Positions 1-64,000 of a stretch of 64,000 bases of DNA are shown here, in pieces. The position numbers and the translations under genes are program-made. Every line of letters starts with the position of its first letter. Positions within the stretch are counted from its first letter, which is position 1. The stretch is from Burkholderiales bacterium (GTDB taxonomy: Bacteria; Pseudomonadota; Gammaproteobacteria; Burkholderiales; SG8-41), in contig JAIETP010000025.1 in assembly GCA_019744975.1 (NCBI GenBank), positions 62,001 through 126,000 of the forward strand, in the 5' to 3' direction. The notes beneath the pieces were generated by a model, which did no database searches, was not told the DNA's origin, and was given only the letters and a program-made list of their open reading frames with translations.

Positions 1-1
1 C

Positions 2-244
2 AAACGGGTGGTTTCCCTGCTGGGCTCAACCATGAGTTTGCCGACATCGCGCGACATTGATCGTCGACTGGTCGGCGGCAGTCTGCTGTTCGGCATCGGT
101 TGGGGTATTGCCGGGTTCTGTCCGGGTCCGGGGCTGGTCGCGCTGGGCATGGGCGAGCTGAAGGCGCTGGTGTTTGTCGCGGCGATGCTGGTGGGCATGG
201 GGATATGGGAATTATTTGAAACCCGGGCGAGGGCCGCGAAATGA
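2..244 (+). CDS. YeeE/YedE-family membrane protein, C-terminal part
   Basis: The window opens inside this gene, so only about its last 80 codons can be read. They hold two hydrophobic segments and the stretch GWGIAGFCPGPGLVALG, the glycine- and Cys-rich hallmark of YeeE/YedE (DUF6691-like) inner-membrane proteins. Family members are linked to uptake of thiosulfate or other sulfur species, and one branch has been proposed to handle selenium. The gene ends 174 bases before a selenoprotein-like gene on the same strand. A link between the two is tempting but is only inference from position. Confidence 0.8.
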   Translation, partial: KRVVSLLGSTMSLPTSRDIDRRLVGGSLLFGIGWGIAGFCPGPGLVALGMGELKALVFVAAMLVGMGIWELFETRARAAK

Positions 245-418
245 GCAATCTCTGCGTGATGTCTTTGTGCCAAACGGTTCACCGACGCAAGCCCAATTAG
301 TGGATGGCGGGCTGCTGGTGTTGCCGCATTGCGACGCCCATGGGCATGCGCTAAAGTCCGGACGCCCTCCGCGCGTTTTTCGAGGACGGAGGCGCTTAAA
401 TCGTTCGCAGGAGTCCAC

Positions 419-958
419 ATGAATCAGAAAGTCCGTCTGGTCGTTCCGGAAGCACCGTCGCCGCAGACTGTCGCGGTCACCGAGACCCGCGCTGTCGCCA
501 AAGGCGGCATCCGCCTCGGCGTGCTCGACAACAGCAAGGGCAATGCCGACCACCTGTTGCGTTTCATCGTCGATGGCGTCAAGGCGCTGTTGCCGGTCGC
601 CTCGGTGGTGTCGCTGCGCAAGGACAGCGTCAGCCTGCCGGCGCCAGATGCCATCCTTGATCAACTCGCCGCGGAATCGGATTACGTCATCACCGCAATG
701 GCCGATTGAGGGTCGTGCACGTCGTGGAGTGTCCACGACATGGCAAACCTCAGCAAACGCGGTCTGACGACCGCGGTGATCTGTTCCGGCCCCTTCATGA
801 AACTGGGGCAGGCGCAGGCGCGCGTATTCGGCGTGCCCGATCTTCCGCTGCTGCTGATCCCGCATCCGCTGGGTGGTGTGAGCATCGAACAGGTGCAGGC
901 GCGCGCTGAAGTCGCGGTGCCGCAGTTCGTGAAATTGCTGAAGGAGAAAGCGCAATGA
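419..958 (+). CDS. UGSC-family selenoprotein, in-frame TGA read as selenocysteine
   Basis: Reading from ATG 419 (AGGAG eight bases upstream) gives one continuous protein of 179 residues if the TGA at 707-709 is decoded. The upstream half ends ITAMAD and the downstream half resumes GSCTSWSVHD, so residue 97 forms a U-G-S-C motif. This matches the UGSC family, known from selenoprotein surveys, in which Cys homologues carry CGSC. Both halves are needed for the family fold: LGVLDNSKGNADHLLR lies before the TGA and LPLLLIPHPLGG after it. A perfect hairpin begins 11 bases after the TGA. The stop overlaps the next start as ATGA. The biochemical role of the family is unknown to me. A conventional gene finder would split this gene or call it broken. 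Confidence 0.85.
721..739 (+). promoter_or_regulatory. candidate bacterial SECIS hairpin
   Basis: GTCGTGG pairs perfectly with CCACGAC around the five-base loop AGTGT. The stem starts 11 bases after the in-frame TGA. E. coli fdhF has its SelB-binding upper stem-loop at about the same distance, with G and U in the loop as here. The hairpin lies inside the coding sequence, as bacterial SECIS elements do. Confidence 0.75.
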
Positions 959-2067
959 GCAAGCTTGCGCAGTTGCTGCAGGCGTCGGGCGCGAGCGTTG
1001 AAGCCGAGGATGATTTTGATGCGATCAATGCGCTGATGCGGGAGAAGGGCTGGAGCGACGGCCTGCCGATCGTGCCGCCGACGGAAGCCCGCGTTGCGGC
1101 GATGCTGGAATATTGTGACCGGCCCTGGGATCAGCCGATCGCGAAAATTCCGCCGCGCTGGGGCGAGGCGACGCCTTTGCTGCTCGCTGCCAATGCGGTA
1201 ATGGCGGGCTGCCAGCCGCGTTATTTTCCGCTGTTCATGCTGGCCATTGAGGCGATGTGCGAGGAACCGCTGAACCTCTACGGCGTGCAGGCGACGACGC
1301 ACTTGTGTGCACCGCTGGTCATCGTCAACGGTCCGGTTGCGAAAGAGCTGGACATCAACTCCGGCCACAACGCATTCGGGCCGGGGCATCAGGCCAACGC
1401 CACCATCGGCCGCGCGATCCGCCTGGCGCTGGTCAACATCGGCGGTGCGATTCCGGCGCTGGGCGACATGTCGACCTTTGGTTCACCGGCCAAGTACAGT
1501 TACCTGGTCGCCGAGAATGAAGCGGAAAGTCCGTGGGAGCCGCTGCATGTCGAGCGCGGTTTGCCGATTGATGCGAGTGCGGTGACGGTGATCGGCGCCG
1601 AATGTCCGCACAACGTCAACGATCATGAAAGCCTGACCGCCGAGAGCGTGCTGAAAACGATCGCCGGCACCATGGGTATTGCCGGGGTCAACGATATTTA
1701 TTACCAGTCGCAGCCGTTGGTGATCATGGGGCCGGAACACGCAAAAATGGCGGCCTCGGGTTTTACCAAAGCCGCGGCCAAACGCTTCATCCAGCAGCGT
1801 GCCCATGTCGCGGTCGGCAAACTCTCGCAGGAAAACATCGATCGCCGCGTCAAGATCACCTTCAAGGACCGGCTGGCCAATCCCAAACCGGATGATGTGG
1901 TCTACGCGGTGCAGCGCCCCGAGGATCTGCTGATCGCGGTGATCGGCGGGGCGGGTAAACATTCCGCCTACGTGCCGACCTTCGGCGCGACCAAACCGGT
2001 GACCCGCGCGCTGAAAACCGCGGACGGCAAACTGGCCAAATCGGTGGAGGATTTCCGGCGGCGGTGA
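955..2067 (+). CDS. conserved protein coupled to the UGSC selenoprotein, function unknown
   Basis: This 370-residue soluble protein starts within the stop codon of the selenoprotein gene (ATGA), so the two are translationally coupled. There is no signal peptide or membrane segment. Near residue 33 it has WSDGLPIVPPTEAR, which I have the impression recurs in partners of UGSC-type proteins. It has several scattered cysteines (for example in EYCDRP, AGCQPR and GAECPHN) and a glycine-rich central part (AFGPGHQANATIGRAI). I do not recognise a characterised enzyme. The operon arrangement suggests that it works with the selenoprotein, possibly as a second subunit, but this is inference. Confidence 0.85.
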   Translation: MSKLAQLLQASGASVEAEDDFDAINALMREKGWSDGLPIVPPTEARVAAMLEYCDRPWDQPIAKIPPRWGEATPLLLAANAVMAGCQPRYFPLFMLAIEAMCEEPLNLYGVQATTHLCAPLVIVNGPVAKELDINSGHNAFGPGHQANATIGRAIRLALVNIGGAIPALGDMSTFGSPAKYSYLVAENEAESPWEPLHVERGLPIDASAVTVIGAECPHNVNDHESLTAESVLKTIAGTMGIAGVNDIYYQSQPLVIMGPEHAKMAASGFTKAAAKRFIQQRAHVAVGKLSQENIDRRVKITFKDRLANPKPDDVVYAVQRPEDLLIAVIGGAGKHSAYVPTFGATKPVTRALKTADGKLAKSVEDFRRR

Positions 2068-2100
2068 CCGGTCGCGCGCGACCGTTCCGCTGACACGGCG

Positions 2101-2508
2101 GTGTTCATGGCGACCCCCGCGCAAGGCATTGCCCGGCTGGGATTCCGCATCTGGTATGAACGCCAGCTGATCGAAGGCCATGTCTGGTTTGTCACCGGCT
2201 TTCTTTGCGCGGTGCTGATCATGGCGCTGATGGAAGAACTGAACCTGCGCGGACCGGGACCACTGTCATTGTCGTCACTGGTGATCATCGTTGCGGCAAG
2301 CTGGCTCGGCATTGTCGCAATCCGCCGCTATATTCGCATGCTGGGCCGCGCCGAATCGCTGGCGGAACAATGCGTGTGTCCCGCGTGCGCATGTTATGGA
2401 TTGATCCGCGTGCTGGAAGCGGGTGTCGCTGAAACCGATGAACATCCGCAGCGAATGCGGGTGTCGTGTAAAAGGTGCGACCAGCAGTGGCACGTTGAGT
2501 CGATTTAA
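2101..2508 (+). CDS. small membrane protein with C-terminal zinc ribbon
   Basis: The 135-residue product has two predicted membrane helices (about residues 27-44 and 57-74) and a cytoplasmic tail. The tail carries two CxxC knuckles, CPAC at 93-96 and CKRC at 123-126, spaced like a zinc ribbon. The GTG at 2101 was taken as start; the ATG two codons later is equally possible. It follows the selenoprotein operon by 33 bases and may be cotranscribed. I do not recognise the family and no function is assigned. Confidence 0.65.
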   Translation: MFMATPAQGIARLGFRIWYERQLIEGHVWFVTGFLCAVLIMALMEELNLRGPGPLSLSSLVIIVAASWLGIVAIRRYIRMLGRAESLAEQCVCPACACYGLIRVLEAGVAETDEHPQRMRVSCKRCDQQWHVESI

Positions 2509-2518
2509 CGTCGGGTCA

Positions 2519-2557
2519 ATATAAAATTGTTTAAAAACAAATACTTATAAGTATTCT
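2519..2557 (+). repeat. AT-rich dispersed element, copy 1
   Basis: An almost pure A+T stretch in GC-rich surroundings, containing AAAAACAAATACTTAT. It ends in the perfect palindrome AATACTTATAAGTATT. It lies just after the zinc-ribbon gene. The core is shared with the other copies listed in this window. Confidence 0.7.
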
Positions 2558-2654
2558 CCCGGTACACCCCCGGCGCTGCCTTGACACTGTGCGCCGTACG
2601 GCGGTTTGATGGAGTCCTTCCCGGTTATTTCCCGTCTCCAGCGGTCACCCTTTC

Positions 2655-3269
2655 ATGTTCAATCCGCAGCGCATCAGGCGAGGTGTCTTCATCACTCTGC
2701 TGCTGGCAACAGTGACAGGGCCTGCGCATGCCGCCGATCCGCTGACGCTGTTCCTGCTGAAGATGCTGCGCGACCAAGTGGCGACCTCGGTGCTGGAGTC
2801 GGCGTACAACAGCGTACCGCCGGCGACCGTCAAACAAGCCGCGCCTGCGGCACTGGCGGGGGTTCATGGGGTCAGCGAAGAACAGTTGCGCATGCTGGTC
2901 GATGCCGGTTTTGTGCATCTGACCGCGACACAGCGTAATGAGGTTTATGCCAGCCTGATACGCATGATGGCCGATCCGAAAAACGCGCTGGCGCGGCCCT
3001 TGATCATTGAAGAGCTGGCGCTGAAGGCTTCTGCGGTTCGCGGCGCGCATGAGCGCCTTGCGAATCTTGGCGAGGCGCAAAAACGCCTGATTGCCGCCGA
3101 TGCGCGGAGCGAGTTTGAGCGACTGCCGGCAGAGGAGCGCACGCAGATGCTGCAACTGCTCCAGGCGCGGGTGGCGCCGATTCCACGCGATCTGAACGAT
3201 CTGATACTCGCGGAATTCAGCGCCGTGCAGCGGGTGGCCGGGGCGCCTGCCGCCCCGGCGCCGCAGTAG
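2655..3269 (+). CDS. exported protein of unknown function
   Basis: The 204-residue protein begins with a typical Sec signal (basic RRIRRG, hydrophobic core, cleavage after AHA near residue 27), so the mature form should be periplasmic or secreted. The rest is mostly helical, rich in Ala, Leu, Glu and Arg, with a Pro-Ala tail. No catalytic motif or known domain was recognised. It is convergent with the bactofilin gene, which ends 21 bases away. Confidence 0.7.
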   Translation: MFNPQRIRRGVFITLLLATVTGPAHAADPLTLFLLKMLRDQVATSVLESAYNSVPPATVKQAAPAALAGVHGVSEEQLRMLVDAGFVHLTATQRNEVYASLIRMMADPKNALARPLIIEELALKASAVRGAHERLANLGEAQKRLIAADARSEFERLPAEERTQMLQLLQARVAPIPRDLNDLILAEFSAVQRVAGAPAAPAPQ

Positions 3270-3290
3270 CCGGAAGATCACCCCGGCCGT

Positions 3291-3845
3291 TTACGCCGGA
3301 GCTGACTTCAGTATCGGCTGCGTGGCGCGCAGCGTCCGCGTATCGTTGCGATCAATGCGGGCCACATCGCCGGTGATTTCCGCGCCTTCCTCGATCTTGA
3401 TCTTGCCGTAGCGGATTTTTCCCGCTACACGCCCGCTGGCGTGGATGATCAGTTGCTCGCGTGCCGTCAGTTCGCCGTCGAAGCGGCCGCGGATTTCGGC
3501 GATATCGATGCTGACGGTGCCGTTGAACACGCCGTGCTCGGCGATCTGCACGACGCGGCTGTCCATCGAGGCTTCAACGGTGCCTTCCACCACCAGCGTG
3601 TCGCAGTCGGTGATCTCTGCGCCTTTCAGCTTGATGTCCGGGCCGACGATCAGTTTGCTGCCGACGTCCGATTTCGCGCGTTCCGGCGATTGCGCAGTTT
3701 CGGGTTTTGGCGTGATGGCCGGCGCAGCGGGCCGCGTGGTGGAGTCATGCGGCTGGCCGAGTGCGCCGAGGGCGGGGGTGACATTGACGTTGCGGGGAGC
3801 GGGGGAATCCTCGCGTTTCTTGAAGAATGACTCTCGATTCATCAT
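3291..3845 (-). CDS. bactofilin (polymer-forming cytoskeletal protein)
   Basis: At 184 residues, this has a Pro-rich disordered N-terminus (to about residue 60) and then the repetitive beta-helix core of the bactofilin/DUF583 family. Examples are VVEGTVEA, IAEIRGRFDGELTA and ASGRVAGKIRYGKI, followed by IEEGAEITGDV. Bactofilins polymerise without nucleotide and scaffold cell-shape or envelope enzymes at the inner membrane. The length and layout are usual for the family. It sits alone, with no peptidase or shape gene beside it. Confidence 0.92.
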   Translation of the reverse strand: MMNRESFFKKREDSPAPRNVNVTPALGALGQPHDSTTRPAAPAITPKPETAQSPERAKSDVGSKLIVGPDIKLKGAEITDCDTLVVEGTVEASMDSRVVQIAEHGVFNGTVSIDIAEIRGRFDGELTAREQLIIHASGRVAGKIRYGKIKIEEGAEITGDVARIDRNDTRTLRATQPILKSAPA

Positions 3846-4242
3846 GGAACCTCCTGTTATGGATACGCCCGTGCAGGACGCGTGGAAAATCAGCGATTTG
3901 CAGCGTGGATTACATAAGCAACATCAAGGCCAGAAAAAAATATCAATAAAAACAAATGCTTATATATTTTTACTGGGAGCGGACCGGGATTGCGGCCGAA
4001 ATGCGTCGCTGCGCGGAGACAAGGGTTGCGGGCCAACCCTTAACGCGTTGTTTTTGCAGAGTGTTTGTGGTCGCTGTCGAACGACGCACCGAAACCGATT
4101 CCGGCATTTGCAGACAAAAAAACGCGGCGGGCGAAGTTGGAAAACTTGCCGCCGCGTTTACTCAGCAGCACCGAGCGGTACCGCAGTGGTCAGAGGGGAG
4201 GAGGCCCCTGACCGGAGACGCTGGATTAGCGAAACCTGTGTA
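3846..4242. other. 397-base stretch without a gene
   Basis: This lies between the divergent-facing 5' end of bactofilin and the 3' end of the small minus-strand gene. It holds one copy of the AT-rich element (3934-3973) and an imperfect hairpin at about 4188-4213 (GGTCA and GGGG arms) without a T run. I see no convincing coding frame. Confidence 0.6.
3934..3973 (+). repeat. AT-rich dispersed element, copy 2
   Basis: This is the copy closest to the apparent consensus. It reads AATATCAATAAAAACAAATG followed by CTTATATATTTTTA. It lies upstream of the bactofilin start on the opposite strand. Confidence 0.75.
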
Positions 4243-4449
4243 TCAGTGTTTCAGGCTGGGGCTGGACTTCAGGAACAGGGAGGCGCCCAGCTGTTCAACC
4301 TTGTGTGTGAGCCACAGAATGGCGTCGACGATCGCATCGGCGTCTTGCATCGCGTTAATGGCGGCCTGGCGCTCGGTAGCGCTCATGTGCACGGAATTGA
4401 TCTTGTCATAAATGACTGAGCCAAATTTGCTTTCGAAATTGCTGTTCAT
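4243..4449 (-). CDS. small protein of unknown function (68 residues)
   Basis: The start was placed at the ATG of MNSNFESKFG because AAGGAAA lies at ribosome-binding distance and the upstream extension looks non-coding. The protein is predicted to be helical and amphipathic (ATERQAAINAMQDADAIVDAI) without membrane segment or signal. It is transcribed divergently from the LysR regulator gene 172 bases away, so that regulator may act on it. I do not recognise the family. Confidence 0.55.
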   Translation of the reverse strand: MNSNFESKFGSVIYDKINSVHMSATERQAAINAMQDADAIVDAILWLTHKVEQLGASLFLKSSPSLKH

Positions 4450-4621
4450 GGTGTTTTCCTTAACTTTTACAGGGTTTCGCCGTCCCGGCGTGGAGGCCTC
4501 ACTGCTATATAACTCAATGAGTTCGGACTGGAGTATAGACCCGGAACCCCCTGCTTTGTTGCGTCGCACCACCTGATAGTTTGTCAGTGGTCGAGTAAGT
4601 TATGCTAAGCTGAACACCATT

Positions 4622-5590
4622 ATGATCCAGCGCCTGCCTCCCCTGAACGCTTTAAAGGCTTTTGAAGCCGCAGCCCGCCATTTGAGCGTGAAAAAAGCCG
4701 CGGTCGAACTCAATGTGACCCCGGCCGCGGTCAGCCACCAGATCCGCACGCTGGAGGAATATCTGAACGTCCAGCTGTTCCACCGCTACAACCGGGCGCT
4801 GGAACTGACGGATGCGGCCAGGGCCTGCCTGCCCAAACTGCGCGAAGGCTTCGATTGCCTGGCGCAGGCCGTGGACCGGCTGCGCACGCATACCAGTGGC
4901 GGCATGCTGACCGTCAGTGCGGCGCCGTCGTTCGCGGCGCGCTGGCTGATGCCGCGGCTGCACCGCTTTATCGCCGCGCACCACGAAATCGATGTGCGGA
5001 TTTCAGCGCGCATGCGCCGTGCCAGTGTTGACGGCAAGGCGGATGTCGCGGAGCGCGCCACCATCGAGAACTGGCTGGATGATTCGGACGTTGCGATTAT
5101 CTACGGGCATGGCCATTACCCGGATCTCGACGTCTACAAACTCCTGCCGCTGACCATCACGCCGATCTGCAGTCCGCAGGCGATGACCGGTGAACATCCG
5201 CTGCGCACACCCGAAGACCTGAAGCATCACATGCTGCTGCATGACGACACCGGCGAGATGTACGATGGTGAATCATTCTGGGATGTCTGGCTGAAGGCAG
5301 CCGAGGTCAAGAGTATCGACGCCAAACGCGGCGCACATTTCAGCCACGCCGTGCTGGCATTCGAGGCAGCCATGGATGCGGTCGGAGTGGTGGCGTCGAT
5401 GCCGGCGCTGGCGGCCGAGGATATCGCTGCCGGGCGGCTGGTGATGCCGTTTGACCTCCGGGTGCCGTTGCAGTCGGCGTATTACCTGGTGTGCGAGCCG
5501 CACGCAAAAACGCGACCCGCAGTGGCGGCGTTCCGCGACTGGCTGATTGCCGAAGCGGTGAAGGACGCGGCGATCGTTGCTCCGACCTGA
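4622..5590 (+). CDS. LysR-family regulator, GcvA-like
   Basis: The 322-residue protein has the N-terminal winged helix typical of LysR regulators (LNALKAFEAAARHLSVKKAA, then TPAAVSHQIRTLEE) followed by an effector-binding domain. The wording LPPLNALKAFEAAAR and FHRYNRALELTDAA is characteristic of the GcvA subgroup. It is divergent from the 68-residue gene and ends back to back with the MFS gene (stop codons adjacent, at 5588-5590 and 5591-5593). The ligand cannot be read from the sequence. An imperfect dyad CTGATAG-TTTGTCAG lies 35 bases before the start and may be an autoregulatory site. Confidence 0.93.
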   Translation: MIQRLPPLNALKAFEAAARHLSVKKAAVELNVTPAAVSHQIRTLEEYLNVQLFHRYNRALELTDAARACLPKLREGFDCLAQAVDRLRTHTSGGMLTVSAAPSFAARWLMPRLHRFIAAHHEIDVRISARMRRASVDGKADVAERATIENWLDDSDVAIIYGHGHYPDLDVYKLLPLTITPICSPQAMTGEHPLRTPEDLKHHMLLHDDTGEMYDGESFWDVWLKAAEVKSIDAKRGAHFSHAVLAFEAAMDAVGVVASMPALAAEDIAAGRLVMPFDLRVPLQSAYYLVCEPHAKTRPAVAAFRDWLIAEAVKDAAIVAPT

Positions 5591-6802
5591 TCAGGCCGGT
5601 TTGGCGATGGTCCGATCGATCTGGCGGTCATCAACCGGCAGGTTGAGCAGGGCGGCCACGATGCCCATGCCGATGGTCAGCAGCCACATCACCGTGTAGG
5701 ACCCGGTGGCATCAAATACATAACCACCGATCCACACGCCGGCAAAACTGCCGACCTGGTGAAACAGGAAGGCGATGCCGGTCAGTGTCGACAGGTATTT
5801 GACGCCGAACACATGTGCGATCAGGCCGCCGGTCAGCGGTACCGTGCCCAGCCACAGGAAACCGATGGCGGACGAAAAGAGGTAAACCGTCAGCGGCGTC
5901 ACCGGCAGCATGATGAATATCGCGATCACCACCGAGCGCGTGAAATAGAGCAGCGCCAGCAGATATTTCTTGGTGTGCCGCCCGCCCAGCCAGCCCCACA
6001 TGAAGCTGCCGATCATGTTGAAAAAGCCGATCAGCGCGAGCCCGATCATGCCGGTTTCGGGCGTCATTTTCTGATCGACCAGGTACGCCGGAAAATGTAC
6101 CGCGATGAACAGCAACTGGAAACCGCAAACCGTGTAGGCGGTGCATAACAGCAGGAAGCCGCGATGGGCAAAGGCCTCGCGCAGCGCTTCACGGGCCGAT
6201 TGTTTGAACAGCGAGACGGCCTGCGTGCTCTTGTCCTCGACCAGCGCGCTGGACAGGGGAATGATCAGCAGCACGGTGAAGGCGAGGATCACCAGCGCCT
6301 GCATCCAGCCGACCTGATTGATCAGCCACTGGCCGTAGGGGAGCATCGCAAACTGGCCGAAGGAGCCCGCAGCCCCGGCAATACCCAGTGCAACGCTGCG
6401 TTTTTCCGGAGGAAAGGCGCGGCCGATGACGCCGAAGACGATGGAAAAGCCGCTGCAGCCGAGTGATGCACCGATCAGCAGGCCGGCGCTCAGCGTCAGT
6501 TCCAGCCCGGTACTCGATACCGACATCAGGTAGAGGCCCAGCGCATAACACAGCGCACCGCCGACCAGCACACGCGCGGTGCCGAACTTGTCGGCGATCA
6601 GGCCGGTGATCGGCTGCGAAATGCCGTAGAGCAGGTTCTGGATGGCGATGGCAAAGGCGAAGGTTTCGCGGCCAATGCCGAGGTCGGCGGTCATCGGCTG
6701 CAGGTAGAGGCCAAAATTGTGGCGTACGCCCAGCGCGACAGTCAGGATCATGCCGCCGCAGAACAGCACCATCGCGGGAGTACGCCAGATGGGTTTGTTC
6801 AT
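5591..6802 (-). CDS. MFS transporter, oxalate/formate-antiporter-like
   Basis: This 403-residue, twelve-helix major facilitator has the cytoplasmic loop-2 signature GLIADKFGTARVLVGG. Its opening segment GVRHNFGLYLQPMTADLG is typical of monocarboxylate/OFA-like carriers. The substrate is probably a small organic anion but cannot be fixed. It is convergent with the LysR gene, with no spacer between the stop codons, so the LysR protein is not obviously its regulator. Confidence 0.88.
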   Translation of the reverse strand: MNKPIWRTPAMVLFCGGMILTVALGVRHNFGLYLQPMTADLGIGRETFAFAIAIQNLLYGISQPITGLIADKFGTARVLVGGALCYALGLYLMSVSSTGLELTLSAGLLIGASLGCSGFSIVFGVIGRAFPPEKRSVALGIAGAAGSFGQFAMLPYGQWLINQVGWMQALVILAFTVLLIIPLSSALVEDKSTQAVSLFKQSAREALREAFAHRGFLLLCTAYTVCGFQLLFIAVHFPAYLVDQKMTPETGMIGLALIGFFNMIGSFMWGWLGGRHTKKYLLALLYFTRSVVIAIFIMLPVTPLTVYLFSSAIGFLWLGTVPLTGGLIAHVFGVKYLSTLTGIAFLFHQVGSFAGVWIGGYVFDATGSYTVMWLLTIGMGIVAALLNLPVDDRQIDRTIAKPA

Positions 6803-6901
6803 CGGGGCTGGATCCGGAAAAAGCGCGGGAGAAGGGCGCGGGAAAAAGCGGGAGAAAGAGTGGATATTAGCGGAAAGCCATGCGCATCATTCGGCGAGAC
6901 T

Positions 6902-6952
6902 GTCTTTTGAGCCGGACTGCGCCGTCTTTTGAGCCGGACTGCTCCGTCTTTT
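6902..6952 (+). repeat. 22-bp tandem repeat upstream of tRNA-Pro
   Basis: The unit GTCTTTTGAGCCGGACTG plus four bases is present twice in full (6902-6923 and 6924-6945, differing at one base) and begins a third time. It lies between the MFS gene and tRNA-Pro and may contain or duplicate part of the tRNA promoter. Confidence 0.8.
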
Positions 6953-7002
6953 CCGGTAAAATGCGCGGCTTGCGGATTTAACGGTTTCCAGTTGGATCAA
7001 CG

Positions 7003-7079
7003 CGGGGTGTGGCGCAGTCCGGTAGCGCAGGGCGTTTGGGACGCCAAGGTCGCAGGTTCGAATCCTGCCACCCCGACCA
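7003..7079 (+). tRNA. tRNA-Pro (anticodon TGG)
   Basis: A 77-base cloverleaf with acceptor CGGGGTG pairing with CACCCCG, a D arm GCGC/GCGC, the anticodon loop TTTGGGA (anticodon TGG), a T arm GCAGG-TTCGAAT-CCTGC, and an encoded ACCA end. The outermost anticodon-stem pair is a G-A mismatch; all other stems pair well. No second tRNA follows. Confidence 0.96.
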
Positions 7080-7088
7080 GCAAACAAG

Positions 7089-7418
7089 TTGAACCATCAA
7101 AACCAATTTGATACGGCCGATTTAACCATGCTGTTTGCTTTGTTAATGGGCGCCATACTCGGCTTCGTGCCGCTGTCCATCCCGGCCGCTTTTGCGGTGC
7201 TGGCTGGCGCGCTGGTATTGAAGGCTTTTGTTGACGTGCGGTATGAAAAAATGCCCCTGTTCAATTCGCCATCACCCTACCTGCTGTATTGCCACAACCT
7301 CGCCGAAACCGGCGAAAAAACCGATTTTGCGTGGATCAGTTATGTACTGCAGTTGATTGTCTTCGGGCTGATTTTCGGCGGCAGCCTGCTGGCGTTCGCG
7401 CGTTACCTGCGCGCCTGA
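7089..7418 (+). CDS. small inner-membrane protein of unknown function
   Basis: The 109-residue product has about three hydrophobic segments: one at the N-terminus ([19 protein letters not shown]), one directly after it and one near the C-terminus. The TTG at 7089 was used as the start, but the ATG at 7128 gives a neater membrane N-terminus and may be the true one. It begins only 10 bases after the tRNA and ends 12 bases from the convergent YhhQ gene. The family was not recognised. Confidence 0.6.
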
Positions 7419-7430
7419 GGCAGTGCAGCC

Positions 7431-8135
7431 TCAGGGCTTGATCGCGAACGGACTGAAGTTGGTGTCGTGGTCGTAATAATCCTCGTTCTCCGCGCGTTTC
7501 AGGAATTTCACGATTTTGTAAGTCACCGGCGTGAACACGATTTCGACGCCGACCTTGGTCACGAACTGCGCGACCATCACCAGCGGCAGCTTGTCGTCCG
7601 GAATGATCCCGGCGCCGTAAAAGGCCAGCGGATAAAACAGCGCCGAGTCCACCGCCTCGCCGGCGATGGTGGAGCCGATGGTGCGGGTCCACAACCAGCG
7701 TCCCCGGGTCGCCACTTTCATCCGCGCGAGCACGTAGGAATTGACGAATTCTCCGCAAAAATACGCCAGCATCGAGGCGGCGACGATACGCGGCGTGTTG
7801 CCGAAGGCGATTTCGTAGGCGCCCTGGTGCGACCAGAACGGGGCCGGTGGCAGCGCGACAACGATGGTGGTCATCAGCGAGGCAAAACCCAGGCCGGCGA
7901 ATCCGGCCCAGATCACGCGCCGCGCGCGGGCATAACCGTAAACTTCGGTGAGAATGTCGCCGAACACATACGAGATCGGAAAAAACAGCACACCGGCGCC
8001 AAAGGTGACCACGCCCAGCAGTGGCAGATCGAGTTGCGCGATTTTCGCCGGGCCGATCAGATTGGAGCAGATCAGTATCGTGACGAAGGCCGCCATCACG
8101 AATTCGTAGTAGCGGTAGGTGCGGGGCGTGGTCAT
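7431..8135 (-). CDS. yhhQ: YhhQ-type queuosine precursor transporter
   Basis: The 234-residue membrane protein has six or so helices and the YhhQ/ECF-like signatures FFPISYVFGDILTEVYGYAR and GEFVNSYVLARMK. In E. coli YhhQ imports the queuosine precursor preQ0/preQ1 for tRNA modification. Conserved acidic and Tyr residues in the first signature are intact. No preQ1 riboswitch was recognised in front of it; the leader runs straight into a repeat hairpin. Confidence 0.92.
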   Translation of the reverse strand: MTTPRTYRYYEFVMAAFVTILICSNLIGPAKIAQLDLPLLGVVTFGAGVLFFPISYVFGDILTEVYGYARARRVIWAGFAGLGFASLMTTIVVALPPAPFWSHQGAYEIAFGNTPRIVAASMLAYFCGEFVNSYVLARMKVATRGRWLWTRTIGSTIAGEAVDSALFYPLAFYGAGIIPDDKLPLVMVAQFVTKVGVEIVFTPVTYKIVKFLKRAENEDYYDHDTNFSPFAIKP

Positions 8136-8155
8136 TGGTTAAAAGCGAAAGGCTT

Positions 8156-8365
8156 TAGCCACAGAGGTTCTCGATACCCCCTTGAGAAGTACACTGAGTT
8201 CACAGAGAAAATCAGGCACACCAACTCCGTTCGCCCTGAGCCCTTCGTCAGGCTCAGGGCAGGCTCTGTCGAAGGGTGAGGGGCTTCGACAAGCTCAGCC
8301 CGAACGGTGTTTTTAGTTTTGTACCGATTAATAATTTCCCGGTTTTCTCTGTGTCCTCTGTGGCC
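8156..8365. repeat. composite CACAGAG-type inverted repeat with a nested palindrome
   Basis: The outer arms are built of CCACAGAGG and CACAGAGAAAA blocks on the left (8159-8213) and of their complements TTTTCTCTGTG and CCTCTGTGG on the right (8342-8365). A second palindromic unit (8228-8306) sits inside. The element fills the gap between yhhQ and the glutathione transferase gene. A second hairpin of the same type occurs at 49844-49940. Confidence 0.8.
8228..8306. repeat. REP-like palindrome (GTTCGCCCTGAGC type)
   Basis: The ends CGTTCGCCCTGAGC and GCTCAGCCCGAACG are near-complementary. Inner blocks (CCCTTCG, CTGTCGAAGGG, CTTCGACAAGC) pair among themselves. This unit is a widespread intergenic palindrome of proteobacteria. 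Here it is nested within a different repeat type. Confidence 0.85.
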
Positions 8366-8386
8366 ATGATTTTGATCTTCAGTTCT

Positions 8387-9007
8387 TTACGTCAGCGGCG
8401 CCGCGCAGTGCAGCTGGAAGCCCGGGCGTTTTGCCACGATTTTGAACCAGCGTTCGAAGTGCGGCAGCGCGGGGCGCTCGATCGGTACGTTGAACCAGCG
8501 ATACGCCAGTACCGCGAGCGGGATGTCGGCCATCGTGAACTGCGCGCCGGTCAGGAACTCATTTTTGGCGAGATGGGTGTCGGCCATCGCCAGGTAACCG
8601 GCGAGTTTCTGCCGGTTGTCCTCGACTTCCGCCAGGTTGCGTTTTTCGGGCGGCGTTCTGATCAGGATCCAGAACACCGGTTTCATGTGGTTCCACAGCG
8701 TCGTACTGTACCACTCCATCCAGCGGTCGGCATCGGCGGCCACGCGCGGGTCTGACGGGTGAAGGGTGCCCATGCCGTGTTTGCGTGCGAGGTAACGTAC
8801 GATGGCATGGGACTCCCACAATACGAAACCCTCATCGTTGATCAGCGGCACCAGGCCGTTCGGATTCATGGCCTTGTATTCAGGCGTGTTGTTGATGCCG
8901 AACTGCATGCCGGCATCGATGCGTTCGAAGGCGGTGCCGGTTTCGGCGCAGCACCACAGTACTTTCTGCACGTTGATCGAGTTGCCGCGTCCCCAGATTT
9001 TCAGCAT
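8387..9007 (-). CDS. glutathione S-transferase
   Basis: This 206-residue protein has the N-terminal thioredoxin-like GST domain (MLKIWGRGNSINVQKVLWCC, then NPNGLVPLINDEGFVLWES for the glutathione site) and the all-helical C-terminal domain (FTMADIPLAVLAYRW). A Ser early in the first domain (in GRGNSINVQ) is the likely catalytic residue. It should act on electrophilic compounds in the cytoplasm. It stands alone between repeats and a promoter region. Confidence 0.93.
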   Translation of the reverse strand: MLKIWGRGNSINVQKVLWCCAETGTAFERIDAGMQFGINNTPEYKAMNPNGLVPLINDEGFVLWESHAIVRYLARKHGMGTLHPSDPRVAADADRWMEWYSTTLWNHMKPVFWILIRTPPEKRNLAEVEDNRQKLAGYLAMADTHLAKNEFLTGAQFTMADIPLAVLAYRWFNVPIERPALPHFERWFKIVAKRPGFQLHCAAPLT

Positions 9008-9089
9008 GGCCTTGTCTCCCCGCAGTTTTTCAAGTGATTCACAGTCTAGCAGGGCATTTGCGGGTCACCACAGGATATAATTTTCCCCG

Positions 9090-9116
9090 AAGTGTAAGGT
9101 TTCAAGTGTAAGGTTT
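9090..9116 (+). repeat. 13-bp direct repeat upstream of dienelactone hydrolase
   Basis: AAGTGTAAGGTTT occurs at 9090-9102 and again at 9104-9116. The second copy runs into the palindrome GGTTTTAAAACC. It lies 38 bases before the hydrolase start and may be a regulator site. Confidence 0.6.
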
Positions 9117-9153
9117 TAAAACCAGACGACAACATGGATGGAGGAAGAAAAAC

Positions 9154-9822
9154 ATGGGCAGCATGATTGAGCTGACGGCGGCCGACGGCCACAAATTTTC
9201 GGCATACAAGGCCGAGCCGGCGGGAAAGCCGCGCGGCGCAGTGGTGGTGGTGATGGAAATTTTTGGCGTCAACAGCCATATCCGCGCGGTGGCCGATGGT
9301 TATGCCGCCGACGGTTATCTGGCGATTGCGCCGGCGATGTTTGATCGCGTACAGCGCAACTACGAGTGCGGGTATACCCCGCCCGAGATCGAGGCCAGCC
9401 GCGGCCTGATGCAGAAGGCCAGCTTGGACGATGCGATCAAGGATGTGACGGTCGCGGTCAAGACAGTGCAGGGGGCAGGCAAGGTCGGCATTGTCGGTTA
9501 CTGCTGGGGCGGCACGGTGGCCTGGAAGTCGGCGACGGAAGTCGCGGGCCTCGCCTGTTCAGCACCGCATTACGGCGGCGGCATTCCCAATCACGCGACG
9601 CTGAAACCGAAATGTCCGGTGATGTTCCACTGGGGCGAAACCGACCAGTCCATCCCGATGGATGCCGCGAAAAAAGTGCAGGCGGCGCAGCCGCAGGCCG
9701 AACATCATTTTTACCCGGCAGGCCATGGTTTCAATTGCGACCAGCGCGGATCGTTTGATGCTGCCAGCGCCAAACTCGCGCGTGAACGTACGCTGGCATT
9801 CCTGCGCAAACACGTGGGGTGA
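9154..9822 (+). CDS. dienelactone hydrolase family protein
   Basis: This is a 222-residue alpha/beta hydrolase. The nucleophile elbow GYCWGG carries the Cys typical of dienelactone hydrolase. The acid probably lies in GETDQSIP and the His in PAGHGFNCD, completing the Cys-Asp-His triad. Such enzymes open lactone rings in chlorocatechol-type pathways or act as general carboxylesterases. GGAGG lies nine bases upstream of the chosen ATG. A strong terminator follows, so the gene is probably monocistronic. Confidence 0.93.
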   Translation: MGSMIELTAADGHKFSAYKAEPAGKPRGAVVVVMEIFGVNSHIRAVADGYAADGYLAIAPAMFDRVQRNYECGYTPPEIEASRGLMQKASLDDAIKDVTVAVKTVQGAGKVGIVGYCWGGTVAWKSATEVAGLACSAPHYGGGIPNHATLKPKCPVMFHWGETDQSIPMDAAKKVQAAQPQAEHHFYPAGHGFNCDQRGSFDAASAKLARERTLAFLRKHVG

Positions 9823-9842
9823 TTGTTGCCGTACCCTGTATA

Positions 9843-9869
9843 AAAGCCGGCCTCGCGCCGGCTTTTTTT
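9843..9869 (+). terminator. rho-independent terminator of the dienelactone hydrolase gene
   Basis: AAAGCCGGC pairs with GCCGGCTTT around a five-base loop, followed by a run of Ts. It sits 20 bases after the stop codon. Confidence 0.9.
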
Positions 9870-9883
9870 GAGCCCTTTGCCGG

Positions 9884-10339
9884 TTAGGCGCCGGCAGAAC
9901 CACCACTGGCGCGTTTGTTGAACGCGGTAAAAAACTGTTCCGCCATTTTTTTTGCGACTCCGTCGATCAACCTTGCGCCGACCTGCGCGAGTTTGCCGCC
10001 GATGCTGGCTTTGACGCTGTAACTCAGCCGGGTGCCGTCGCCTTCCGGCGCGAGACTGACGCGGGCCTCGCCCTTGGCGAAACCCGCGACGCCGCCCTGG
10101 CCTTCGAATTGCAGGGTGTAGGCATCCGGCGCCTGCACCTCCAGCAGCGTCATTTTTCCCTTGAACTTGGCACTGACCGGGCCGACCTTGGCGATCATGG
10201 TCAGCAGGTATTCGTTGTCCGACTGCTTGTCGATCGAGTCGCATCCCGGTATGCAGTCCATCAGCACGGCGGTGTCGTTCAAGGCGTCCCAGGTGGCCTG
10301 CTGGGGCAGGGCGATCAGTTGCTCGCCGGTCATTTCCAT
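9884..10339 (-). CDS. coxG: CoxG-like SRPBCC protein
   Basis: The 151-residue protein begins MEMTGEQLIALPQQATWDAL and has IPGCDSI and FKGKMTL, the pattern of the CO dehydrogenase subunit G family within the SRPBCC fold. CoxG proteins help attach or mature molybdenum hydroxylases of the CO dehydrogenase type at the membrane. It is divergent from an XdhC-type gene, also a molybdenum-hydroxylase accessory factor, but no hydroxylase subunits are in this window. The partner enzyme therefore lies elsewhere or has been lost. Confidence 0.9.
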   Translation of the reverse strand: MEMTGEQLIALPQQATWDALNDTAVLMDCIPGCDSIDKQSDNEYLLTMIAKVGPVSAKFKGKMTLLEVQAPDAYTLQFEGQGGVAGFAKGEARVSLAPEGDGTRLSYSVKASIGGKLAQVGARLIDGVAKKMAEQFFTAFNKRASGGSAGA

Positions 10340-10432
10340 TGCTGTGCTTCTCCTTTGGGCTTAGCCGTGAATGTTAACCCATGCGGCGCGCTACAATAGG
10401 CGCATACACGGATCCTTTTCAGAGGTTGGCTT

Positions 10433-11431
10433 ATGGACAGCGTAGATCTGCAGGTAATCCGCACCGCCCGTGAATGGGTGGCCGGTGGTCGCCGTGTGGT
10501 GCTGGCGACGGTGATCCGGACCTGGGGTTCCGCGCCGCGGCCGATTGGCGCCTTGTCGGCGATTCGCGACGACGGCATGGTGGTCGGCTCGGTATCCGGC
10601 GGCTGTGTTGAGGATGACATGATAGCGCGCGTCAAAGCGGGGACCCTCGCCGAGAACACGCCGACCACCACCAAATACGGCGTGTCAGCGGAAGAGGCGC
10701 AGCGTTTCGGCCTGCCCTGCGGCGGTACGCTGGAACTGGTGCTGGAACCCTTGACGGCGGTGAGTGGCCTCGATGATCTGCTGTCGCGTATCGAGCGCCA
10801 TGAACTGGTGCTGCGCCGGCTCGACATGAAAACCGGCCGTGCAACCACCGGCCCGGCGAAATGGCAGGACCAGCTCGAATTTGACGGCACCACTCTGACG
10901 ACCGTCTACGGCCCGCGCTGGCGTCTGCTGATCATCGGTGCCAGCCAGTTGTCGGTTTATCTGGCGCAGATGGCGCAGGCGCTGGATTACCAGGTCACGG
11001 TCTGCGACCCGCGTTCGGAATATACCGACTTGTGGGCCGTGCCCGGCGCCGATCTGCAACGTGGCATGCCCGATGACGTGGTCACCGCGATGAACCTCGA
11101 CGGCCACAGCGCGGTGGTGACGCTGACCCACGATCCGAAGCTTGATGACATGGCGCTGCTTGAGGCGCTGAAATCACCGGCGTTCTACATCGGTGCCATC
11201 GGTTCCAAAAAGAACAATGACGCGCGCCGCCAGCGGCTCGCGGAGTTCGACCTGTCGCAGGCGGAGATTGCGCGACTGCACGGCCCGGTCGGTTTGAAGA
11301 TCGGCAGCAAGACGCCGCCGGAGATTGCGGTGGCCATCCTCGCCGAAATGACGGCGATCCGTAACGGCGTCGACATCAAGCGTTTTGTCGAGCCGCCGAA
11401 GGCGACGACGGCGGGCTGCGCAGTCGATTGA
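10433..11431 (+). CDS. XdhC/CoxF-family maturation factor
   Basis: This 332-residue protein has the XdhC N-terminal motif (TWGSAPRPIGALSAI, then GSVSGGCVEDDM) and a C-terminal Rossmann-like domain (LLIIGASQLSVYLAQMA, ending GLKIGSKTPPEIAVAI). XdhC proteins bind the molybdenum cofactor and insert the sulfido ligand into xanthine or CO dehydrogenases. It lies 93 bases from coxG in divergent orientation, supporting a shared role in hydroxylase maturation. Confidence 0.92.
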   Translation: MDSVDLQVIRTAREWVAGGRRVVLATVIRTWGSAPRPIGALSAIRDDGMVVGSVSGGCVEDDMIARVKAGTLAENTPTTTKYGVSAEEAQRFGLPCGGTLELVLEPLTAVSGLDDLLSRIERHELVLRRLDMKTGRATTGPAKWQDQLEFDGTTLTTVYGPRWRLLIIGASQLSVYLAQMAQALDYQVTVCDPRSEYTDLWAVPGADLQRGMPDDVVTAMNLDGHSAVVTLTHDPKLDDMALLEALKSPAFYIGAIGSKKNNDARRQRLAEFDLSQAEIARLHGPVGLKIGSKTPPEIAVAILAEMTAIRNGVDIKRFVEPPKATTAGCAVD

Positions 11432-11489
11432 ACTGCTGTGTTGCGACGTCCTGTCGCATCGAACTGATGGTTTTCAAATTGGGAATACC

Positions 11490-12356
11490 ATGAAACTGGC
11501 ATTTATCGGACTGGGCGTCATGGGCGGACCCATGGCAGGGCATCTCGCCAAGGCGGGGCATTCGGTGACCGTCTACAACCGTTCGCGCGACAAGGTGCAG
11601 GCCTGGGCGGCGCAACACACTGGTACGGTTGCCGATACGCCGGCTGCTGCGGCAGCGGCTGCAGACATCGTGTTCAGTTGCGTCGGCAACGACGACGATG
11701 TGCGCGAAGTGACCATCGGCAAATACGGCGCATTCCAGGGCATGAAACGTGACGCGATTTTTGTCGACCACACCACGGCGTCGGCGGCGGTGGCGCAGGA
11801 ACTCCATGCCCTGGCGCGCACCCAGGGCCTGCATTTCCTCGATGCTCCCGTGTCCGGCGGCCAGTCAGGCGCCGAGCAGGGCATCCTGACGGTGATGGTT
11901 GGCGGTGATGCCGAACCCTATGCGAAAGCTGAATCGGTGATGGCGCATTACGCGCGTGCGGTGACGCTGATGGGCGCGTCGGGTGCCGGGCAGAAAACCA
12001 AGATGGTCAACCAGATTTGTGTTGCCGGCGTGGTGCAGGGCCTGGCCGAAGGGTTGGCATTTGCGCTGCATGCCGGTCTTGATGCCAAACTCGTGGTCGA
12101 TGTCATTTCCAAAGGCGCGGCCACATCGTGGCAGATGGAAAACCGCGGCAAAACCATGGTCGACGGCAAATTTGATTTTGGTTTTGCGGTGAATCTGATG
12201 CGCAAGGATTTGCGCATCGCCATGGAAGAGGCGCGAAGCAATGGCGCCCAATTGCCGTCCATTGCATTGATCGACCAGTTTTACGCCACAGTACAGCAAC
12301 AGGGTGGTGGTAAGCTGGATACATCGAGTCTGATCAAGCTGCTTGTAAAACCGTGA
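11490..12356 (+). CDS. NAD(P)-dependent beta-hydroxyacid dehydrogenase
   Basis: The 288-residue protein starts MKLAFIGLGVMGGPMAGHLA with the GxGxxG nucleotide site. It continues with the substrate motif DAPVSGGQSGAEQG and the catalytic Lys in GQKTKMVNQ. It therefore belongs to the 3-hydroxyisobutyrate / tartronate semialdehyde reductase family, acting on short 3-hydroxyacids in the cytoplasm. The start at 11490 was chosen over upstream in-frame codons because it gives the family's exact N-terminus. It precedes the Nudix gene by four bases. Confidence 0.93.
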   Translation: MKLAFIGLGVMGGPMAGHLAKAGHSVTVYNRSRDKVQAWAAQHTGTVADTPAAAAAAADIVFSCVGNDDDVREVTIGKYGAFQGMKRDAIFVDHTTASAAVAQELHALARTQGLHFLDAPVSGGQSGAEQGILTVMVGGDAEPYAKAESVMAHYARAVTLMGASGAGQKTKMVNQICVAGVVQGLAEGLAFALHAGLDAKLVVDVISKGAATSWQMENRGKTMVDGKFDFGFAVNLMRKDLRIAMEEARSNGAQLPSIALIDQFYATVQQQGGGKLDTSSLIKLLVKP

Positions 12357-12360
12357 ACGG

Positions 12361-13203
12361 GTGAATGGTGAACGGGTGAACGGCGAAAAACGCAGTGCGC
12401 AGAAAGCGGCGGTGCCGATGCCGTCGGCGACGGTGACCATCGTGCGTGATGCGCTGCGCGGCATCGAAGTGCTGATGATGAAGCGCAACCTGAAGTCCGG
12501 ATTTGTACCGGGCATGTACGTGTTTCCTGGCGGCGGCCTGGACGATACTGATTTATTGTTTAAAAACAATAACTTATGTTTGTGCCTCGACGATGCGTCG
12601 GCCAGCGGCACGCTGGGGCTGGCCTGTGACGGACTGGCGTACTGGGTGGCGGCGATCCGCGAAGCCTTCGAGGAATCGGGCTTGCTGCTGGCGCGCAACG
12701 AGGCCGGTACCCTGGTGTCGCTGACCGATCCGCAGATTGCGCAGCGGTTTACCGAACACCGCCGCCAGTTGAACGCGGGCACCGCGGCATTCCCGGCGCT
12801 GCTGCAGACAGAAAACCTGCAACTGGCCGCGGACCAACTGACTTATTTCGCGCACTGGATTACACCGGTCGGTTTGCCGCGGCGTTATAACACGCGGTTT
12901 TTCATGGCCGAGGCGCCTGGCGGACAGGAACCCTTTCAGGATGAACAAGAAACCATTGCCGCGGTCTGGGTCAGTCCGGGTGAGGCCTTGTCGCTGCACC
13001 AGCGCGGTGAGTTCGAGATGCGCACGCCGACGGTGCGCACGCTGGAGAATTTTGCCGATTACGACACTGTTGCGAACCTGCGCCGCGGACTCGCCGCGAA
13101 ACGCGATGTGCGTGTGATGTTGCCGCGTATCGGCTCCGATGGCCGTCGGGTCCTGCCCGGTGAACCGGGTTACGAAGAAATGGGCACGGCGACCGACGCC
13201 TGA
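12361..13203 (+). CDS. Nudix hydrolase, NUDT19-like
   Basis: At 280 residues it contains VPGMYVFPGGGLDD and, after an insert of some 35 residues, AAIREAFEESGLLL. This is a Nudix box split by a loop as in NUDT19/CoA-diphosphatase relatives. The likely role is cleavage of a nucleoside-diphosphate-linked compound such as a CoA derivative. The insert contains the segment encoded by an AT-rich element (residues LLFKNNNLCL). The start region is built from repeated GTGAACGG units, so the exact start (GTG 12361 used) is uncertain. It is followed after two bases by the MBL hydrolase gene. Confidence 0.85.
   Translation: MNGERVNGEKRSAQKAAVPMPSATVTIVRDALRGIEVLMMKRNLKSGFVPGMYVFPGGGLDDTDLLFKNNNLCLCLDDASASGTLGLACDGLAYWVAAIREAFEESGLLLARNEAGTLVSLTDPQIAQRFTEHRRQLNAGTAAFPALLQTENLQLAADQLTYFAHWITPVGLPRRYNTRFFMAEAPGGQEPFQDEQETIAAVWVSPGEALSLHQRGEFEMRTPTVRTLENFADYDTVANLRRGLAAKRDVRVMLPRIGSDGRRVLPGEPGYEEMGTATDA
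12551..12582 (+). repeat. AT-rich dispersed element, copy 3, inside the Nudix gene
   Basis: The block contains TTAAAAACAATAACTTATG and a perfect nine-base-arm palindrome, TTATTGTTT with AAACAATAA. It is read in frame as an Asn/Leu-rich insert in the variable loop of the Nudix box. The flanking codons are GC-rich as usual for the genome. Confidence 0.7.
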
Positions 13204-13205
13204 TC

Positions 13206-14060
13206 ATGACCGCGTCGAACCCCATCGTTCCCGGCGAGGTGGTCACGGTCGCTCCCGGCGTACGGCGCATCACCGCGCCCAATCCCGGCGTGATGACCGG
13301 ACCGGGCACCAACAGCTATCTCATCGGCGACCCGGATGGTGATGGCGGACTGGCGCTGATTGATCCCGGTCCCGAACTCGATGCCCATCGCGACACGCTG
13401 CTCAAAACCGCGGGCGACCGCCTGCGCTGGATACTGTGCACCCACACCCATCGCGATCATTCACCGCTGGCGCGTGCGCTGAAGGCCGCGACCGGCGCAG
13501 AGGTGCTCGGGTTTGGCGTGACACCGGATGACGGGCGGCAGGATGAAACCTTCGCGCCGGATCGTGCGCTGCGCGACGGTGACGTGGTGAACTGCGGCGC
13601 AGTCCGGCTGCGTGCGGTGCACACCCCCGGGCATGCCTCGAACCATCTGTGTTACCTGCTCGAAGACCACGGCCTGCTGTTCACCGGCGACCACGTGATG
13701 CAGGGCTCGACGGTGGTGATTTCGCCGCCCGATGGCGATATGCAGGCTTACCTCGATTCGCTGGAAGGCCTGCTCACGCTGCCGATCAGCCGTTTTGCGC
13801 CCGGTCACGGTTTCGTGATCAATACACCGCAGGACGAGGTGCGGCGACTGGTGGCCCACCGGCTGAAACGGGAAGAAAAGATTTTTACCGCGCTGGCTGC
13901 TGCCGGCCCGGCGACGCTGGAAGTGCTGGTGCGCAGCGCCTATGACGACGTGCCGGAGCGCATCCACAATGTCGCGATGCGTTCACTGCATGCACACCTT
14001 TTGCGGCTGGAGCGCAACGGGCGGGCAGTACAGTCCGCCGGACAGTGGCAATCAAGATGA
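13206..14060 (+). CDS. MBL-fold metallo-hydrolase, LACTB2-like
   Basis: The 284-residue protein has the metal motif THTHRDHSPLA, further His residues in VHTPGHASNHLCY, FTGDHVMQG and PGHGFV, and a helical C-terminal extension. This is the layout of LACTB2-like beta-lactamase-fold hydrolases. It opens NPGVMTGPGTNSYL, typical of the group. The substrate may be a thioester or RNA; this cannot be decided. It lies in a tight run with the Nudix gene and overlaps the diguanylate cyclase gene. Confidence 0.9.
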   Translation: MTASNPIVPGEVVTVAPGVRRITAPNPGVMTGPGTNSYLIGDPDGDGGLALIDPGPELDAHRDTLLKTAGDRLRWILCTHTHRDHSPLARALKAATGAEVLGFGVTPDDGRQDETFAPDRALRDGDVVNCGAVRLRAVHTPGHASNHLCYLLEDHGLLFTGDHVMQGSTVVISPPDGDMQAYLDSLEGLLTLPISRFAPGHGFVINTPQDEVRRLVAHRLKREEKIFTALAAAGPATLEVLVRSAYDDVPERIHNVAMRSLHAHLLRLERNGRAVQSAGQWQSR

Positions 14061-15916
14061 TCCCGGCCATTCGCCGCTGGCTGATCGCCCGCGCCGAACT
14101 CAATACCGCGATTGCCCTGTTCACCCTGTTGCTGCTCGGGGCCTTGTGGGTGGTTGTCGTGATGGAGCAGCGCGACAAACGTGATGCGGTCGTTGAGTCT
14201 GCCGTTAATCAAAATACCAATCTGGCGGTGGCCTACGAAGAGCACATCGTGCGTACGCTGAAAGGACTCGATGGTGCGCTGCTGTTCATGCGTCAAGAGT
14301 ACCGACGGCTGGGCCCGAAACTGAACATCAATCGTTATATCTACGAAGGCGTTATCGACGGCAGCCTGTTCAGCATTCTCAGCGTGGTTGACGAACGCGG
14401 AAACGTGGTATTGAGCAGCAAGCCCATGGAGGCAGTCAACTACGCCGACCAGGAGTTTTTCCGGATACACCAGCTGGGGCGCAACCAGGACACTTTTTAT
14501 ATCGACAAACCGGTGCCGGGACGGACGTCCAATACCTGGCAGGTGCCGATGTCACGCCGCATCATCAAGCCCGACGGCGCTTTCGGCGGCGTCATCCTGT
14601 TATCGGTGGATCCTTCCCACCTGGCGCGTTTTTACCAAAAAGTGGATATCGGCGAACATGGCGTGGTGATGTTGATCGGCACCGACGGCATTATTCGCGC
14701 GCGACGCGTCGGCAATGAGCTGAATTTCGGCGCCGACATTTCGGGCACCAGCCTGATGCGGGAGCAGGCAGAAAAGCTAAGCGGTGAAATCCTCGGTCAA
14801 GGCGGTTTCGACGGCGTACGGCGTTATGTCAGTTACCGAACGCTGCCCGGATATCCACTGGTAGTGGCCGTGGGTTCCGGGCAAGAGGAAGTGCTCGCCG
14901 ATTTCAAGCGCAACCGCAATCGCGATTACATGCTGGCAGCACTGGTGAGTGTGGTGATCATGGTGTTTGCGGGCATGCTGATGGCCGCTCTGGCACGGCA
15001 GAAACGCACTGTTGTTGCTCTGCAGACCAGTGAAGCCCGGTTTCGTGCCGCATTCGAGCAGGCAGCTATCGGTATTTCCCATACATCGCTGGATCGGCGC
15101 TACCTGCAGGTCAACCAGAAATACTGCGACATGCTGGGTTACAGCCTTGAGGAACTGATGAGCATGTCCGCGAACGGCATTACCTACCTGGATGATCGTG
15201 AAGACAGCAGCAATCATCGGCATCAATTGCTGGCGGGTATTGCAGGCAGCGTCTCGGCAGAGAAGCGTTATGTGCGCAAGGACGGCAAGCTGATCTGGGT
15301 TAACCGCACGGTTTCCCTGGTGCGCGACCATGCCGGGAACCCGTTGTATTTTCTGCACCTGGTCGAAGATATCATGGAGCGCAAGCGCCTGGAGACGGAA
15401 CTGCGCGAACTGGCGGCCACCGACATGCTGACCGGGTTGCCGAACCGCCGCGCATTTATCACCCGGCTCGAAGAGGAGCATGCACGCCTGAAACGTTTTG
15501 ATGCCCAGCAGGCAGCGGTGCTGATGCTGGATCTCGATTACTTCAAAAAGATTAACGATACCTGGGGCCATCCAGCTGGAGATGCGGTGTTGCGGCGGGT
15601 TGGCGAGGTGATCAATGCGCAGATCCGCGAGGTTGATTTATGCAGCCGGCTGGGCGGCGAGGAGTTTGCGGTGTTGCTCACGGGTGCGGCGCCGGTGGCC
15701 GCGCGGGAATTTGCCGAGCGCCTGCGGCGCGGGATTGCCGACATTACAGTGATGCATGAGGGCAACAACATCAAGGTCACGGCCAGCATTGGTGTCGCGG
15801 CCCTGCGTGCGACCGATGACGATGCGGATGCCGCGCTGATGCGCGCCGACCGCGCGCTGTACGGCGCCAAGGAAGCGGGGCGTGACCGGGTTGAAATCAT
15901 TGCCGCCGGTGATTGA
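14057..15916 (+). CDS. diguanylate cyclase with extracytoplasmic sensor and PAS domain
   Basis: The order is an N-terminal membrane helix (about residues 15-35), a roughly 250-residue periplasmic Cache-like sensor region, a second helix (MLAALVSVVIMVFAGMLMAA), a PAS domain (FEQAAIGISHTSLDRRYLQV) and a GGDEF domain at the C-terminus. The active site reads GGEEF. Five residues before it is REVD, an RxxD product-inhibition site, so the enzyme should make cyclic-di-GMP and be feedback-inhibited. The ATG at 14057 overlaps the previous stop as ATGA; GTG 14045 is an alternative start. Confidence 0.93.
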   Translation: MIPAIRRWLIARAELNTAIALFTLLLLGALWVVVVMEQRDKRDAVVESAVNQNTNLAVAYEEHIVRTLKGLDGALLFMRQEYRRLGPKLNINRYIYEGVIDGSLFSILSVVDERGNVVLSSKPMEAVNYADQEFFRIHQLGRNQDTFYIDKPVPGRTSNTWQVPMSRRIIKPDGAFGGVILLSVDPSHLARFYQKVDIGEHGVVMLIGTDGIIRARRVGNELNFGADISGTSLMREQAEKLSGEILGQGGFDGVRRYVSYRTLPGYPLVVAVGSGQEEVLADFKRNRNRDYMLAALVSVVIMVFAGMLMAALARQKRTVVALQTSEARFRAAFEQAAIGISHTSLDRRYLQVNQKYCDMLGYSLEELMSMSANGITYLDDREDSSNHRHQLLAGIAGSVSAEKRYVRKDGKLIWVNRTVSLVRDHAGNPLYFLHLVEDIMERKRLETELRELAATDMLTGLPNRRAFITRLEEEHARLKRFDAQQAAVLMLDLDYFKKINDTWGHPAGDAVLRRVGEVINAQIREVDLCSRLGGEEFAVLLTGAAPVAAREFAERLRRGIADITVMHEGNNIKVTASIGVAALRATDDDADAALMRADRALYGAKEAGRDRVEIIAAGD

Positions 15917-15931
15917 GCTTTACCCCGAATT

Positions 15932-15967
15932 CACTATAAGTATTTGATTTAATTAACTATTTTTTGG
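15932..15967 (-). repeat. AT-rich dispersed element, copy 4, on a stop codon
   Basis: Read on the minus strand it gives AAATCAAATACTTATAGTG preceded by AAAAAATAGTTAATT. Its left end supplies the last Lys codons and the TAG stop of the hydroxyacid dehydrogenase gene. Confidence 0.7.
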
Positions 15968-16919
15968 CATTGACCAGCCCGCTCGGGCGGCCCGCCGCAA
16001 ACGCCGCGGCATTCGCAAACGCTTCGCCGAAATACAGTTCATAGGTATCGAGTTCCAGCCATGCGCTGTGCGCCGTGCACAGCGCATTGTCGAGCTGCAG
16101 CAAGGGATGTTCACCGTTGCGCACCGGTTCGTTTTCATAAACATCAACTGCGGCAAAACCGGGGCGCCCCAGTTTCAGCGCGGCTTCCAGCGCGCCGGGA
16201 GCAATCAGTTCGGCGCGTGCCGTGTTGACCAGCAGCGCCGAAGTTTTCATCTGTGCGAGGTGGGTGGCAGTGACCACGCCGCGCGTTTCCTTCGACAGCC
16301 GCACCATCAGCGTCAGCACATCTGACTGTTGAAACAGATCATCCTGGCTTGCTGCCGTGTTGTAACCCGCGGCACGCGCCGCGGTCAGCGAACTGTCGCG
16401 ACCCCACACCAGCACGCGCATGCCGAAACTCGCACCCGTGGCCGCGACCAGCTTGCCGATGGTGCCGAGGCCGAACACTCCAAGGGTTTTGCCTTTTAAT
16501 CCCGTGCTGAAACGATTGCGCCAGCCGCCGCTTTTCATCAATGCGGTTTCCCGCGGAATTTCGCGCAGGCTGCCGAGAATCATCGCCCAGGTCTGTTCGG
16601 CGACGGTGTACGGCGAGGCATGGCTGCCGGCGGCGACGGCGATGCCGCGATCCCTGCACGCCTCAAGGTTGATATGGTGGCAGCTGCGGCCGGTCTGGCT
16701 GAACAGTTTGAGTTTCGGCAGTTGCTCGATGATCTCGCGCGTGAACTGCGTGCGTTCGCGGATCGGCACGATGATTTCGGCGTCACGCAGATTCTTTACC
16801 AGCGTGGCTGTCGGCGGCGCGGCATCGGTGTGGATGCGCACGTCATGGCCCTTGAGCAGTTGCATGCAGTCCAGTGAATGGACCAGACCGTGGTAGTCGT
16901 CGGGGATGGCGATAATCAT
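15957..16919 (-). CDS. D-2-hydroxyacid dehydrogenase
   Basis: The 320-residue protein has a Rossmann domain with KGKTLGVFGLGTIGKLVAAT and the catalytic residues of the family: Arg in NTARAELI, Glu in VYENEPV, and His in CTAHSAWLE. It should interconvert a 2-ketoacid and a D-2-hydroxyacid with NAD(P)H. The start at 16919 gives a typical N-terminus (MIIAIPDDYHGLV). Its final codons and stop lie in an AT-rich element. It is upstream-adjacent to a MITE and convergent with the diguanylate cyclase gene. Confidence 0.92.
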   Translation of the reverse strand: MIIAIPDDYHGLVHSLDCMQLLKGHDVRIHTDAAPPTATLVKNLRDAEIIVPIRERTQFTREIIEQLPKLKLFSQTGRSCHHINLEACRDRGIAVAAGSHASPYTVAEQTWAMILGSLREIPRETALMKSGGWRNRFSTGLKGKTLGVFGLGTIGKLVAATGASFGMRVLVWGRDSSLTAARAAGYNTAASQDDLFQQSDVLTLMVRLSKETRGVVTATHLAQMKTSALLVNTARAELIAPGALEAALKLGRPGFAAVDVYENEPVRNGEHPLLQLDNALCTAHSAWLELDTYELYFGEAFANAAAFAAGRPSGLVNAKK

Positions 16920-16933
16920 GGGCAGCGAGTCTG

Positions 16934-17199
16934 GGGTCTGTTAACTATCATTTCGTGAGATGCGTTGTAGCCAAAATCGTCAGTGGCAAGGCGCTTGCTG
17001 TAGCACATATAAGTATATGTGCAAGGCAAGCAACGCAGCCAGTGGCGATTTTGGCCTCAACCCGAAGGGACGGGACGATTTGGCCCCAGTGCGTTGTCGC
17101 GCCTTCGCTTGTTTGCCAATGGGCAAACCGCGCTCGACGCTCCTAGCCCTGAGGCCAAATCGTCGCCGTCGCACTCATGAAATGATAGTTAACAGACCC
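16934..17199. mobile_element. 266-bp MITE with IS5-like ends
   Basis: The element is bounded by inverted repeats GGGTCTGTTAACTATCATTT, which match for 24 bases before one substitution and one indel. It encodes no protein. The interior is full of secondary structure: GCCAAAATCG and CGATTTTGGC arms, the palindrome CACATATAAGTATATGTG, and GACGATTTGGCC with GGCCAAATCGTC. The outer GGGTCTGTTAAC equals the right end of the IS element at 38349-39174, so a related transposase may mobilise it. No clear target duplication was seen (CTG on the left, CTC on the right). Confidence 0.85.
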
Positions 17200-17296
17200 C
17201 TCGCAAACCCAGATGCGGTGGCTGTGCGGGATGTGTCACAATCGCCCTCTGTTTTTAACGGCGACAATCAAGTTACAACAATGAGGGGATCACGGT

Positions 17297-18070
17297 ATGG
17301 AACTCGGATTAAAAGGCAAAGTGGCGGCAGTGACCGGCGGTACCGAAGGCATCGGCGAAGCGACCGTGCGGCGCCTGGTTGCTGAAGGTGTCAAGGTTGC
17401 GTTCTGCGCGCGCCGCAAGGAGCTGATTGACGCTTTCGCTGCCGAACTGAAAAAACAGGGCGGTGATGTGCTGGGCGTGGTGGCCGATGCCTCCAAGGAA
17501 GGTGACATGGAGCGTTTCATCGACGAGACCGCGAAACACTTCGGCCGTCTGGATATTGTCGTCAACAACGCCGGCGGCTCGGGTCAACTTGCGTTCGACA
17601 AGGTCGAAGACAATTTCTGGGACCTCGATATTGAAATCAAGGTCATGGCGCAGGTGCGCACCGCGCGTGCGGCCATTCCACACATGAAAAAAGTCGGTGG
17701 CGGCCGCATCATCAGCCTCAACATGGTCGGCGCCAAGCAGCCCGGTGCCGCGATGTTCCCGACCACGGTCAGCCGTGCCGCCGGCCTCGCGCTGTCCAAG
17801 GGCCTGTCCAAGGAACTGGCTGCCGACAACATCCTGGTCAACGTCGTTGCGGTCGGCAAGATCAAGTCGAAGCAGCAGGAGCGCGGTGCGGAGCGCAACA
17901 AAAAAACCGTTGAGCAGCATTATGCGGACACCGGCAAGACCGTGCCGCTGAAACGCATGGGTGAATCGGCGGAGGTCGCCAATGTGATCGCCTTCCTCGC
18001 CTCCGACGCCGCGAGTTATGTCACGGGTTGCTGCATCAACGTCGATGGCGGCCTGTCCGGCGTACTCTGA
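17297..18070 (+). CDS. SDR-family protein with altered catalytic residues
   Basis: The 257-residue protein has the SDR cofactor motif TGGTEGIGEA (residues 13-22), NNAGG at 90-94 and the usual C-terminal GCCINVDGG, so the fold and NAD(P) site are intact. At the catalytic stretch it reads FPTTVSRAAGLAL where canonical enzymes have YxxSK. The Tyr and Lys thus appear replaced by Thr156 and Arg160, while Ser140 is kept. It may use a different chemistry or be a non-canonical subfamily. AGGGG lies upstream of the ATG. The MITE ends 97 bases before it. Confidence 0.88.
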   Translation: MELGLKGKVAAVTGGTEGIGEATVRRLVAEGVKVAFCARRKELIDAFAAELKKQGGDVLGVVADASKEGDMERFIDETAKHFGRLDIVVNNAGGSGQLAFDKVEDNFWDLDIEIKVMAQVRTARAAIPHMKKVGGGRIISLNMVGAKQPGAAMFPTTVSRAAGLALSKGLSKELAADNILVNVVAVGKIKSKQQERGAERNKKTVEQHYADTGKTVPLKRMGESAEVANVIAFLASDAASYVTGCCINVDGGLSGVL

Positions 18071-18086
18071 TCTGATGGTTCCGGCC

Positions 18087-18110
18087 GGCGGGGCAATCCC
18101 GCCTGCTTTT
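18087..18110 (+). terminator. probable terminator after the SDR gene
   Basis: GGCGGG and CCCGCC form a hairpin with a five-base loop, followed shortly by TTTT. The T run is short, so termination may be partial. Confidence 0.5.
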
Positions 18111-18124
18111 CTGAAAGTCCCCGT

Positions 18125-19432
18125 TTGAGTACGGTTGTGTTCCGCGGCAAACTCGCGGCCTGGTGTTACGTCGCGGTGGTCATCCTGGTCGTGGCCGCAG
18201 TCGGGCTGCCGGCCTACCCGGCGTGGCTCACCGGTGTCATGGCCTGGGCGGCCTGCCTGCTGTTGCTGCCGCGTTTGCCGCGCCACCAGTTGTTGATGGT
18301 GCTGGCGCTGGCCGGGCTCGGGGCGCTGGGCATCGCTTTCGGCATGGCGCGCGGCAGCGACGGCCTGATCACCATGGCGCTGACACAGAACGTGCCGCTG
18401 GCCGGCATGCTGATCGCGGTGTCTTTCCTGCAGTTGATCGCGGTTGGCCGAACGGCCGACGCAGAACCCCTGGAGCAGGGCCGCGGCGCGCTGTTCAAAA
18501 CCATGATCGGCGTACACCTGTTCGGCGCGGTGATCAATTATTCCGCGGTGGCGATTTTCGCTGATCGCCTTAGTGCGCGCACCCGGTTGACCATGGAGCA
18601 GGCGATGGGTCTGTCGCAGGCCTTCATCGTCGGTTCCATCTGGTCGCCGTTTTACGGCGCGATGGCGGCGGCGCTGACCTCGGCGCCCGAAGCCAGCCTG
18701 ACACAGCTGATTTTCTGGGGCATCCCCGTTTCCGCGACCGGCATCGTGGTCACCTGGTTTACGCTGACCTCAAAACGCCACGGCGGTGCGGAAAATTTTG
18801 TTGGTTATCCGCTGCACCTCGAAGCGCTGTGGGTACCCGCGGTGCTGGCCGTCAGTGTACTGCTGGTGCACGAATGGCAGCCGCGCTGGTCGGTGATGGC
18901 GATCATCGCCGCCATGGCGTCCCTGGTGACCGTCGTGACGCTGTTGGTTCGCAGCGGCGCTCAGGCCGGCGCCACACTGCTGCGCCATGTCCACACCCGC
19001 CTGCCCGGCATGAACGGCGAACTGACCTTGTTCCTCGCCGCCGGCATATTGTCGGCGGGCATGAACGGCACCATCGATGCGCTGGACCTCGGGCTGCCGT
19101 TTGCGCAGTTCGGCGCCTTCGAAGCGAGCATTGTGCTGATTGTGATGAACGTCTGCGCCTGGCTTGGATTACATCCGATCGTCCTGGTATCCGTGCTGGG
19201 CCCATGGCTGCTGCCGCTGCAGCCCGACCAGACACTGCTGGCGATGGCCTTCCTGATGAGCTGGGGTGTGGGGCTGACCGCTTGTCCGATGTCGAACACC
19301 ATGCTGGGGATGGCGGGGCGTTACGGACTGCCGTTCGGGAAGTTGCTGGCGTTGAACCGGCGTTACAGCATCAAGATGACGGTGGTGGGGATTGCGGTGT
19401 TGTACTTGTATGGCGCGGTTAAGGGCACCTAG
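18125..19432 (+). CDS. polytopic inner-membrane protein, probable ion or solute transporter
   Basis: The 435-residue product is hydrophobic throughout, with roughly eleven to twelve helices. Conserved-looking polar breaks (GSIWSPFYGAMAAAL and LTACPMSNTMLGMAGRYGLP) occur at similar positions in its two halves. This suggests an inverted-repeat secondary carrier of the ion-transporter type. No specific family could be named. The start is TTG 18125. It is followed by a 24-bp inverted repeat and then the convergent toxin-antitoxin genes. Confidence 0.7.
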   Translation: MSTVVFRGKLAAWCYVAVVILVVAAVGLPAYPAWLTGVMAWAACLLLLPRLPRHQLLMVLALAGLGALGIAFGMARGSDGLITMALTQNVPLAGMLIAVSFLQLIAVGRTADAEPLEQGRGALFKTMIGVHLFGAVINYSAVAIFADRLSARTRLTMEQAMGLSQAFIVGSIWSPFYGAMAAALTSAPEASLTQLIFWGIPVSATGIVVTWFTLTSKRHGGAENFVGYPLHLEALWVPAVLAVSVLLVHEWQPRWSVMAIIAAMASLVTVVTLLVRSGAQAGATLLRHVHTRLPGMNGELTLFLAAGILSAGMNGTIDALDLGLPFAQFGAFEASIVLIVMNVCAWLGLHPIVLVSVLGPWLLPLQPDQTLLAMAFLMSWGVGLTACPMSNTMLGMAGRYGLPFGKLLALNRRYSIKMTVVGIAVLYLYGAVKGT

Positions 19433-19450
19433 TTTTTTGTGATGAGTAGA

Positions 19451-19524
19451 GTGGGCAAAGCGTAGCGTGCCCACTAGGTGTCTAACGAGACAGTGTTTTC
19501 GTGGGCACGCTACGCTTTGCCCAC
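19451..19524. repeat. perfect 24-bp inverted repeat (TGGGCACGCTACGC type)
   Basis: The arms 19451-19474 and 19501-19524 are exact complements and contain GTGGGCAAAGCGTAGCG. The loop is 26 bases. This unit is found dispersed between genes in many beta- and gammaproteobacteria. Here it may also act as a bidirectional terminator between convergent genes. Confidence 0.9.
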
Positions 19525-19535
19525 CTTACGTTTGC

Positions 19536-19808
19536 TCAGGCCACCGCCAGCAGTGCCCGCGGATTCCTGTCGGCAATCATCAGCAGGGTTTTTGCGGCAC
19601 CCGAGGGCGCACGGCGGCCTTGCTCCCATTCCTGCAGGGTGCGCGGGGATACGCCGAGCAACTCGGCAAAGCGGGACTGTGAAAGCCCCGTTTTTTCCCG
19701 GATTTTGGAGACAGAGGGGAGGGTGCGGACGCGCCCGTGTTCGCCGCGTTTGATCTCGCGGATGCCTTCGAGGATTTCCAGTCCTATGTTGCGCTTAGTT
19801 TTCGGCAT
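19536..19808 (-). CDS. HigA/NadS-like antitoxin
   Basis: The 90-residue protein ends in a helix-turn-helix domain (GLSQSRFAELLGVSPRTLQE, then WEQGRRAPSGAAKTLL) typical of antitoxins of the NadS/HigA kind. The start MPKTKRNIGL was preferred to an upstream in-frame codon because it gives the usual family N-terminus. It overlaps the end of the toxin gene by 14 bases, so the toxin comes first, as in higBA loci. It should bind the toxin and the operator at 20121-20150. Confidence 0.9.
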   Translation of the reverse strand: MPKTKRNIGLEILEGIREIKRGEHGRVRTLPSVSKIREKTGLSQSRFAELLGVSPRTLQEWEQGRRAPSGAAKTLLMIADRNPRALLAVA

Positions 19809-20112
19809 CGATTTCTTCCTTGATCTGTTTGAGGATATGCCCTGGTATCGAGTCGGTTTCATTCTTGGCGTACATCGTGAGCAGCCATACCTGTTCCCGG
19901 CGCAGCCTCAGGTAATAGATGATGCGTACACCGCCGCGTTTGCCGCGCCCGGGCGCACCCCAACGCATTTTCCTGACGCCGCCGGAGCCGACCACCAGAT
20001 CACCCGTTTCCGGGTTGGCGGCCAGATGCTGCTCCAGTTCCGCCAGATCGTCGTCCGAATAACGTTCGCTGAACAGGCGCGAGAACAGCTTGGTCTGGAT
20101 GAACGTGAACAT
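19795..20112 (-). CDS. RelE/HigB-like toxin
   Basis: The 105-residue basic protein has the RelE/ParE-type core. KMRWGAPGRGKRGGVRIIYY and LLTMYAKNETDS match HigB-type mRNA interferases encoded beside NadS antitoxins, which cut mRNA on the ribosome. It is the first gene of the pair and is preceded by a double palindrome that looks like the autoregulatory operator. No sign of disruption is visible. Confidence 0.9.
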   Translation of the reverse strand: MFTFIQTKLFSRLFSERYSDDDLAELEQHLAANPETGDLVVGSGGVRKMRWGAPGRGKRGGVRIIYYLRLRREQVWLLTMYAKNETDSIPGHILKQIKEEIDAEN

Positions 20113-20120
20113 GCCGGATT

Positions 20121-20150
20121 ATACGTCAGAGACGTATTACGTCAATGACG
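20121..20150 (-). promoter_or_regulatory. candidate toxin-antitoxin operator
   Basis: Two dyads sit just upstream of the toxin start: ATACGTCAGAGACGTAT (perfect seven-base arms) and CGTCAATGACG (perfect five-base arms). The half-site ACGTC is shared. Such paired palindromes are where antitoxins usually bind. Confidence 0.7.
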
Positions 20151-20183
20151 GATCATGATGGGGTGCGCATCGAGAAATCGTAG

Positions 20184-20210
20184 CCCGTAAGTAGCGTAGC
20201 GGATTACGGG
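20184..20210. repeat. short REP-like palindrome
   Basis: CCCGTAA and TTACGGG flank GTAGCGTAGCGGA. The unit resembles dispersed intergenic repeats containing GTAGCGTAGCGG that are common in proteobacteria. Confidence 0.65.
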
Positions 20211-20248
20211 TGCATGCTTCCCTACATTTTCGGGGCTCTAATCAGTCA

Positions 20249-20281
20249 TTATTAAGTATTTGTTTTAATTGATATTTTATC
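20249..20281 (-). repeat. AT-rich dispersed element, copy 5
   Basis: On the minus strand it reads AAAATATCAATTAAAACAAA followed by TACTTAATAA. It begins five bases past the stop of the aminotransferase gene. Confidence 0.75.
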
Positions 20282-20286
20282 TGGTG

Positions 20287-21444
20287 CTATAGCCTGCTGA
20301 GTATCTCCGCACCCTTGGCCAAGGTCTGCTCCGACTTGGCAAAACAAAACCGCAGCACCCGATGCGCCGGCGCCTGACGATAAAACACCGACACCGGGAT
20401 GGATGCAACGCCATGTTCTTTGGTCAGCCGTACCGCAAGCTCGGTGTCCTTCTCTTCACTGATCGCCTCATAAGACAGATTCTGGAAAAACGTTCCGCGC
20501 GAGGGCAGGGGTTTGAAACGTGAGCCTTTGAGGCCGTTGAGGAAAAAATCGCGTTTTTTCTGGTAGAAGGCCGCGAGCTGCAGATAGGCGTCTTTGTTCT
20601 GCATGTATTCAGCGAACACATATTGCAGCGGGCCGTTGGCGACGAAGGCGTTGAACTGGTGCACTTTGCGGAATTCGTTCATCAGTTCGCGCGGTGCGGC
20701 GATGTAACCCATTTTCCAGCCGGTGACGCTGTAGGTCTTGCCGAAGGACGACACCAGGAAGCTGCGTTCGGCAAGACCGGGGAAACGCGCGACACTTTGG
20801 TGCTGGTGGCCGTCGAAGACTATGTGTTCATAGACTTCGTCGCTGATCACCGCGATGTCGGTTTTTTTCAACAAGCCTTCCAGCAAGCGCAGGTCTTCAG
20901 CCGACAGCACCGTCGCCGTCGGATTGTGCGGGGTATTGATGATCATCAACTTGGTGCGTGGGGTAATCGCGGCCTGCACCGCCTGCCAGTCGATGCTGTA
21001 GTCGGGATAACGCAGTTGCACGTACACCGGTATGCCGCCATGCACTTCGACCGCGGGGCCGTAACTGTCGTAGGTGGGTTCAAACAGGATCACTTCGTCG
21101 CCGGGGCGGATCAGCGCGGCCACCGCGGTGTAGATCGCGTAGGTGGCGCCGGGCACGATGGTGACTTCCTGTTCCGGGTCGTAGGCGGTGCCGTAGAGTG
21201 ACGCGATTTTTTCCGCGACGGCTTCACGCAGCGGGGCGATACCGGCCATCGGCGGATACTGATTGACGCCGGCGTTGAAATGTTTGGTCACCAGTGCACG
21301 CAGTTCCGGCGCGCAGTCAAAATCCGGAAAACCCTGCGACAGGTTGATTGCCTGGTGTTCGGCGGCGAGGCGCGACATCACCGTGAATATGGTGGTGCCG
21401 ACGTGGGGGAGTTTGGAGTCCAGGCGTCCGGTATGGGAAGGCAT
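20287..21444 (-). CDS. PLP-dependent aminotransferase, YbdL-like
   Basis: This 385-residue fold-type I aminotransferase has the PLP-Lys motif SSFGKTYSVTGWKMGY, NTPHNPTATV for cofactor binding and the closing Arg in HRVLRFCFAK. The N-terminus INLSQGFPDFDCAPEL is characteristic of the methionine/kynurenine aminotransferase (YbdL, KAT) group. It probably transaminates methionine or aromatic amino acids in the cytoplasm. It follows the DUF6279 lipoprotein gene closely on the same strand. Confidence 0.92.
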   Translation of the reverse strand: MPSHTGRLDSKLPHVGTTIFTVMSRLAAEHQAINLSQGFPDFDCAPELRALVTKHFNAGVNQYPPMAGIAPLREAVAEKIASLYGTAYDPEQEVTIVPGATYAIYTAVAALIRPGDEVILFEPTYDSYGPAVEVHGGIPVYVQLRYPDYSIDWQAVQAAITPRTKLMIINTPHNPTATVLSAEDLRLLEGLLKKTDIAVISDEVYEHIVFDGHQHQSVARFPGLAERSFLVSSFGKTYSVTGWKMGYIAAPRELMNEFRKVHQFNAFVANGPLQYVFAEYMQNKDAYLQLAAFYQKKRDFFLNGLKGSRFKPLPSRGTFFQNLSYEAISEEKDTELAVRLTKEHGVASIPVSVFYRQAPAHRVLRFCFAKSEQTLAKGAEILSRL

Positions 21445-21461
21445 CGCGGGAAACGGGGATT

Positions 21462-22373
21462 TCAGCAGGCAGACATTTTAGCGCAGTCGGCTTTGGCCAC
21501 CGCCTGTCCCTCGCCGGCCAGCGCGATGAAATCCTCCGAGTAGTTCTGCAGCCGGCGCAGCAGGTGGGATCGCTGCGCCGGGGTCAGCATGCCGTCGACC
21601 GTGGCATAAAACTCCGCGCGTTTTCGCCAGGAATCTTCAAAGGCCCGCGCCAGCGCGGCTGGACGGTTCTGCTCCCAGTTCGCCAGCCAGTCGCGCAGCC
21701 GCGCAGCGAACACCTTGCGCTCAGCCCCCCGTGTTTCGAGCAATGCGAGGAATTCGCGCTGGCGGCGCTGGCGGTCTTCATGGCGCAGGCGGTCGGTCAG
21801 CGGTACTTCGCGCAGCAGTTCGCGGATGCGTTGTTGCTGGGCATCGGACAGGGCGCCGACCCAGTCGCCGAGTTGCGACAACGTGCGCCGGTTCTGCGCC
21901 TGGTGCCGGTTCTCCACAGACTCGTTGCTGCGGTTCTCGCTGAGGAACTTGCGGTTGGCCTTGTCCATCTGCTGGCGGAACACTTCAATCTGCTCCGGGG
22001 TCAGCGTAGCCAGCAAGTCCGCCGCATCGGCGGCGCTGTGTACGGCGATGCGCGCATATCGTTGTTTTAATCCATCCACCAGCCATAACATATCGTCCTC
22101 GCGCAGACCGCGTTTGGCGCGGGACTGGAAGTCGGCGAGGAATTTTGCGTATTCGGTCAGCTGGGTCTGGCGATGCCAGTCGTGCAGGCGGTCAAAACGC
22201 TGCGCGAACAGGGTGCGTTGATCGCTGTTGAGGTCAAAGTAGTCATGCGCCATCCATTCGGCGACGGAGTCAAAATGGCCGTAACCGACGCGCACCATGC
22301 TGCAGCCGCTGCCGAGCAGCAGGAGCAGTGTGAGCAGCAGGACGCGGGTCAGCGGATGTCGTGTCGGTGTCAT
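21462..22373 (-). CDS. DUF6279-type lipoprotein
   Basis: The 303-residue protein has a lipoprotein signal ending LLGSGC, so it should be anchored to an envelope membrane through Cys24. The mature part is almost wholly helical and highly charged, with FDSVAEWMAHDYFDLNSDQR near its start, the pattern of DUF6279 lipoproteins. The function is unknown. It stands upstream of the aminotransferase gene with 17 bases between them. Confidence 0.82.
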   Translation of the reverse strand: MTPTRHPLTRVLLLTLLLLLGSGCSMVRVGYGHFDSVAEWMAHDYFDLNSDQRTLFAQRFDRLHDWHRQTQLTEYAKFLADFQSRAKRGLREDDMLWLVDGLKQRYARIAVHSAADAADLLATLTPEQIEVFRQQMDKANRKFLSENRSNESVENRHQAQNRRTLSQLGDWVGALSDAQQQRIRELLREVPLTDRLRHEDRQRRQREFLALLETRGAERKVFAARLRDWLANWEQNRPAALARAFEDSWRKRAEFYATVDGMLTPAQRSHLLRRLQNYSEDFIALAGEGQAVAKADCAKMSAC

Positions 22374-22401
22374 GGCGTGGTCAACAAGGGCATGGTCAAA
22401 A

Positions 22402-22425
22402 AAACGGGGCCCTCAGGCCCCGTTT
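22402..22425 (-). terminator. terminator of the GlcG/HbpS-like gene
   Basis: AAACGGGGCC and GGCCCCGTTT pair perfectly over ten bases with the loop CTCA, and a T run follows on the minus strand. It lies 18 bases past the stop of the HbpS-like gene. Confidence 0.9.
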
Positions 22426-22442
22426 ATAACATCAGTTGAAAA

Positions 22443-22928
22443 TTACTTCAGGCCGGCCATGGCGCATTGCTCATCCTGATCGCCGGTGACGCCGCTGACG
22501 CCGACGCCGCCAATCACCTTGCCGTCAGCCATGATCGGGAGGCCGCCCGGAGAGGCTATAACGCCGGGAAGTGTCATCACGGCCGGGCCGGTCTTGGCAA
22601 TGGTGTCGACCCATGCGCGGGTCGAGCGGCGATACATCGCGCCGTTGCGTGCTTTACCGATGGCGATATCCAGACTGGCGGTCTGGGTGTTGTCCATGCG
22701 TTCAAAGTAGATAAGGCCGCCGTTGTTATCGACGACCGCGACGGCCACATTCCATTTGTTGGCCTGACATTCGGCGAGTACGCCGGCAGCAAGCCTTTTG
22801 GCGGCGGCGATATTGATGGTGGTGCCATAGTCCGGCCGTGCCTGGGCGGCGGCCGTGTTGCTGACCAGCGCAAAACATGAGACCGTCATCAGCTGCAGTA
22901 GTGTTTTTGTTGCCGACTGTGTTGACAT
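22443..22928 (-). CDS. exported GlcG/HbpS-family protein
   Basis: The start MSTQSATK gives a 161-residue protein with a Sec signal cleaved after AAAQA. The mature domain has the GlcG/HbpS signature VAVVDNNGGLIYFERMDNTQ, then PGVIASPGGLPI and GGVGVSGVTGDQDEQCA. Family members bind heme or small ligands; here the protein should be periplasmic. It ends at a clear terminator and is preceded by AGGGAG, so it is probably transcribed alone. Confidence 0.9.
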   Translation of the reverse strand: MSTQSATKTLLQLMTVSCFALVSNTAAAQARPDYGTTINIAAAKRLAAGVLAECQANKWNVAVAVVDNNGGLIYFERMDNTQTASLDIAIGKARNGAMYRRSTRAWVDTIAKTGPAVMTLPGVIASPGGLPIMADGKVIGGVGVSGVTGDQDEQCAMAGLK

Positions 22929-22995
22929 GACTTCTCCCTGGTGAGTGATTGATAAAGCGCGACCACGATACGCCGCGCCCATATCAATCGCAAAC

Positions 22996-23943
22996 TTAAA
23001 GTGCGGAGAAATAATCCGTCATGCGTTTGCGCAGTGCCGCATCGGGCAGCCGGCCGGTGCAGGCGCCCATGTTGTCCTCGATGTGCCGGACATAGCGGGT
23101 TCCCGGTATTGCGCATGTCACGGCCGTGTGACTGATGATCCATTTCAGGAAAAACTGGCCCCAGCTGTTGCAGTCAAAATCCGCGCACCAGGGCGGCAGC
23201 GGTTTGCCTTTGACCCTGGCGAACAGGCTGGCCTGCGAAAACGGCCGGTTGATCAATGTTGCAGTGCCGGAATCGGCGCAGGCCGGCAGCAACCTGGTTT
23301 CGGCTTCCGGTTCATCCAGCGAATAGTTGAACTGCACAAAATCGAAATCGCCGCTGCGCACCAGCCGTTCCAGCTCGGCATGTGAACCGGCGGTGTAATG
23401 GGTGATGCCGAGGTAACGGATGCGTCCGGATTTTTTCCAGTCACGCAGCACCGGCAGGTGGGTTTTGAGGTCGAGCAGGTTGTGCACCTGCATCAGGTCG
23501 ATGCTTTTGGTCTGCAGCAGGCGCATCGACTCTTCCATCTGCCGGATGCCTTCGCTGCGGCCGCTGGTCCAGACCTTGGTGGCGAGAAACAGCGACTTGT
23601 GCGCCTTCAGCGCGGTGGCGAGTGTGCCGACCGCCGCTTCGGCATGGCCGTACATTGGCGAGGAGTCGATGACCTTGCCGCCGAGTTCGATAAAGCGGCG
23701 CAGCACGGCCTGCAGTTCGGATTCGGCCAGGCGGTCGCGCGGAATGTCGAAGGCCTGGTAAGTGCCGAGGCCGATGGCGGGCAGGCGTTCGCCGCTGCGC
23801 GGGATCGGCCGCGTGATCAAACCAGCGGGTGCGGCGGCAGCGCGGACGTCAGGCATGGTCAGCAGCAGTGCAGCCGCAGCCTGCAGTGCCAGGCGGCGTT
23901 GCGGATTCGGTGGAGATTTGTCCATGACGATTGACCATTTCAT
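22996..23943 (-). CDS. exported aldo/keto reductase
   Basis: The 315-residue protein carries an N-terminal NPQRRLALQAAAALLL segment that looks like a twin-arginine or Sec export signal. The barrel follows, with Asp and Tyr in DSSPMYGHAE, Lys in LATKV and His in LMQVHNL, the usual AKR tetrad. The start overlaps the stop of the lipoprotein gene as ATGA, which supports ATG 23943 over the internal ATG at 23925. A paralogue lies at 25449-26402. The substrate is not known. Confidence 0.88.
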   Translation of the reverse strand: MKWSIVMDKSPPNPQRRLALQAAAALLLTMPDVRAAAAPAGLITRPIPRSGERLPAIGLGTYQAFDIPRDRLAESELQAVLRRFIELGGKVIDSSPMYGHAEAAVGTLATALKAHKSLFLATKVWTSGRSEGIRQMEESMRLLQTKSIDLMQVHNLLDLKTHLPVLRDWKKSGRIRYLGITHYTAGSHAELERLVRSGDFDFVQFNYSLDEPEAETRLLPACADSGTATLINRPFSQASLFARVKGKPLPPWCADFDCNSWGQFFLKWIISHTAVTCAIPGTRYVRHIEDNMGACTGRLPDAALRKRMTDYFSAL

Positions 23944-24272
23944 TCCGGTGGTTTGGGTTGCAGGGTGTAACCGCGTTCAGTCATACATTGCCGGAGCAGG
24001 CTTTGTTCGAGAAAAAACCGTTCGGAATCGGGTTGCCGGTTTTGCACAACGACACTTCTGCCTTGCTGGTCGATGATGACCTGCGGCACCAGCGCCGCTT
24101 GCAGGGGCATGCGTTGCCGCGCTTCGAATTGTGCCTGCGCCATACACTGCGCCTGGTCGCGATCCATATCGTGTTCGCCGCCGCCTGTTTTATGCCATTC
24201 GAGCGTAGTGCACCCGGAACCGGGCAGCAACAGGATTGCAAAGGCGATATGGCGAGCATGTTGAATGAGCAT
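23940..24272 (-). CDS. small lipoprotein of unknown function
   Basis: This is a 110-residue protein with the lipobox LPGSGC (Cys21 acylated). The mature part is polar with DRDQAQCMAQAQFEARQRMP and ends RQCMTERGYTLQ, reminiscent of small envelope lipoproteins with a paired-Cys domain. It overlaps the exported aldo/keto reductase by four bases, so the two are likely to be made together. No specific function can be given. Confidence 0.75.
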   Translation of the reverse strand: MLIQHARHIAFAILLLPGSGCTTLEWHKTGGGEHDMDRDQAQCMAQAQFEARQRMPLQAALVPQVIIDQQGRSVVVQNRQPDSERFFLEQSLLRQCMTERGYTLQPKPPE

Positions 24273-24346
24273 ATTCGTTTAGACTATCAGAACAACACGA
24301 AGTTGCCTTGCGGCGCGTCCTGCGCCGCCATCTGAAAGGGAAAACA

Positions 24347-25366
24347 ATGAAAGTACTGGTGTACGGGGCGGGTGCGATCGGCGGTTATCTGGGTGCGATA
24401 CTGACCGCGGCCGGGGAGGATGTGACGCTGGTGGCGCGTGGCGCGCAGTATGACGCCTTGTCCTCGCGCGGCATCCTGCTCGAAGGCCCGCGCAGCGGAC
24501 GACCCGACCCGATCAAGGTGCGTGTATGCAAACCGGGCGAAGAAAAACCCCCGTACGATGTGATTTTTGTGACACTGAAATCGCAGCAGATCGCGGAAGC
24601 GGCGCGGCATCTGCGCGGCCTGGTGGCCAAGGACGGCGTATTCGTATTTCCGCAGAACGGTATTCCCTGGTGGTATTTCCAGGGCATCGAATCAAAATTC
24701 AGCGGCAAACCATTAAAAACCCTGGATCCGGACGGCGTGCTGATGCGCAGCTTCGAGCCGCGGATGATCATCGGCGGTACCGCGCTGAAACCGGCCGACC
24801 TGGTGGAGCCGGGGCGAATCCGGCTGCCGGATGCCGACACCGATGCGCTGGTCATCGGTGAAATCGACAATTCGATCACGCCGCGCGTACAGGCTATCGC
24901 CGCGATGACCACCCGCGCCGGCTGGAACGGCAAGGTGTCGGACGACGTGCGCAAGGTCAAGTGGACCAAGCTGACCGGCAACGCGGTGTGGAACTCGCTG
25001 GGTGCGATCACCCAGTCGACCGGGCGTGAAGCGGCCGAATTTCCGGGTACAAGGCCGCTGGCGATGGCCTTGATGCGCGAAGTGATTGCGGTGGCGGCGG
25101 CGGTGGGCACCAAGCTCGATGCTGATCCTGAAGCAATCGTCGATGGTGTGGCGAAACGGGTGTCGTTGCCGACTTCAACACTGCAGGATGTGCGCGCCGG
25201 CCGGCCGCTGGAAATGGATGCCATCGTCAACGTCGTGCTCGAACTGGGCGAGATGACGGGGGTGGCAACGCCGTCACTGGCGGTGGTGGCGGCCTGTGTG
25301 AATCTGCTGAATCAGCGCATCAGCGTGGATGGCGTGGCGATACGGACGGTCAAAAGACAGGAGTGA
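24347..25366 (+). CDS. ketopantoate reductase family protein
   Basis: The 339-residue protein opens MKVLVYGAGAIGGYLGAIL with the GxGxxG NADP site. It has the catalytic Lys in KWTKLTGNAVWNSLG and the C-terminal helical domain of the PanE/ApbA family. It is somewhat longer than E. coli PanE, so it may reduce another 2-keto acid rather than make pantoate. The start follows AAAGGG at good distance. The two exported-protein genes are divergent from it. Confidence 0.88.
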   Translation: MKVLVYGAGAIGGYLGAILTAAGEDVTLVARGAQYDALSSRGILLEGPRSGRPDPIKVRVCKPGEEKPPYDVIFVTLKSQQIAEAARHLRGLVAKDGVFVFPQNGIPWWYFQGIESKFSGKPLKTLDPDGVLMRSFEPRMIIGGTALKPADLVEPGRIRLPDADTDALVIGEIDNSITPRVQAIAAMTTRAGWNGKVSDDVRKVKWTKLTGNAVWNSLGAITQSTGREAAEFPGTRPLAMALMREVIAVAAAVGTKLDADPEAIVDGVAKRVSLPTSTLQDVRAGRPLEMDAIVNVVLELGEMTGVATPSLAVVAACVNLLNQRISVDGVAIRTVKRQE

Positions 25367-25443
25367 GGAGTGAGGATTGAGGAATGAGGCGGAACCCCGG
25401 AGTTCCGCGATGCCGCACTCCTCAATCCTCAATCCTCAATCCT
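25360..25443. repeat. hairpin of tandem GAGGATT-type heptamers
   Basis: The left arm (25360-25389) repeats GAGTGAGGAGTGAGGATTGA-like units. The right arm (25413-25443) repeats the complement CTCAATCCTCAATCC. Between them is a small GC hairpin (CGGAAC and GTTCCG). It separates two convergent genes. Confidence 0.85.
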
Positions 25444-25448
25444 GTTCA

Positions 25449-26402
25449 TCACAGTCCTTCAATAAACGCCACCATCCGCTTGCGCATCGCCGCATCCGGC
25501 AGCCGTCCGCGTCCGGCGTTCAGGTTGTCGATCATGTATTCGACCTTGTCAGTGCCGGGGATCACCGCGTTGACTGCCGGGTTGGCCAGCAGGTATTTCA
25601 GGAAAAACTGGCCCCAGGTCGTGGCGTCGAATTCCGCGGCCCAGTCCGGCACCGTTTTGCCGCGCACTGCGCGAAACAGCCGGGCGCGGCCGAAAGGCAG
25701 ATTGCACAGCAGCGTCGTTCCGGTGTCGGCGGCGACCGCAAGCAGGCGTGATTCGACGCTGCGTTCGGCCATCGAGTAGTTGACCTGGATGAAGTCGAGT
25801 TTGTCCTGCTGCATCATTTCAATCAGGCGGTCGTTGGCGCGCTCCTGATCCTGTGAATGGGTGACGCCGATGTAGCGGAAATAGCCCTGCTGTTTCCATT
25901 CGCGCACGATCGCGAGTTGCGATGCCACCATGTTTCTGTCGAGAAAACCGACGTTGTGCATTTGCATCAAGTCGATTTTCGGCGAGTGCAAACGCTGCTG
26001 CGAGGCCTTCATCTGTGCGACAAAGGCTTCGTTGTTATTGGCGCGCACCTTGGTTGCCAGAAAAACCTTGTCCCGTACTTTCATCGCGGCGAGAAGATCG
26101 CCAACCACCGGCTCCGCCGTGCCGTACGACGGGGCGGTATCGATCAGCCGGGCGCCGCCATCGAGCAGCGTTCGAATGACCTGTGTGCGTTCTGCGCGTT
26201 TTTCGGCGTCGCCGTCGATATCAAAAATGATCGCGGTGCCGAGGCCGATGACGGGCAGCATTTCTTTGCTTTTGGGGATTGCACGGCTGAGCAGGGGTTT
26301 TGCGGTTTGCGCGGCGGAGATGCCGGGCAGCGTGCCGGCGGCGAGGCCTGCGCCCAGCGCGAGCATTTCCCTGCGTGTATATAACTTATTGATTTTATTC
26401 AT
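25449..26402 (-). CDS. exported aldo/keto reductase (paralogue)
   Basis: The 317 residues begin MNKINKLYTRREMLALGAG, a twin-arginine-like signal, with probable cleavage near SAAQTA. The barrel has DTAPSYGTAE, LATKV and LMQMHNV, supplying Asp, Tyr, Lys and His. It aligns along its length with the protein at 22996-23943 (for example WGQFFLK and GRLPDAA near the ends). The first codons lie inside an AT-rich element and the start overlaps the Npt-like gene's stop as ATGA, so the two genes are coupled. Confidence 0.9.
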   Translation of the reverse strand: MNKINKLYTRREMLALGAGLAAGTLPGISAAQTAKPLLSRAIPKSKEMLPVIGLGTAIIFDIDGDAEKRAERTQVIRTLLDGGARLIDTAPSYGTAEPVVGDLLAAMKVRDKVFLATKVRANNNEAFVAQMKASQQRLHSPKIDLMQMHNVGFLDRNMVASQLAIVREWKQQGYFRYIGVTHSQDQERANDRLIEMMQQDKLDFIQVNYSMAERSVESRLLAVAADTGTTLLCNLPFGRARLFRAVRGKTVPDWAAEFDATTWGQFFLKYLLANPAVNAVIPGTDKVEYMIDNLNAGRGRLPDAAMRKRMVAFIEGL

Positions 26403-26413
26403 TTATTTGTTTC
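26376..26413 (-). repeat. AT-rich dispersed element, copy 6, on a stop/start junction
   Basis: On the minus strand it reads GAATAAAATCAATAAGTTAT after AACAAATAAAT. It encodes the last residues TNK and stop of the upstream gene and MNKINKLY of the downstream one. Confidence 0.7.
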
Positions 26414-27724
26414 TGCGATAGTGGGTGGAATTGATTGCGCTGCGCGGCGCTCATGACTGCGCCCCAGTCCCAGTGCGAGCGCGAGCCAGGCCAGGGCTAT
26501 TGGTACTGTGGCCAGCGAGATTGCGCCGAGTTCCATGCCGAAGCCGCGCAGCGCGTTAAACAGCCATCCGCTGGCAGCATCGCCACCGCGGAATACCACG
26601 TTGTCGATGACGTATTTGGCTTTGTATTTTTCTTCGCGATCGACCACGGTAAATAACAGTTCACGTGCCGGGTTGGAGATGGCGAAATTCGCGGCGCGTT
26701 GTGCCGCCTGAAAGGCAATGACGACCCAAAGCATGGGGGTCAGCGCCAGCGCGAGGAATCCCATCGCAAACACAAAAGGCAAAAAGGCGGCCGCCGGACC
26801 CGCACCGAAACGGCGGATGATTTTTCCGGTGACAACAAACTGCACGATGATGGTCAGCAGGCTGACGGCCAGATCAATCCGCGCAAAAATGGCAATGCGC
26901 CGGTTGGGGTCGTCGGACAGCGCGGCAACGATGTTGGCCTGCTGGAAATAGAGAAAGGTGCCGGCGAGCGACAGCAGTGCAACCCACAGCGCGATGCCGG
27001 CGAGGTACGGCGAGCGCAGCACCATCAAAAGACCGGCGATCCAGCCGCCGCCGAGGCCGTTGTTCGGCCGGGCGGCCTCAGCTGCAGATTCCTGTCCGGT
27101 TTTGAGCGCGCCTGCTGCGGCTTCGAGGCGCATCGCGCACAACACGGCGGCTTCGAGCAGCAGCGCCGCGATCAGCAGCAGGTTGGCGCGGCCGATGGGT
27201 TCGGCGAGTCCCACGGCAATCAGCGGGCCGAGCAAGGCACCGGCCGAGCCGCCGGCGGCGATGAAACCGAACAGGCGTTTGCCCTGTTCCGATTGGTACA
27301 AGTCGGCCATGAACGACCAGAACACCGAGACGGCAAACAGGTTGAACACGCTGATCCATACAAAAAACACGCGCGCGGTGTCGGCCAGCGCCACCTTGAA
27401 GGTCAGCAGCAGCCAGAAGATCAGGATGTTCGCGACAAAAAAATGATAGACCAGCGGAATGAAGCGCTGGCGCGGCACCCGTGCCACCAGCGCGCCGAAC
27501 AGCGGCATTACGGCGAGCATCACGACAAAGGTGGCGGTGAACAGCCAGGGCAGGTTTTTGATACCGCCGGCGAGGCCCATTTCGTCGCGTACCGGGCGCA
27601 GTACGTAATAGGCCGCGAGCAGGAAGAAAAAATAGGCGAATGACCACAGCAATGCGCGGATTTCGCCGGGGCGCACGGCGACGATGCGTGCCAGCCAGCG
27701 ATCGGGGATGAGGCCAGGGGTCAT
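26399..27724 (-). CDS. NTP/NDP-exchange-like membrane transporter
   Basis: This 441-residue, twelve-helix protein begins ALLWSFAYFFFLLAAYYVLR and has PVRDEMGLAGG and FSFMADLYQSEQGKRLFGF-like sequence. This is the pattern of Npt1/Npt2-related (ATP:ADP antiporter family) proteins found in free-living bacteria within the MFS clan. Free-living members are probably not nucleotide thieves and their substrate is unresolved. It is coupled to the exported aldo/keto reductase gene. Confidence 0.85.
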   Translation of the reverse strand: MTPGLIPDRWLARIVAVRPGEIRALLWSFAYFFFLLAAYYVLRPVRDEMGLAGGIKNLPWLFTATFVVMLAVMPLFGALVARVPRQRFIPLVYHFFVANILIFWLLLTFKVALADTARVFFVWISVFNLFAVSVFWSFMADLYQSEQGKRLFGFIAAGGSAGALLGPLIAVGLAEPIGRANLLLIAALLLEAAVLCAMRLEAAAGALKTGQESAAEAARPNNGLGGGWIAGLLMVLRSPYLAGIALWVALLSLAGTFLYFQQANIVAALSDDPNRRIAIFARIDLAVSLLTIIVQFVVTGKIIRRFGAGPAAAFLPFVFAMGFLALALTPMLWVVIAFQAAQRAANFAISNPARELLFTVVDREEKYKAKYVIDNVVFRGGDAASGWLFNALRGFGMELGAISLATVPIALAWLALALGLGRSHERRAAQSIPPTIAETNK

Positions 27725-27960
27725 GGGTCAGTCGGCTCGCTTGTTGTGCAAAATGTGAGGCCGGGCTGAGGCCGGGCAAACGATTGATTTTCAGTATAAC
27801 GGCCTGCGCGCCGGCGGTGCGGCAGGGTGCGCAGGGCAGTGGCGTCCAAGGGTGCTGAGTTACAATATGCGGAAAATCAGGCGCCCGCCGGCCACGTCCG
27901 CAGCAGGCGTCACCGTGATCGTGTCACCGTGATCGTTTGTCACTCCAGGAGGAAGCACAC

Positions 27961-28932
27961 ATGCCCGGTTTTCGTCTTGTTTTGCGCAGCATGATGGCTG
28001 TCATGCTGGTGGCCGTGTCCGCGGCCCATGCCCAGAATTTTCCGGTGAAACCAATCCGCATCATCGTGCCTTTCGGCGCCGGCGGCCCTGCTGATATTTA
28101 CGCGCGGTACCTGGCGCAGCAGATGCTGCAGCCGCTGGGCCAGCCCATGGTGGTCGAGAACCGGCCTGGCGCGGGATCCATCATCGGCACCGATGCCGTC
28201 GCCAAGTCACCGCCCGACGGATACACGCTGCTGCTGATGTCAAACACTCATACCGTCAACGAATCGCTGATCCCGAAAAAGCCTTTTACGCTGATGAAGG
28301 ATTTTGCGCCGGTAGCCCCAATCAATTATTCCGACCTGATCCTGGTTGTCCACCCCTCGCTGCCGGTGCGTAGTGTCGCCGAACTGGTCAAACTCGCCAA
28401 AGTCAAGGACAAGGGTCTCAACTATGCGTCCTCAGGCAACGGCACCCCGTACCACATGGCCGGCGAATATTTCAAATCGCTGATCAAGGCCGATATCGTG
28501 CACGTGCCGCACAAGGGCAGCGGCGAGGCGCGCACCAGCGTGTTGAGCGGCCAGGTCGAAATGATGTTCGATGCGGTGACAACGATGACCACGCATGCGC
28601 GCGCCGGCAAGGTGCGCGCACTGGCGACGACGGGGCAGAAACGCTCCAAGGTTACGCCGGAACTGCCGACGGTTGCGGAAGCGGGTGTCAAGGGATATGA
28701 AGCGACGATCTGGCTTGGCGTGATGGCGCCGGCGCAGACGCCGCGCCCCATCCTCGATCGCCTGAACGGGGAGATCACCAAGATCACCTCGCGCGCGGAG
28801 ACCGCTGCAAACTGGGAAAAGCAGGGCGCCGAGGCGATGGTGATGTCGGTGACAGAGTTTGAGAAGTATCTGAACCAGGACATCGCGAAGTGGGCGCAGG
28901 TGGTCAAGGTGTCGGGCGCCAAACCGGACTGA
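27961..28932 (+). CDS. Bug/TctC-family periplasmic binding protein (1)
   Basis: The start ATG follows AGGAGG. The 323-residue product has a Sec signal ending SAAHA and the Bug signatures IRIIVPFGAGGPADIYARYL, ENRPGAGSIIGT and PPDGYTLLL. Bug proteins capture organic acids for tripartite tricarboxylate transporters. It leads an apparent operon with two FAH-family hydrolases, so its ligand is likely degraded by them. The direct repeat GTCACCGTGATC occurs twice at 27909-27934, between the divergent transporter gene and this start. Confidence 0.94.
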   Translation: MPGFRLVLRSMMAVMLVAVSAAHAQNFPVKPIRIIVPFGAGGPADIYARYLAQQMLQPLGQPMVVENRPGAGSIIGTDAVAKSPPDGYTLLLMSNTHTVNESLIPKKPFTLMKDFAPVAPINYSDLILVVHPSLPVRSVAELVKLAKVKDKGLNYASSGNGTPYHMAGEYFKSLIKADIVHVPHKGSGEARTSVLSGQVEMMFDAVTTMTTHARAGKVRALATTGQKRSKVTPELPTVAEAGVKGYEATIWLGVMAPAQTPRPILDRLNGEITKITSRAETAANWEKQGAEAMVMSVTEFEKYLNQDIAKWAQVVKVSGAKPD

Positions 28933-28992
28933 ACGACCGGCCTTTTGTCGGGAATATTTTTTATCTGTTTTTGATCAACAAGGAGTTCAGGA

Positions 28993-29880
28993 ATGCGCCT
29001 GGTTACTTTTTCTGACGCCAAGGGTGTGCGTATCGGCGTGCACGACACGGAGTCCAACACCATTGTCGATCTCGCGGCGTCCACCCGGCTGCCGAAGGAA
29101 ATGACGGCGTTTGTCGCGCTGGGCAAAAAGGGCCTCTCGCGTGCGCGCAAGGCGGTTAAAAGCGGTGAGGGCCGCCTGCCGCTGGCCAGTGTCAAACTGC
29201 TGGCGCCGTTTCCGCGCCCTGCGAAAAACATCCTCTGCGTCGGCAAGAACTATCACGACCATGCCAGGGAATTCCACAACAGCGGCTTTGATGCCAGCGC
29301 CGGTGCGAATGCCATTCCCGATGTGCCGATCATGTTCACCAAGTGGCCGAATTCGGTGATCGGTCCCGGTGTCGCGATTCCCAGCGCCAACGATTACACC
29401 AATTCGGTGGATTACGAGGGTGAATTGACCGTGGTCATGGGCGAGGGCGGCCGCAACATCACGCAGAAAAACGCCTACAAACATGTCTACGGCTACACCA
29501 TCATCAACGACGTCACCGCGCGCACACTGCAGAACCGCCACAAGCAGTGGTTCCTCGGCAAAAGCCCGGATGGTTTCTGCCCGATGGGGCCATGCATCGT
29601 CACTGCCGATGAAATCAAGGATGTGACCCAGTTGCGTCTGATCACCAAGGTCAACGGCGAATTGCGCCAGGACGCCTTTGTCAGCCAGCTGATATTCGAC
29701 ATTCCGCGGCTGATCGAGGATTTGTCCAAGGTGATGACCCTGGAACCGGGCGACCTGATTGCCACCGGAACCTGCGCCGGTGTCGGCATCGGTTTTAATC
29801 CGCCCAAGTACCTGAAGCCCGGCGACCATGTGGCCATCACCATCGAACCCATCGGCACGCTCGAAAATCCGGTGGCTTAG
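28993..29880 (+). CDS. fumarylacetoacetate hydrolase family protein (1)
   Basis: The 295-residue protein has the FAH-type core. ILCVGKNYHDHAREF carries the catalytic His, DYEGELTVVMG the metal-binding acid, and HVYGYTIINDVTAR with GDLIATGTCAGVG forms the closing part. Such enzymes hydrolyse or decarboxylate beta-diketo acids and 2-oxo-dioates in aromatic catabolism. It lies between the first Bug receptor and a second FAH gene on the same strand, which suggests a common substrate pathway. Confidence 0.93.
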   Translation: MRLVTFSDAKGVRIGVHDTESNTIVDLAASTRLPKEMTAFVALGKKGLSRARKAVKSGEGRLPLASVKLLAPFPRPAKNILCVGKNYHDHAREFHNSGFDASAGANAIPDVPIMFTKWPNSVIGPGVAIPSANDYTNSVDYEGELTVVMGEGGRNITQKNAYKHVYGYTIINDVTARTLQNRHKQWFLGKSPDGFCPMGPCIVTADEIKDVTQLRLITKVNGELRQDAFVSQLIFDIPRLIEDLSKVMTLEPGDLIATGTCAGVGIGFNPPKYLKPGDHVAITIEPIGTLENPVA

Positions 29881-29899
29881 GTGATGCGATGAGGCTGCG

Positions 29900-30850
29900 A
29901 TGAGATTCTTCAGGTACAAGCGCAATGGCGCGCTGCGTTTGGGTGCGCTGGATGGTGAGGACGTGGTTGACCTTCTGGACGCGGCGCCGAATGGCACCGC
30001 GGCTGAAATGCTCGCTGCGTTTGCCGACATGAAGCGGTTGATCGCCGCCGGAACTGATGGTATCAGGGTGGCGAAGGCGGCACTGCGGTCGGCCGGCAGG
30101 GCGGCACGTACTCCGCTGGCCAAAGTGCAACTGCTGGCGCCACTCGTTCCCGATCTGATCCTGTGCAGCGGAGAAAACTACTGGGATCACCGCGAGGAGA
30201 AACCCGCGGTCACGCGCAAGGATCCGGAATTTTTCCTGAAAACCGGGCTTGGCGTGATCGCCCACGGCGAGGACATCGTGTCTGATCCGCGGGTGACCAA
30301 AAAACTCGATTACGAAACCGAACTGCTGATCGTCATCGGCAAGGCCGGGCGCCATATTCCGGCGTCCCGTGCACTGGAGCACATTTACGGTTACAGCGTC
30401 ATGAATGATGTCACCGCGCGCGATCGCCAGGTCACGCTGCGGCCCGATGGATCTTCGGTATACAACCTGGGGCCGGGCAAGAATTTCGATACCTGCGCAC
30501 CGATCGGTCCGGCGCTGGTGACTGCCGATGAGGTGCCCGATCCGCAGGCCCTGGCCCTGACAACACGGGTCAATGGTGAATTGCGGCAGAGTAATACCAC
30601 CGGAAAAATGATCTGGACCTGTGCGCAACTGGTCGAGTTTTTTTCGACTTTTGTCACCCTGCAGCCCGGCGTGGTGATTTCCACCGGAACGCCGGGCGGC
30701 ACCGCCTGGGGCACCGACGCCGAGCTCGGCGGCAAAAAACCGATGCGCAAGGATGTCGTGACCGCGGGGGGATACCTGCAACCCGGGGATGAAGTGGTTT
30801 GCGAGGTCGAGGGCGTCGGACGGCTGGTCAACCGCGTGGTGGCTGGCTGA
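29900..30850 (+). CDS. fumarylacetoacetate hydrolase family protein (2)
   Basis: The 316-residue paralogue starts MRFFRYKRNGALRLG and has ILCSGENYWDHREEKPA in place of the usual GxNY segment, then DYETELLIVIG and HIYGYSVMNDVTARD. The metal-binding acidic residues are kept. It follows the first FAH gene after 19 bases. The two differ enough that they probably act on successive or different intermediates. Confidence 0.92.
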   Translation: MRFFRYKRNGALRLGALDGEDVVDLLDAAPNGTAAEMLAAFADMKRLIAAGTDGIRVAKAALRSAGRAARTPLAKVQLLAPLVPDLILCSGENYWDHREEKPAVTRKDPEFFLKTGLGVIAHGEDIVSDPRVTKKLDYETELLIVIGKAGRHIPASRALEHIYGYSVMNDVTARDRQVTLRPDGSSVYNLGPGKNFDTCAPIGPALVTADEVPDPQALALTTRVNGELRQSNTTGKMIWTCAQLVEFFSTFVTLQPGVVISTGTPGGTAWGTDAELGGKKPMRKDVVTAGGYLQPGDEVVCEVEGVGRLVNRVVAG

Positions 30851-30872
30851 GACGGGTTGAAAAGAAAGGCGA

Positions 30873-30960
30873 ATTAACAGGATGAGCAGGATGTACGGGA
30901 TAAAAAGGGCGAGCACGCTTATGAGGTTTTAATCCTGAGTATCTTGTTCATCCTGTAAAT
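30873..30960. repeat. hairpin of ACAGGATGA-type tandem units
   Basis: The left arm (30873-30906) reads AACAGGATGAGCAGGATG and then ACGGGATAAAA. The right arm (30927-30960) is its near-complement, containing TTCATCCTGTAAAT. Arms of about 34 bases pair with few mismatches. It sits between the FAH and Bug genes. Confidence 0.85.
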
Positions 30961-30999
30961 TTTTTTTTGGCATATCAAAAAAACCGGAGGAGAAAAATC

Positions 31000-31965
31000 A
31001 TGAATATCCGTTATCTGATGTCCGTGTTGCTGCTGACCTGTGGCGTGGCACAGGCGCAGGAGACGTTCCCCAGTCGTCCGATCACCATGATCGTGCCCTT
31101 CCCGCCGGGTGGTGTGGCCGACATCACCGGCCGTCCGACGGCCGCGGCACTGGAAAAAATTCTCAAGCAGCCGGTGGCCATCACCAACCGGCCGGGCGCC
31201 GGCGGAGCGGTGGGTAATGCCGCGGTGGCCAATGCCAAACCCGACGGTTATACCGTGCTGATGGCGCTGTCGAGCATTACGGTGATTCCCGAAGCGGACA
31301 AGCTGTTCGAGCGCAAGCCGGCGTATGCACTGGATCAACTGGCGCCGGTGGCGCTGATTTCAGCCGATCCGGTGATTCTGGTGGTGCATCCTTCGCTGCC
31401 GGTTAAAACGCTGAAGGAAGTCGTCGCGCTGGCGCGCAAGCAGCCGGGTGAACTGTCGTTCTCGTCTTCCGGTGTTTACGGCGCGCTGCACATGCCGATG
31501 GAAATGTTCCTGCACGCGGCCAAACTCAAAATGCGCCACGTACCGACCACTGGCGGCGGTCCGGCCATCACGCAACTGCTGGGCGGCCATGTCACCATGT
31601 CTGCCGGTGGTCCTGCCGCGATCAGCGGCCACGTCAAGGCCGGCAAGCTGCGCACCGTCGTCAGCTGGGGGGCGGAGCGCCATCCGAACTATCCGGACGT
31701 GCCGACGTTCAAGGAGCAGGGCTACGACATCGTCTATTACATCTGGGCGGGGATGTTCGTACCCGCGGCGACGCCGGCGCCGGTGCTCAAGGTGCTGCGC
31801 GACGCCACGCGGCAGGCCGTTGCCGATCCCGATTTCAAAAACCAGATGGCCAAACTGAATTCGCCGGTGCAGTACCTGGATGCGCCGGAGTTCGCCAAAT
31901 ACCTGGATGCCGATGCCAAACGGCTGGCGGCCGTGGTGAAGGTCGTCGGCAAGGTCGGCGGTTAA
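31000..31965 (+). CDS. Bug/TctC-family periplasmic binding protein (2)
   Basis: The start ATG is preceded by GGAGGAG. The 321-residue product has a signal ending VAQAQ and the motifs ITMIVPFPPGGVADITGR, TNRPGAGGAVG and KPDGYTVLM. It lies six bases upstream of tctB and tctA, so this is the true receptor of the only complete tripartite tricarboxylate transporter here. Substrates are C4-C6 organic acids by family knowledge. Confidence 0.95.
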   Translation: MNIRYLMSVLLLTCGVAQAQETFPSRPITMIVPFPPGGVADITGRPTAAALEKILKQPVAITNRPGAGGAVGNAAVANAKPDGYTVLMALSSITVIPEADKLFERKPAYALDQLAPVALISADPVILVVHPSLPVKTLKEVVALARKQPGELSFSSSGVYGALHMPMEMFLHAAKLKMRHVPTTGGGPAITQLLGGHVTMSAGGPAAISGHVKAGKLRTVVSWGAERHPNYPDVPTFKEQGYDIVYYIWAGMFVPAATPAPVLKVLRDATRQAVADPDFKNQMAKLNSPVQYLDAPEFAKYLDADAKRLAAVVKVVGKVGG

Positions 31966-31971
31966 GCGGTC

Positions 31972-32442
31972 ATGACCGGGAACGGGATCAAAAGCGACCG
32001 TATCAAAAGCGATCAGGTTTCCGGTCTGATGCTGGCCGCGCTGGCGGCCTGGATCTGGTGGCTGAACCGCGCATTTCCGGTCGGCACGCTGTCCGATCCG
32101 GGGCCCGGTTATGTGCCCTTGTTGCTGGCGATCGGGCTGGGCGGCATCGGCCTGATGATCGCGGCCTTCGGCGGGCGCTCGACCGCATTGCGCGAAATCC
32201 GCTGGCCCGAGTCCGGTCGTGCCGCGGTGATCCTGCTGGCCTGCGTGTTTGCCACGCTGGGCCTGGAATACATCGGTTACCGGCTGACCATCATGGTGTT
32301 CCTGGTGTTTTTTCTGGGCGTGGTTGAACGCAAGAAGCCGCTGGCCGTGGCGCTGGTGGCGGCAGGATTCAGCATGATTTCGTTTTACGTGGTCGGCGTC
32401 CTGCTCAAGGTGCCGCTGCCGCGCGGGCCCTGGGGATTCTGA
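31972..32442 (+). CDS. tctB: TctB-family small membrane subunit
   Basis: The 156-residue protein has four hydrophobic helices, beginning SGLMLAALAAWIWWL and with GTLSDPGPGYVPLLLAIGLG, the standard TctB opening. It forms the small membrane subunit of the tripartite transporter. Its stop overlaps the tctA start by one base (TGATG). Confidence 0.9.
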   Translation: MTGNGIKSDRIKSDQVSGLMLAALAAWIWWLNRAFPVGTLSDPGPGYVPLLLAIGLGGIGLMIAAFGGRSTALREIRWPESGRAAVILLACVFATLGLEYIGYRLTIMVFLVFFLGVVERKKPLAVALVAAGFSMISFYVVGVLLKVPLPRGPWGF

Positions 32443-33965
32443 TGCAGGAAACCCTGCATGGCCTGATGATGGGATTTTCGGTGGCCTTCCAGCCGGAGGT
32501 GCTGATGTATGCCTTCGCCGGCTGCATCATCGGCACACTGGTCGGCATGATGCCGGGGCTGGGGCCGCTGGCCGGCATCAGCCTGCTGCTGCCGGCGACC
32601 TTCGGCCTGAATCCGATCATCGCCATCGTGCTGCTCGCCGGGGTTTATTACGGCGCGATGTACGGCGGTTCAACAACCTCCATCCTGATGCGCATACCCG
32701 GCGAGGCGGCGTCGGTGATGACCTGCGTCGATGGTTATGCGATGACGCAGCAGGGGCGTGCCGGCCCGGCGCTGGCGATCGCCGCCATCGGCTCTTTTAT
32801 CGCCGGCACACTGGGCGTGGTCGGCCTGATGCTGCTGGCGCCGACGCTGGCGGATTTTGCGCTGCGCTTCGGTCCGCCCGAATACACCGCGCTGCTGCTG
32901 ATGGGTTTGTTCGTGCTGGCCTATATGAGCGGCGGCTCGATGCTGAAAACGCTGGCGATGGCGGTGTTCGGCCTCTTGCTCGGCATGATCGGCATCGACG
33001 CGATGAGCGGTTACACCCGCTTCAATTTCGGCATCATCGAACTCGGAGATGGCGTGGGCATCGTGCCGGTGGCGGTGGGGCTGTTCGGCATTTCCGAAAT
33101 TCTGCTCACCGCGGGGCAACCCGATCCGCCCAAAGTACAACAACCGACGCTGCGCGAACTGGTGCCGTCGCGGGAGGATCTGCGTTTGTCGGTCGGCCCC
33201 ATCCTGCGCGGCAGCCTGCTCGGTTTCATGATCGGCATCATTCCCGGCGCGGCGCACATCATTTCTTCGTTTGTGTCGTACGGCATTGAACGGCGCATCT
33301 CGAAACATCCGGAACGTTTCGGCAAAGGCGCGATCGAGGGCGTCGCCGGTCCGGAGTCGGCGAACAACGCGGCGGCGACCGGCGCTTTCGTGCCGATGCT
33401 GGCGCTGGGCATACCGACCAGTCCGGTGACTGCGGTGATGATCGCGGCGATCATGGTCCACGGCATCCTGCCGGGCCCGATGCTGATCCAGCAGCAGCCG
33501 GATCTGTTCTGGGGTTTTGTCGCCAGCATGTATGTCGGCAACGTGGTGCTGCTGGTCTTGAATCTGCCGATGGTCGGTTTGTTCGTGAATCTGCTGCGCA
33601 TACCCTATGCGTACCTTTATCCCTGCATCCTTGCGTTTTGCATCCTCGGCTGTTATTCGGTCAGCAACAGCATGATCGACGTATGGATCATGCTGGGCAT
33701 GGGCGGTATTGGTTATGTATTGCGCAAACTCGCATTTGACCTGGCCCCCGTGGCGCTGGGTCTGGTGCTGGGCCCCATGCTCGAATTGTCGTTGCGCCAG
33801 TCACTGGCGCTGAGCGGCGGTACTTATGGCATATTCCTCGAGCGGCCGATCGCGGTGGTGATGCTCGCACTGGGCCTGTTGCTGCTGCTGCTGGCCTTGA
33901 GGCCGCTGCTGCTCAAAAGCCGCGACTGGCGCAGCAAGGTTGGTCTGGATGAGCCGGCAGCCTGA
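32442..33965 (+). CDS. tctA: TctA-family large membrane subunit
   Basis: This 507-residue, twelve-helix permease has the family's strongest motifs. GTLVGMMPGLGPLAGISLLL and YYGAMYGGSTTSILMRIPGE lie in the first half, with IGIIPGAAHIISSFVSYGIE and FVPMLALGIPTSPVTAVM in the second. Together with TctB and the preceding Bug protein it makes a sodium- or proton-driven organic acid importer. An AT-rich element follows its stop after about 20 bases. Confidence 0.96.
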   Translation: MQETLHGLMMGFSVAFQPEVLMYAFAGCIIGTLVGMMPGLGPLAGISLLLPATFGLNPIIAIVLLAGVYYGAMYGGSTTSILMRIPGEAASVMTCVDGYAMTQQGRAGPALAIAAIGSFIAGTLGVVGLMLLAPTLADFALRFGPPEYTALLLMGLFVLAYMSGGSMLKTLAMAVFGLLLGMIGIDAMSGYTRFNFGIIELGDGVGIVPVAVGLFGISEILLTAGQPDPPKVQQPTLRELVPSREDLRLSVGPILRGSLLGFMIGIIPGAAHIISSFVSYGIERRISKHPERFGKGAIEGVAGPESANNAAATGAFVPMLALGIPTSPVTAVMIAAIMVHGILPGPMLIQQQPDLFWGFVASMYVGNVVLLVLNLPMVGLFVNLLRIPYAYLYPCILAFCILGCYSVSNSMIDVWIMLGMGGIGYVLRKLAFDLAPVALGLVLGPMLELSLRQSLALSGGTYGIFLERPIAVVMLALGLLLLLLALRPLLLKSRDWRSKVGLDEPAA

Positions 33966-33983
33966 GTTTGCCGGAGTCCGGAT

Positions 33984-34020
33984 TTATTATAAGTATTTGT
34001 TTTTAAAGGTATTTTTGTGA
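33984..34020 (-). repeat. AT-rich dispersed element, copy 7, on a start codon
   Basis: On the minus strand it reads TTTAAAAACAAATACTTATA. Seen from the downstream gene it supplies AAAGG as a ribosome site (34005-34009) and the GTG start itself at 34017. Confidence 0.75.
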
Positions 34021-34604
34021 TTTTTCGGGTAATGGCCGGCCTTGGCCTGATGCTGTGTGTGTTGTTTGCCGGGCCCACCCGGGCCGTGGCGGACGAGCCG
34101 CAACTCACCGGCGGGCCTTATGTGCCGACGCCGCAACGCGTGGTGGACGCAATGCTCGCCATTGCCGGCGTCTCCGACCGTGATTATGTGATCGACCTCG
34201 GCTCCGGCGATGGCCGCATCGTCATCAGTGCCGCGCAAAAGTTCGGTGCCCGCGGCAAGGGTTACGACATCGACGGTGAACTGGTGGAGCGCAGCAACGC
34301 GGCAGCGCGCAAAATCGGCATGGAGCAGCGGGTGCGTTTCGAGCAGCGTGACGTGCTGCAGGCCGATATCGCGGAAGCGACAGTCATCACGCTCTACCTG
34401 CTGCCCGACATGATGCGCCTGCTGCGCGCCAAGTTCCTGCGCGAACTGAAACCGGGCACCCGCATCGTTTCCCACGATTTTGATTTCGGCGACTGGAAAC
34501 CGGAACGCACGGTGAATCTCGACCTCGACGAAAAATACGATGTCACCGGCAGTTGGTCCTCGACCATCCACCTGTGGACGGTGCCGCCCCGGTCTCTGCA
34601 GTGA
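34017..34604 (+). CDS. class I methyltransferase with an export signal
   Basis: The 195-residue protein starts with an apparent signal (MAGLGLMLCVLFAGPTRAVA) followed directly by YVPTPQRVVDAMLAIAGV and the SAM-binding loop VIDLGSGDGRIVI, with an acidic residue at YDIDGEL. Such Rossmann methyltransferases normally act in the cytoplasm, so the leader is odd; it may be a membrane anchor. The start codon lies in an AT-rich element; the ATG at 34032 is an alternative. It overlaps the following MFS gene. Confidence 0.85.
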   Translation: MIFRVMAGLGLMLCVLFAGPTRAVADEPQLTGGPYVPTPQRVVDAMLAIAGVSDRDYVIDLGSGDGRIVISAAQKFGARGKGYDIDGELVERSNAAARKIGMEQRVRFEQRDVLQADIAEATVITLYLLPDMMRLLRAKFLRELKPGTRIVSHDFDFGDWKPERTVNLDLDEKYDVTGSWSSTIHLWTVPPRSLQ

Positions 34605-35830
34605 CAGCGGCGCCCGACCCAGTACCCGCCGGCGATCCGCGTCAGCCTTCCTTTGGCTTCATGATCGGCGTGCTGCTCGCCGGCCAGACCGTCGGTACCA
34701 TGGGCACAACGATGATTCCCGCGGTCGCGCCCAAGGTCGCCGAAACCTATGGCATATCGTCGGCGCTGGTCGGTTACCAGATCAGCCTGCTGGCGCTGGC
34801 GATGATCGTCGCGCTGGCCTTCGGCGCCAGATTCAACCGGCGCTGGGGCTCGACCCGCATGCAGCAGATCGGGCTGACGCTGGTGGCTACCGGCGGGCTG
34901 GTTGCGATCCTGCCCCATGTCGCGTTTTTTTTCCTGGCGTCAATCCCGCTGGGGCTCGGTTACGGCATGCTGACGCCGTCGGCATCCAATCTGCTGATCC
35001 GTTTTACGCCGGAGGCGCGGCGCAACCTGATTTTTTCACTGAAACAGACCGGCGTGCCCCTGGGCGGCATCGGCGCCGCGCTGATCACGCCGGCGGTGGC
35101 GATCGCCTTCGGCTGGCAATGGGCTCTGGCCGTCAACGCACTGACGCTGTACGCGCTGGTGCTGGTGTTGCAGCGCGCGCGGCCGTACTGGGACGACGAT
35201 CGTGAACCCGATGCAAAGTTCGGCGGCAATCCCTTCAGCAGCGTGATGGTGATCTGGCGCCATCGGGCGCTGCGCCTGCTGTCGCTGTCCGGCGGTTTTT
35301 TTGTCATCGTGCAGTTCGGCATCACCACCTTCACCGTGATCCTGTTCAACGAGCAACTGGGCTGGGGGCTGATCGAGGCCGGACTCGTCCTGACGGCGTC
35401 ACAGGTCGGGGGCGTCGCCGGGCGCATGTTCTGGGGCTGGCTGGCCGACTGCATGGGGGATGCGTTTGCCGCGCTGTTGATCCTCGGTGTCGTCATGGTC
35501 CTGTCATCGCTGCTGTGTATTGCGCTGACGCCGGATTCATCGATGATCGCGGCCTGTGCGCTGTTTTTTGTGATGGGTTCGACCGCCAGTGGCTGGAACG
35601 GTGCATTTCTCGCCGAAGTGGCGCGGCTGGTGCCGCGCGACACCATCAGCACCGCGACCGGCGGTTCGCTGGTCTATGTGAATTCCGGCAAGGCCGTCGG
35701 GCCGATTGTTTTTGCCAACGTCGCTTTGCTCACCGGGGATTACGCGATGACGTTTGCCTTGCTCGCAGTGCCCGCAGCGGCGGGCTTGTGGTGCCTGTGG
35801 GCGGCACACCGGAGCTTGCGGCCGCAGTGA
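34601..35830 (+). CDS. MFS transporter (1 of a related set)
   Basis: The 409-residue protein starts at GTG 34601, which overlaps the previous stop as GTGA. It has twelve predicted helices and shares GYQISLLALAMIVALAF, FSLKQTGVPLGG and ASGWNGAFLAEVARL with the carriers at 52394-53641 and 53924-55138, forming a paralogous group. The SLKQTGVP motif in the central loop is the group's best marker. The substrate is unknown; an organic anion is likely. Confidence 0.88.
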   Translation: MTAAPDPVPAGDPRQPSFGFMIGVLLAGQTVGTMGTTMIPAVAPKVAETYGISSALVGYQISLLALAMIVALAFGARFNRRWGSTRMQQIGLTLVATGGLVAILPHVAFFFLASIPLGLGYGMLTPSASNLLIRFTPEARRNLIFSLKQTGVPLGGIGAALITPAVAIAFGWQWALAVNALTLYALVLVLQRARPYWDDDREPDAKFGGNPFSSVMVIWRHRALRLLSLSGGFFVIVQFGITTFTVILFNEQLGWGLIEAGLVLTASQVGGVAGRMFWGWLADCMGDAFAALLILGVVMVLSSLLCIALTPDSSMIAACALFFVMGSTASGWNGAFLAEVARLVPRDTISTATGGSLVYVNSGKAVGPIVFANVALLTGDYAMTFALLAVPAAAGLWCLWAAHRSLRPQ

Positions 35831-36008
35831 TAGAAGCGCAACCTGAGGCAGGGCACTGCCGCAGGGCGATGAATTGCAACATGCACGTAATGGGGGCACA
35901 TCCGTGCCTTTTCTCCCCCTGTGGAGTGTCGACAAACGATCCGTGACGGGCATGACCTTTGCTTATTCATACATCACTGTTTCCAACTCTGTGATTGAAA
36001 GGTGGTAC

Positions 36009-36989
36009 ATGAAATCGTTTACATTTTTTGCACGCGCTGCAATTCCGCTGGCGCTGCTGGCCTGTGCCGGTAACACGCAGGCACAGACCTATCCTGCCAA
36101 ACCCCTGCGCATGGTGGTGCCATTCGCACCCGGCGGCCCCAACGACATTCTCGGCCGTCTGATCGGGCAGAAGCTGACCGAGGCCTGGGGCCAGACCGTG
36201 GTGGTCGACAACCGCGGCGGCGCGGGCGGTACCGTCGGCCTCGAGGCGGCCTCGCGGATGCCGGGTGACGGTTATACCGTCGCGATGGGCGGCTCCAGCA
36301 ATCTCGCGGTTGCGCCCAGCCTGTACGCCAGGTTGCCGTACGATCCGGTCAGGGATTTCACGCCGATCATCAATGTCGCCATCGTGCCTTATGCGCTGGC
36401 TGTGAATCCGACGGTGCCGGCGAAAAATGTAAAGGATCTGATCACGGTCGCCGGCAGGAAGGCGGGTTACCTGAGTTACGGTTCATCGGGCATGGGCAGC
36501 ATGTCGAGCCTTGCGGCGGAAATGCTGAAATCGATGTCCAAAACGGACATCGTGCATGTACCGTACAAAGGCACGGCGCCGGCGCTGACGGATGTCATCA
36601 GCGGCCAGATCGACCTGATGCTGGCGGACCTCGCGCTCATCAAGCCCTATGCGGATGCCGGCAGGTTGCGCGTGATCGGGGTGACCGGCAGCAAACGCTC
36701 CACTGCGGCGCGTGATGTGCCGACCCTCGCTGAATCAGGCTTGCCCGGTTACGAACTGTCGCCGTGGTTCGGCGTGGTGGCGCCGGCGGGTGTGCCGAAG
36801 GAACTGGTGACGCGCCTGAATACCACCATCGACGGCAGCCTCAAATCGCCCGACGTGCTGCAGCGGCTGGGCGCGCTGGGTTACGAGCCGCTGGGCGGCA
36901 GCGCCGAACAGTTCGCGGCGACGATCAAGGCCGACATCGGCAAGTACGCGAAGATCGTCAAGGCTGCGGGGATCAAGGTGGAGATGTAG
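36009..36989 (+). CDS. Bug/TctC-family periplasmic binding protein (3)
   Basis: The 326-residue receptor starts at an ATG preceded by AAAGGTGG and has a signal ending NTQAQT. It carries LRMVVPFAPGGPNDILGRLI, VDNRGGAGGTVG and GDGYTVAMG. No TctAB genes adjoin it, so it would have to use the pair upstream or act with an unlinked transporter, as is common where this receptor family has expanded. It stands at the end of the plus-strand block. Confidence 0.93.
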   Translation: MKSFTFFARAAIPLALLACAGNTQAQTYPAKPLRMVVPFAPGGPNDILGRLIGQKLTEAWGQTVVVDNRGGAGGTVGLEAASRMPGDGYTVAMGGSSNLAVAPSLYARLPYDPVRDFTPIINVAIVPYALAVNPTVPAKNVKDLITVAGRKAGYLSYGSSGMGSMSSLAAEMLKSMSKTDIVHVPYKGTAPALTDVISGQIDLMLADLALIKPYADAGRLRVIGVTGSKRSTAARDVPTLAESGLPGYELSPWFGVVAPAGVPKELVTRLNTTIDGSLKSPDVLQRLGALGYEPLGGSAEQFAATIKADIGKYAKIVKAAGIKVEM

Positions 36990-37004
36990 CGGCAACGACC
37001 AGGC

Positions 37005-38138
37005 TTACTGGCGGGGGTGTGGCGCAGAGGAATCCCCGTCTGGTGCAGCACCTTGTTCGGCGTCGTTCGGCTCCGTACGTTCCACCTCGATGCCAAGCGT
37101 TTTGGCGCGTTTTGTCCATAATTTCCGGGCCAGAACGCGCATGTTTTCGACGTTGTCCATTTCATCCATGATTTCCACGCCGAGCAGGGTCTCGACCAGA
37201 TCCTCAAGAGTCACGATTCCTCTCGTGCCCCCATACTCATCAATGACAAGCGCGATATGTTGGCGATTCTCGAGGAGGCGTTCCAGCAACATCGACAAGG
37301 ATGCGGTTTGTGGAACCGCAAGAATGTCACGCTTCAGGGATTTGAGCATTTCCTGATGCCGACCCGAAGCCTCGCTCAGTAAAACGTCATCCCTGAGAAC
37401 AAAGCCGGTGATGTCGTCAATCCCGGTTTCGTACAGTGGCAGACGCGAGAATGGTTTACGTGTGACGTGCTTCGATGCCTCCGATACCGTCATATGTTCG
37501 GGAAGGGCCGACACCACGACGCGTGGCGTCATGACATCCATTGCTTTCATTGATCCGAACCGGAACAGATTCCGGATAACCCGGGATTCGTTATCGTAAA
37601 TTTGCCCGGTCTTTTCACCGACACGTGTCATGGCGACGAATTCGTCGCGGCTGAAAATCTGCGCAGTCTTTCCGCGGGAGATGAATTTTGTCAGTCTTTC
37701 CGAAACCCACACGATAGGGTAAAGAGTCACGATCAGGCCCTGCACAAAAAATGCGGCTGGACCCGCGAGCTTCGACCAGTAGAGGGCGCCTATGGTTTTA
37801 GGAACAATTTCGGAGAGAAACAGGATCGCCATGGTCATGATTACCGAAAACAGGCCAAACCAGGCGCTTCCAAAGACAACGGTGGCTTTGGCGCCGGCTC
37901 CGATTGCCCCGGCCGTATGCGCGATAGTATTCAGAGTCAGGATGGCCGCAAGTGATCGGTCAACGTTGTCTTGCTTCAGTCGTTTCAAAAGCGCCGCCAG
38001 TTTTGGCCGCTTTTCCTTCTGCGCCTCGATATATGAAGGCGTAATGCTCAGCAACACCGCTTCCGCTACTGAACAGAGGAACGACAGGCCTATTGCCAGC
38101 AGCACATAGGTAATCAATAGCAGGGCATCAGCAGTCAT
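37005..38138 (-). CDS. CNNM/CorC-type CBS-domain membrane protein
   Basis: The 377-residue protein has an N-terminal DUF21 (CNNM) membrane domain of three to four helices, with the FSE-like IVPKTIGALYWSKLAG, then paired CBS domains (MTPRVVVSALPEHMTVSEAS, then VIDEYGGTRGIVTLEDLVE). It lacks the C-terminal CorC/HlyC domain of the longer members. Related proteins are implicated in magnesium or cobalt efflux. A 210-base gap without recognisable genes separates its start from the IS element. Confidence 0.93.
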   Translation of the reverse strand: MTADALLLITYVLLAIGLSFLCSVAEAVLLSITPSYIEAQKEKRPKLAALLKRLKQDNVDRSLAAILTLNTIAHTAGAIGAGAKATVVFGSAWFGLFSVIMTMAILFLSEIVPKTIGALYWSKLAGPAAFFVQGLIVTLYPIVWVSERLTKFISRGKTAQIFSRDEFVAMTRVGEKTGQIYDNESRVIRNLFRFGSMKAMDVMTPRVVVSALPEHMTVSEASKHVTRKPFSRLPLYETGIDDITGFVLRDDVLLSEASGRHQEMLKSLKRDILAVPQTASLSMLLERLLENRQHIALVIDEYGGTRGIVTLEDLVETLLGVEIMDEMDNVENMRVLARKLWTKRAKTLGIEVERTEPNDAEQGAAPDGDSSAPHPRQ

Positions 38139-38348
38139 ATCTTTGCAGGCGTATATCTCCTGTTTTCATGTTGTGCGGCCGCTCCGGAGGCCGGTTTATA
38201 ACCGTTCGATGACCTCCTGCAGCATCGTGCCTTGCCTTGGGCAGCCGTTGCGGCATTCTTCCGTAACGCTCGGGCCGCCAGCGAGATATGGCAGTCCTGG
38301 GAGGTGGATGTAAATCTTCCTTTATCCCCGAGCGTATCGTTGTTATAG

Positions 38349-39174
38349 GGTCTGTACACATTTGATATAGGTTGGTACATTCTGGTTTTTTTACGAAAGC
38401 CAGAAGCGATGCCGAGGAAATTACTGCGAGACGACCAATGGGAGCGGATCAAAGACATGCTACCTGGCAAGGCCAGCGACCGTGGCGTAACTGCCAAGGA
38501 CAACCGTTTGTTCGTCGAAGCAGTGCTGTGGATCGCGCGCACTGGTTCGCCGTGGCGCGACCTGGACCCGGCGTTAGGCAACTGGCATGCGACATATACG
38601 CGCTTCTCGCGCTGGAGCAAAAAGGGCGTGTGGGCACGTGTGATCGAGGCCGTCAACGATGATGCGGATTTGGAAGTATTGTTCATTGATAGCACCGCAG
38701 TACGGGCCCACCAGCACGCCGCTGGCGCCCAAAAAAAGCCGGCGCGCAAGCGCTCGGGCGCTCGCGCGGGGGATTGAGCACCAAAATCCATGCCGTGGTG
38801 GATGCCTTGGGCAATCCGCTGCGCTGGATTCTGACTGGCGGCGAGGTGGCCGACATCACGCAAGCTCACGCACTGATAGAGGGGCTGCATCCGCAGATGG
38901 TCGTAGGCGACAAGGGCTACGATGCCAATGCGTTGGTTGCGCGTATCAACGCCGCTGGTGCTACGGCGGTGATCCCGCCACGCAGCAATCGTCGCGAACA
39001 AAGAACCTATGATCGACATGTCTATAAAGATCGCAATCTGGTGGAACGCTTCTTCAATCGTCTCAAACAGTTTCGACGCATTGCTACACGTTATGAAAAA
39101 CTCGCCAACAATTTCATTTCCCTGCTCAACCTCGTGTGCGCCTACATCTGGTTGGCTTAATTGTTAACAGACCC
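38349..39174 (+). mobile_element. IS5-family insertion sequence (IS427-like), 826 bp
   Basis: The ends are GGGTCTGTACACATTTG on the left and GGGTCTGTTAACAATT (as complement) on the right, so the outer eight bases match. The flanks share TA on each side, a possible 2-bp target duplication. It holds a single transposase encoded in two overlapping frames. Size and organisation fit the IS427 group. Its right end matches the MITE at 16934-17199 for 12 bases. Confidence 0.92.
38409..39160 (+). CDS. IS5-family transposase with a -1 frameshift
   Basis: Frame A (38409-38777) gives the N-terminal part ending in a run of Lys. Frame B, read without a stop from about 38732 through 39160, gives KKAGAQALGRSRGGLSTKIH and the catalytic domain. 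Joining them by a -1 slip at the seven A residues 38731-38737 restores a standard transposase. The DDE acids are likely Asp in FIDSTAVRAH, Asp in VVGDKGYDAN and Glu in RNLVERFFNRLKQFRR. Programmed frameshifting is usual in this group, so the element may be active. Confidence 0.92.
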
Positions 39175-39243
39175 TAGGTATGAATTCAAAAAGTCGCCGC
39201 AGATTTCCAAGTCTGGATCCTTCTGAAGTAATGCCGGTCAGGA

Positions 39244-39275
39244 TAATAATTTAATAAAAACAATTACTTATTGTG
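39244..39275 (+). repeat. AT-rich dispersed element, copy 8, on a stop codon
   Basis: It reads AATAAAAACAATTACTTATT. It covers the TAA stop and last Gln codon of the minus-strand flavoprotein gene. Confidence 0.75.
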
Positions 39276-40824
39276 ACTGCGCAGCATCTCGCCCGGCAAT
39301 GCGCCCCGTCACTACGCACTCCGCGATATTGCCTCCCGACAAGTAAAGATGTCCGAAGGCGCTGCCGCATTCTCCGGCTGACCAGAGCCGCGGGATCGGT
39401 TGTCCGTAGACGTCGATCACGCGCGACTGCGCGTCGTGCACCGGGCCGCCTTGGGTGTTGGAGATCACCGGGTAGACCGGCGCGCCGTAGTAAGGCGGTT
39501 TTTCGATGGTCATCATGCTGCCGGCGGGGCGTTCGAAGTCGTCGTCGTGTCCGGCCTGGCATTGCGCGTTCCAGCGCGCGACAGATTCTTTTACTGTTTT
39601 TGCATCGACGCCGAGTTGGCGTGCGAGATCTTCCAGCGTGTCGGCGCGTTTGAGGATGCCGTTTTCGACTTCCTTCAGGTTGTCGTCGCTCCACTCGTAA
39701 CGCAGGCCCTCGTCGTTGGAGGCGGGTTTGCCCAGCGGATACAGGCGACGGCCGTCGTCGTCGCAGATCATCACGGCGGGGTTGCGCGGTGCACGCTGGG
39801 TCACCGGATCGAAATGGGACAGCGGGCGTACCGCGGTGTCCTGGGTGTAGGGCTGGTATTCCGACATGAAGCGATTGCCGGACTGGTCGAGCAGCACCCA
39901 GGCCATTTTCAGCTTGACCTGGTCGTGCGCGCCGGGAAACCAGTCGGGGAAACGTTTGACGCGGATGCCGTAGGGATAAGCCGGGTCAGTGTGACGGAAG
40001 CCGTAGGCGCCGTGTACATGCCACATATGCCACAAGGCGGCGCCGAGGTCCTGCGCCATGCGGATGCCGTCGCCGGTGTTGCTGCGCGCGGCGGCGTTGT
40101 ACACCGGGTAGGCCTCGAGAAACTGCGCCTTCATCCCGGCATTGCCTTCGAAACCGCCGGTGGCGAGCACCACGCCGCGGCGCGCGCGGATGTGGCGGGT
40201 TTCGCCGTCCTGCGTGACAGTGATGCCGATCACTTCGCGCGTCGCGGGATCGGTGATCAGCCGCTGCGCGGCGACGCCGAGGCGCAGTTCGACGCCGGCC
40301 TTCAGCACATTGTCATGCACCACCTTGAACAGCTTGGGGCCGTTCGGCGCGCCGTTGGCCCAGGGATAGGCCTCGCGCGCCTTGAAGCCGGGAATGTCGA
40401 CGACGGAGGTGTGATAGAAGGTGTCGGTGCCGGGCAGCGGGTAGTTGCCGCGGATCTGGCGGCGGTAGGGGTCGCCGGCCTTTTCGCGCTCGGCGTTTTC
40501 CTCGACCGAGGTGATGACCCGCGCATCGCAGATTTGCGCCAGTTCCCGCACATAACTTTCCAGTCCGCACATGCCTTCGGCCAGCGTGCGCACCACGTCA
40601 TCCGGCGTGCGGCCGCCGTTGGTGGCCTTGAGGTAGGCGAAGGCCTGCTCCGGGTCATGCGCGCTGCGCACTGCGCCGTAGGAGCAGATCGACAGGCCGC
40701 CGGGCACGGTGGATTTTTCAATCAGCAGGGTTTTTGCGCCGGCCTGCGCGGCATTGAGCGCGGCGATGCCGCCGCCAAGGCCGAAGCCGGCGATGATGAC
40801 GTCGAACTGTTCTGCGAATTTCAT
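39268..40824 (-). CDS. FAD-dependent oxidoreductase, fumarate reductase/3-ketosteroid dehydrogenase type
   Basis: The 518-residue flavoprotein has the N-terminal dinucleotide fold (VIIAGFGLGGGIAALNAAQA, then LLIEKSTVPGG), a RGVVLATGGFEGN segment and the closing FAD loop GECGSAFGHLYLSGGNIAEC. This is the layout of the flavoprotein subunit family that reduces or dehydrogenates alpha/beta carbons. It is the last gene of the minus-strand catabolic block. Both its start and its stop codon abut AT-rich elements, and its leader lacks a strong ribosome site. Confidence 0.92.
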   Translation of the reverse strand: MKFAEQFDVIIAGFGLGGGIAALNAAQAGAKTLLIEKSTVPGGLSICSYGAVRSAHDPEQAFAYLKATNGGRTPDDVVRTLAEGMCGLESYVRELAQICDARVITSVEENAEREKAGDPYRRQIRGNYPLPGTDTFYHTSVVDIPGFKAREAYPWANGAPNGPKLFKVVHDNVLKAGVELRLGVAAQRLITDPATREVIGITVTQDGETRHIRARRGVVLATGGFEGNAGMKAQFLEAYPVYNAAARSNTGDGIRMAQDLGAALWHMWHVHGAYGFRHTDPAYPYGIRVKRFPDWFPGAHDQVKLKMAWVLLDQSGNRFMSEYQPYTQDTAVRPLSHFDPVTQRAPRNPAVMICDDDGRRLYPLGKPASNDEGLRYEWSDDNLKEVENGILKRADTLEDLARQLGVDAKTVKESVARWNAQCQAGHDDDFERPAGSMMTIEKPPYYGAPVYPVISNTQGGPVHDAQSRVIDVYGQPIPRLWSAGECGSAFGHLYLSGGNIAECVVTGRIAGRDAAQSQ

Positions 40825-40863
40825 TAATTATCCAATAAAAACAAATGCTTAATATGTTTTTAG
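40824..40863 (+). repeat. AT-rich dispersed element, copy 9, filling an intergenic gap
   Basis: It reads CCAATAAAAACAAATGCTTA followed by ATATGTTTTTAG. It occupies the whole 35-base space between the flavoprotein start and the VOC gene stop and touches both codons. Confidence 0.8.
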
Positions 40864-41786
40864 CCCAGCGCCGGTAACGCGGCACCGATCTGCTGGAACA
40901 GGACCACGCCACCCACGGCGCCGGGCCAGCGCAACAACAACGGGCCTGATTCAAGTTTTCGCACATTGGACTGCGCGGCATTCAGCGCATCGCGTGTCGC
41001 AGGGAGGCTGTCGCTGGTCAGCACATAACCGGCAATCCACGGCAGTGCAGGCGCAGTGATGCCCAGTTTTTGTTCAACAGCTTCGGGTGTGACAAAAAGC
41101 AGGGCGCCGCGCTGGGTGTCGATACGCCATTGTGTGCCCGAGAGCTGCGCCAGCAGTCCGGTGTAACGCGCGTAACGCTGTGCGGCTTCCTGGGGGTCGG
41201 CGACGCAGATGATGACTGCGGCAAGGCCGCGCGCGTGATTGCGATGTTCCAGCCAGCGCGGTTGCCACAGCAGTTCGGGGGTGTGCTGCTGGCAGTACTG
41301 GATGCGGCCCTCGGCCATGGTGCCCGGCGGCACACGCACCACGGTGAAGCGCGCGGTGTCGTAACCCACGGCGGTGCCGATTTCGCGTTGCAAGGCGACC
41401 GGCGGCAGCGGTGAGAATCCATTTTTCGCCAACCGCGCATGATCGGCCTCCGGTGCCGCCGTGCCGAGCGCGATCAGGTGCAGCCCGGTGTAACGTTGAA
41501 TGGAACTGCGCAATTGCTGCGCAATGGGCGTGTCACCGGTGGGGGTCAGGAATTCGAGATAACCCTCGCGCAGCATCACGCAGCGGTTGCCGGCGCCGGC
41601 CGGTGTCAGCGGGCCACCGGGTTCGAGGCGATGCGACTGTTCGGAAAACGGTGTCAGTGTGAATCCGGCCTGTTCCAGCGCCGCACTGGCGGCATCGATA
41701 TGCGGCACAAAATGCGCGACATGGTCGATATTGAGTTTTCCCAAAGAAGGGGACTGAGAAGCAGGATTCTGGCTGACGGTACTCAT
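40860..41786 (-). CDS. VOC-superfamily glyoxalase-like protein
   Basis: The 308-residue protein begins, after a Ser-rich tail, NIDHVAHFVPHIDAASAALE and FTLTPFSEQSH. This is the N-terminal metal-site half of a glyoxalase-like (VOC) domain, with HLIALGTAAPEADHARL following. Such proteins serve as dioxygenases, isomerases or lyases. It overlaps the upstream hydroxyacid dehydrogenase gene by one base (TGATG), so it belongs to the catabolic operon. Confidence 0.85.
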   Translation of the reverse strand: MSTVSQNPASQSPSLGKLNIDHVAHFVPHIDAASAALEQAGFTLTPFSEQSHRLEPGGPLTPAGAGNRCVMLREGYLEFLTPTGDTPIAQQLRSSIQRYTGLHLIALGTAAPEADHARLAKNGFSPLPPVALQREIGTAVGYDTARFTVVRVPPGTMAEGRIQYCQQHTPELLWQPRWLEHRNHARGLAAVIICVADPQEAAQRYARYTGLLAQLSGTQWRIDTQRGALLFVTPEAVEQKLGITAPALPWIAGYVLTSDSLPATRDALNAAQSNVRKLESGPLLLRWPGAVGGVVLFQQIGAALPALG

Positions 41787-42784
41787 CAGTAACCCAGTTT
41801 CGGGTCGATGCGCCGCTTCAGTTTTTTACCGGCCAGGAACAGGGCGAGGTTCTCGAACCACAGGTCCAGCGAGATATCGATGTAGTGTTCGCCGTCGTCG
41901 CAGGAGATGTGCGGTGTGATGATCAGATTGGGCGCGGTCCACAACGAAGAATCCGCGGGCAGGGGCTCGGGATCGACGACATCAAGCACGGCGCCGCCGA
42001 GCCTGCCGGCGCGCAGCCGTTGTTCGAGCGCCTTGTAATCGGCGACCGGGCCGCGCGCGATGTTGATGACGCCGGTGGAGGGTTTCAGCAGGTCCATGCG
42101 CCGGCCGTCGAGCAGGTGGCGGGTTTCCGCAGTCAGAGGCACGGCGAGCACGACAAAATCCGCCTGTGGCAGCACGCGGTCGAGCTGTTTGTAAGTGACG
42201 ACCTTGTCGGCGTAACGATTTTTTTGCGCGCTGCGCCGCACGCCGATGACCTTGAGGCCGAGTTTTTTCGCGGCGCGGGCGGCGCCTTCCCCGAGATCGC
42301 CCAGGCCGACGATCACCGCGGTCTTGCCGGTGATGCTGGGTGAGAACAGGGCTTCCCAATGATGCCGGTGCTGGTTGGTCGTAATCGCGGCCATGCGCGA
42401 GTTGATCAGGTTGTAGGCCATGATCATGTACTGCTCGGCCTTGCGTCCGTGCGCGCCGCTGTTGTTGGTAAAACTCACGCCGCGCGGCAGCCAGTCCAGC
42501 GGCAGCACGCCGTCGACGCCCGCCGACGTCGAGTGCAGCCATTTCAGTTGTGGTGCGCGGACGGCCAGGCGGTCGCGCTGCGCCGGCACGCCGATCAGCA
42601 GGTCGGCATTGGCCAGCGCCGATTCCAGCACATCACCGTCCCAGCCGAAGCTGACCTCGCCGATGTGCCGGGCCAGCGCCTTGTGACGTTTGCAGGCCGC
42701 GGCCCAGTGCGCCGGCAGGGTGTGGAAAATGGGATTCTTTTTGCGCGTGTTCTCGATGTGCAGACGCAGTTTTTTTGCGGGCAT
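41786..42784 (-). CDS. D-2-hydroxyacid dehydrogenase
   Basis: This 332-residue NAD-linked dehydrogenase has AVIVGLGDLGEGAARAAKKL for cofactor, the Arg in INIARGPVADYKAL, the acid in DVVDPEPLPADS and the His in LIITPHISCDDGEHY. It is one of two such enzymes in the window, the other being at 15957-16919. It lies between the ABC substrate-binding gene and the VOC gene of the catabolic block and probably handles a keto/hydroxy acid of that pathway. Confidence 0.92.
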   Translation of the reverse strand: MPAKKLRLHIENTRKKNPIFHTLPAHWAAACKRHKALARHIGEVSFGWDGDVLESALANADLLIGVPAQRDRLAVRAPQLKWLHSTSAGVDGVLPLDWLPRGVSFTNNSGAHGRKAEQYMIMAYNLINSRMAAITTNQHRHHWEALFSPSITGKTAVIVGLGDLGEGAARAAKKLGLKVIGVRRSAQKNRYADKVVTYKQLDRVLPQADFVVLAVPLTAETRHLLDGRRMDLLKPSTGVINIARGPVADYKALEQRLRAGRLGGAVLDVVDPEPLPADSSLWTAPNLIITPHISCDDGEHYIDISLDLWFENLALFLAGKKLKRRIDPKLGY

Positions 42785-42802
42785 CCTTGTTTCCTGTTAC
42801 TT

Positions 42803-42829
42803 GATCTGCTTATTTGATTGATTTTGAGC
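42803..42829 (-). repeat. possible AT-rich dispersed element, copy 10 (degenerate)
   Basis: On the minus strand it reads AAAATCAATCAAATAAGC and supplies KSIK and the TAA stop of the substrate-binding gene. It matches the others only in part. Confidence 0.4.
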
Positions 42830-43796
42830 GTTGGTAGGGCCCGGCCAGGAAAGCAGAGTCAGGCACGTCGCTTTTGACTGCGCCGGCAGCCTTCGCGATG
42901 GCCTGCATGTTTTTCAGCGAGGCCACGTCGGCGGCTTCGAAACTCGCCATGTAGGCGCCGTCCCACTGCGCGGCATAGGCCTTGGCGTCATCGGGTTTCA
43001 TGTTGGCTGCTTTTTGCAGGATCTCGGCGACACGATCCTTGTTCTTCGAGCCGTATTCCAGCGTCTTGCGCATCGCGGCGATGAATTTGGCGACGGCCTC
43101 CGGATTTTTGGCGACGTAATCGCCGTGTACCACGGTCACCGCGAGGATAGGCGCGGCAGTGCCCTTGGTGAGTTTTTTCCAGTCCTCGACCACGCTGGCG
43201 AGGTAGGTCAGTTTGACGTCATCGCTCATTTGCGCGATGGTCACCGAGCGGATCACGGCGGCATCGACTTCCTTCTGCAGCAGGAACTGCGCGAGCCGGC
43301 CTTCGTTGCCGGGTACCACGCTGTAATCCGCGGGTTTCATGCCGTAAACACCCTGCAACACGGCACTGGCGATGGCGTGGGTGGCGCTGCCGGGCGGCGA
43401 CATGCCTATTTTTTTGCCTTTGAGGTCGGCGACAGTTTTGATTGGCGAACCCGCCGGCACCACAATCTGCGCTTCGGCGATCTGCGAGGCCAGTACTATT
43501 TTTACAGGAACCCCGTCGGCGGCAATACTCATCGATGCGGTGGAAGGCGCACCGAAGGCGAGGTCGATGGTCTGCGGCACGATGGCGCGCGTTGGGCCAT
43601 TGACCTCGGCGAATTTCACCCATTCGACGTCGAGGCCTTCCTTCTCGGCGAATTTCATCTGTTCCATCACCGAGCCGTAGCCGAGGCTGAAGCCGCTGGT
43701 CCAGTAACCGACCTTGATTTTCTGTGCGTGCGCAGTACCGGCGGCTAGCAGTGCCGCAACCATCAGGCTCATCATCAGACGTAGTGCAGTCATCAC
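42810..43796 (-). CDS. ABC transporter substrate-binding protein, SsuA/TauA-like
   Basis: The 328-residue protein has a signal ending GTAHAQ and the NMT1/SsuA-type pattern IKVGYWTSGFSLGYGSVMEQ, LAFGAPSTASMSIAADGVP, then DLKGKKIGMSPPGSATH. It should bind a small anionic organic compound in the periplasm and pass it to the permease at 46909-47721 with the ATPase at 43817-44608. Its 3' end lies in an AT-rich stretch. Confidence 0.92.
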   Translation of the reverse strand: MMTALRLMMSLMVAALLAAGTAHAQKIKVGYWTSGFSLGYGSVMEQMKFAEKEGLDVEWVKFAEVNGPTRAIVPQTIDLAFGAPSTASMSIAADGVPVKIVLASQIAEAQIVVPAGSPIKTVADLKGKKIGMSPPGSATHAIASAVLQGVYGMKPADYSVVPGNEGRLAQFLLQKEVDAAVIRSVTIAQMSDDVKLTYLASVVEDWKKLTKGTAAPILAVTVVHGDYVAKNPEAVAKFIAAMRKTLEYGSKNKDRVAEILQKAANMKPDDAKAYAAQWDGAYMASFEAADVASLKNMQAIAKAAGAVKSDVPDSAFLAGPYQRSKSIK

Positions 43797-43805
43797 AGTC
43801 TCCTT

Positions 43806-43838
43806 AAAAATATCAATTAAATCAATGATTTAAGATCA
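43806..43838 (+). repeat. AT-rich dispersed element, copy 11, on a stop codon
   Basis: It reads AAAATATCAATTAAATCAAT followed by GATTTAAG. On the minus strand it encodes LKSLI and the TAA stop of the ABC ATPase gene. Confidence 0.7.
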
Positions 43839-44608
43839 TGCGCCAAGCGGGCAGTGGCGGGCTCGGTGGCATCGCGCGGGCGCGACAGTGCGATCTCGAC
43901 AATATCGCGGATGCGACCGGGGCGTGGCGCCATCACCACCACACGGTCGGCGAGCACCACGGCCTCTTCAACATCGTGAGTGACAAAAACGATGGTCATC
44001 TTTTTCAGTTGCTGGATCTGCAGCAGTTCCTCATGCATCTGCGCGCGGGTCAGCGCATCCAGCCGCGAGAATGGTTCGTCCATCAGCAGGATGCAGGGTT
44101 CCTGCACGAGGCTGCGCGCCAGCGCGACGCGGCTGCGCATGCCGCCGGAGAGCTGATAGGGGAAGGCATCCACAAAAGCCTCCAGCCCGACCAGCTTCAG
44201 CGCATCACGGGCGCGGGATTCACGCTCGCTGCGCGGCATATTGCCGGTCTCCAGCGCGAACTCGACGTTTTTGATCGTGGTGCGCCACGGCAGCAGGCGG
44301 TCCTCCTGAAACATATAGCTGACGCTGCGCCATTCGCTGAAGCGGCCGGCGGTGATGCCGTTGATGCAGATTTCGCCGCGTTCCGGCGTGACGATGCCGG
44401 AGATGATGTTGAGCAGCGTCGACTTGCCGCAGCCTGAAGCGCCAAGTATGGCGACAACGGACTGCGCGGCAATGGTCAGGTTGATGTTGTCCAGCACCTG
44501 CAGGGGTGTGCCTTCCGCGGTATTGAACCACTTGCTGACGCCGCGTACGGCAATCGCGCCGGACTCGGTGCTTGCGGCTGCAGGAACAGCTGCAGTGGCT
44601 GCGGTCAT
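43817..44608 (-). CDS. ABC transporter ATPase, SsuB/TauB-like
   Basis: The 263-residue ATPase has Walker A GASGCGKST, the Q-loop segment MFQEDRLLPW, the signature LSGGMRSRVALARSL, Walker B ILLMDEPF and the switch His in VFVTHDVEEAV, all intact. It resembles importers of sulfonates, taurine or nitrate. It lies six bases downstream of ubiD on the same strand, away from its permease gene, so the UbiD/UbiX genes are inserted within the transporter operon. Confidence 0.95.
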   Translation of the reverse strand: MTAATAAVPAAASTESGAIAVRGVSKWFNTAEGTPLQVLDNINLTIAAQSVVAILGASGCGKSTLLNIISGIVTPERGEICINGITAGRFSEWRSVSYMFQEDRLLPWRTTIKNVEFALETGNMPRSERESRARDALKLVGLEAFVDAFPYQLSGGMRSRVALARSLVQEPCILLMDEPFSRLDALTRAQMHEELLQIQQLKKMTIVFVTHDVEEAVVLADRVVVMAPRPGRIRDIVEIALSRPRDATEPATARLAHDLKSLI

Positions 44609-44614
44609 TGACGT

Positions 44615-46237
44615 TCAGCCGCCCTTGACCGGCACTTTTGCGGCGAAAGCGGAATCGCGCAGGCAGATGCGGCCGCGCGGGTCCTGCCACAGCTTGCCGT
44701 CTTCATGCAGTTTGCCCAGCGCACGGGCCACGGTCTGGAAGTCGTAATCGGCGAACTGCTCGGCGAGTTCTGAATAATATTTCGGCGTTTTTTCAACGAC
44801 AGCGGTGATTTTGGCGGCGAGCTCGGTGACAGCTTTTTCGCCGGAGGCGACTGCGGGTTCGGCGTCCGCCTTGCCGCTGTAGTAATCGGCGATTTTGGCG
44901 CGGTCGGTGTAGGCGTAGGAAATGCGCTCGAAACGTTCTTTCGGGATGCCCTCGGAGATCGTCGCATCAATGCCGACCTTGGCCCCCGTCGGCACCACGC
45001 CATGCGGCATCACCGGCAGGCTGGGATCCAGCGGTTTGGCGCGGCTGCCCGGGATGATCATGATGTCCTTGTCACCCTGTACTCGGGTGGCGATGGCCCA
45101 TTCGACATCCATCGCGTTGAATACGTCGATATCGTCATCAACCACGACCACGTGTTTGAGATCCATCACCGACAGCGCGGCGAGCAGCGCGTTTTTGCCT
45201 TCACCGGCCTGTTTTTTGATGGAAATGATGGCGTGCCACATGCCGCAGCCGCCCAGCGTGACATTGATGTCCTTGATCTGGATGCCGGCGGTCTTCAGCG
45301 CGCGGCGGATCTGCGTGTAACGCGTAGGCGCCATCAGCCAGGTGTTTTCCCAGGGCATGTGCAGGGCGTAATAGATCGCATCCTTGCGCATCGTGATGGC
45401 GTTGATGCGCACCACGGGGTTCCAGTGCAGGCCGCCCATCAGCCGGGTGAATTCGCCGAAGCGGCCTTCGGGCTGGGTCCAGCCGGTCGGCAGGATTTCA
45501 CCCTCGAGCACGATTTCGGAGTCGGCGATGCAGGGCAGGTCGATGGTTTCGCAAGCTGCGAGTTCGATCGCCGAGCCGCGGATGCCGCCGGCAATGCCCA
45601 TCTCGTCGGTGCCCAGCGGCGCGCGGAAACCGGAGCCGAGGTTCTCGAAGGGATGGTTGCCGATGGAAATCGAGATCGGCAGCGGTTTGCCGGCCTCAAA
45701 GGCGCGCTGCGCAAACAGGCGCATGTTGTTCGGGGTCACGATGTCGATGCCGGTCAGGTTTTTTTCCTTGACCATGAAACGGTAGATGCCGGAATTGAGG
45801 CCGAATTCGGGATCCCTGGCGATGGTGATGCCGGCGGTGATCATCGGGCCGCCGTCGTATACCGAGAACATGGGAATCGGCAGGCTGAACAGGTCGACGT
45901 CCTTGCCCAGCCGGATGACTTCCTTCAGCGGTGTTTTTTCGACGTATTTGGGCGCAATCGGGTTTTCGATGCCGTTCTGCAGGCGGAACTCGATTTCCGG
46001 ATAGGAATTGCAGCCCATCGACATGATGGCGCGTTTTTGCGAACGAATGATGCCGGATACCACCGGCATCCTGTAGCCGATGACCTTGTGGAACAGCAGC
46101 GCCTTGTCGGACTGATCGACCAGCGTCGCGATGTGCCGGCTGTCGACCGGTTGTTTGATGTCGACCAGTTCTTTTTCACTGCGCAGGCGATCGAGAAAGC
46201 CGCGGAAATTTTCGTCGGCGTAGGCGGGCTTACTCAT
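44615..46237 (-). CDS. UbiD-family (prenyl-FMN) decarboxylase
   Basis: The 540-residue protein has the UbiD layout: DSRHIATLVDQSDKALLFH at the N-terminus, GIYRFMVKEKNLTGI, ISIGNHPFENLGSG in the prenyl-FMN region, and LEGEILPTGWTQPEGRFGEF with the catalytic Glu-Arg-Glu set (Arg and Glu in EGRFGEF). Family members reversibly decarboxylate aromatic or unsaturated acids. The dedicated UbiX is encoded upstream. The start region is tandemly repeated. The substrate cannot be read, but ABC import genes on either side suggest an external acid. Confidence 0.95.
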   Translation of the reverse strand: MSKPAYADENFRGFLDRLRSEKELVDIKQPVDSRHIATLVDQSDKALLFHKVIGYRMPVVSGIIRSQKRAIMSMGCNSYPEIEFRLQNGIENPIAPKYVEKTPLKEVIRLGKDVDLFSLPIPMFSVYDGGPMITAGITIARDPEFGLNSGIYRFMVKEKNLTGIDIVTPNNMRLFAQRAFEAGKPLPISISIGNHPFENLGSGFRAPLGTDEMGIAGGIRGSAIELAACETIDLPCIADSEIVLEGEILPTGWTQPEGRFGEFTRLMGGLHWNPVVRINAITMRKDAIYYALHMPWENTWLMAPTRYTQIRRALKTAGIQIKDINVTLGGCGMWHAIISIKKQAGEGKNALLAALSVMDLKHVVVVDDDIDVFNAMDVEWAIATRVQGDKDIMIIPGSRAKPLDPSLPVMPHGVVPTGAKVGIDATISEGIPKERFERISYAYTDRAKIADYYSGKADAEPAVASGEKAVTELAAKITAVVEKTPKYYSELAEQFADYDFQTVARALGKLHEDGKLWQDPRGRICLRDSAFAAKVPVKGG

Positions 46238-46280
46238 TTGCGTACCTTATTTACGTACCTTATTTGCGTACTCATTTACG
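46231..46280 (-). repeat. 12/13-bp tandem repeat over the ubiD start
   Basis: On the minus strand four units of the type CGCAAATAAGGTA and CGTAAATGAGTA follow one another. The last contains the ubiD ATG and the unit before it AAGGTA, the likely ribosome site. Confidence 0.8.
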
Positions 46281-46294
46281 TTTCCGTATCAAAT

Positions 46295-46912
46295 TCAATT
46301 TTTCGTAGATTCTGCCGGGCCGGTGATGCCTTCCCAGCGTTTGATGGTTTCGTGTTCGACGTCAAACAGGTCGAGCACGCGACCGACGGTGTGGTTGACC
46401 AGGTCGTCAATGGTTTTTCCGCCGCTGTAAAAGGCGGGCACCGGCGGGAAAATCACGCCGCCCATCAGGGTCACAGCTTCCATGTTGCGGATATGGGCGA
46501 GGTTCAGCGGCGCTTCACGGGTCAGCAGCACCAGACGGCGGCGTTCCTTGAGGATCACGTCAGCGGCGCGGGTGATCAGATTGTCGGACAGCGCGTGGGC
46601 CACTCCCGCCAGGGTTTTCATTGAGCAGGGCGCGACGACCATGCCGGCGGTGATGAAGGAACCGCTGGCGATGGTGGCGCCGATGTCGCGCACGTTGTGA
46701 GTCACATCGGCCAGTTTGTGCAGGGCCTTGCGGTCCATGCCGTATTCCTGCCAGGCATTGAGCACGCCGGCTTCGGAGACGACCAGGTGTGATTCCCAGC
46801 CGCCGATGCTGCGCAGGCGTTCGAGAATGCGGATGCCGTAGATGGAACCCGATGCGCCGGTCATGGCGACGATCAGGCGCTGCTTGGGCGGGCCAGCGGG
46901 TTTTTTGCTCAT
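46295..46912 (-). CDS. UbiX-family flavin prenyltransferase
   Basis: The 205-residue protein has the FMN motif VAMTGASGSIYGIRILERL, ASGSFITAGMVVAPCSMKTL and LVLLTREAPLNLAHIRNME, with the typical C-terminus. UbiX joins dimethylallyl phosphate to FMN to make the prenyl-FMN cofactor of UbiD enzymes. It lies 57 bases upstream of ubiD and overlaps the ABC permease gene by four bases, so all three are cotranslated. Confidence 0.96.
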   Translation of the reverse strand: MSKKPAGPPKQRLIVAMTGASGSIYGIRILERLRSIGGWESHLVVSEAGVLNAWQEYGMDRKALHKLADVTHNVRDIGATIASGSFITAGMVVAPCSMKTLAGVAHALSDNLITRAADVILKERRRLVLLTREAPLNLAHIRNMEAVTLMGGVIFPPVPAFYSGGKTIDDLVNHTVGRVLDLFDVEHETIKRWEGITGPAESTKN

Positions 46913-47721
46913 GAGCCTTCAGCCTCTTTTTTCCAGCGGAACAGGTAGTTTTCCAGGGGGCGCAGGATGCCCATTTCGAGGATGGCCATCATCACGACCA
47001 AGGTCAGTGTCCACGCGAACACCTGGTCGGTCTGGATCAGGTCGGCGGCCTGGCGCAGACGATATCCTACACCGCTCGACGAACCCAGCGTCTCGGCGAC
47101 CAGCGACACCCGCCAGCCGAAACCGAAGGCCAGCCGTGCGCCGGAAAAGAAGTAGGGCAGGATGGTCGGCAGGTAGATTTTCATCATCACCCTGCGCGCG
47201 GGCATGCGCAGCACATGAGCGAGTTCGATGAAGTCGGCGTTGACGGTGCGTGTGCCCTGCCAGACGTTGGTGATGATCAGCGGCATCGCGGTCATGAACA
47301 CGACGAACACCGTGGTCGCGTTGGACACGCCGAACCAGATGATGGCGAAGGTGGCCCAGATCGCCGAGGACACGGTGTTCATCACCGGAATGATCGGTTC
47401 GAAGAATTCGCCGAGGCGTTTGTTGGCGCCGAAGATGATGCCCAGCGGCAGGCCGACCAGCGTCGCCAGTATGAAGCCGGTGCCGACACGGCCCAGGGTG
47501 ATACCGAGGTCCTGCCACAGGTTGCCGTTGGCGGAGATCAGCGTCAGCGCATCCCAGACCCGCGCCGGGCCGGGCAGCACGTAATGCGGCACGCGCAGCG
47601 ACAGCAGCCACCACACCAGCAGGATGACCGCGACCAGCCCCAGGCGCTGCAGCACCAGGTTGAAACGCCAGCCGCGTGCGGGAGCACGGGCGTGGATCTG
47701 GCTTTCGAGGACTTCAGGCAT
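46909..47721 (-). CDS. ABC transporter permease, SsuC/TauC-like
   Basis: The 270-residue permease (ATG 47721 preferred over TTG 47745) has six helices and the ABC-importer loop ELAHVLRMPARRVMMKIYLP. The FFSGARLAFGFGWRVSLVAE part precedes its last helices. It pairs with the ATPase and binding protein downstream. Its gene overlaps ubiX as ATGA, an unusual placement of a flavin prenyltransferase directly behind a permease. It begins just beyond a tandem-repeat hairpin. Confidence 0.93.
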   Translation of the reverse strand: MPEVLESQIHARAPARGWRFNLVLQRLGLVAVILLVWWLLSLRVPHYVLPGPARVWDALTLISANGNLWQDLGITLGRVGTGFILATLVGLPLGIIFGANKRLGEFFEPIIPVMNTVSSAIWATFAIIWFGVSNATTVFVVFMTAMPLIITNVWQGTRTVNADFIELAHVLRMPARRVMMKIYLPTILPYFFSGARLAFGFGWRVSLVAETLGSSSGVGYRLRQAADLIQTDQVFAWTLTLVVMMAILEMGILRPLENYLFRWKKEAEGS

Positions 47722-47747
47722 TTTTGGGTGAGGCGTGGTTGGCAACT

Positions 47748-47843
47748 GGTGATTCAGTGATTAGGTGATTAAGTGATCAGGTGATTGTGGTGTCTGTGCG
47801 AGGTTTTGACTTAATCACATAATCACCTCGTAACCTAATCACC
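47748..47843. repeat. hairpin of GTGATTA-type tandem units
   Basis: The left arm repeats GTGATTAGGTGATTAAGTGA-like octamers (47748-47790). The right arm (47810-47843) holds the complement, TTAATCACATAATCACC and CCTAATCACC. It lies between the thioesterase stop and the permease start, inside the catabolic block. Confidence 0.85.
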
Positions 47844-47844
47844 G

Positions 47845-48264
47845 TCATTTGGGAGGTGCAGTGAAGTAGGTGCCGCGGCCGCTGGCGACCAGTGCACCGT
47901 CCTTGTCATACACAAAGGCTTCCGCGGTCGAATACTGGCTGCCCATACGCACCACCTTGGCCTTGGCGGTGAGGTCGCCGGGCATCGCGGCCTTGTGATA
48001 ATCGACGCGGATGTCGATGGTCGGCACCGGCTTGCCGAGTTGCGCGGCAATGGCGTAATCGGCGGCGACGTCGACGATGGCGGCGAGTATGCCGCCGTGG
48101 GTGTAACGACGCTCGGGGTTGACCACCCATTCTTCGCGCCAGCCGGCCTTGATCTCGACACCGCTGTCGTCGGACTTGAGGACGGTGAAGTTGAGCCATT
48201 GGTTGAACGGCCCGCGCGTGATCAGTTGCTGGAGTTTTTCGACGGTGACTTTTTCTTCAGACAT
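47845..48264 (-). CDS. PaaI-family thioesterase
   Basis: The 139-residue hotdog-fold protein has RRYTHGGILAAIVDVAADYA, matching the HGG(x)3-catalytic region of the PaaI/hydroxyphenylacetyl-CoA thioesterase family. The acidic residue lies a few positions later (DVAAD). It should hydrolyse acyl-CoA esters. The CoA ligase gene lies 32 bases upstream, so the pair could activate and release the same acid. Confidence 0.92.
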   Translation of the reverse strand: MSEEKVTVEKLQQLITRGPFNQWLNFTVLKSDDSGVEIKAGWREEWVVNPERRYTHGGILAAIVDVAADYAIAAQLGKPVPTIDIRVDYHKAAMPGDLTAKAKVVRMGSQYSTAEAFVYDKDGALVASGRGTYFTAPPK

Positions 48265-48296
48265 TGCAATGTGCTCCGATGGGTTGATTTCTGGAT

Positions 48297-49811
48297 TCAG
48301 GCTGCGGCCAGTGCGCGTAACTGCTGCTGGTCGACCTTGTTGGTGCCGGCGAGCGGCAGTTGTTCGAGAAAAATGACGCGGCGTGGATGCTGGTAGGCAG
48401 GACCATTGGCGAGAGCGAACTGTTTCAGTTCTTCCTCGCCGGCACTGGTGCCCGCGCGCAGTACGACAAAGGCGTAGGGCACCTTGCCTTTGAGTTCGTG
48501 GTCGAAGGGCATTACATAGGCCTGGTGCACGGCGGGGTGGCGTTCGAGCAGGCGCTCGACCTCGATCGGGAATATGTTTTCGCCGCCGCAGACAAACATG
48601 TCATCGGTGCGACCGACGAAAAAATAAAAACCGTCGGCATCGCGCCGGCACACGTCGCCGGTGTGGTACCAGCCGTCGCGGATGCGTCTTGCGCTTTCCT
48701 CCGGCAGGTTGTGGTATGCCGCGAGGATGCCGGGGTTCTTCACGATCAGTTCGCCTTCATCGGCGGTGGGGCCGTTGATCAATTGCGCCGCGGTGCCGGG
48801 ATAGGGCACGCCGATCGAGCCTTCCGGCCGCAGGCGACCCTCGGGATGCGGGCCCAGCGGCACCGGGCCGCCTTCAGTGACGCCATACACCACCAGCGGT
48901 TCGGCGTTGGGAAAATACACGTTCAATTCGCGCAGTAACTGCGGCGAGGAGGGCGCTGAACCCATCATGATGGTGCGTACTGCGCCGGTGTCGATGTTGG
49001 CCAGCAGTTCCTTGCGTGCGAGCACCATTGACATCATGGTCGGCACACCGGAAATCACGGTGCAGCGGTAGTGGCCGATGGCCGCGATGTAACGTTCGAC
49101 GTTGAATTGCGGAAGCAGCGGCAGCATGGCGCCGGCGGTCAGCCCCTGCTTGATCGCGTTCAGTGCATTCTTGTGGTACAGCGGGGCAGCTACCAGGATT
49201 GCATCATGTTCTGTGGTGCCGCGGGTGTGGGCGAGGATGCGCCGGCTCCAGTTCTGGCCGTAATGCGTCAGCAGCACGCCTTTCGGGCGGCCGGTCGAGC
49301 CCGAGGTGTAGGGCTGGATCGCGACCGAGTCGGCGGCAGGTTCAAATGCGGTGAACGGCCCGGGATCGAGGAAGCTGTCGAAACCGGCCGGGCCTTTTTC
49401 GCCGTAAACGATGCTGCGCATGCCGGCGGGGCAGAGCTGGCGCAGCGCCGGCTCGACAAAAACCAGCCGGGCACCGGCATCACCGAGGATGAAGGCGACG
49501 CTGTCGGCGGTAAGTTTGATGTTGACTGGTACCGGCACCACGCCGGCGCGCATCGCGCCCAGCAGTGTCATCACGAACTCGGCGCGGTTCAGCGACAGGA
49601 TGCCGATGCGGTCCCCGGCACGCAGTCCCGCGCGGAGCAGGCCACGCGCCACCGCATCACAGGCGGCGTCGAGTTCGCGGTAACTGACCGGGCGCGGCCG
49701 CTGCGCGTCGCGAAGATCGACAATGGCCGGACGATCCGCCTGTGCGTGCGCGGCGAAAGCCAACCCGAGGTTGCCCGGGTAGCCGCGCGGTTCGGGACAG
49801 GGAATGGTCAT
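48297..49811 (-). CDS. AMP-forming acyl-CoA synthetase
   Basis: This 504-residue ANL-family ligase has the P-loop-like YTSGSTGRPKGVLLTH, VVYGVTEGGPVPLGPHP and the hinge YHTGDVCRRDADGFYFFVGR. The C-terminal Lys falls in PLAGTNKVDQQQL. It activates a carboxylic acid with ATP and CoA. The substrate is not predictable from the sequence. Together with the thioesterase it forms the upstream part of the minus-strand catabolic block. Confidence 0.94.
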   Translation of the reverse strand: MTIPCPEPRGYPGNLGLAFAAHAQADRPAIVDLRDAQRPRPVSYRELDAACDAVARGLLRAGLRAGDRIGILSLNRAEFVMTLLGAMRAGVVPVPVNIKLTADSVAFILGDAGARLVFVEPALRQLCPAGMRSIVYGEKGPAGFDSFLDPGPFTAFEPAADSVAIQPYTSGSTGRPKGVLLTHYGQNWSRRILAHTRGTTEHDAILVAAPLYHKNALNAIKQGLTAGAMLPLLPQFNVERYIAAIGHYRCTVISGVPTMMSMVLARKELLANIDTGAVRTIMMGSAPSSPQLLRELNVYFPNAEPLVVYGVTEGGPVPLGPHPEGRLRPEGSIGVPYPGTAAQLINGPTADEGELIVKNPGILAAYHNLPEESARRIRDGWYHTGDVCRRDADGFYFFVGRTDDMFVCGGENIFPIEVERLLERHPAVHQAYVMPFDHELKGKVPYAFVVLRAGTSAGEEELKQFALANGPAYQHPRRVIFLEQLPLAGTNKVDQQQLRALAAA

Positions 49812-49843
49812 GGGTAGGTGATGAATAAATTCAAAAGCTTTTT

Positions 49844-49940
49844 GCCACAGAGGGCACAGAGAACATCAAAATCAAAAAGAGCGGATGTGCGAAGCGTAGC
49901 GGCTTTGGTTTTCCTCTGTGAACTCTGTGTCCTCTGTGGC
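49844..49940. repeat. CACAGAG-type hairpin (second copy)
   Basis: The left arm GCCACAGAGGGCACAGAG (49844-49861) is complementary to CTCTGTGTCCTCTGTGGC (49923-49940). An extra CCTCTGTGAA unit lies on the right. This is the same family as the outer arms at 8156-8365. The loop includes GCGAAGCGTAGCGGC. Confidence 0.85.
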
Positions 49941-49954
49941 TCAAGATGTTGTTT

Positions 49955-50959
49955 TCAGGGTTTGATGATGACTTTGCCGAACACCTCGCGGTCTTCGATC
50001 AGTTTCAGGCCCTTGGCCGCGTCCTGCAGCGGCATCACCTCGTCGATCACCGGTTTCATTTTTCCCTGCTGGATCAGGTCCATCAGCGCTTTCAGGTTTT
50101 CGTCGTAGAAGCTGTTGGAGCCGATGATCTGGATTTCGAAACTCCACACGTAACGCAGGTCTTCCTTGGGGTCGTAACCCGCTGTCGCGCCGCAGACCAG
50201 GATCTTGCCGCCGCGTTTGACGCATTTCAGCGACGGCGCCCAGGTGTCGCCGCCGGTGAAATTGATCACCACATCGACGCCGCCTTCATAGCTGCGCCGC
50301 TGCGGTTTGCCGAATTTCTCCACCGCCCACCTGGAGAAATCGGTTTCCTTGTAATTGATCACATGATCGGCGCCGAGGTCCTGCAGCCGTTTAATTTTAT
50401 CCGCACTGGATGCGCAGGCGATGACTTCGGCGCCTAGCATCTTGGCGAGCAATACACAGCCGGTACCCACACCGCCGCTGGCGCCGAGCACCAGTACCTT
50501 GTCCCCCTTTTTGATGGTGTTGTGGGTGACGATCATGCGGTGCGCGGTGCCATAGGCCACCGGCAGAGAGGCAGCCTGTTCATAACTGACGTCATCCGGC
50601 ATGCGGATCAGCTGGTCGACGGCGACCAGGCATTTTTCGGCGAGGCCGCCGTGCATCATTTCGCCCATCAGGCCTTTTTTCTTGTTCAGCGGATTGACCA
50701 GCACGCGGTCGCCGGGTTTCCAGCCGGAGACACCGGCACCGACCTCGAGTATTTCACCGGCCAGGTCCAGGCCGATGATCATCGGGAAGGGCACCTTGAT
50801 GCCGGGCATGCCGCGCACCGTGAATACATCGTGGTAGTTGAACGAGGTCGCGCCGACGCGGATTACCACATGGCCTTCGGTGACGGCGGGATCCGGGAAA
50901 TCCGTTACGTATTCCAGTTTGTCCAGGCCGCCGTGTTCCCGCAGTACTACTGCTTTCAT
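49955..50959 (-). CDS. medium-chain (zinc-type) dehydrogenase / quinone oxidoreductase
   Basis: The 334-residue MDR protein has TSFNYHDVFTVRGMPGIKVP, the DLAGEILEVGAGVSGWKPGD region and the cofactor loop VLVLGASGGVGTGCVLLAK. The Cys-rich structural zinc lobe is reduced to a KKKGLMGEMMHGG loop, so it lies nearer the quinone-oxidoreductase-like branch. It reduces or oxidises an unknown carbonyl compound with NAD(P)H. It is separated from the ligase gene by a repeat hairpin and probably has its own promoter. Confidence 0.9.
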   Translation of the reverse strand: MKAVVLREHGGLDKLEYVTDFPDPAVTEGHVVIRVGATSFNYHDVFTVRGMPGIKVPFPMIIGLDLAGEILEVGAGVSGWKPGDRVLVNPLNKKKGLMGEMMHGGLAEKCLVAVDQLIRMPDDVSYEQAASLPVAYGTAHRMIVTHNTIKKGDKVLVLGASGGVGTGCVLLAKMLGAEVIACASSADKIKRLQDLGADHVINYKETDFSRWAVEKFGKPQRRSYEGGVDVVINFTGGDTWAPSLKCVKRGGKILVCGATAGYDPKEDLRYVWSFEIQIIGSNSFYDENLKALMDLIQQGKMKPVIDEVMPLQDAAKGLKLIEDREVFGKVIIKP

Positions 50960-51048
50960 GCCGTTCTCCAGTCTGATCGTGATTTAACTGCAACGGCAGC
51001 GTGCCGCGAACGGCGCGCCGCCTTTTGATTATCCGGTTTTTTCCGCGC

Positions 51049-51585
51049 TTACGCCCATCCCAATACGCGATTGACGCCGGTGGTGATCCGGGCGCGGTTC
51101 ACGCCATAAATGTGGATGGACACCGCCGGATCGACTTCGTTGTTGGCGATGCGGTGGATGCCGTCATTCGGATGGTCGAAGCTCAGGGTGCCGGCGCCGC
51201 GCACGGCGATGTTCGACAACACCGGCGGACCGCCATCGGCATTTTCGTGGTACAGCGCTTCGTTGATTTTGCCGCGGTAGACGCCGACGCCGCACCAGGT
51301 GTGATGGGCGTGGATGGGGCTGCGCTGCCGTGCGCCCCAGACAATGGCGACGATGGTGTAACGACCGTCGGGATCGCCGTAGAGTACGTGGCGCGTGTAA
51401 TGGTCGTGGCTGGCGCGGCACTGTTCCGGCGTCAGCCAGTCCGGCTGCGCCACGGATTCACCGAGCGCGGCCGTCACCAGCGGCGGCAGGTCATCGGCGG
51501 GCGCGACCATGGCGGCGTCCATGCGTTCGATGAGGCGAAGTAATGGAGTTTTCAATAAGGGGGCGTTCATTAAGGGGACGTTCAT
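51049..51585 (-). CDS. cysteine/3-mercaptopropionate dioxygenase-like cupin protein
   Basis: At 178 residues it has the cupin iron site SPIHAHHTWCGVGVYRG (two His) and the third His in DGIHRIANNEVDPAVSIHIY, like bacterial thiol dioxygenases. It would oxidise a small thiol such as cysteine or 3-mercaptopropionate to its sulfinate. The first codons are a 15-base tandem triplication (MNVPL, MNAPL, LKTPL), so the start may be ATG 51585 or 51570. It overlaps the GntR gene by four bases. Confidence 0.85.
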   Translation of the reverse strand: MNVPLMNAPLLKTPLLRLIERMDAAMVAPADDLPPLVTAALGESVAQPDWLTPEQCRASHDHYTRHVLYGDPDGRYTIVAIVWGARQRSPIHAHHTWCGVGVYRGKINEALYHENADGGPPVLSNIAVRGAGTLSFDHPNDGIHRIANNEVDPAVSIHIYGVNRARITTGVNRVLGWA

Positions 51586-52283
51586 TTGTAGTCCGCCGTG
51601 ATCGGCAGGTTCATCACCGACTTGCTGGCGAGTATGGCGCCGAGCACCATGCTGCGCGCGGCTTCGATCTGTTCGCGGCAGATGTTGGCCGCGGTGTCGC
51701 CGTCGCCGCGCGACAGGGCTTTGACCAGTGTGCGGTGCTCGTGCTGCATTTCCTGACTGCGGTTGCGCGAACCGAGCCCGAGGTGCAGCAGCCGGGTCAT
51801 TTCATCGAGAAGCTGTTCAATGGCGCCGGCCAGCCGTGCATTGCCCGCGGCCTGCGCGATGGTGACGTGAAAGGCCTTGTTGGCGTCAAGGAAACGCGCC
51901 GTGCTTTTGGTGTTTCCGGTCTGGTATCCCTCGCGACAGATATCGTCGAGCATGCGCAGGCGCTGCGCGTCGACGCGGCCCGCCGCCATGCGTGCCGCGA
52001 CCGGTTCCAGCATCAGCCGCAGCTCGAATACATCATGGATGTCCTGCAAGGTGACCGGAGTCACCATGTAGCCGCGGCGGGGTATGGCGCGCACCAGGCC
52101 GTCGTGCGCCAGCCTCGACAGGGCCATACGCACGGGGGCCTTGCCCAGTTTGTATTGCGCGCAGAGCTGGGCTTCGGATACCTCCGTGCCCGGCGCGATA
52201 AGGCAGCAGATGATGTCGTGTTTGATGCGCTCGTAGGCGCGGTCGCTGAGCAGCGGAATGGTTTTGACGGTCGCGGCGGTCAT
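51582..52283 (-). CDS. GntR-family regulator, FadR/VanR (FCD) subgroup
   Basis: The 233-residue protein has an N-terminal winged helix (LGKAPVRMALSRLAHDGLV, then AIPRRGYMVTPV) and an all-helical FCD effector domain (HDVFELRLMLEPVAARMAAG, the acid/His metal set). It is expressed with the dioxygenase gene (ATGA overlap). It probably controls the divergent promoter region at 52284-52393, where a dyad sits, and hence the MFS/TauE gene run on the plus strand. Confidence 0.93.
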   Translation of the reverse strand: MTAATVKTIPLLSDRAYERIKHDIICCLIAPGTEVSEAQLCAQYKLGKAPVRMALSRLAHDGLVRAIPRRGYMVTPVTLQDIHDVFELRLMLEPVAARMAAGRVDAQRLRMLDDICREGYQTGNTKSTARFLDANKAFHVTIAQAAGNARLAGAIEQLLDEMTRLLHLGLGSRNRSQEMQHEHRTLVKALSRGDGDTAANICREQIEAARSMVLGAILASKSVMNLPITADYK

Positions 52284-52309
52284 GCTGCTGAAATCTTAGT
52301 AAATGATAT

Positions 52310-52327
52310 CTGACATGTCAATGTCAG
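52310..52327. promoter_or_regulatory. candidate GntR operator
   Basis: CTGACAT and ATGTCAG are complementary with four bases between them, and TGACATGTCA within it is itself a palindrome. It lies in the space between the divergent GntR gene and MFS gene, 27 bases from the GntR start. Confidence 0.55.
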
Positions 52328-52393
52328 CGTAGCGGTCGACGCAGGACCGCATCGTGAAAATGCGTCTTGCATCGCGCTGCCGCAGTCACCACA

Positions 52394-53641
52394 ATGCAGC
52401 TACTCCTTGCCCGTACAACAAAAAGATCCGTTTTGAACAAAACCGTTGCCTTGCCCGGTCCGTGGGTCGTTGTTGCCGTTGCAACCTTCGCCCAGATGAT
52501 CGTGGCGATGTCGAACATCCTGCTACCGACCATTGCGCCGAAACTGGCGGAGTCGCTTGGCGTCAGCCCGATCCTGATCGGCTATCAGGTCAGCCTGACT
52601 TTCGGCGTGGCCACGCTGGCGACCATGTTTGGCGGCAATGCCGTGCTGCGGTTCGGGGCGGCGCGCACCACGCAGCTGTCGAGCCTGTGTTGCGGCGCCG
52701 GTCTGATCCTGTTTGCATTTCCGCATGTCGCGGCGATTGCGCTGGGTTCGGCTTTTGTCGGCGTCGGCATGGGCTTGATTAATCCGGCGGCGGCGCACCT
52801 GTTGGTGGCCTACACGCCACCCGCGCGGCGCAACATCATGTTTTCGATCAAGCAGACCGGCGTGCCGGTGGGTGGCGTGATCACCGCGCTGACGGCGCCG
52901 GCTATCGCCGTGCATTATGGTTTTCGCTGGTCGCTGGTGATGGTCGGGGTGCTGGTTGTGTTGCTGGTGATTTTTGCGCAGCGTTATCGCGCGCAGTGGG
53001 ATATCGACCGTGGCGGTGTTGACCATGGCAGTCGCGCGGCGTTCGGCGGCGTGCCGCTGGTGTGGAGTCAGGCCGACTTGCGCTGGGTTTCGCTGGTCGC
53101 GATGATTTTTTCCGGCATCCAGCGCTGCGTGCTGAGCTTCACGGTGATTTATCTGGTGGCCGAGGGCAGCATGGGTCTGGTGGAGGCGGGTGTGATGCTG
53201 TCGGTGGTGCAGGTGGGCGGCTCGGCCTCGCGTATCTGCTGGGGCTGGCTGGCCGACCGCCTCGGCAGCAGCCTGACCGTGCTGATGATCATCTGCGTGA
53301 TTACCATCGTCTCCACGCTGGCATTGGTATTTTTTGACCCAGGATGGAATAAGCTATTGATTTATTTATTATTTTTTGTGATCGGCGTGACGGCAGTTGG
53401 CTGGAACGGCGTCTTCCATGCCGAAGCGGCGCGCCTCAGCCCGCCGGGCATGGCCAGCGTGGTGGCTGCGGGCACCACTTTTTTTGTGTTTGCCGGCGTA
53501 CTGATCGGACCGGCAGCGTTTGCCGCCGCGTACGGCGGCATCGGCAGTTACGGCAATACTTTTCTGCTGGTGACGGCCTCCGCTGTTGTCGCTTTCGGCT
53601 TGTTGCTGATGGCGCAACGGGTCGCATCGCGCGACCGGTAA
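52394..53641 (+). CDS. MFS transporter (2 of a related set)
   Basis: The 415-residue carrier has twelve predicted helices and the group markers GYQVSLTFGVATLATMFGG, FSIKQTGVPVGG and VGWNGVFHAEAARLSPPGM. Codons 319-329 are contributed by an AT-rich element and read NKLLIYLLFFV, still a plausible helix. The ATG at 52394 was chosen; a TTG upstream and one downstream remain possible. It leads the plus-strand export run and faces the GntR regulator. Confidence 0.88.
   Translation: MQLLLARTTKRSVLNKTVALPGPWVVVAVATFAQMIVAMSNILLPTIAPKLAESLGVSPILIGYQVSLTFGVATLATMFGGNAVLRFGAARTTQLSSLCCGAGLILFAFPHVAAIALGSAFVGVGMGLINPAAAHLLVAYTPPARRNIMFSIKQTGVPVGGVITALTAPAIAVHYGFRWSLVMVGVLVVLLVIFAQRYRAQWDIDRGGVDHGSRAAFGGVPLVWSQADLRWVSLVAMIFSGIQRCVLSFTVIYLVAEGSMGLVEAGVMLSVVQVGGSASRICWGWLADRLGSSLTVLMIICVITIVSTLALVFFDPGWNKLLIYLLFFVIGVTAVGWNGVFHAEAARLSPPGMASVVAAGTTFFVFAGVLIGPAAFAAAYGGIGSYGNTFLLVTASAVVAFGLLLMAQRVASRDR
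53348..53380 (-). repeat. AT-rich dispersed element, copy 12, inside an MFS gene
   Basis: On the minus strand it reads AAATAAATCAATAGCTTATT, aligning base by base with copy 2 over 23 positions with about two thirds identity. It is read in frame as part of a membrane helix. Confidence 0.7.
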
Positions 53642-53645
53642 CTGC

Positions 53646-53927
53646 ATGGCAGATACCCAGTCCGCACCCGGGCCCTCGATTGTTGTCGTGGTGCTGGTGA
53701 CGATGACGGCGCAGATTGCGCGCCTCAGTCCGCCGGGCATGGTCAGTGTCGCAACCGGCGGCATCATGGTGTGGATTTTCGGCGGCATTCTCGTCGGCCC
53801 GGCGCTGTTTGCGGCGACCTATCGCTGGCTCGGCAGTTATACGACGACTTTCGGCATTCTGGCGCTGGTAGCCGTGGCCAGCGCGGTGCTTGCCTTTCTG
53901 GCGCTGCGGGCCGAGCGGGCGGCATGA
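53646..53927 (+). pseudogene. MFS gene remnant with a large in-frame deletion
   Basis: The 93-codon frame joins about 23 residues of an MFS N-terminus (PSIVVVVLVTMTAQ) directly to the last two helices of such a protein (ARLSPPGMVSVATGGIMVW). Its neighbour at 53924 has about 300 residues between the matching points. The start, frame and ATGA overlap with the next gene are preserved. It cannot work as a carrier and probably persists as a coupled leader. Confidence 0.8.
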
Positions 53928-55138
53928 GCGCGGCACCCGCTGGCCGCATCCCCTCTGTCGCCGCAGTGGTGGCGGCGACGACGGCGGCGCAGGTGGCCGG
54001 GGCGATGGGGGCGGCGGTATTCCCGGTGATCGCGCCGGAACTGGCGCGCACGCTCGACGTGCAGGCGTCGCTGATCGGTTACCAGATGAGCCTGATTTAC
54101 GGCGCGGCGCTGATCGGTTCGATGCTGTTCACCTGGATGGTCGCGCGGTACGGCGCTTGCCGCACCACGCAGATCGGCATGGCCTGTTGTGTCGCCGGGC
54201 TCGCCGTCGGATTTCATTCGAGCATTGCCGCGCTGGTGGTGACCTCCGTATTCATCGGCATCGCGATGAGCATCAACCTGCCTGCGGCGGCACACCTGCT
54301 GTTCCGCTTCAGCCCGCCGCAGCATCGCAATTTCATTTTTTCACTGAAGCAGACCGGTGTGCCGCTGGCCTGGGCACTGATGGCGCTGCTTGCGCCGGCG
54401 ATCACGCTGACCTGGGGTTGGCGCTGGGCATTGGCCCTGGTGCTGGTGTCCGCGCTGGCGACGCTGCTGGCGATGCAACTGGTGCGCGAGCGCTGGGACG
54501 ATGACCGGCGCCCTGATCTGCCGGTGCGGGCGCGGATATTTGAAGGAGTACAGCTGGTATGGCGGCTGCCCGCATTGCGCTGGCTGGGTGTCGCTGCATT
54601 CGGCATGGCTTTTGTCCAGCTGTGTGTCAGCACGTTTACGGTGATCATGCTGGTCGAGGAGGCGGAATACACGCTGATCGAAGCCGGCTTGATGCTGTCG
54701 GTGGCGCAGATTTTCGGCGTGCTCGGCCGAATTGCCTGGGGCTGGATGGCCGACCGCAGCGGTGACAGCCTGCGCGTGCTGCAATGGCTGACCGGCGGCA
54801 TGTTGCTGTGTTGTGCCGTCATTACGTTTCTCCAGCCGGAGTGGCCGGTGCCGGTGACCGCGCTGCTGTTCGCGGTGTTCGGTGCGACGGCCATCGGCTG
54901 GAACGGTCTCTATACCGCGGAAGTAGCGCGCCGCAGCCCGCCGGGACAGGTCAGCATCGCGACCGGCGGCGCGATGGTATGGAATTTCGGCGGCATCCTC
55001 GCGGGTCCCACGGCGTTTACGCTGATCTACAGGCTGCTCGGCAGTTATGCCTGGACCTATGGCACCATGGCAGTGATGGTGGTGGTCATTTTCCTTGCTC
55101 TCCATGCGGCGCGGCGCGCAGAACGCGGGGAGGTCTGA
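53924..55138 (+). CDS. MFS transporter (3 of a related set)
   Basis: The 404-residue protein starts in the stop of the remnant (ATGA). It has GYQMSLIYGAALIGSMLF, FSLKQTGVPLAWALMALL and IGWNGLYTAEVARRSPPG, aligning with the other two carriers of this type in the window. Its C-terminal end is nearly identical in motif to the remnant before it, supporting tandem duplication. It overlaps the TauE-like gene by one base (TGATG). The substrate is unknown. Confidence 0.9.
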   Translation: MSAAPAGRIPSVAAVVAATTAAQVAGAMGAAVFPVIAPELARTLDVQASLIGYQMSLIYGAALIGSMLFTWMVARYGACRTTQIGMACCVAGLAVGFHSSIAALVVTSVFIGIAMSINLPAAAHLLFRFSPPQHRNFIFSLKQTGVPLAWALMALLAPAITLTWGWRWALALVLVSALATLLAMQLVRERWDDDRRPDLPVRARIFEGVQLVWRLPALRWLGVAAFGMAFVQLCVSTFTVIMLVEEAEYTLIEAGLMLSVAQIFGVLGRIAWGWMADRSGDSLRVLQWLTGGMLLCCAVITFLQPEWPVPVTALLFAVFGATAIGWNGLYTAEVARRSPPGQVSIATGGAMVWNFGGILAGPTAFTLIYRLLGSYAWTYGTMAVMVVVIFLALHAARRAERGEV

Positions 55139-55884
55139 TGGAGTCATTGAGCGCGCTGCAGCTGGTGTTCTGCGTGGTGGTGGTTACGCTGGCGTTCGCA
55201 GTGCGCGGGGGCGCCGGGTTCGGCGGCGGGGCGATCGCGGTGCCGCTGCTGGCGCTGGTTTTTCCGCTGCCGGTGACCGTGCCGGTGGTGACCGTGCTCA
55301 ACATGCTGTCCTCGATCGGGCAGGGCGTCACCGACTGGCGTCATATCGCCTGGCGCGAGATATGGCGCATCGTGCCCGGCAGCCTGGTCGGCGTATTTCT
55401 CGGTATTTACCTGCTGACGCTGTTTGATCCGCAGCCGCTGGCGCGGGCGCTCGGCGTGTTTGTCGTGCTGTATGCGCTGTACGTGATGGTTTTTGCCGGA
55501 CGCACGCCGCAGATACCGCCGCGCTGGATGTTGCCGGTGGCGGCGGTGACGAGTATCGCGGCAGGCATCATCGGCTCCCTGTTCGGTGGCGCCGCGGGGC
55601 CGGTGTACGTGATTTACCTGAATTCAGCGCGGCTCGCCAAGGATGCCTTTCGCGTGACCATCACCACCGTGATGCTGTTCCAGGGACTGACCCGCATCGC
55701 CGGTTATGCGACGCTGGGTTTGTATGACGGGCATGTGCTGTTGCTGCTGGCGGCGGCGCTGCCGATGGTGGTCATCGGTTCATGGTTGGGCGCACGCGTG
55801 GTGCGCCGCTTCGATCCGGTCGCATTCAACCGCGCGGTGGGTGTTGTTTTGCTGGTCAGCGGCGCGGCGCTGATATTCAAATAA
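55138..55884 (+). CDS. TauE/SafE-family exporter (1)
   Basis: The 248-residue membrane protein has about eight helices and the paired TauE/SafE motifs. These are VRGGAGFGGGAIAVPLLALV near the start and IAAGIIGSLFGGAAGPVYVI in the middle. The family exports sulfite, sulfoacetate or other small organosulfur anions. It is translationally coupled to the MFS gene and followed after four bases by a second TauE gene. Confidence 0.92.
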   Translation: MESLSALQLVFCVVVVTLAFAVRGGAGFGGGAIAVPLLALVFPLPVTVPVVTVLNMLSSIGQGVTDWRHIAWREIWRIVPGSLVGVFLGIYLLTLFDPQPLARALGVFVVLYALYVMVFAGRTPQIPPRWMLPVAAVTSIAAGIIGSLFGGAAGPVYVIYLNSARLAKDAFRVTITTVMLFQGLTRIAGYATLGLYDGHVLLLLAAALPMVVIGSWLGARVVRRFDPVAFNRAVGVVLLVSGAALIFK

Positions 55885-55888
55885 AGAG

Positions 55889-56647
55889 ATGTTTGATCCT
55901 ACTTTGTTCGATTTAAGCGGTTTCCAGCTGGTGTGGATCGTGGCGGTTTTTTTCCTTGCCTTTGTCGTGCGCGGCATGTCGGGCTTCGGCGCCGGCATGA
56001 TCGCCGTGCCGCTGCTGGCCTTCGTGATCCCGCTGCAGCTCGCGGTGCCCTTGTGCAGCCTGCTGGTGTTCGTGCTGTTCGTGATCCTGGTCATCCGCGA
56101 CCGGCACGAGGTGGTGTGGTCGGAACTGCGCCTGCTGGTGCCGCCGACCATCATCGGCGCGCTGCTTGGGTTGTGGTTGTTCGCCAGCCTCGACAACCGC
56201 ATGCTGGTGCTGATGCTCGGCTCGTTCCTGGTGTGTTATGCCTGTTACATGCTGGCGGTCAGCGTGCTCGGCTTGCCGCAGTTGCGCTGTTCGCAGCGCT
56301 GGGCGATACCAGTGGGGTTTTTTGGCAGCTTTTTTGACACCCTGTTCGGCGGCGGTGGCGGCACACTGGTGGTGATTTACATCAACGCCCGGGGCATCGG
56401 CCGTGCCGGGTTTCGTGCGACGGTGGCGGCCCTGTGGTTTACCGAAATGATTGCCCGCATTGGCGGCTATGCCTGGGCCGGGTTTTACGATGCAAAGACG
56501 TTGCTGCTGTTTGTCGTTTTGCTGCCGCTGATGTGGGCGGGGACCGTGGTCGGTGAACGCCTCGGCAACCGGGTGAATGGCGAGACGTTCTCGAAAATAC
56601 TGGCGGTAATGCTGCTGGCCAGCGGGATCAGCCTGCTGGCGAAATGA
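55889..56647 (+). CDS. TauE/SafE-family exporter (2)
   Basis: The 252-residue paralogue carries VRGMSGFGAGMIAVPLLAFV and FGSFFDTLFGGGGGTLVVIY at the same positions as its neighbour. Two adjacent TauE proteins downstream of two MFS carriers suggest export of, or tolerance to, related anions. The thiol dioxygenase encoded across the divergent promoter makes a sulfinate a reasonable candidate, but this is inference. Confidence 0.92.
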   Translation: MFDPTLFDLSGFQLVWIVAVFFLAFVVRGMSGFGAGMIAVPLLAFVIPLQLAVPLCSLLVFVLFVILVIRDRHEVVWSELRLLVPPTIIGALLGLWLFASLDNRMLVLMLGSFLVCYACYMLAVSVLGLPQLRCSQRWAIPVGFFGSFFDTLFGGGGGTLVVIYINARGIGRAGFRATVAALWFTEMIARIGGYAWAGFYDAKTLLLFVVLLPLMWAGTVVGERLGNRVNGETFSKILAVMLLASGISLLAK

Positions 56648-56687
56648 CGGCGCTGGTGAGTGCCAGCGCAAAAAAAGCGGAAAGACT

Positions 56688-56828
56688 TCAGCGGAGGAAG
56701 ATGACGACTGGAAAAACCGCGACGGCCATGACCAGAACCATCCATTCGAGCCGGTTGCGCTTGAGCCAGCCCGTAAAGTGCAGAATCAATACGATGGCTG
56801 CAATGACATAAAACGCATAAAACGCCAT
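56688..56828 (-). CDS. 46-residue small membrane protein
   Basis: A short frame with GGGGAG eight bases before its ATG encodes a protein with two hydrophobic stretches (MAFYAFYVIAAIVLILHF and MVLVMAVAVFPVVIFL) joined by the basic turn GWLKRNRLEW. This is a helical hairpin topology. It is convergent with the TauE genes. Upstream, AATTCGGTT and AACCGAATT (56846-56871) form an inverted repeat that might be an operator. Too short for family assignment. Confidence 0.6.
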   Translation of the reverse strand: MAFYAFYVIAAIVLILHFTGWLKRNRLEWMVLVMAVAVFPVVIFLR

Positions 56829-57252
56829 TTTTGAACTCCCCTGTAAATTCGGTTTGGAGAATAACCGAATTCAGCAGCAGTCGCCATCGGCGAAGCAGCG
56901 TTTTTCTGTTGCGGGTGACCGGTAATTTGTCACGCTTTTCAGTGTTTGGCTTCGAGGCTGCAGGGCTGCCGCGCAGGTCATGCAATGCCTTGCACGAGCG
57001 CCGCCGGCGGCGGAAGCGAACACGATCAACGGTGCGGGCCGGGAATGTCGGGTCGCCGATTTATTAACTCATTGTTTATTAAGTAATTTTAATGATCCGG
57101 TTGGAAGGATGGCGGCGCATAGTCATGCGCCGGCAGTCATTTGCACCGGACTCCTCATAAACAATTTATGAAATATTGCCAACATGCTGATTACCAGCGC
57201 AAAATGATCAGCCCGATGCGGGCAGTACGGCCGCAGTCTTGTGGAGGTTCCG
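56829..57252. other. 424-base stretch without a recognised gene
   Basis: It holds the inverted repeat 56846-56871 and an AT-rich element (57060-57098). A second AT-rich patch lies around 57155-57180. The ribosome site of the ParA gene (GGAGG, 57243-57247) is at its right end. I see no convincing coding frame. Confidence 0.6.
57060..57098 (-). repeat. AT-rich dispersed element, copy 13
   Basis: On the minus strand it reads TTACTTAATAAACAATGAGT followed by TAATAAA. It is more diverged than copies 2 and 9. It lies in the gap before the ParA gene. Confidence 0.5.
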
Positions 57253-58164
57253 GTGGCGCGTATTGCGATGTTCAATCAGAAAGGCGGCGTCGGCAAAACG
57301 ACGACGACGCTGAACCTTGCAGGGCTGCTGGCGCGTCGGGGCGTTGATCCACTGGTCGTTGATCTGGACCCGCAAGCCCACCTCACCAGTGTCTGCGGTG
57401 TCGTGGTGCCACGCGCCGAAGCCAGCATTTACGGCCTCTATGCGCACGGCACGCCACTGGCATCGTTGACCTGCAGCACACGCAATGGCTGGAAGCTGGT
57501 GCCTTCGCACATCGAGTTGTCCAAAGTTGACAGCCAGTTCGGCAAGGGACCTGCAGTGCTCGGCCGGCTGGCCGCTGCGCTGGACCGCGAGCCCGCGGAA
57601 CGCCCGGTGCTGATGGATGCCTGCCCGATGCTGGGTGTGCTGTCGCTGGGCAGCGTGTTCGCCGCCGATGGCGTGATCATTCCGATATCGACGGACTATC
57701 TGGCGATGAAGGGCGCCGTGCAGATGGAGCGTACGCTGAAAGCTCTTGAACAGGTATTGAAGCGGCGTGTACCGCGGCGTTACCTTATCACCCGTTATGA
57801 CCCCCGGCGCCGGATGTCGGCGGATATCGAGCGCCAGTTGCGCGCGCGTTACGGCGACGAAGTCTGTGCCACGCGCATCGCCGAAAACGTCAGCATCGCC
57901 GAGAGTCCGGCATCCAGCCAGGATGTGTTCGAACATGCACCGGCGAGCCGCGGTGCGCGCGATTACACCGAACTGCTGGATGAATTGATGGCGACCGGTT
58001 TTATCCGTCTTGCCGGGCGCGAAGCGAAACCCGGAGTGCGGACACCGCCGCCGGAGGCGCGCACAGCGTTAAATGCGGCGCTGACTACGAAGCAGAAGAT
58101 GACTGCGCAGCGCGGCGTGGCCACCAGTCTGAAACTGGTGCAGACGCGGCGCGCCGGCACCTGA
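57253..58164 (+). CDS. orphan ParA-family ATPase
   Basis: The 303-residue protein starts at GTG 57253, six bases after GGAGG, and opens MARIAMFNQKGGVGKTTTTL with the deviant Walker A KGGVGKTT (residues 10-17). VVDLDPQAHL and VLMDACP follow. There is no ParB, chemotaxis or plasmid replication gene nearby. It may position a cellular cargo rather than segregate DNA. The C-terminal 60 residues are Ala/Thr-rich and not part of the core fold. Confidence 0.92.
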   Translation: MARIAMFNQKGGVGKTTTTLNLAGLLARRGVDPLVVDLDPQAHLTSVCGVVVPRAEASIYGLYAHGTPLASLTCSTRNGWKLVPSHIELSKVDSQFGKGPAVLGRLAAALDREPAERPVLMDACPMLGVLSLGSVFAADGVIIPISTDYLAMKGAVQMERTLKALEQVLKRRVPRRYLITRYDPRRRMSADIERQLRARYGDEVCATRIAENVSIAESPASSQDVFEHAPASRGARDYTELLDELMATGFIRLAGREAKPGVRTPPPEARTALNAALTTKQKMTAQRGVATSLKLVQTRRAGT

Positions 58165-58200
58165 GCCTGCTGTTATTGTTATTCCCGGCCGGTTGACCGG

Positions 58201-58431
58201 TTAGCGCGGTTCTTCCTGTTTGCTGATCAGCGAGATCATGCTTTCCAGATCGACGCCGTCGCCGCGGTTGTCAGGCGTGAGGGTGTTGCAGTCGAGAATT
58301 TCGCAGTGCTGATAGATTTGGCGGATGCGGGTTTCAGCGCCTTCCCGGTCGTGCGCCTGCACCACCAGGTTTTCAACCACCATGCCGCCGCGTGTCCTGA
58401 TCCTGAATCCGAACTTGGTCATGTCGGCCAT
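58201..58431 (-). CDS. small conserved-looking protein (76 residues)
   Basis: The ATG at 58431 was chosen because AAGGGAG lies seven bases upstream. The sequence FGFRIRTRGGMVVENLVVQA, then HDREGAETRIRQIYQHCEIL, looks like a small alpha/beta domain without membrane part. It follows the gamma carbonic anhydrase gene after 24 bases on the same strand and is probably cotranscribed. The family was not recognised. Confidence 0.7.
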   Translation of the reverse strand: MADMTKFGFRIRTRGGMVVENLVVQAHDREGAETRIRQIYQHCEILDCNTLTPDNRGDGVDLESMISLISKQEEPR

Positions 58432-58455
58432 GTGCACGCTCCCTTGGGATGAGAC

Positions 58456-58980
58456 TCAGGATTCGTCGGGTTTCAGTTCGTTGCGGTAACGCCTTGAATT
58501 CTGCACATAGTGTTCGGAGATGCGGTTGATGCGTGAAATTTCGTCGGCCGAGAGCTGGCGCACGACTTTGCCCGGCATGCCCAGCACCATCGAACCGTCG
58601 GGAATCTCCTTGCCTTCGCCGATAAAAGCGCGGGCGCCGATCAGGCAGTTCTTGCCGATTTTTGCGCCATTGAGAATGACGGCGCCTATGCCGACCAGGC
58701 TGCCTTCACCAATGGTGCAGCCGTGCAGCATGGCCATGTGGCCGACGCTGACGTTTTTTTCCAGCGTCAGCGGAAAGCCGGGATCGGCGTGCAGCACCGA
58801 ACCGTCCTGCACCTGTGCATTTTCGCCGATGGTGATGGTTTCGTTATCGCTGCGCAGTACGCAGTTCCACCAGATGCTGGCGTTGTTCTCCAGCGTCACG
58901 CTGCCGATGACCACGGCGTTGGGAGCAATCCAGTGGTCGCCCTTGCAGATGACTTTGCGCCCGTTCAGGGAGTATTTCAT
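58456..58980 (-). CDS. gamma-class carbonic anhydrase family protein
   Basis: The 174-residue left-handed beta-helix protein has the hexapeptide pattern and the zinc His residues in VLHADPG and [13 protein letters not shown], as in the YrdA/CaiE-like gamma carbonic anhydrases. Family activity varies, and many bacterial members show none in vitro. A good ribosome site (GGAGG) precedes the ATG. The gamma-glutamyltransferase gene lies ten bases upstream, so the three genes here may form an operon. Confidence 0.93.
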
Positions 58981-58990
58981 TGTTGCCTCC

Positions 58991-60580
58991 TCAGAACCCG
59001 ACAGCCTGGCCGTCAGTGCGGCGCTCGGAGGCGGCGAAATAACCGTCCTCCATTTTATAAATCAGCTGCGCGCGTCCGAAATCGGTGGACCAGCGGTCAG
59101 CTTGCGGCATGTCGTGGCCGCGATCGCGCAGATCGGCGACGGTGTCAGCGGATACACCGTGTTCAATACCGACCTTGAGGCCGGTGTCGATGCGCCAGCG
59201 CGGCGCGTCGGCGGCCGCCTGCGGGTTCTGGCCGTAGTCAACCATGCGCGAGACCACCTGCATGTGACCCTGGGCCTGCATTGAACCGCCCATGACGCCG
59301 AAGCTCATCAATGGTTTGCCGTTTTTGCTGAGGAAGCCCGGGATGATGGTCTGAAACGGACGTTTGCGCGGGGCGACGATATTGGCATGACCCGGTTTCA
59401 GGCTGAAGCCGTAGCCACGGTTCTGCAGGCTGATACCGGTGCCGGGCACCACGACGCCTGAACCGAAACCGGCGTAGTTGGACTGGATGTACGACACCAT
59501 CATGCCCGACTCGTCGGCTGCCGTCAGGTAAACCGTGCCGCCCTTGGCCGGGTTGCCGAAGGCGGGCTCTTGAGCTTTTTTCATGTCGATCAGCTGCGCG
59601 CGTTTTTTCAGGTACGCCTTGTCGAGCATTTCGGCGGGCGTGATGCGCATGGTCGCCGGATCAGAGACGTACTCATTGATGTCGGCGAAAGCGAGTTTCA
59701 TCGCTTCGATCTGCAGGTGCATGCTGTCCGGGGAATCCACCGGCATTTTGGCAATGTCGAAATTCTCAAGGATGCCCAGCGCGATCAGCGCTGCGATGCC
59801 CTGGCCGTTGGGCGGAATTTCATGCAGCGTATAACCACGGTAGTCGATGCCGATCGGTTCCACCCAGTCGTTTTTATGGCTGGCGAGGTCGTCCATGGTC
59901 ATCGCGCCGCCATTCTGTTTGGCCCAGGCGACGATTTTTTCAGCGAGATCACCTTTGTAGAACGCCTCGCCTTTGGTTTCGGCAATCCGCGCCAGGGTCT
60001 TGGCCTGCGCCGGGAAGGAGAATTTTTCGCCCGGGGCCGGTGCGCGACCGCGCGGCATGAAAGCTTCGGCATATCCCGGCTGGTTTTTTAATTCAGGCGC
60101 CTGATTGGCCCACAGGCGGGCGATGGTCGGCGTCACCATGTAGCCGTCGGTGGCGTATTTGATCGCCGGCTCGAACAAATCGGCGAAGGGCAGCTTGCCG
60201 AATCTGGCCGACATTTCCGCCCAGGCCGAAACACATCCCGGCACGGTGACGGAATCCCAGCCGCGTTGCGGCATGGCTTGCGCGCCCTTGAAGCGGTCGG
60301 CGGTCCATGCCGCAGGAGAACGTCCCGAAGCATTCAGTCCGTGCAGTTTTTTGCCGTCCCACAAAATGCAGAATGCATCACTGCCGATGCCGTTGCTGGT
60401 CGGCTCCAGCACGGTCAGTGAAATCGCGGTGGCGAGTATGGCGTCAACGGCGTTGCCGCCTTTGAGCAGCATGCGCAGGCCTGCCTGGGCTGCCAGCGGT
60501 TGCGAAGTGGCGACGACATTGCGTGCCAGTACCGGCATGCGTTGTGAGGTGTAGGGAAACTGGAAATCTAATGGGGGCAT
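58991..60580 (-). CDS. gamma-glutamyltransferase family protein (1)
   Basis: The 529-residue protein (ATG 60580 chosen) has the Ntn-hydrolase layout. [20 protein letters not shown] lies near the N-terminus, the processing site is in [14 protein letters not shown] (Thr349 as nucleophile), and [18 protein letters not shown] follows, with [13 protein letters not shown]. No signal peptide is seen, unlike classic periplasmic enzymes. It lies downstream of a Bug receptor gene, beyond a terminator, and may cleave the imported gamma-glutamyl compound or an acylamide. Confidence 0.93.
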
Positions 60581-60611
60581 CGGAATCTCGGTGTCAGCGG
60601 GAAAAATAAGC

Positions 60612-60641
60612 AAAAAAAACGGGGCTCTTTGAGGGCCCCGT
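60612..60641 (-). terminator. terminator of the Bug receptor gene
   Basis: ACGGGGC and GCCCCGT pair around a nine-base loop with eight Ts following on the minus strand. It lies between the Bug gene and the gamma-glutamyltransferase gene, so the two may be transcribed at different levels. Confidence 0.88.
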
Positions 60642-60683
60642 ATATTTTAGCGCAAGCGCGATGCGCAAATATGCTCTTCAGTC

Positions 60684-61679
60684 TCAGTTGGGTTGGATGC
60701 CCGCAGCGCGTGCAACCTTGATCCATTTCTGGATTTCGGTGCGGTTGAACTTGTCATGCGCTTCCGGCGAGTTGCCGTTGGGTTCGGCGCCCTGTTCGAG
60801 CAGGGTCTTGCTGACCTTGGGGTCCTTCAGCGCCTGTGCCAGTGCGGCATTGACGCGGTCCACGATGGGTTTGGGCAGGTTGGCCGGACCGAACATCGAA
60901 AACCCGCTGGACACGACGAAATCCTTCAGGCCCTGTTCGATCATGGTCGGTATCGTCGGTGCGGCCGGTGATCGTTTCTCGCCGGTCTGCGCGATCATGC
61001 GCAGCCTGCCCGAGGCCACATAAGGCACCGCGGCCGGCATGCTGGGAAACTGCATCTGCACGTGTCCACCGACGAGATCGATCATAGAAGGGCCGCTGCC
61101 CTTGTAGTGCACGGCGGTGAGTTTGATGCCGGTGCTGGAAACCAGCAGTTCCGAGGACAGATGGCCGACGGTGCCCTGGCCTGCGGTCGAATAGAAAATG
61201 TCGTTGGGGCGGGCCTTGGCCAGCGCAATGAATTCCTTGACGTTTTTCGGGGGCAGCGAGGGGTGGATCACGAACGCAGTGGGCACGTCGGCCACGACGC
61301 CCAGCGGCGTGAAATCCTTGACCGAGTCGTAGGGCAGTTTTTTGATCATCGCCGGATTGATGGTGTGCGCGGCGGAGGCCATCAGCAGCGTGTAGCCGTC
61401 GGGTGCGGCGCGCATCACCGCCTCGGTGCCGATCACACTGCCGGCGCCGCCGCGGTTGTCGATGATGATCTGCTGGCCGAGGATTTCCGCCATCTTGGGC
61501 GCGAAAATGCGGCCGATGATGTCGGTATTGCCGCCCGCGGCGAACGGGATCACCATGCGGATGGTCTTGACCGGATAGTTTTGTGCGTGCGCGGTGGTGG
61601 TCAGGGCCAGTGCGCCGGCCATGGCGACCATGGTGGTCATGGTGGCCATGGTGGCATTACCCAGGCGGGTCAATTTCAT
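60684..61679 (-). CDS. Bug/TctC-family periplasmic binding protein (4)
   Basis: The start at 61679 follows AGGAGAG. The 331-residue receptor has an unusually Met- and Thr-rich signal (MATMTTMVAMAGALALTTTA) made by repeated codons. IRMVIPFAAGGNTDIIGRIF, IDNRGGAGSVIGT and APDGYTLLM follow. No transporter genes adjoin it. It is divergent from the second gamma-glutamyltransferase gene. Confidence 0.94.
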   Translation of the reverse strand: MKLTRLGNATMATMTTMVAMAGALALTTTAHAQNYPVKTIRMVIPFAAGGNTDIIGRIFAPKMAEILGQQIIIDNRGGAGSVIGTEAVMRAAPDGYTLLMASAAHTINPAMIKKLPYDSVKDFTPLGVVADVPTAFVIHPSLPPKNVKEFIALAKARPNDIFYSTAGQGTVGHLSSELLVSSTGIKLTAVHYKGSGPSMIDLVGGHVQMQFPSMPAAVPYVASGRLRMIAQTGEKRSPAAPTIPTMIEQGLKDFVVSSGFSMFGPANLPKPIVDRVNAALAQALKDPKVSKTLLEQGAEPNGNSPEAHDKFNRTEIQKWIKVARAAGIQPN

Positions 61680-61881
61680 CAGTTCTCTCCTCATTGTGCC
61701 CGCGTCCGGAATACGTCGCAGGCGGTTATCAAGGGCGCAAGTTTACCAAGGTTTGCCAAGCCTGCTGCGCTTGTGTAGTGCCGTGGCCTTGCGTCCAGTT
61801 TGTGGGAGATGCGGGGGTAATGTGCATGGTGCAGGGTAGAATTCCGGTTATTCCCGCCCAGAAAACCCTGAAGGAGATCGC

Positions 61882-63600
61882 ATGACCAGCAAACGCATGA
61901 CCATCATGGGCACCCGGCATGTCGTCGCCGCAGGCCATTACCTTGCTGCACATGCAGCATTCGAAATTCTGGAGGCGGGTGGCAATGCCATCGATGCCGG
62001 CGTCGCCGCCGGCCTGGCCATCGGTGTGCTGCAGACCGAGAAGGTCAACATCGGCGGCGTCGCGCCGCAGATCATTTACACCGCCAAAGACCGCAAGGTG
62101 TATTCCATCGACGGACTGGGTGTCTGGCCGCGTGCCGTGACCCCGGATTATTTCCTGAAAAAACACGGCGGCAAGATTCCGCCCGGCGTGGAGCGCAGCG
62201 TGGTGCCGGCTGCCCCCGATGCCTGGATTACCGCGCTGTCGCGTTTCGGCACCATGAGTTTCGGCGAGGTGGCGACGGCGGCAATCCGTTTCGCGAGCAA
62301 GGGTTTCCCGATGTACCCGCTGATGGCCGAGTTTATTGCCGACAACACCGACAATTATTCGCGCTGGCCATCGAGCAAAAAGGTGTTCATGCCGGGCGGC
62401 AAACCTCCGGTGCCGGGCAAGGTGTTCGTGCAGGCCGATCTCGGCCGCACGCTGCAGTACATGGTGGATCAGGAACGCCGCGCCGGCCGCAAGGGCCGCA
62501 AGGCCGGGCTGCAGGCGGCGCGCGATGCGTTTTACAAGGGCGATATTGCGCGCGATGTCACAAAATGGATTACCCGGCAGGGCGGCCTGATGCGTTACGA
62601 GGACTTCGCCGGCTTCAAGGTTAATTTTGAGCCGACGGTGAAATCGAAATTCGGCAACATCGAGCTGCATGCCTGCGGCCCGTGGTCGCAGGGTCCGGCA
62701 TTGCCGATGGCGCTGAATATTCTCAAGGGTTACGACCTGAAGGTGCTGGGACACAACACGCCGCAATACATCCACGTCGTCACCGAAGCGCTGAAACTGG
62801 CGTTTGCCGACCGCCATCACTATTTCGGTGATCCCAAATTCATCAAGATACCGTTGACCGGGCTGTTGTCGGAGAAATATTCGGCGTGGCGGCGTACGCT
62901 GATTCGCGACCGTGAGGCCTGGCCGGGGATGCCGCCGGCGGGGGATCCGAAATCACTGACCGCTCTGCAGAACATCTGCATGCCGCCTCCGCAGTCCGAA
63001 GAAGCGCCGGGACCGGGTGACACTTCCTATCTGTGCGTCATCGACCGCCATGGCAATGCGTTTTCCGCGACACCTTCGGACGGTTCTGACAAGTCGCCGA
63101 TCATTCCCGGCGTGGGTATTGTCTGTTCGGGCCGCGGCACACAGTCGTGGTCGGATCCCTCGCATCCGTCATCGGTGGCGCCGGGCAAACGCCCGCGGCT
63201 GACGCCGAATCCGGCGCTGGCGCTGAAAAACGGCAAAGCCTACATGCCTTTCGGTACGCCGGGCGGCGATGTGCAGATCCAGGCGATGATCCAGGTCTTT
63301 CTTAACGTCAACGTGTTCGGCATGGGCGTGCAGGACGCCGTCGAAGCGCCGCGTTTTGCCAGTTACAGTTATCCGGGTTCGTTTGAGCCGCATGCCTATT
63401 TTCCCGGGCGCCTGTACCTGGAATCGCGTATTGCCAAGGAAACCGGTAACACGCTGGCAGCGATGGGACACAAGGTGTACTGGTGGGATGACATGACCTG
63501 GCTTGCGGGTTCGGTGTGCACCATCGTCAACGATCATGCACAGGGTGTGCTGCATGGCGGCGCGGATCCGCGGCGGCCGGCCTATGTGCTGGGGTGGTAA
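61882..63600 (+). CDS. gamma-glutamyltransferase family protein (2)
   Basis: The 572-residue protein has GGNAIDAGVAAGLAIGVLQT and the cleavage region GPGDTSYLCVIDRHGNA, with Thr381 as the likely nucleophile. It lacks the QSNY/GTGI substrate loop of its neighbour and has GSDKSPIIPGVGIVCSGRGT instead, so the two are distant paralogues. A good ribosome site (AAGGAG) precedes the ATG. A Bug receptor follows on the same strand. No signal peptide is evident. Confidence 0.92.
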   Translation: MTSKRMTIMGTRHVVAAGHYLAAHAAFEILEAGGNAIDAGVAAGLAIGVLQTEKVNIGGVAPQIIYTAKDRKVYSIDGLGVWPRAVTPDYFLKKHGGKIPPGVERSVVPAAPDAWITALSRFGTMSFGEVATAAIRFASKGFPMYPLMAEFIADNTDNYSRWPSSKKVFMPGGKPPVPGKVFVQADLGRTLQYMVDQERRAGRKGRKAGLQAARDAFYKGDIARDVTKWITRQGGLMRYEDFAGFKVNFEPTVKSKFGNIELHACGPWSQGPALPMALNILKGYDLKVLGHNTPQYIHVVTEALKLAFADRHHYFGDPKFIKIPLTGLLSEKYSAWRRTLIRDREAWPGMPPAGDPKSLTALQNICMPPPQSEEAPGPGDTSYLCVIDRHGNAFSATPSDGSDKSPIIPGVGIVCSGRGTQSWSDPSHPSSVAPGKRPRLTPNPALALKNGKAYMPFGTPGGDVQIQAMIQVFLNVNVFGMGVQDAVEAPRFASYSYPGSFEPHAYFPGRLYLESRIAKETGNTLAAMGHKVYWWDDMTWLAGSVCTIVNDHAQGVLHGGADPRRPAYVLGW

Positions 63601-63705
63601 TGCCGGCCTGATCCGCGGGTGGCATGATTGATGCTAAGGCTTGTTGTTCCAGTTGTTGGCCCTGCAATTCTGATGATACGACCATAACAATTACGAGGAA
63701 CCCTC

Positions 63706-64000
63706 ATGAATATCCGTTACGCATGTCATATTCTTGCTGTACTCGGAGCGGCGGCCGCATTGCCGCCGGCGGCATTGGCCGCCAGTACTTATCCTGATCG
63801 TCCGGTGCGCCTGATTGTTGGTTTTCCGCCGGGCGGCGCGGCCGACATCCTGGGACGCATCGCGGCCCAGCAATTGAGCGATCGTCTGGGGCAGCAGGTG
63901 GTGGTCGACAATCGTGGCGGCGCCGGCGGCCTGATCGCCACCGAGATCGCGGTTAATGCCAATCCCGACGGCTACACGCTGCTGTTTTCATCGATTCCAC
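63706..64000 (+). CDS. Bug/TctC-family periplasmic binding protein (5), N-terminal part
   Basis: The gene runs off the right edge, so only the first 98 codons are seen. They give a signal ending ALAAS and the family motifs VRLIVGFPPGGAADILGRIA, VDNRGGAGGLIAT and NPDGYTLLF. ACGAGGAACC precedes the ATG. Its first 14 bases equal those of the receptor at 31000. With the enzyme before it, it forms the mirror partner of the pair at 58991-61679. Confidence 0.93.
   Translation, partial: MNIRYACHILAVLGAAAALPPAALAASTYPDRPVRLIVGFPPGGAADILGRIAAQQLSDRLGQQVVVDNRGGAGGLIATEIAVNANPDGYTLLFSSIP

Follow-up and report, generated by a model that had tools for sequence, protein, structure and literature searches.

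A UGSC-family selenoprotein gene and its coupled partner in a Burkholderiales bacterium: a probable distant relative of the PrdB and GrdB reductase subunits

The classical glycine reductase operon includes trxB and trxA, and PrdB of D-proline reductase works with a pyruvoyl subunit, PrdA. A second group of selenoproteins, the UGSC family, was on record by 2008 at the latest (PMC2398784). The passages of that Global Ocean Sampling (GOS) paper which deal with the family count 255 Sec forms, from 37 GOS samples, and 21 Cys forms, rank UGSC as a major selenoprotein of the GOS data and among the commonest in natural waters, name a conserved domain fused to it Unknown_1, and suggest a Trx-like fold and a thiol oxidoreductase role. 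The corresponding passage of a 2026 review places UGSC among Prx/Trx/Grx-like proteins without a specific function (PMC13188914). The literature passages found on UGSC give no function; nor, within the literature searched, do they state a kinship to GrdB or PrdB or mention a pile-up of copies in single genomes.

The gene described here lies at the start of the window, that is, the whole 64,000-nucleotide stretch of Burkholderiales DNA that was analysed. It shares with the UGSC family of the GOS passages a near full-length match and Sec in the UGSC motif, and differs from the forms with a fused Unknown_1 domain in having a separate, ATGA-coupled partner and nine TGA-containing copies in the genome. 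Since Pfam and NCBIfam already curate this known family, the selenoprotein itself is no discovery; what is added here is the functional side, namely the partner linkage, the kinship to GrdB/PrdB and the thioredoxin reductase neighbours. The features of the locus are:

409..413, + strand: likely ribosome-binding site AGGAG of the UGSC gene, read from the sequence, 5 bases 5' of the ATG
419..958, + strand: UGSC-family selenoprotein gene, 179 aa, Sec97, assigned from profile matches and from orthologues that share the TGA codon at this site
707..709, + strand: in-frame TGA read as selenocysteine (UGSC motif)
721..739, + strand: SECIS hairpin GTCGTGG-AGTGT-CCACGAC
955..958, + strand: ATGA overlap, UGSC stop and partner start
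955..2067, + strand: partner gene, 370 aa, its translation coupled to that of UGSC through ATGA

With the TGA read as Sec, positions 419–955 specify 179 aa with U97 in the sequence MADUGSCTSWSVHD, and the stop codon (TGA 956–958) overlaps the partner's ATG at 955. The protein carries the U/C-G-S-C motif and exceeds the curated cut-offs of both family models: Pfam UGSC [PF24696] matches residues 8–175 with 153.6 bits against a cut-off of 25, and NCBIfam [NF041046] residues 31–174 with 126.1 bits against 125. The original prediction had placed the in-frame TGA exactly at the family's Sec/Cys position with family sequence continuing on both sides; the PF24696 match bears out the former and the Sec-read translation displays the latter. 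It had also expected automatic annotation to miss or split the gene. ORF calling without recoding indeed returns two pieces, 329–709 and 740–958, and the same split occurs in Paracoccus ferrooxidans plasmid CP038202.1, where a Sec-type UGSC gene (L197 5899–6468) is annotated as two hypothetical proteins flanking the TGA. A selB gene lies approximately 4.4 kb from that split gene.

The predicted perfect 7-bp stem, GTCGTGG (721–727) with CCACGAC (733–739), begins 11 bases after the TGA and closes an AGUGU loop; alternatively, if A728 pairs with U732, it becomes an 8-bp stem with a GUG triloop. A G early in the loop is the rule for bacterial SECIS elements, as in bSECISearch, and the window gene has such a G in a hairpin soon after its TGA. 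For this gene alone an equally good hairpin arose in 3.3% of 5000 synonymous recodings drawn with the genome's codon usage. We applied a hairpin rule (five or more non-GU pairs, a G at loop position 1 or 2, 12–25 bases after the TGA) to the 38 Sec and 24 Cys sequences that were kept once identical hairpins and unrecognised contexts had been removed. All 38 Sec-type genes passed against 7 of the 24 Cys-type genes, and after synonymous recoding a mean of 7.2 of 38 passed; the 38 are not independent, many being close relatives and most falling in one paralogue group. Folding energy, taken over the 50 bases that follow the codon, did not separate the groups (means of -15.9 for Sec, -15.5 for Cys and -14.2 for recoded sequences).

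Two further observations bear upon the hairpin as an RNA structure. In 11 distinct hairpin windows, a set made without the genome's own copies L051–L053 (whose hairpin lies in another register) and without L084 and L197, the shared register gave 96.6% standard pair cells against 17–49% when the partner strand was slid by 1–3 bases, and one stem pair is exchanged on both sides, being G-C in five and C-G in six. Furthermore, the window copy and 29 relatives of 67–95% identity use one and the same codon at each of positions +3 to +10 after the TGA in 239 of 240 cases; leaving aside Trp, which has a single codon and says nothing, the figure is 209 of 210. The sole change, CAC to CAT, keeps a G-U pair, and neighbouring invariant residues outside the hairpin (Met aside) use two to five codons. 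Judged from these comparisons the hairpin is under selection as RNA, which leaves very little room to doubt that the TGA is decoded as Sec.

The four genes proposed as a check, those for tRNA-Sec, SelA, SelB and SelD, are all present in the same genome (3.69 Mb, 44 contigs, 99.28% complete). The tRNA-Sec lies at C3:251198 (75.9 bits, above the cut-off) and SelB at C3:245922 (423.9 bits), with SelA (579 bits) directly upstream of selB in the same cluster; SelD, at C20:48172–49098 (420 bits), has an in-frame TGA of its own. This genome carries nine UGSC genes, and 9 of the 9 have a single in-frame TGA within the match, as does every match listed for 100 relatives. Sixty-three of these relatives have the family. 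A selB gene (E up to 1e-60) was found in 58 of the 63, one of them (G036) being a fragment below the curated cut-off, against 9 of the 37 UGSC-negative genomes (Fisher P 3e-12, kinship ignored). The five UGSC-positive genomes without selB are drafts, 72–91% complete.

Based upon the family match, the hairpin, the Sec machinery, the nine TGA copies and the frozen codons, we are nearly certain that 419–958 is a real selenoprotein gene, whose TGA would be decoded as Sec97 by SelB and tRNA-Sec with the 721–739 hairpin as their guide. That the codon at 707–709 is instead a genuine stop, or arose by sequencing error or pseudogene mutation, is scarcely credible. Nothing was found in its favor besides the TGA itself, and it is opposed by the TGA in all own copies and in every match listed among the 100 relatives, by the presence of the Sec machinery and by the selection on the hairpin; sequence error and pseudogene are rejected on the nine TGA copies together with the frozen hairpin codons.

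Cysteine had been predicted at the aligned site in homologues. In the alignment A2, 29 of 31 family members have Cys and two have TGA at the Sec position; since most A2 members were fetched by a pattern requiring CGSC, this shows that Cys forms exist and says nothing of their frequency. The prediction thus holds for those 29, but fails for two proteins with Met. These are UGSC-partner fusions of Sporomusa termitida (L202 4344–6068) and Vibrio europaeus (L203 4374–6059), which have M-G-T-S in place of U/C-G-S-C and lie near genes for aconitase X and DUF126 proteins. They may have a different activity.

Of 398 genomes sampled across the phylum 5 have UGSC, the bacterium's own included; another of the five (G241) has a form without TGA. 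In this bacterium's own family UGSC occurs in 60 of 60 sampled genomes, with 1 to at least 31 matches in each.

With regard to more distant relatives, the NCBIfam glycine-reductase B model matched 16 of 31 UGSC members (best E 3e-4) and the PrdB model 13 of 31 (best E 0.0019), both at a limit of E 1. With another alignment and a limit of E 10 the glycine model matched 4 of 10 members (1.7e-4) and PrdB 3 of 10 (5.4e-4). Matches to the sarcosine and betaine reductase B models are also found and are weak; like those to GrdB itself they cover the Sec region, and UGSC scores far below the curated cut-offs of these models (TIGR01917, NF040794, NF040795). The window protein's own GrdB match has an E value of 0.02. 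Unrelated models match as well, the most frequent being CheD (6 of 31 members, best E 0.016), and AhpD matched one of 10 members (E 0.013). Pfam GRDB [PF07355] matched none of 10 members at a limit of E 10, with filters that drop most matches above about 0.1, which indicates that the kinship of UGSC to GrdB is distant.

In profile alignment against three classical PrdB sequences UGSC gave a probability of 87% (P 3.9e-6), and against 29 GRDB-superfamily sequences 81% (P 1.2e-5); the homology covers the Sec region, and the active-site residues fall into register, UGSC lying on UGTC in two PrdB proteins and on CGTC in the third. An earlier alignment to GRDB relatives lacking classical PrdB, and leaving out two of the 20 PrdB-like loci (L119, L122), had given 44%. 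When 116 single proteins (113 of at least 150 aa from the loci of this genome plus the three PrdB) were ranked against UGSC, one half of a UGSC-partner fusion came first and the three PrdB took ranks 2–4; below them stood a partner homologue (6%, P 0.006) and then unrelated proteins. PrdB (TIGR04483) differs from UGSC in its length of about 240 aa and its extra N-terminal part.

The predicted UGSC structure (pLDDT 88.7) has five strands alternating with five helices, with Sec just before the third helix. Its best PDB fold matches are flavodiiron proteins (TM approximately 0.48), the Foldseek matches are weak, and the predicted fold weakly resembles flavodoxin-like and Rossmann-like domains; PDB sequence searches yielded no match judged real (best E 0.43, 0.56, 1.4 and 0.05). 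Thioredoxin is absent from the best 50 PDB fold matches, as are thioredoxin models from the profile matches of the family. The Trx fold is therefore unsupported by the predicted topology, and the alternation of strands and helices counts against the published guess. Probably, Sec97 in U-G-S-C sits at the start of a helix in a flavodoxin/Rossmann-like domain distantly related to PrdB and GrdB, the PrdB motif being U-G-T-C.

The same genome encodes a further selenoprotein of the GRDB superfamily, which is PrdB-like (C3:211341–212042; L063, L106), larger than UGSC, and has the motif UPNCTC. It adjoins an AhpD-like protein with an in-frame TGA (CHYU), and was matched in 27 of 61 genomes, this one included.

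The partner is an almost constant companion. A homologue adjoins UGSC in 31 of 31 loci from a CGSC-pattern scan of named genomes, which took in alpha- and betaproteobacteria, actinobacteria, haloarchaea, Myxococcales, Binatia and others. Among 30 orthologue loci, taken with some 1.5 kb of flank and counting the one in the window, 29 have it, and so do 27 of 30 loci of relatives, the exceptions being L016, L021 and L035. The coupling to a conserved partner that the original prediction read from the ATGA at 955–958 is thus confirmed. Eight of the nine UGSC copies in this genome have the partner, the ninth running into a contig end, and the copies on C14 and at C25:35033 are single-frame UGSC-partner fusions. 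The gene orders observed are U-P, P-U, P-P-U and P-U-P. In Haladaptatus (L206) a partner homologue was seen with no recognisable UGSC gene within 5 kb. There is strong support, then, for UGSC and partner forming a two-component enzyme. On the haloarchaeal plasmids L196, L199 and L207 the UGSC gene lies between two hypothetical genes of partner size; both flanking genes are partner-like in L207, and the L196 and L199 records hold two partner matches each, which suggests a two-partner complex in haloarchaea.

The partner itself resembles little else. Its predicted structure (pLDDT 86.1) has no good match among solved folds, the best being a weak one to fumarate hydratase (E 0.02, probability 0.35), and the window's partner matches no Pfam or NCBIfam family at E 0.001. 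A weak MTTB profile match in 7 of 34 partner members (best E 0.006) and weak fumarase or cyclic-amide-hydrolase fold matches were not accepted as identities. All 34 aligned members share one cysteine, C86 in VMAGC, which is absent from the C14 fusion and from a Neorhizobium protein. The partner is probably the Unknown_1 domain named in the UGSC passages of PMC2398784. A PrdA-like partner was rejected for want of similarity (hhalign probability 0.1% against one PrdA), which leaves a pyruvoyl mechanism without support. Because PF07355 gave no match and the partner is unlike PrdA we do not file UGSC in the GrdB/PrdB group; it resembles their subunit in its motif and, probably, in its source of electrons. 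The annotated plasmid loci that were viewed show no gene named GrdA, GrdC or GrdE next to UGSC.

A source of electrons is suggested by the neighbors. Nine of 37 Cys-type loci have TrxB-like genes in the flanks retrieved, the other 28 have none nearby, and 222 kb of control DNA contains none; among the nine, L132 and L133 had supplied queries, L068 and L134 are one record, and L072 and L073 repeat the case of L071, these three being Bordetella species. Seven of these nine proteins were scanned, of which five lie above the TrxB cut-off and L095 and L135 below it. In Arthrobacter sp. ERGS1:01, a Cys-type locus, the genes run trxB-trxA-partner-UGSC, and trxA overlaps the partner by 4 bases; in Roseovarius trxB adjoins UGSC, and in Haloterrigena the order is U-P-TrxB-like. 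The bacterium's own genome has a TrxB-like gene 14 bases after selB, the product of which lies below the TrxB cut-off. A gene of this kind follows selB in 23 of 23 UGSC-positive against 0 of 7 UGSC-negative relatives, a comparison confounded by kinship in that all 23 come from one family, and for one of the seven negatives (L179) only about 0.4 kb after selB was available.

The wider surroundings point to catabolism of small organic acids. CaiB/BaiF CoA transferases were found in 16 of 37 Cys-type loci (19 genes in 452 kb, compared with 3 in the 222-kb control), LysR regulators in 14 of 37 (17 genes in 452 kb against none in 222 kb), acyl-CoA dehydrogenases in 6 of 37 and PEP-mutase/isocitrate-lyase-type enzymes in 5 of 37, and TRAP transporters lie near UGSC in Roseovarius and haloarchaea. 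TctC transport proteins, in 15 of the 37 loci, show no higher density than the control DNA (25 in 452 kb against 12 in 222 kb), and solute-binding proteins of the TctC/Bug type number 150 or more in this genome, roughly one every 25 kb; we therefore give them no weight. TctC is the immediate neighbor in 5 of the nine own pairs (chance estimate 8e-4, assuming 3500 genes).

Upstream of the window copy (window 1–244 and beyond; L055 10063–12244) lie genes for an ArsR-type regulator, recognised by eye, a persulfide-dioxygenase-like MBL protein and two YeeE/YedE-like proteins. This transport and regulatory company would suit a role of the window copy in sulfur or selenium handling, which we hold to be very unlikely; the link was rejected since a YedE-like gene is conserved near only 3 of 30 orthologue loci, as against 29 of 30 for the partner.

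On balance, we lean towards UGSC and its partner being a thioredoxin-coupled reductive-cleavage enzyme of carboxylate catabolism; for the reductive chemistry and the electron route themselves we would claim even odds. The near-obligate partner (955–2067) would form the reductase with UGSC and probably bind the substrate. The selenolate would attack a substrate carbon beside an activated carbonyl and displace the leaving group, Cys100 would resolve the intermediate to give a selenenyl-sulfide, and an NADPH-thioredoxin reductase, with or without thioredoxin, would restore the enzyme. Genomes may vary the pair for different small carboxylates or their CoA esters. One own copy, at C27:40985–41326 (L052) and cut by the contig end, speaks against a reductase, its motif being UGSS with no resolving Cys.

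The Sec-x-x-Cys motif and the TrxB and TrxA neighbors would also suit an oxidoreductase of general thiol-disulfide or peroxide type with a thioredoxin-like fold, the partner being an auxiliary or target, and this is where the passage of the 2026 review would group the family (PMC13188914). We consider it unlikely, since the predicted topology and the searches of folds and family profiles brought up no thioredoxin, and the near-obligate partner, the many paralogues and the catabolic neighbors better fit a substrate-specific enzyme. The pair might otherwise be a lyase, dehydratase or transferase, in which Sec or Cys acts as nucleophile or metal ligand with no net redox change. Such chemistry would accommodate the Met of the Sporomusa and Vibrio fusions near aconitase X genes and the fumarate hydratase match, however weak, of the partner. 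It is rather improbable given the thioredoxin reductase linkage, the C-x-x-C motif in 7 of 9 plasmid homologues (six CGSC and one CSTC, the two others being MGTS) and UGSC in two Paracoccus records; moreover, a preference for Sec would be hard to explain without redox cycling. The alignment A2, mostly fetched through CGSC, is unusable for judging the retention of C-x-x-C.

Should the thioredoxin-coupled reductase be the right reading, one might go further, tentatively and with more doubt than conviction, and see in the pair a minimal, two-protein, thioredoxin-driven class of the glycine/proline reductase superfamily outside the classical amino-acid-fermenting clostridia. It would be spread over bacteria and haloarchaea and would have radiated within one bacterial family, so that a single genome may hold up to 31 or more Sec-dependent paralogues, with every paralogue taking a different substituent off an imported carboxylate or off the CoA ester of one. 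If true, one selenoenzyme would have radiated over an unusually large range of substrates. The split gene models seen here and in Paracoccus suggest that the UGSC family is undercounted in public annotation. The link to GrdB/PrdB, together with a defined partner and thioredoxin reductase, gives UGSC a testable chemistry, and the Cys-type trxB-trxA-partner-UGSC genes of Arthrobacter permit assays without Sec insertion.
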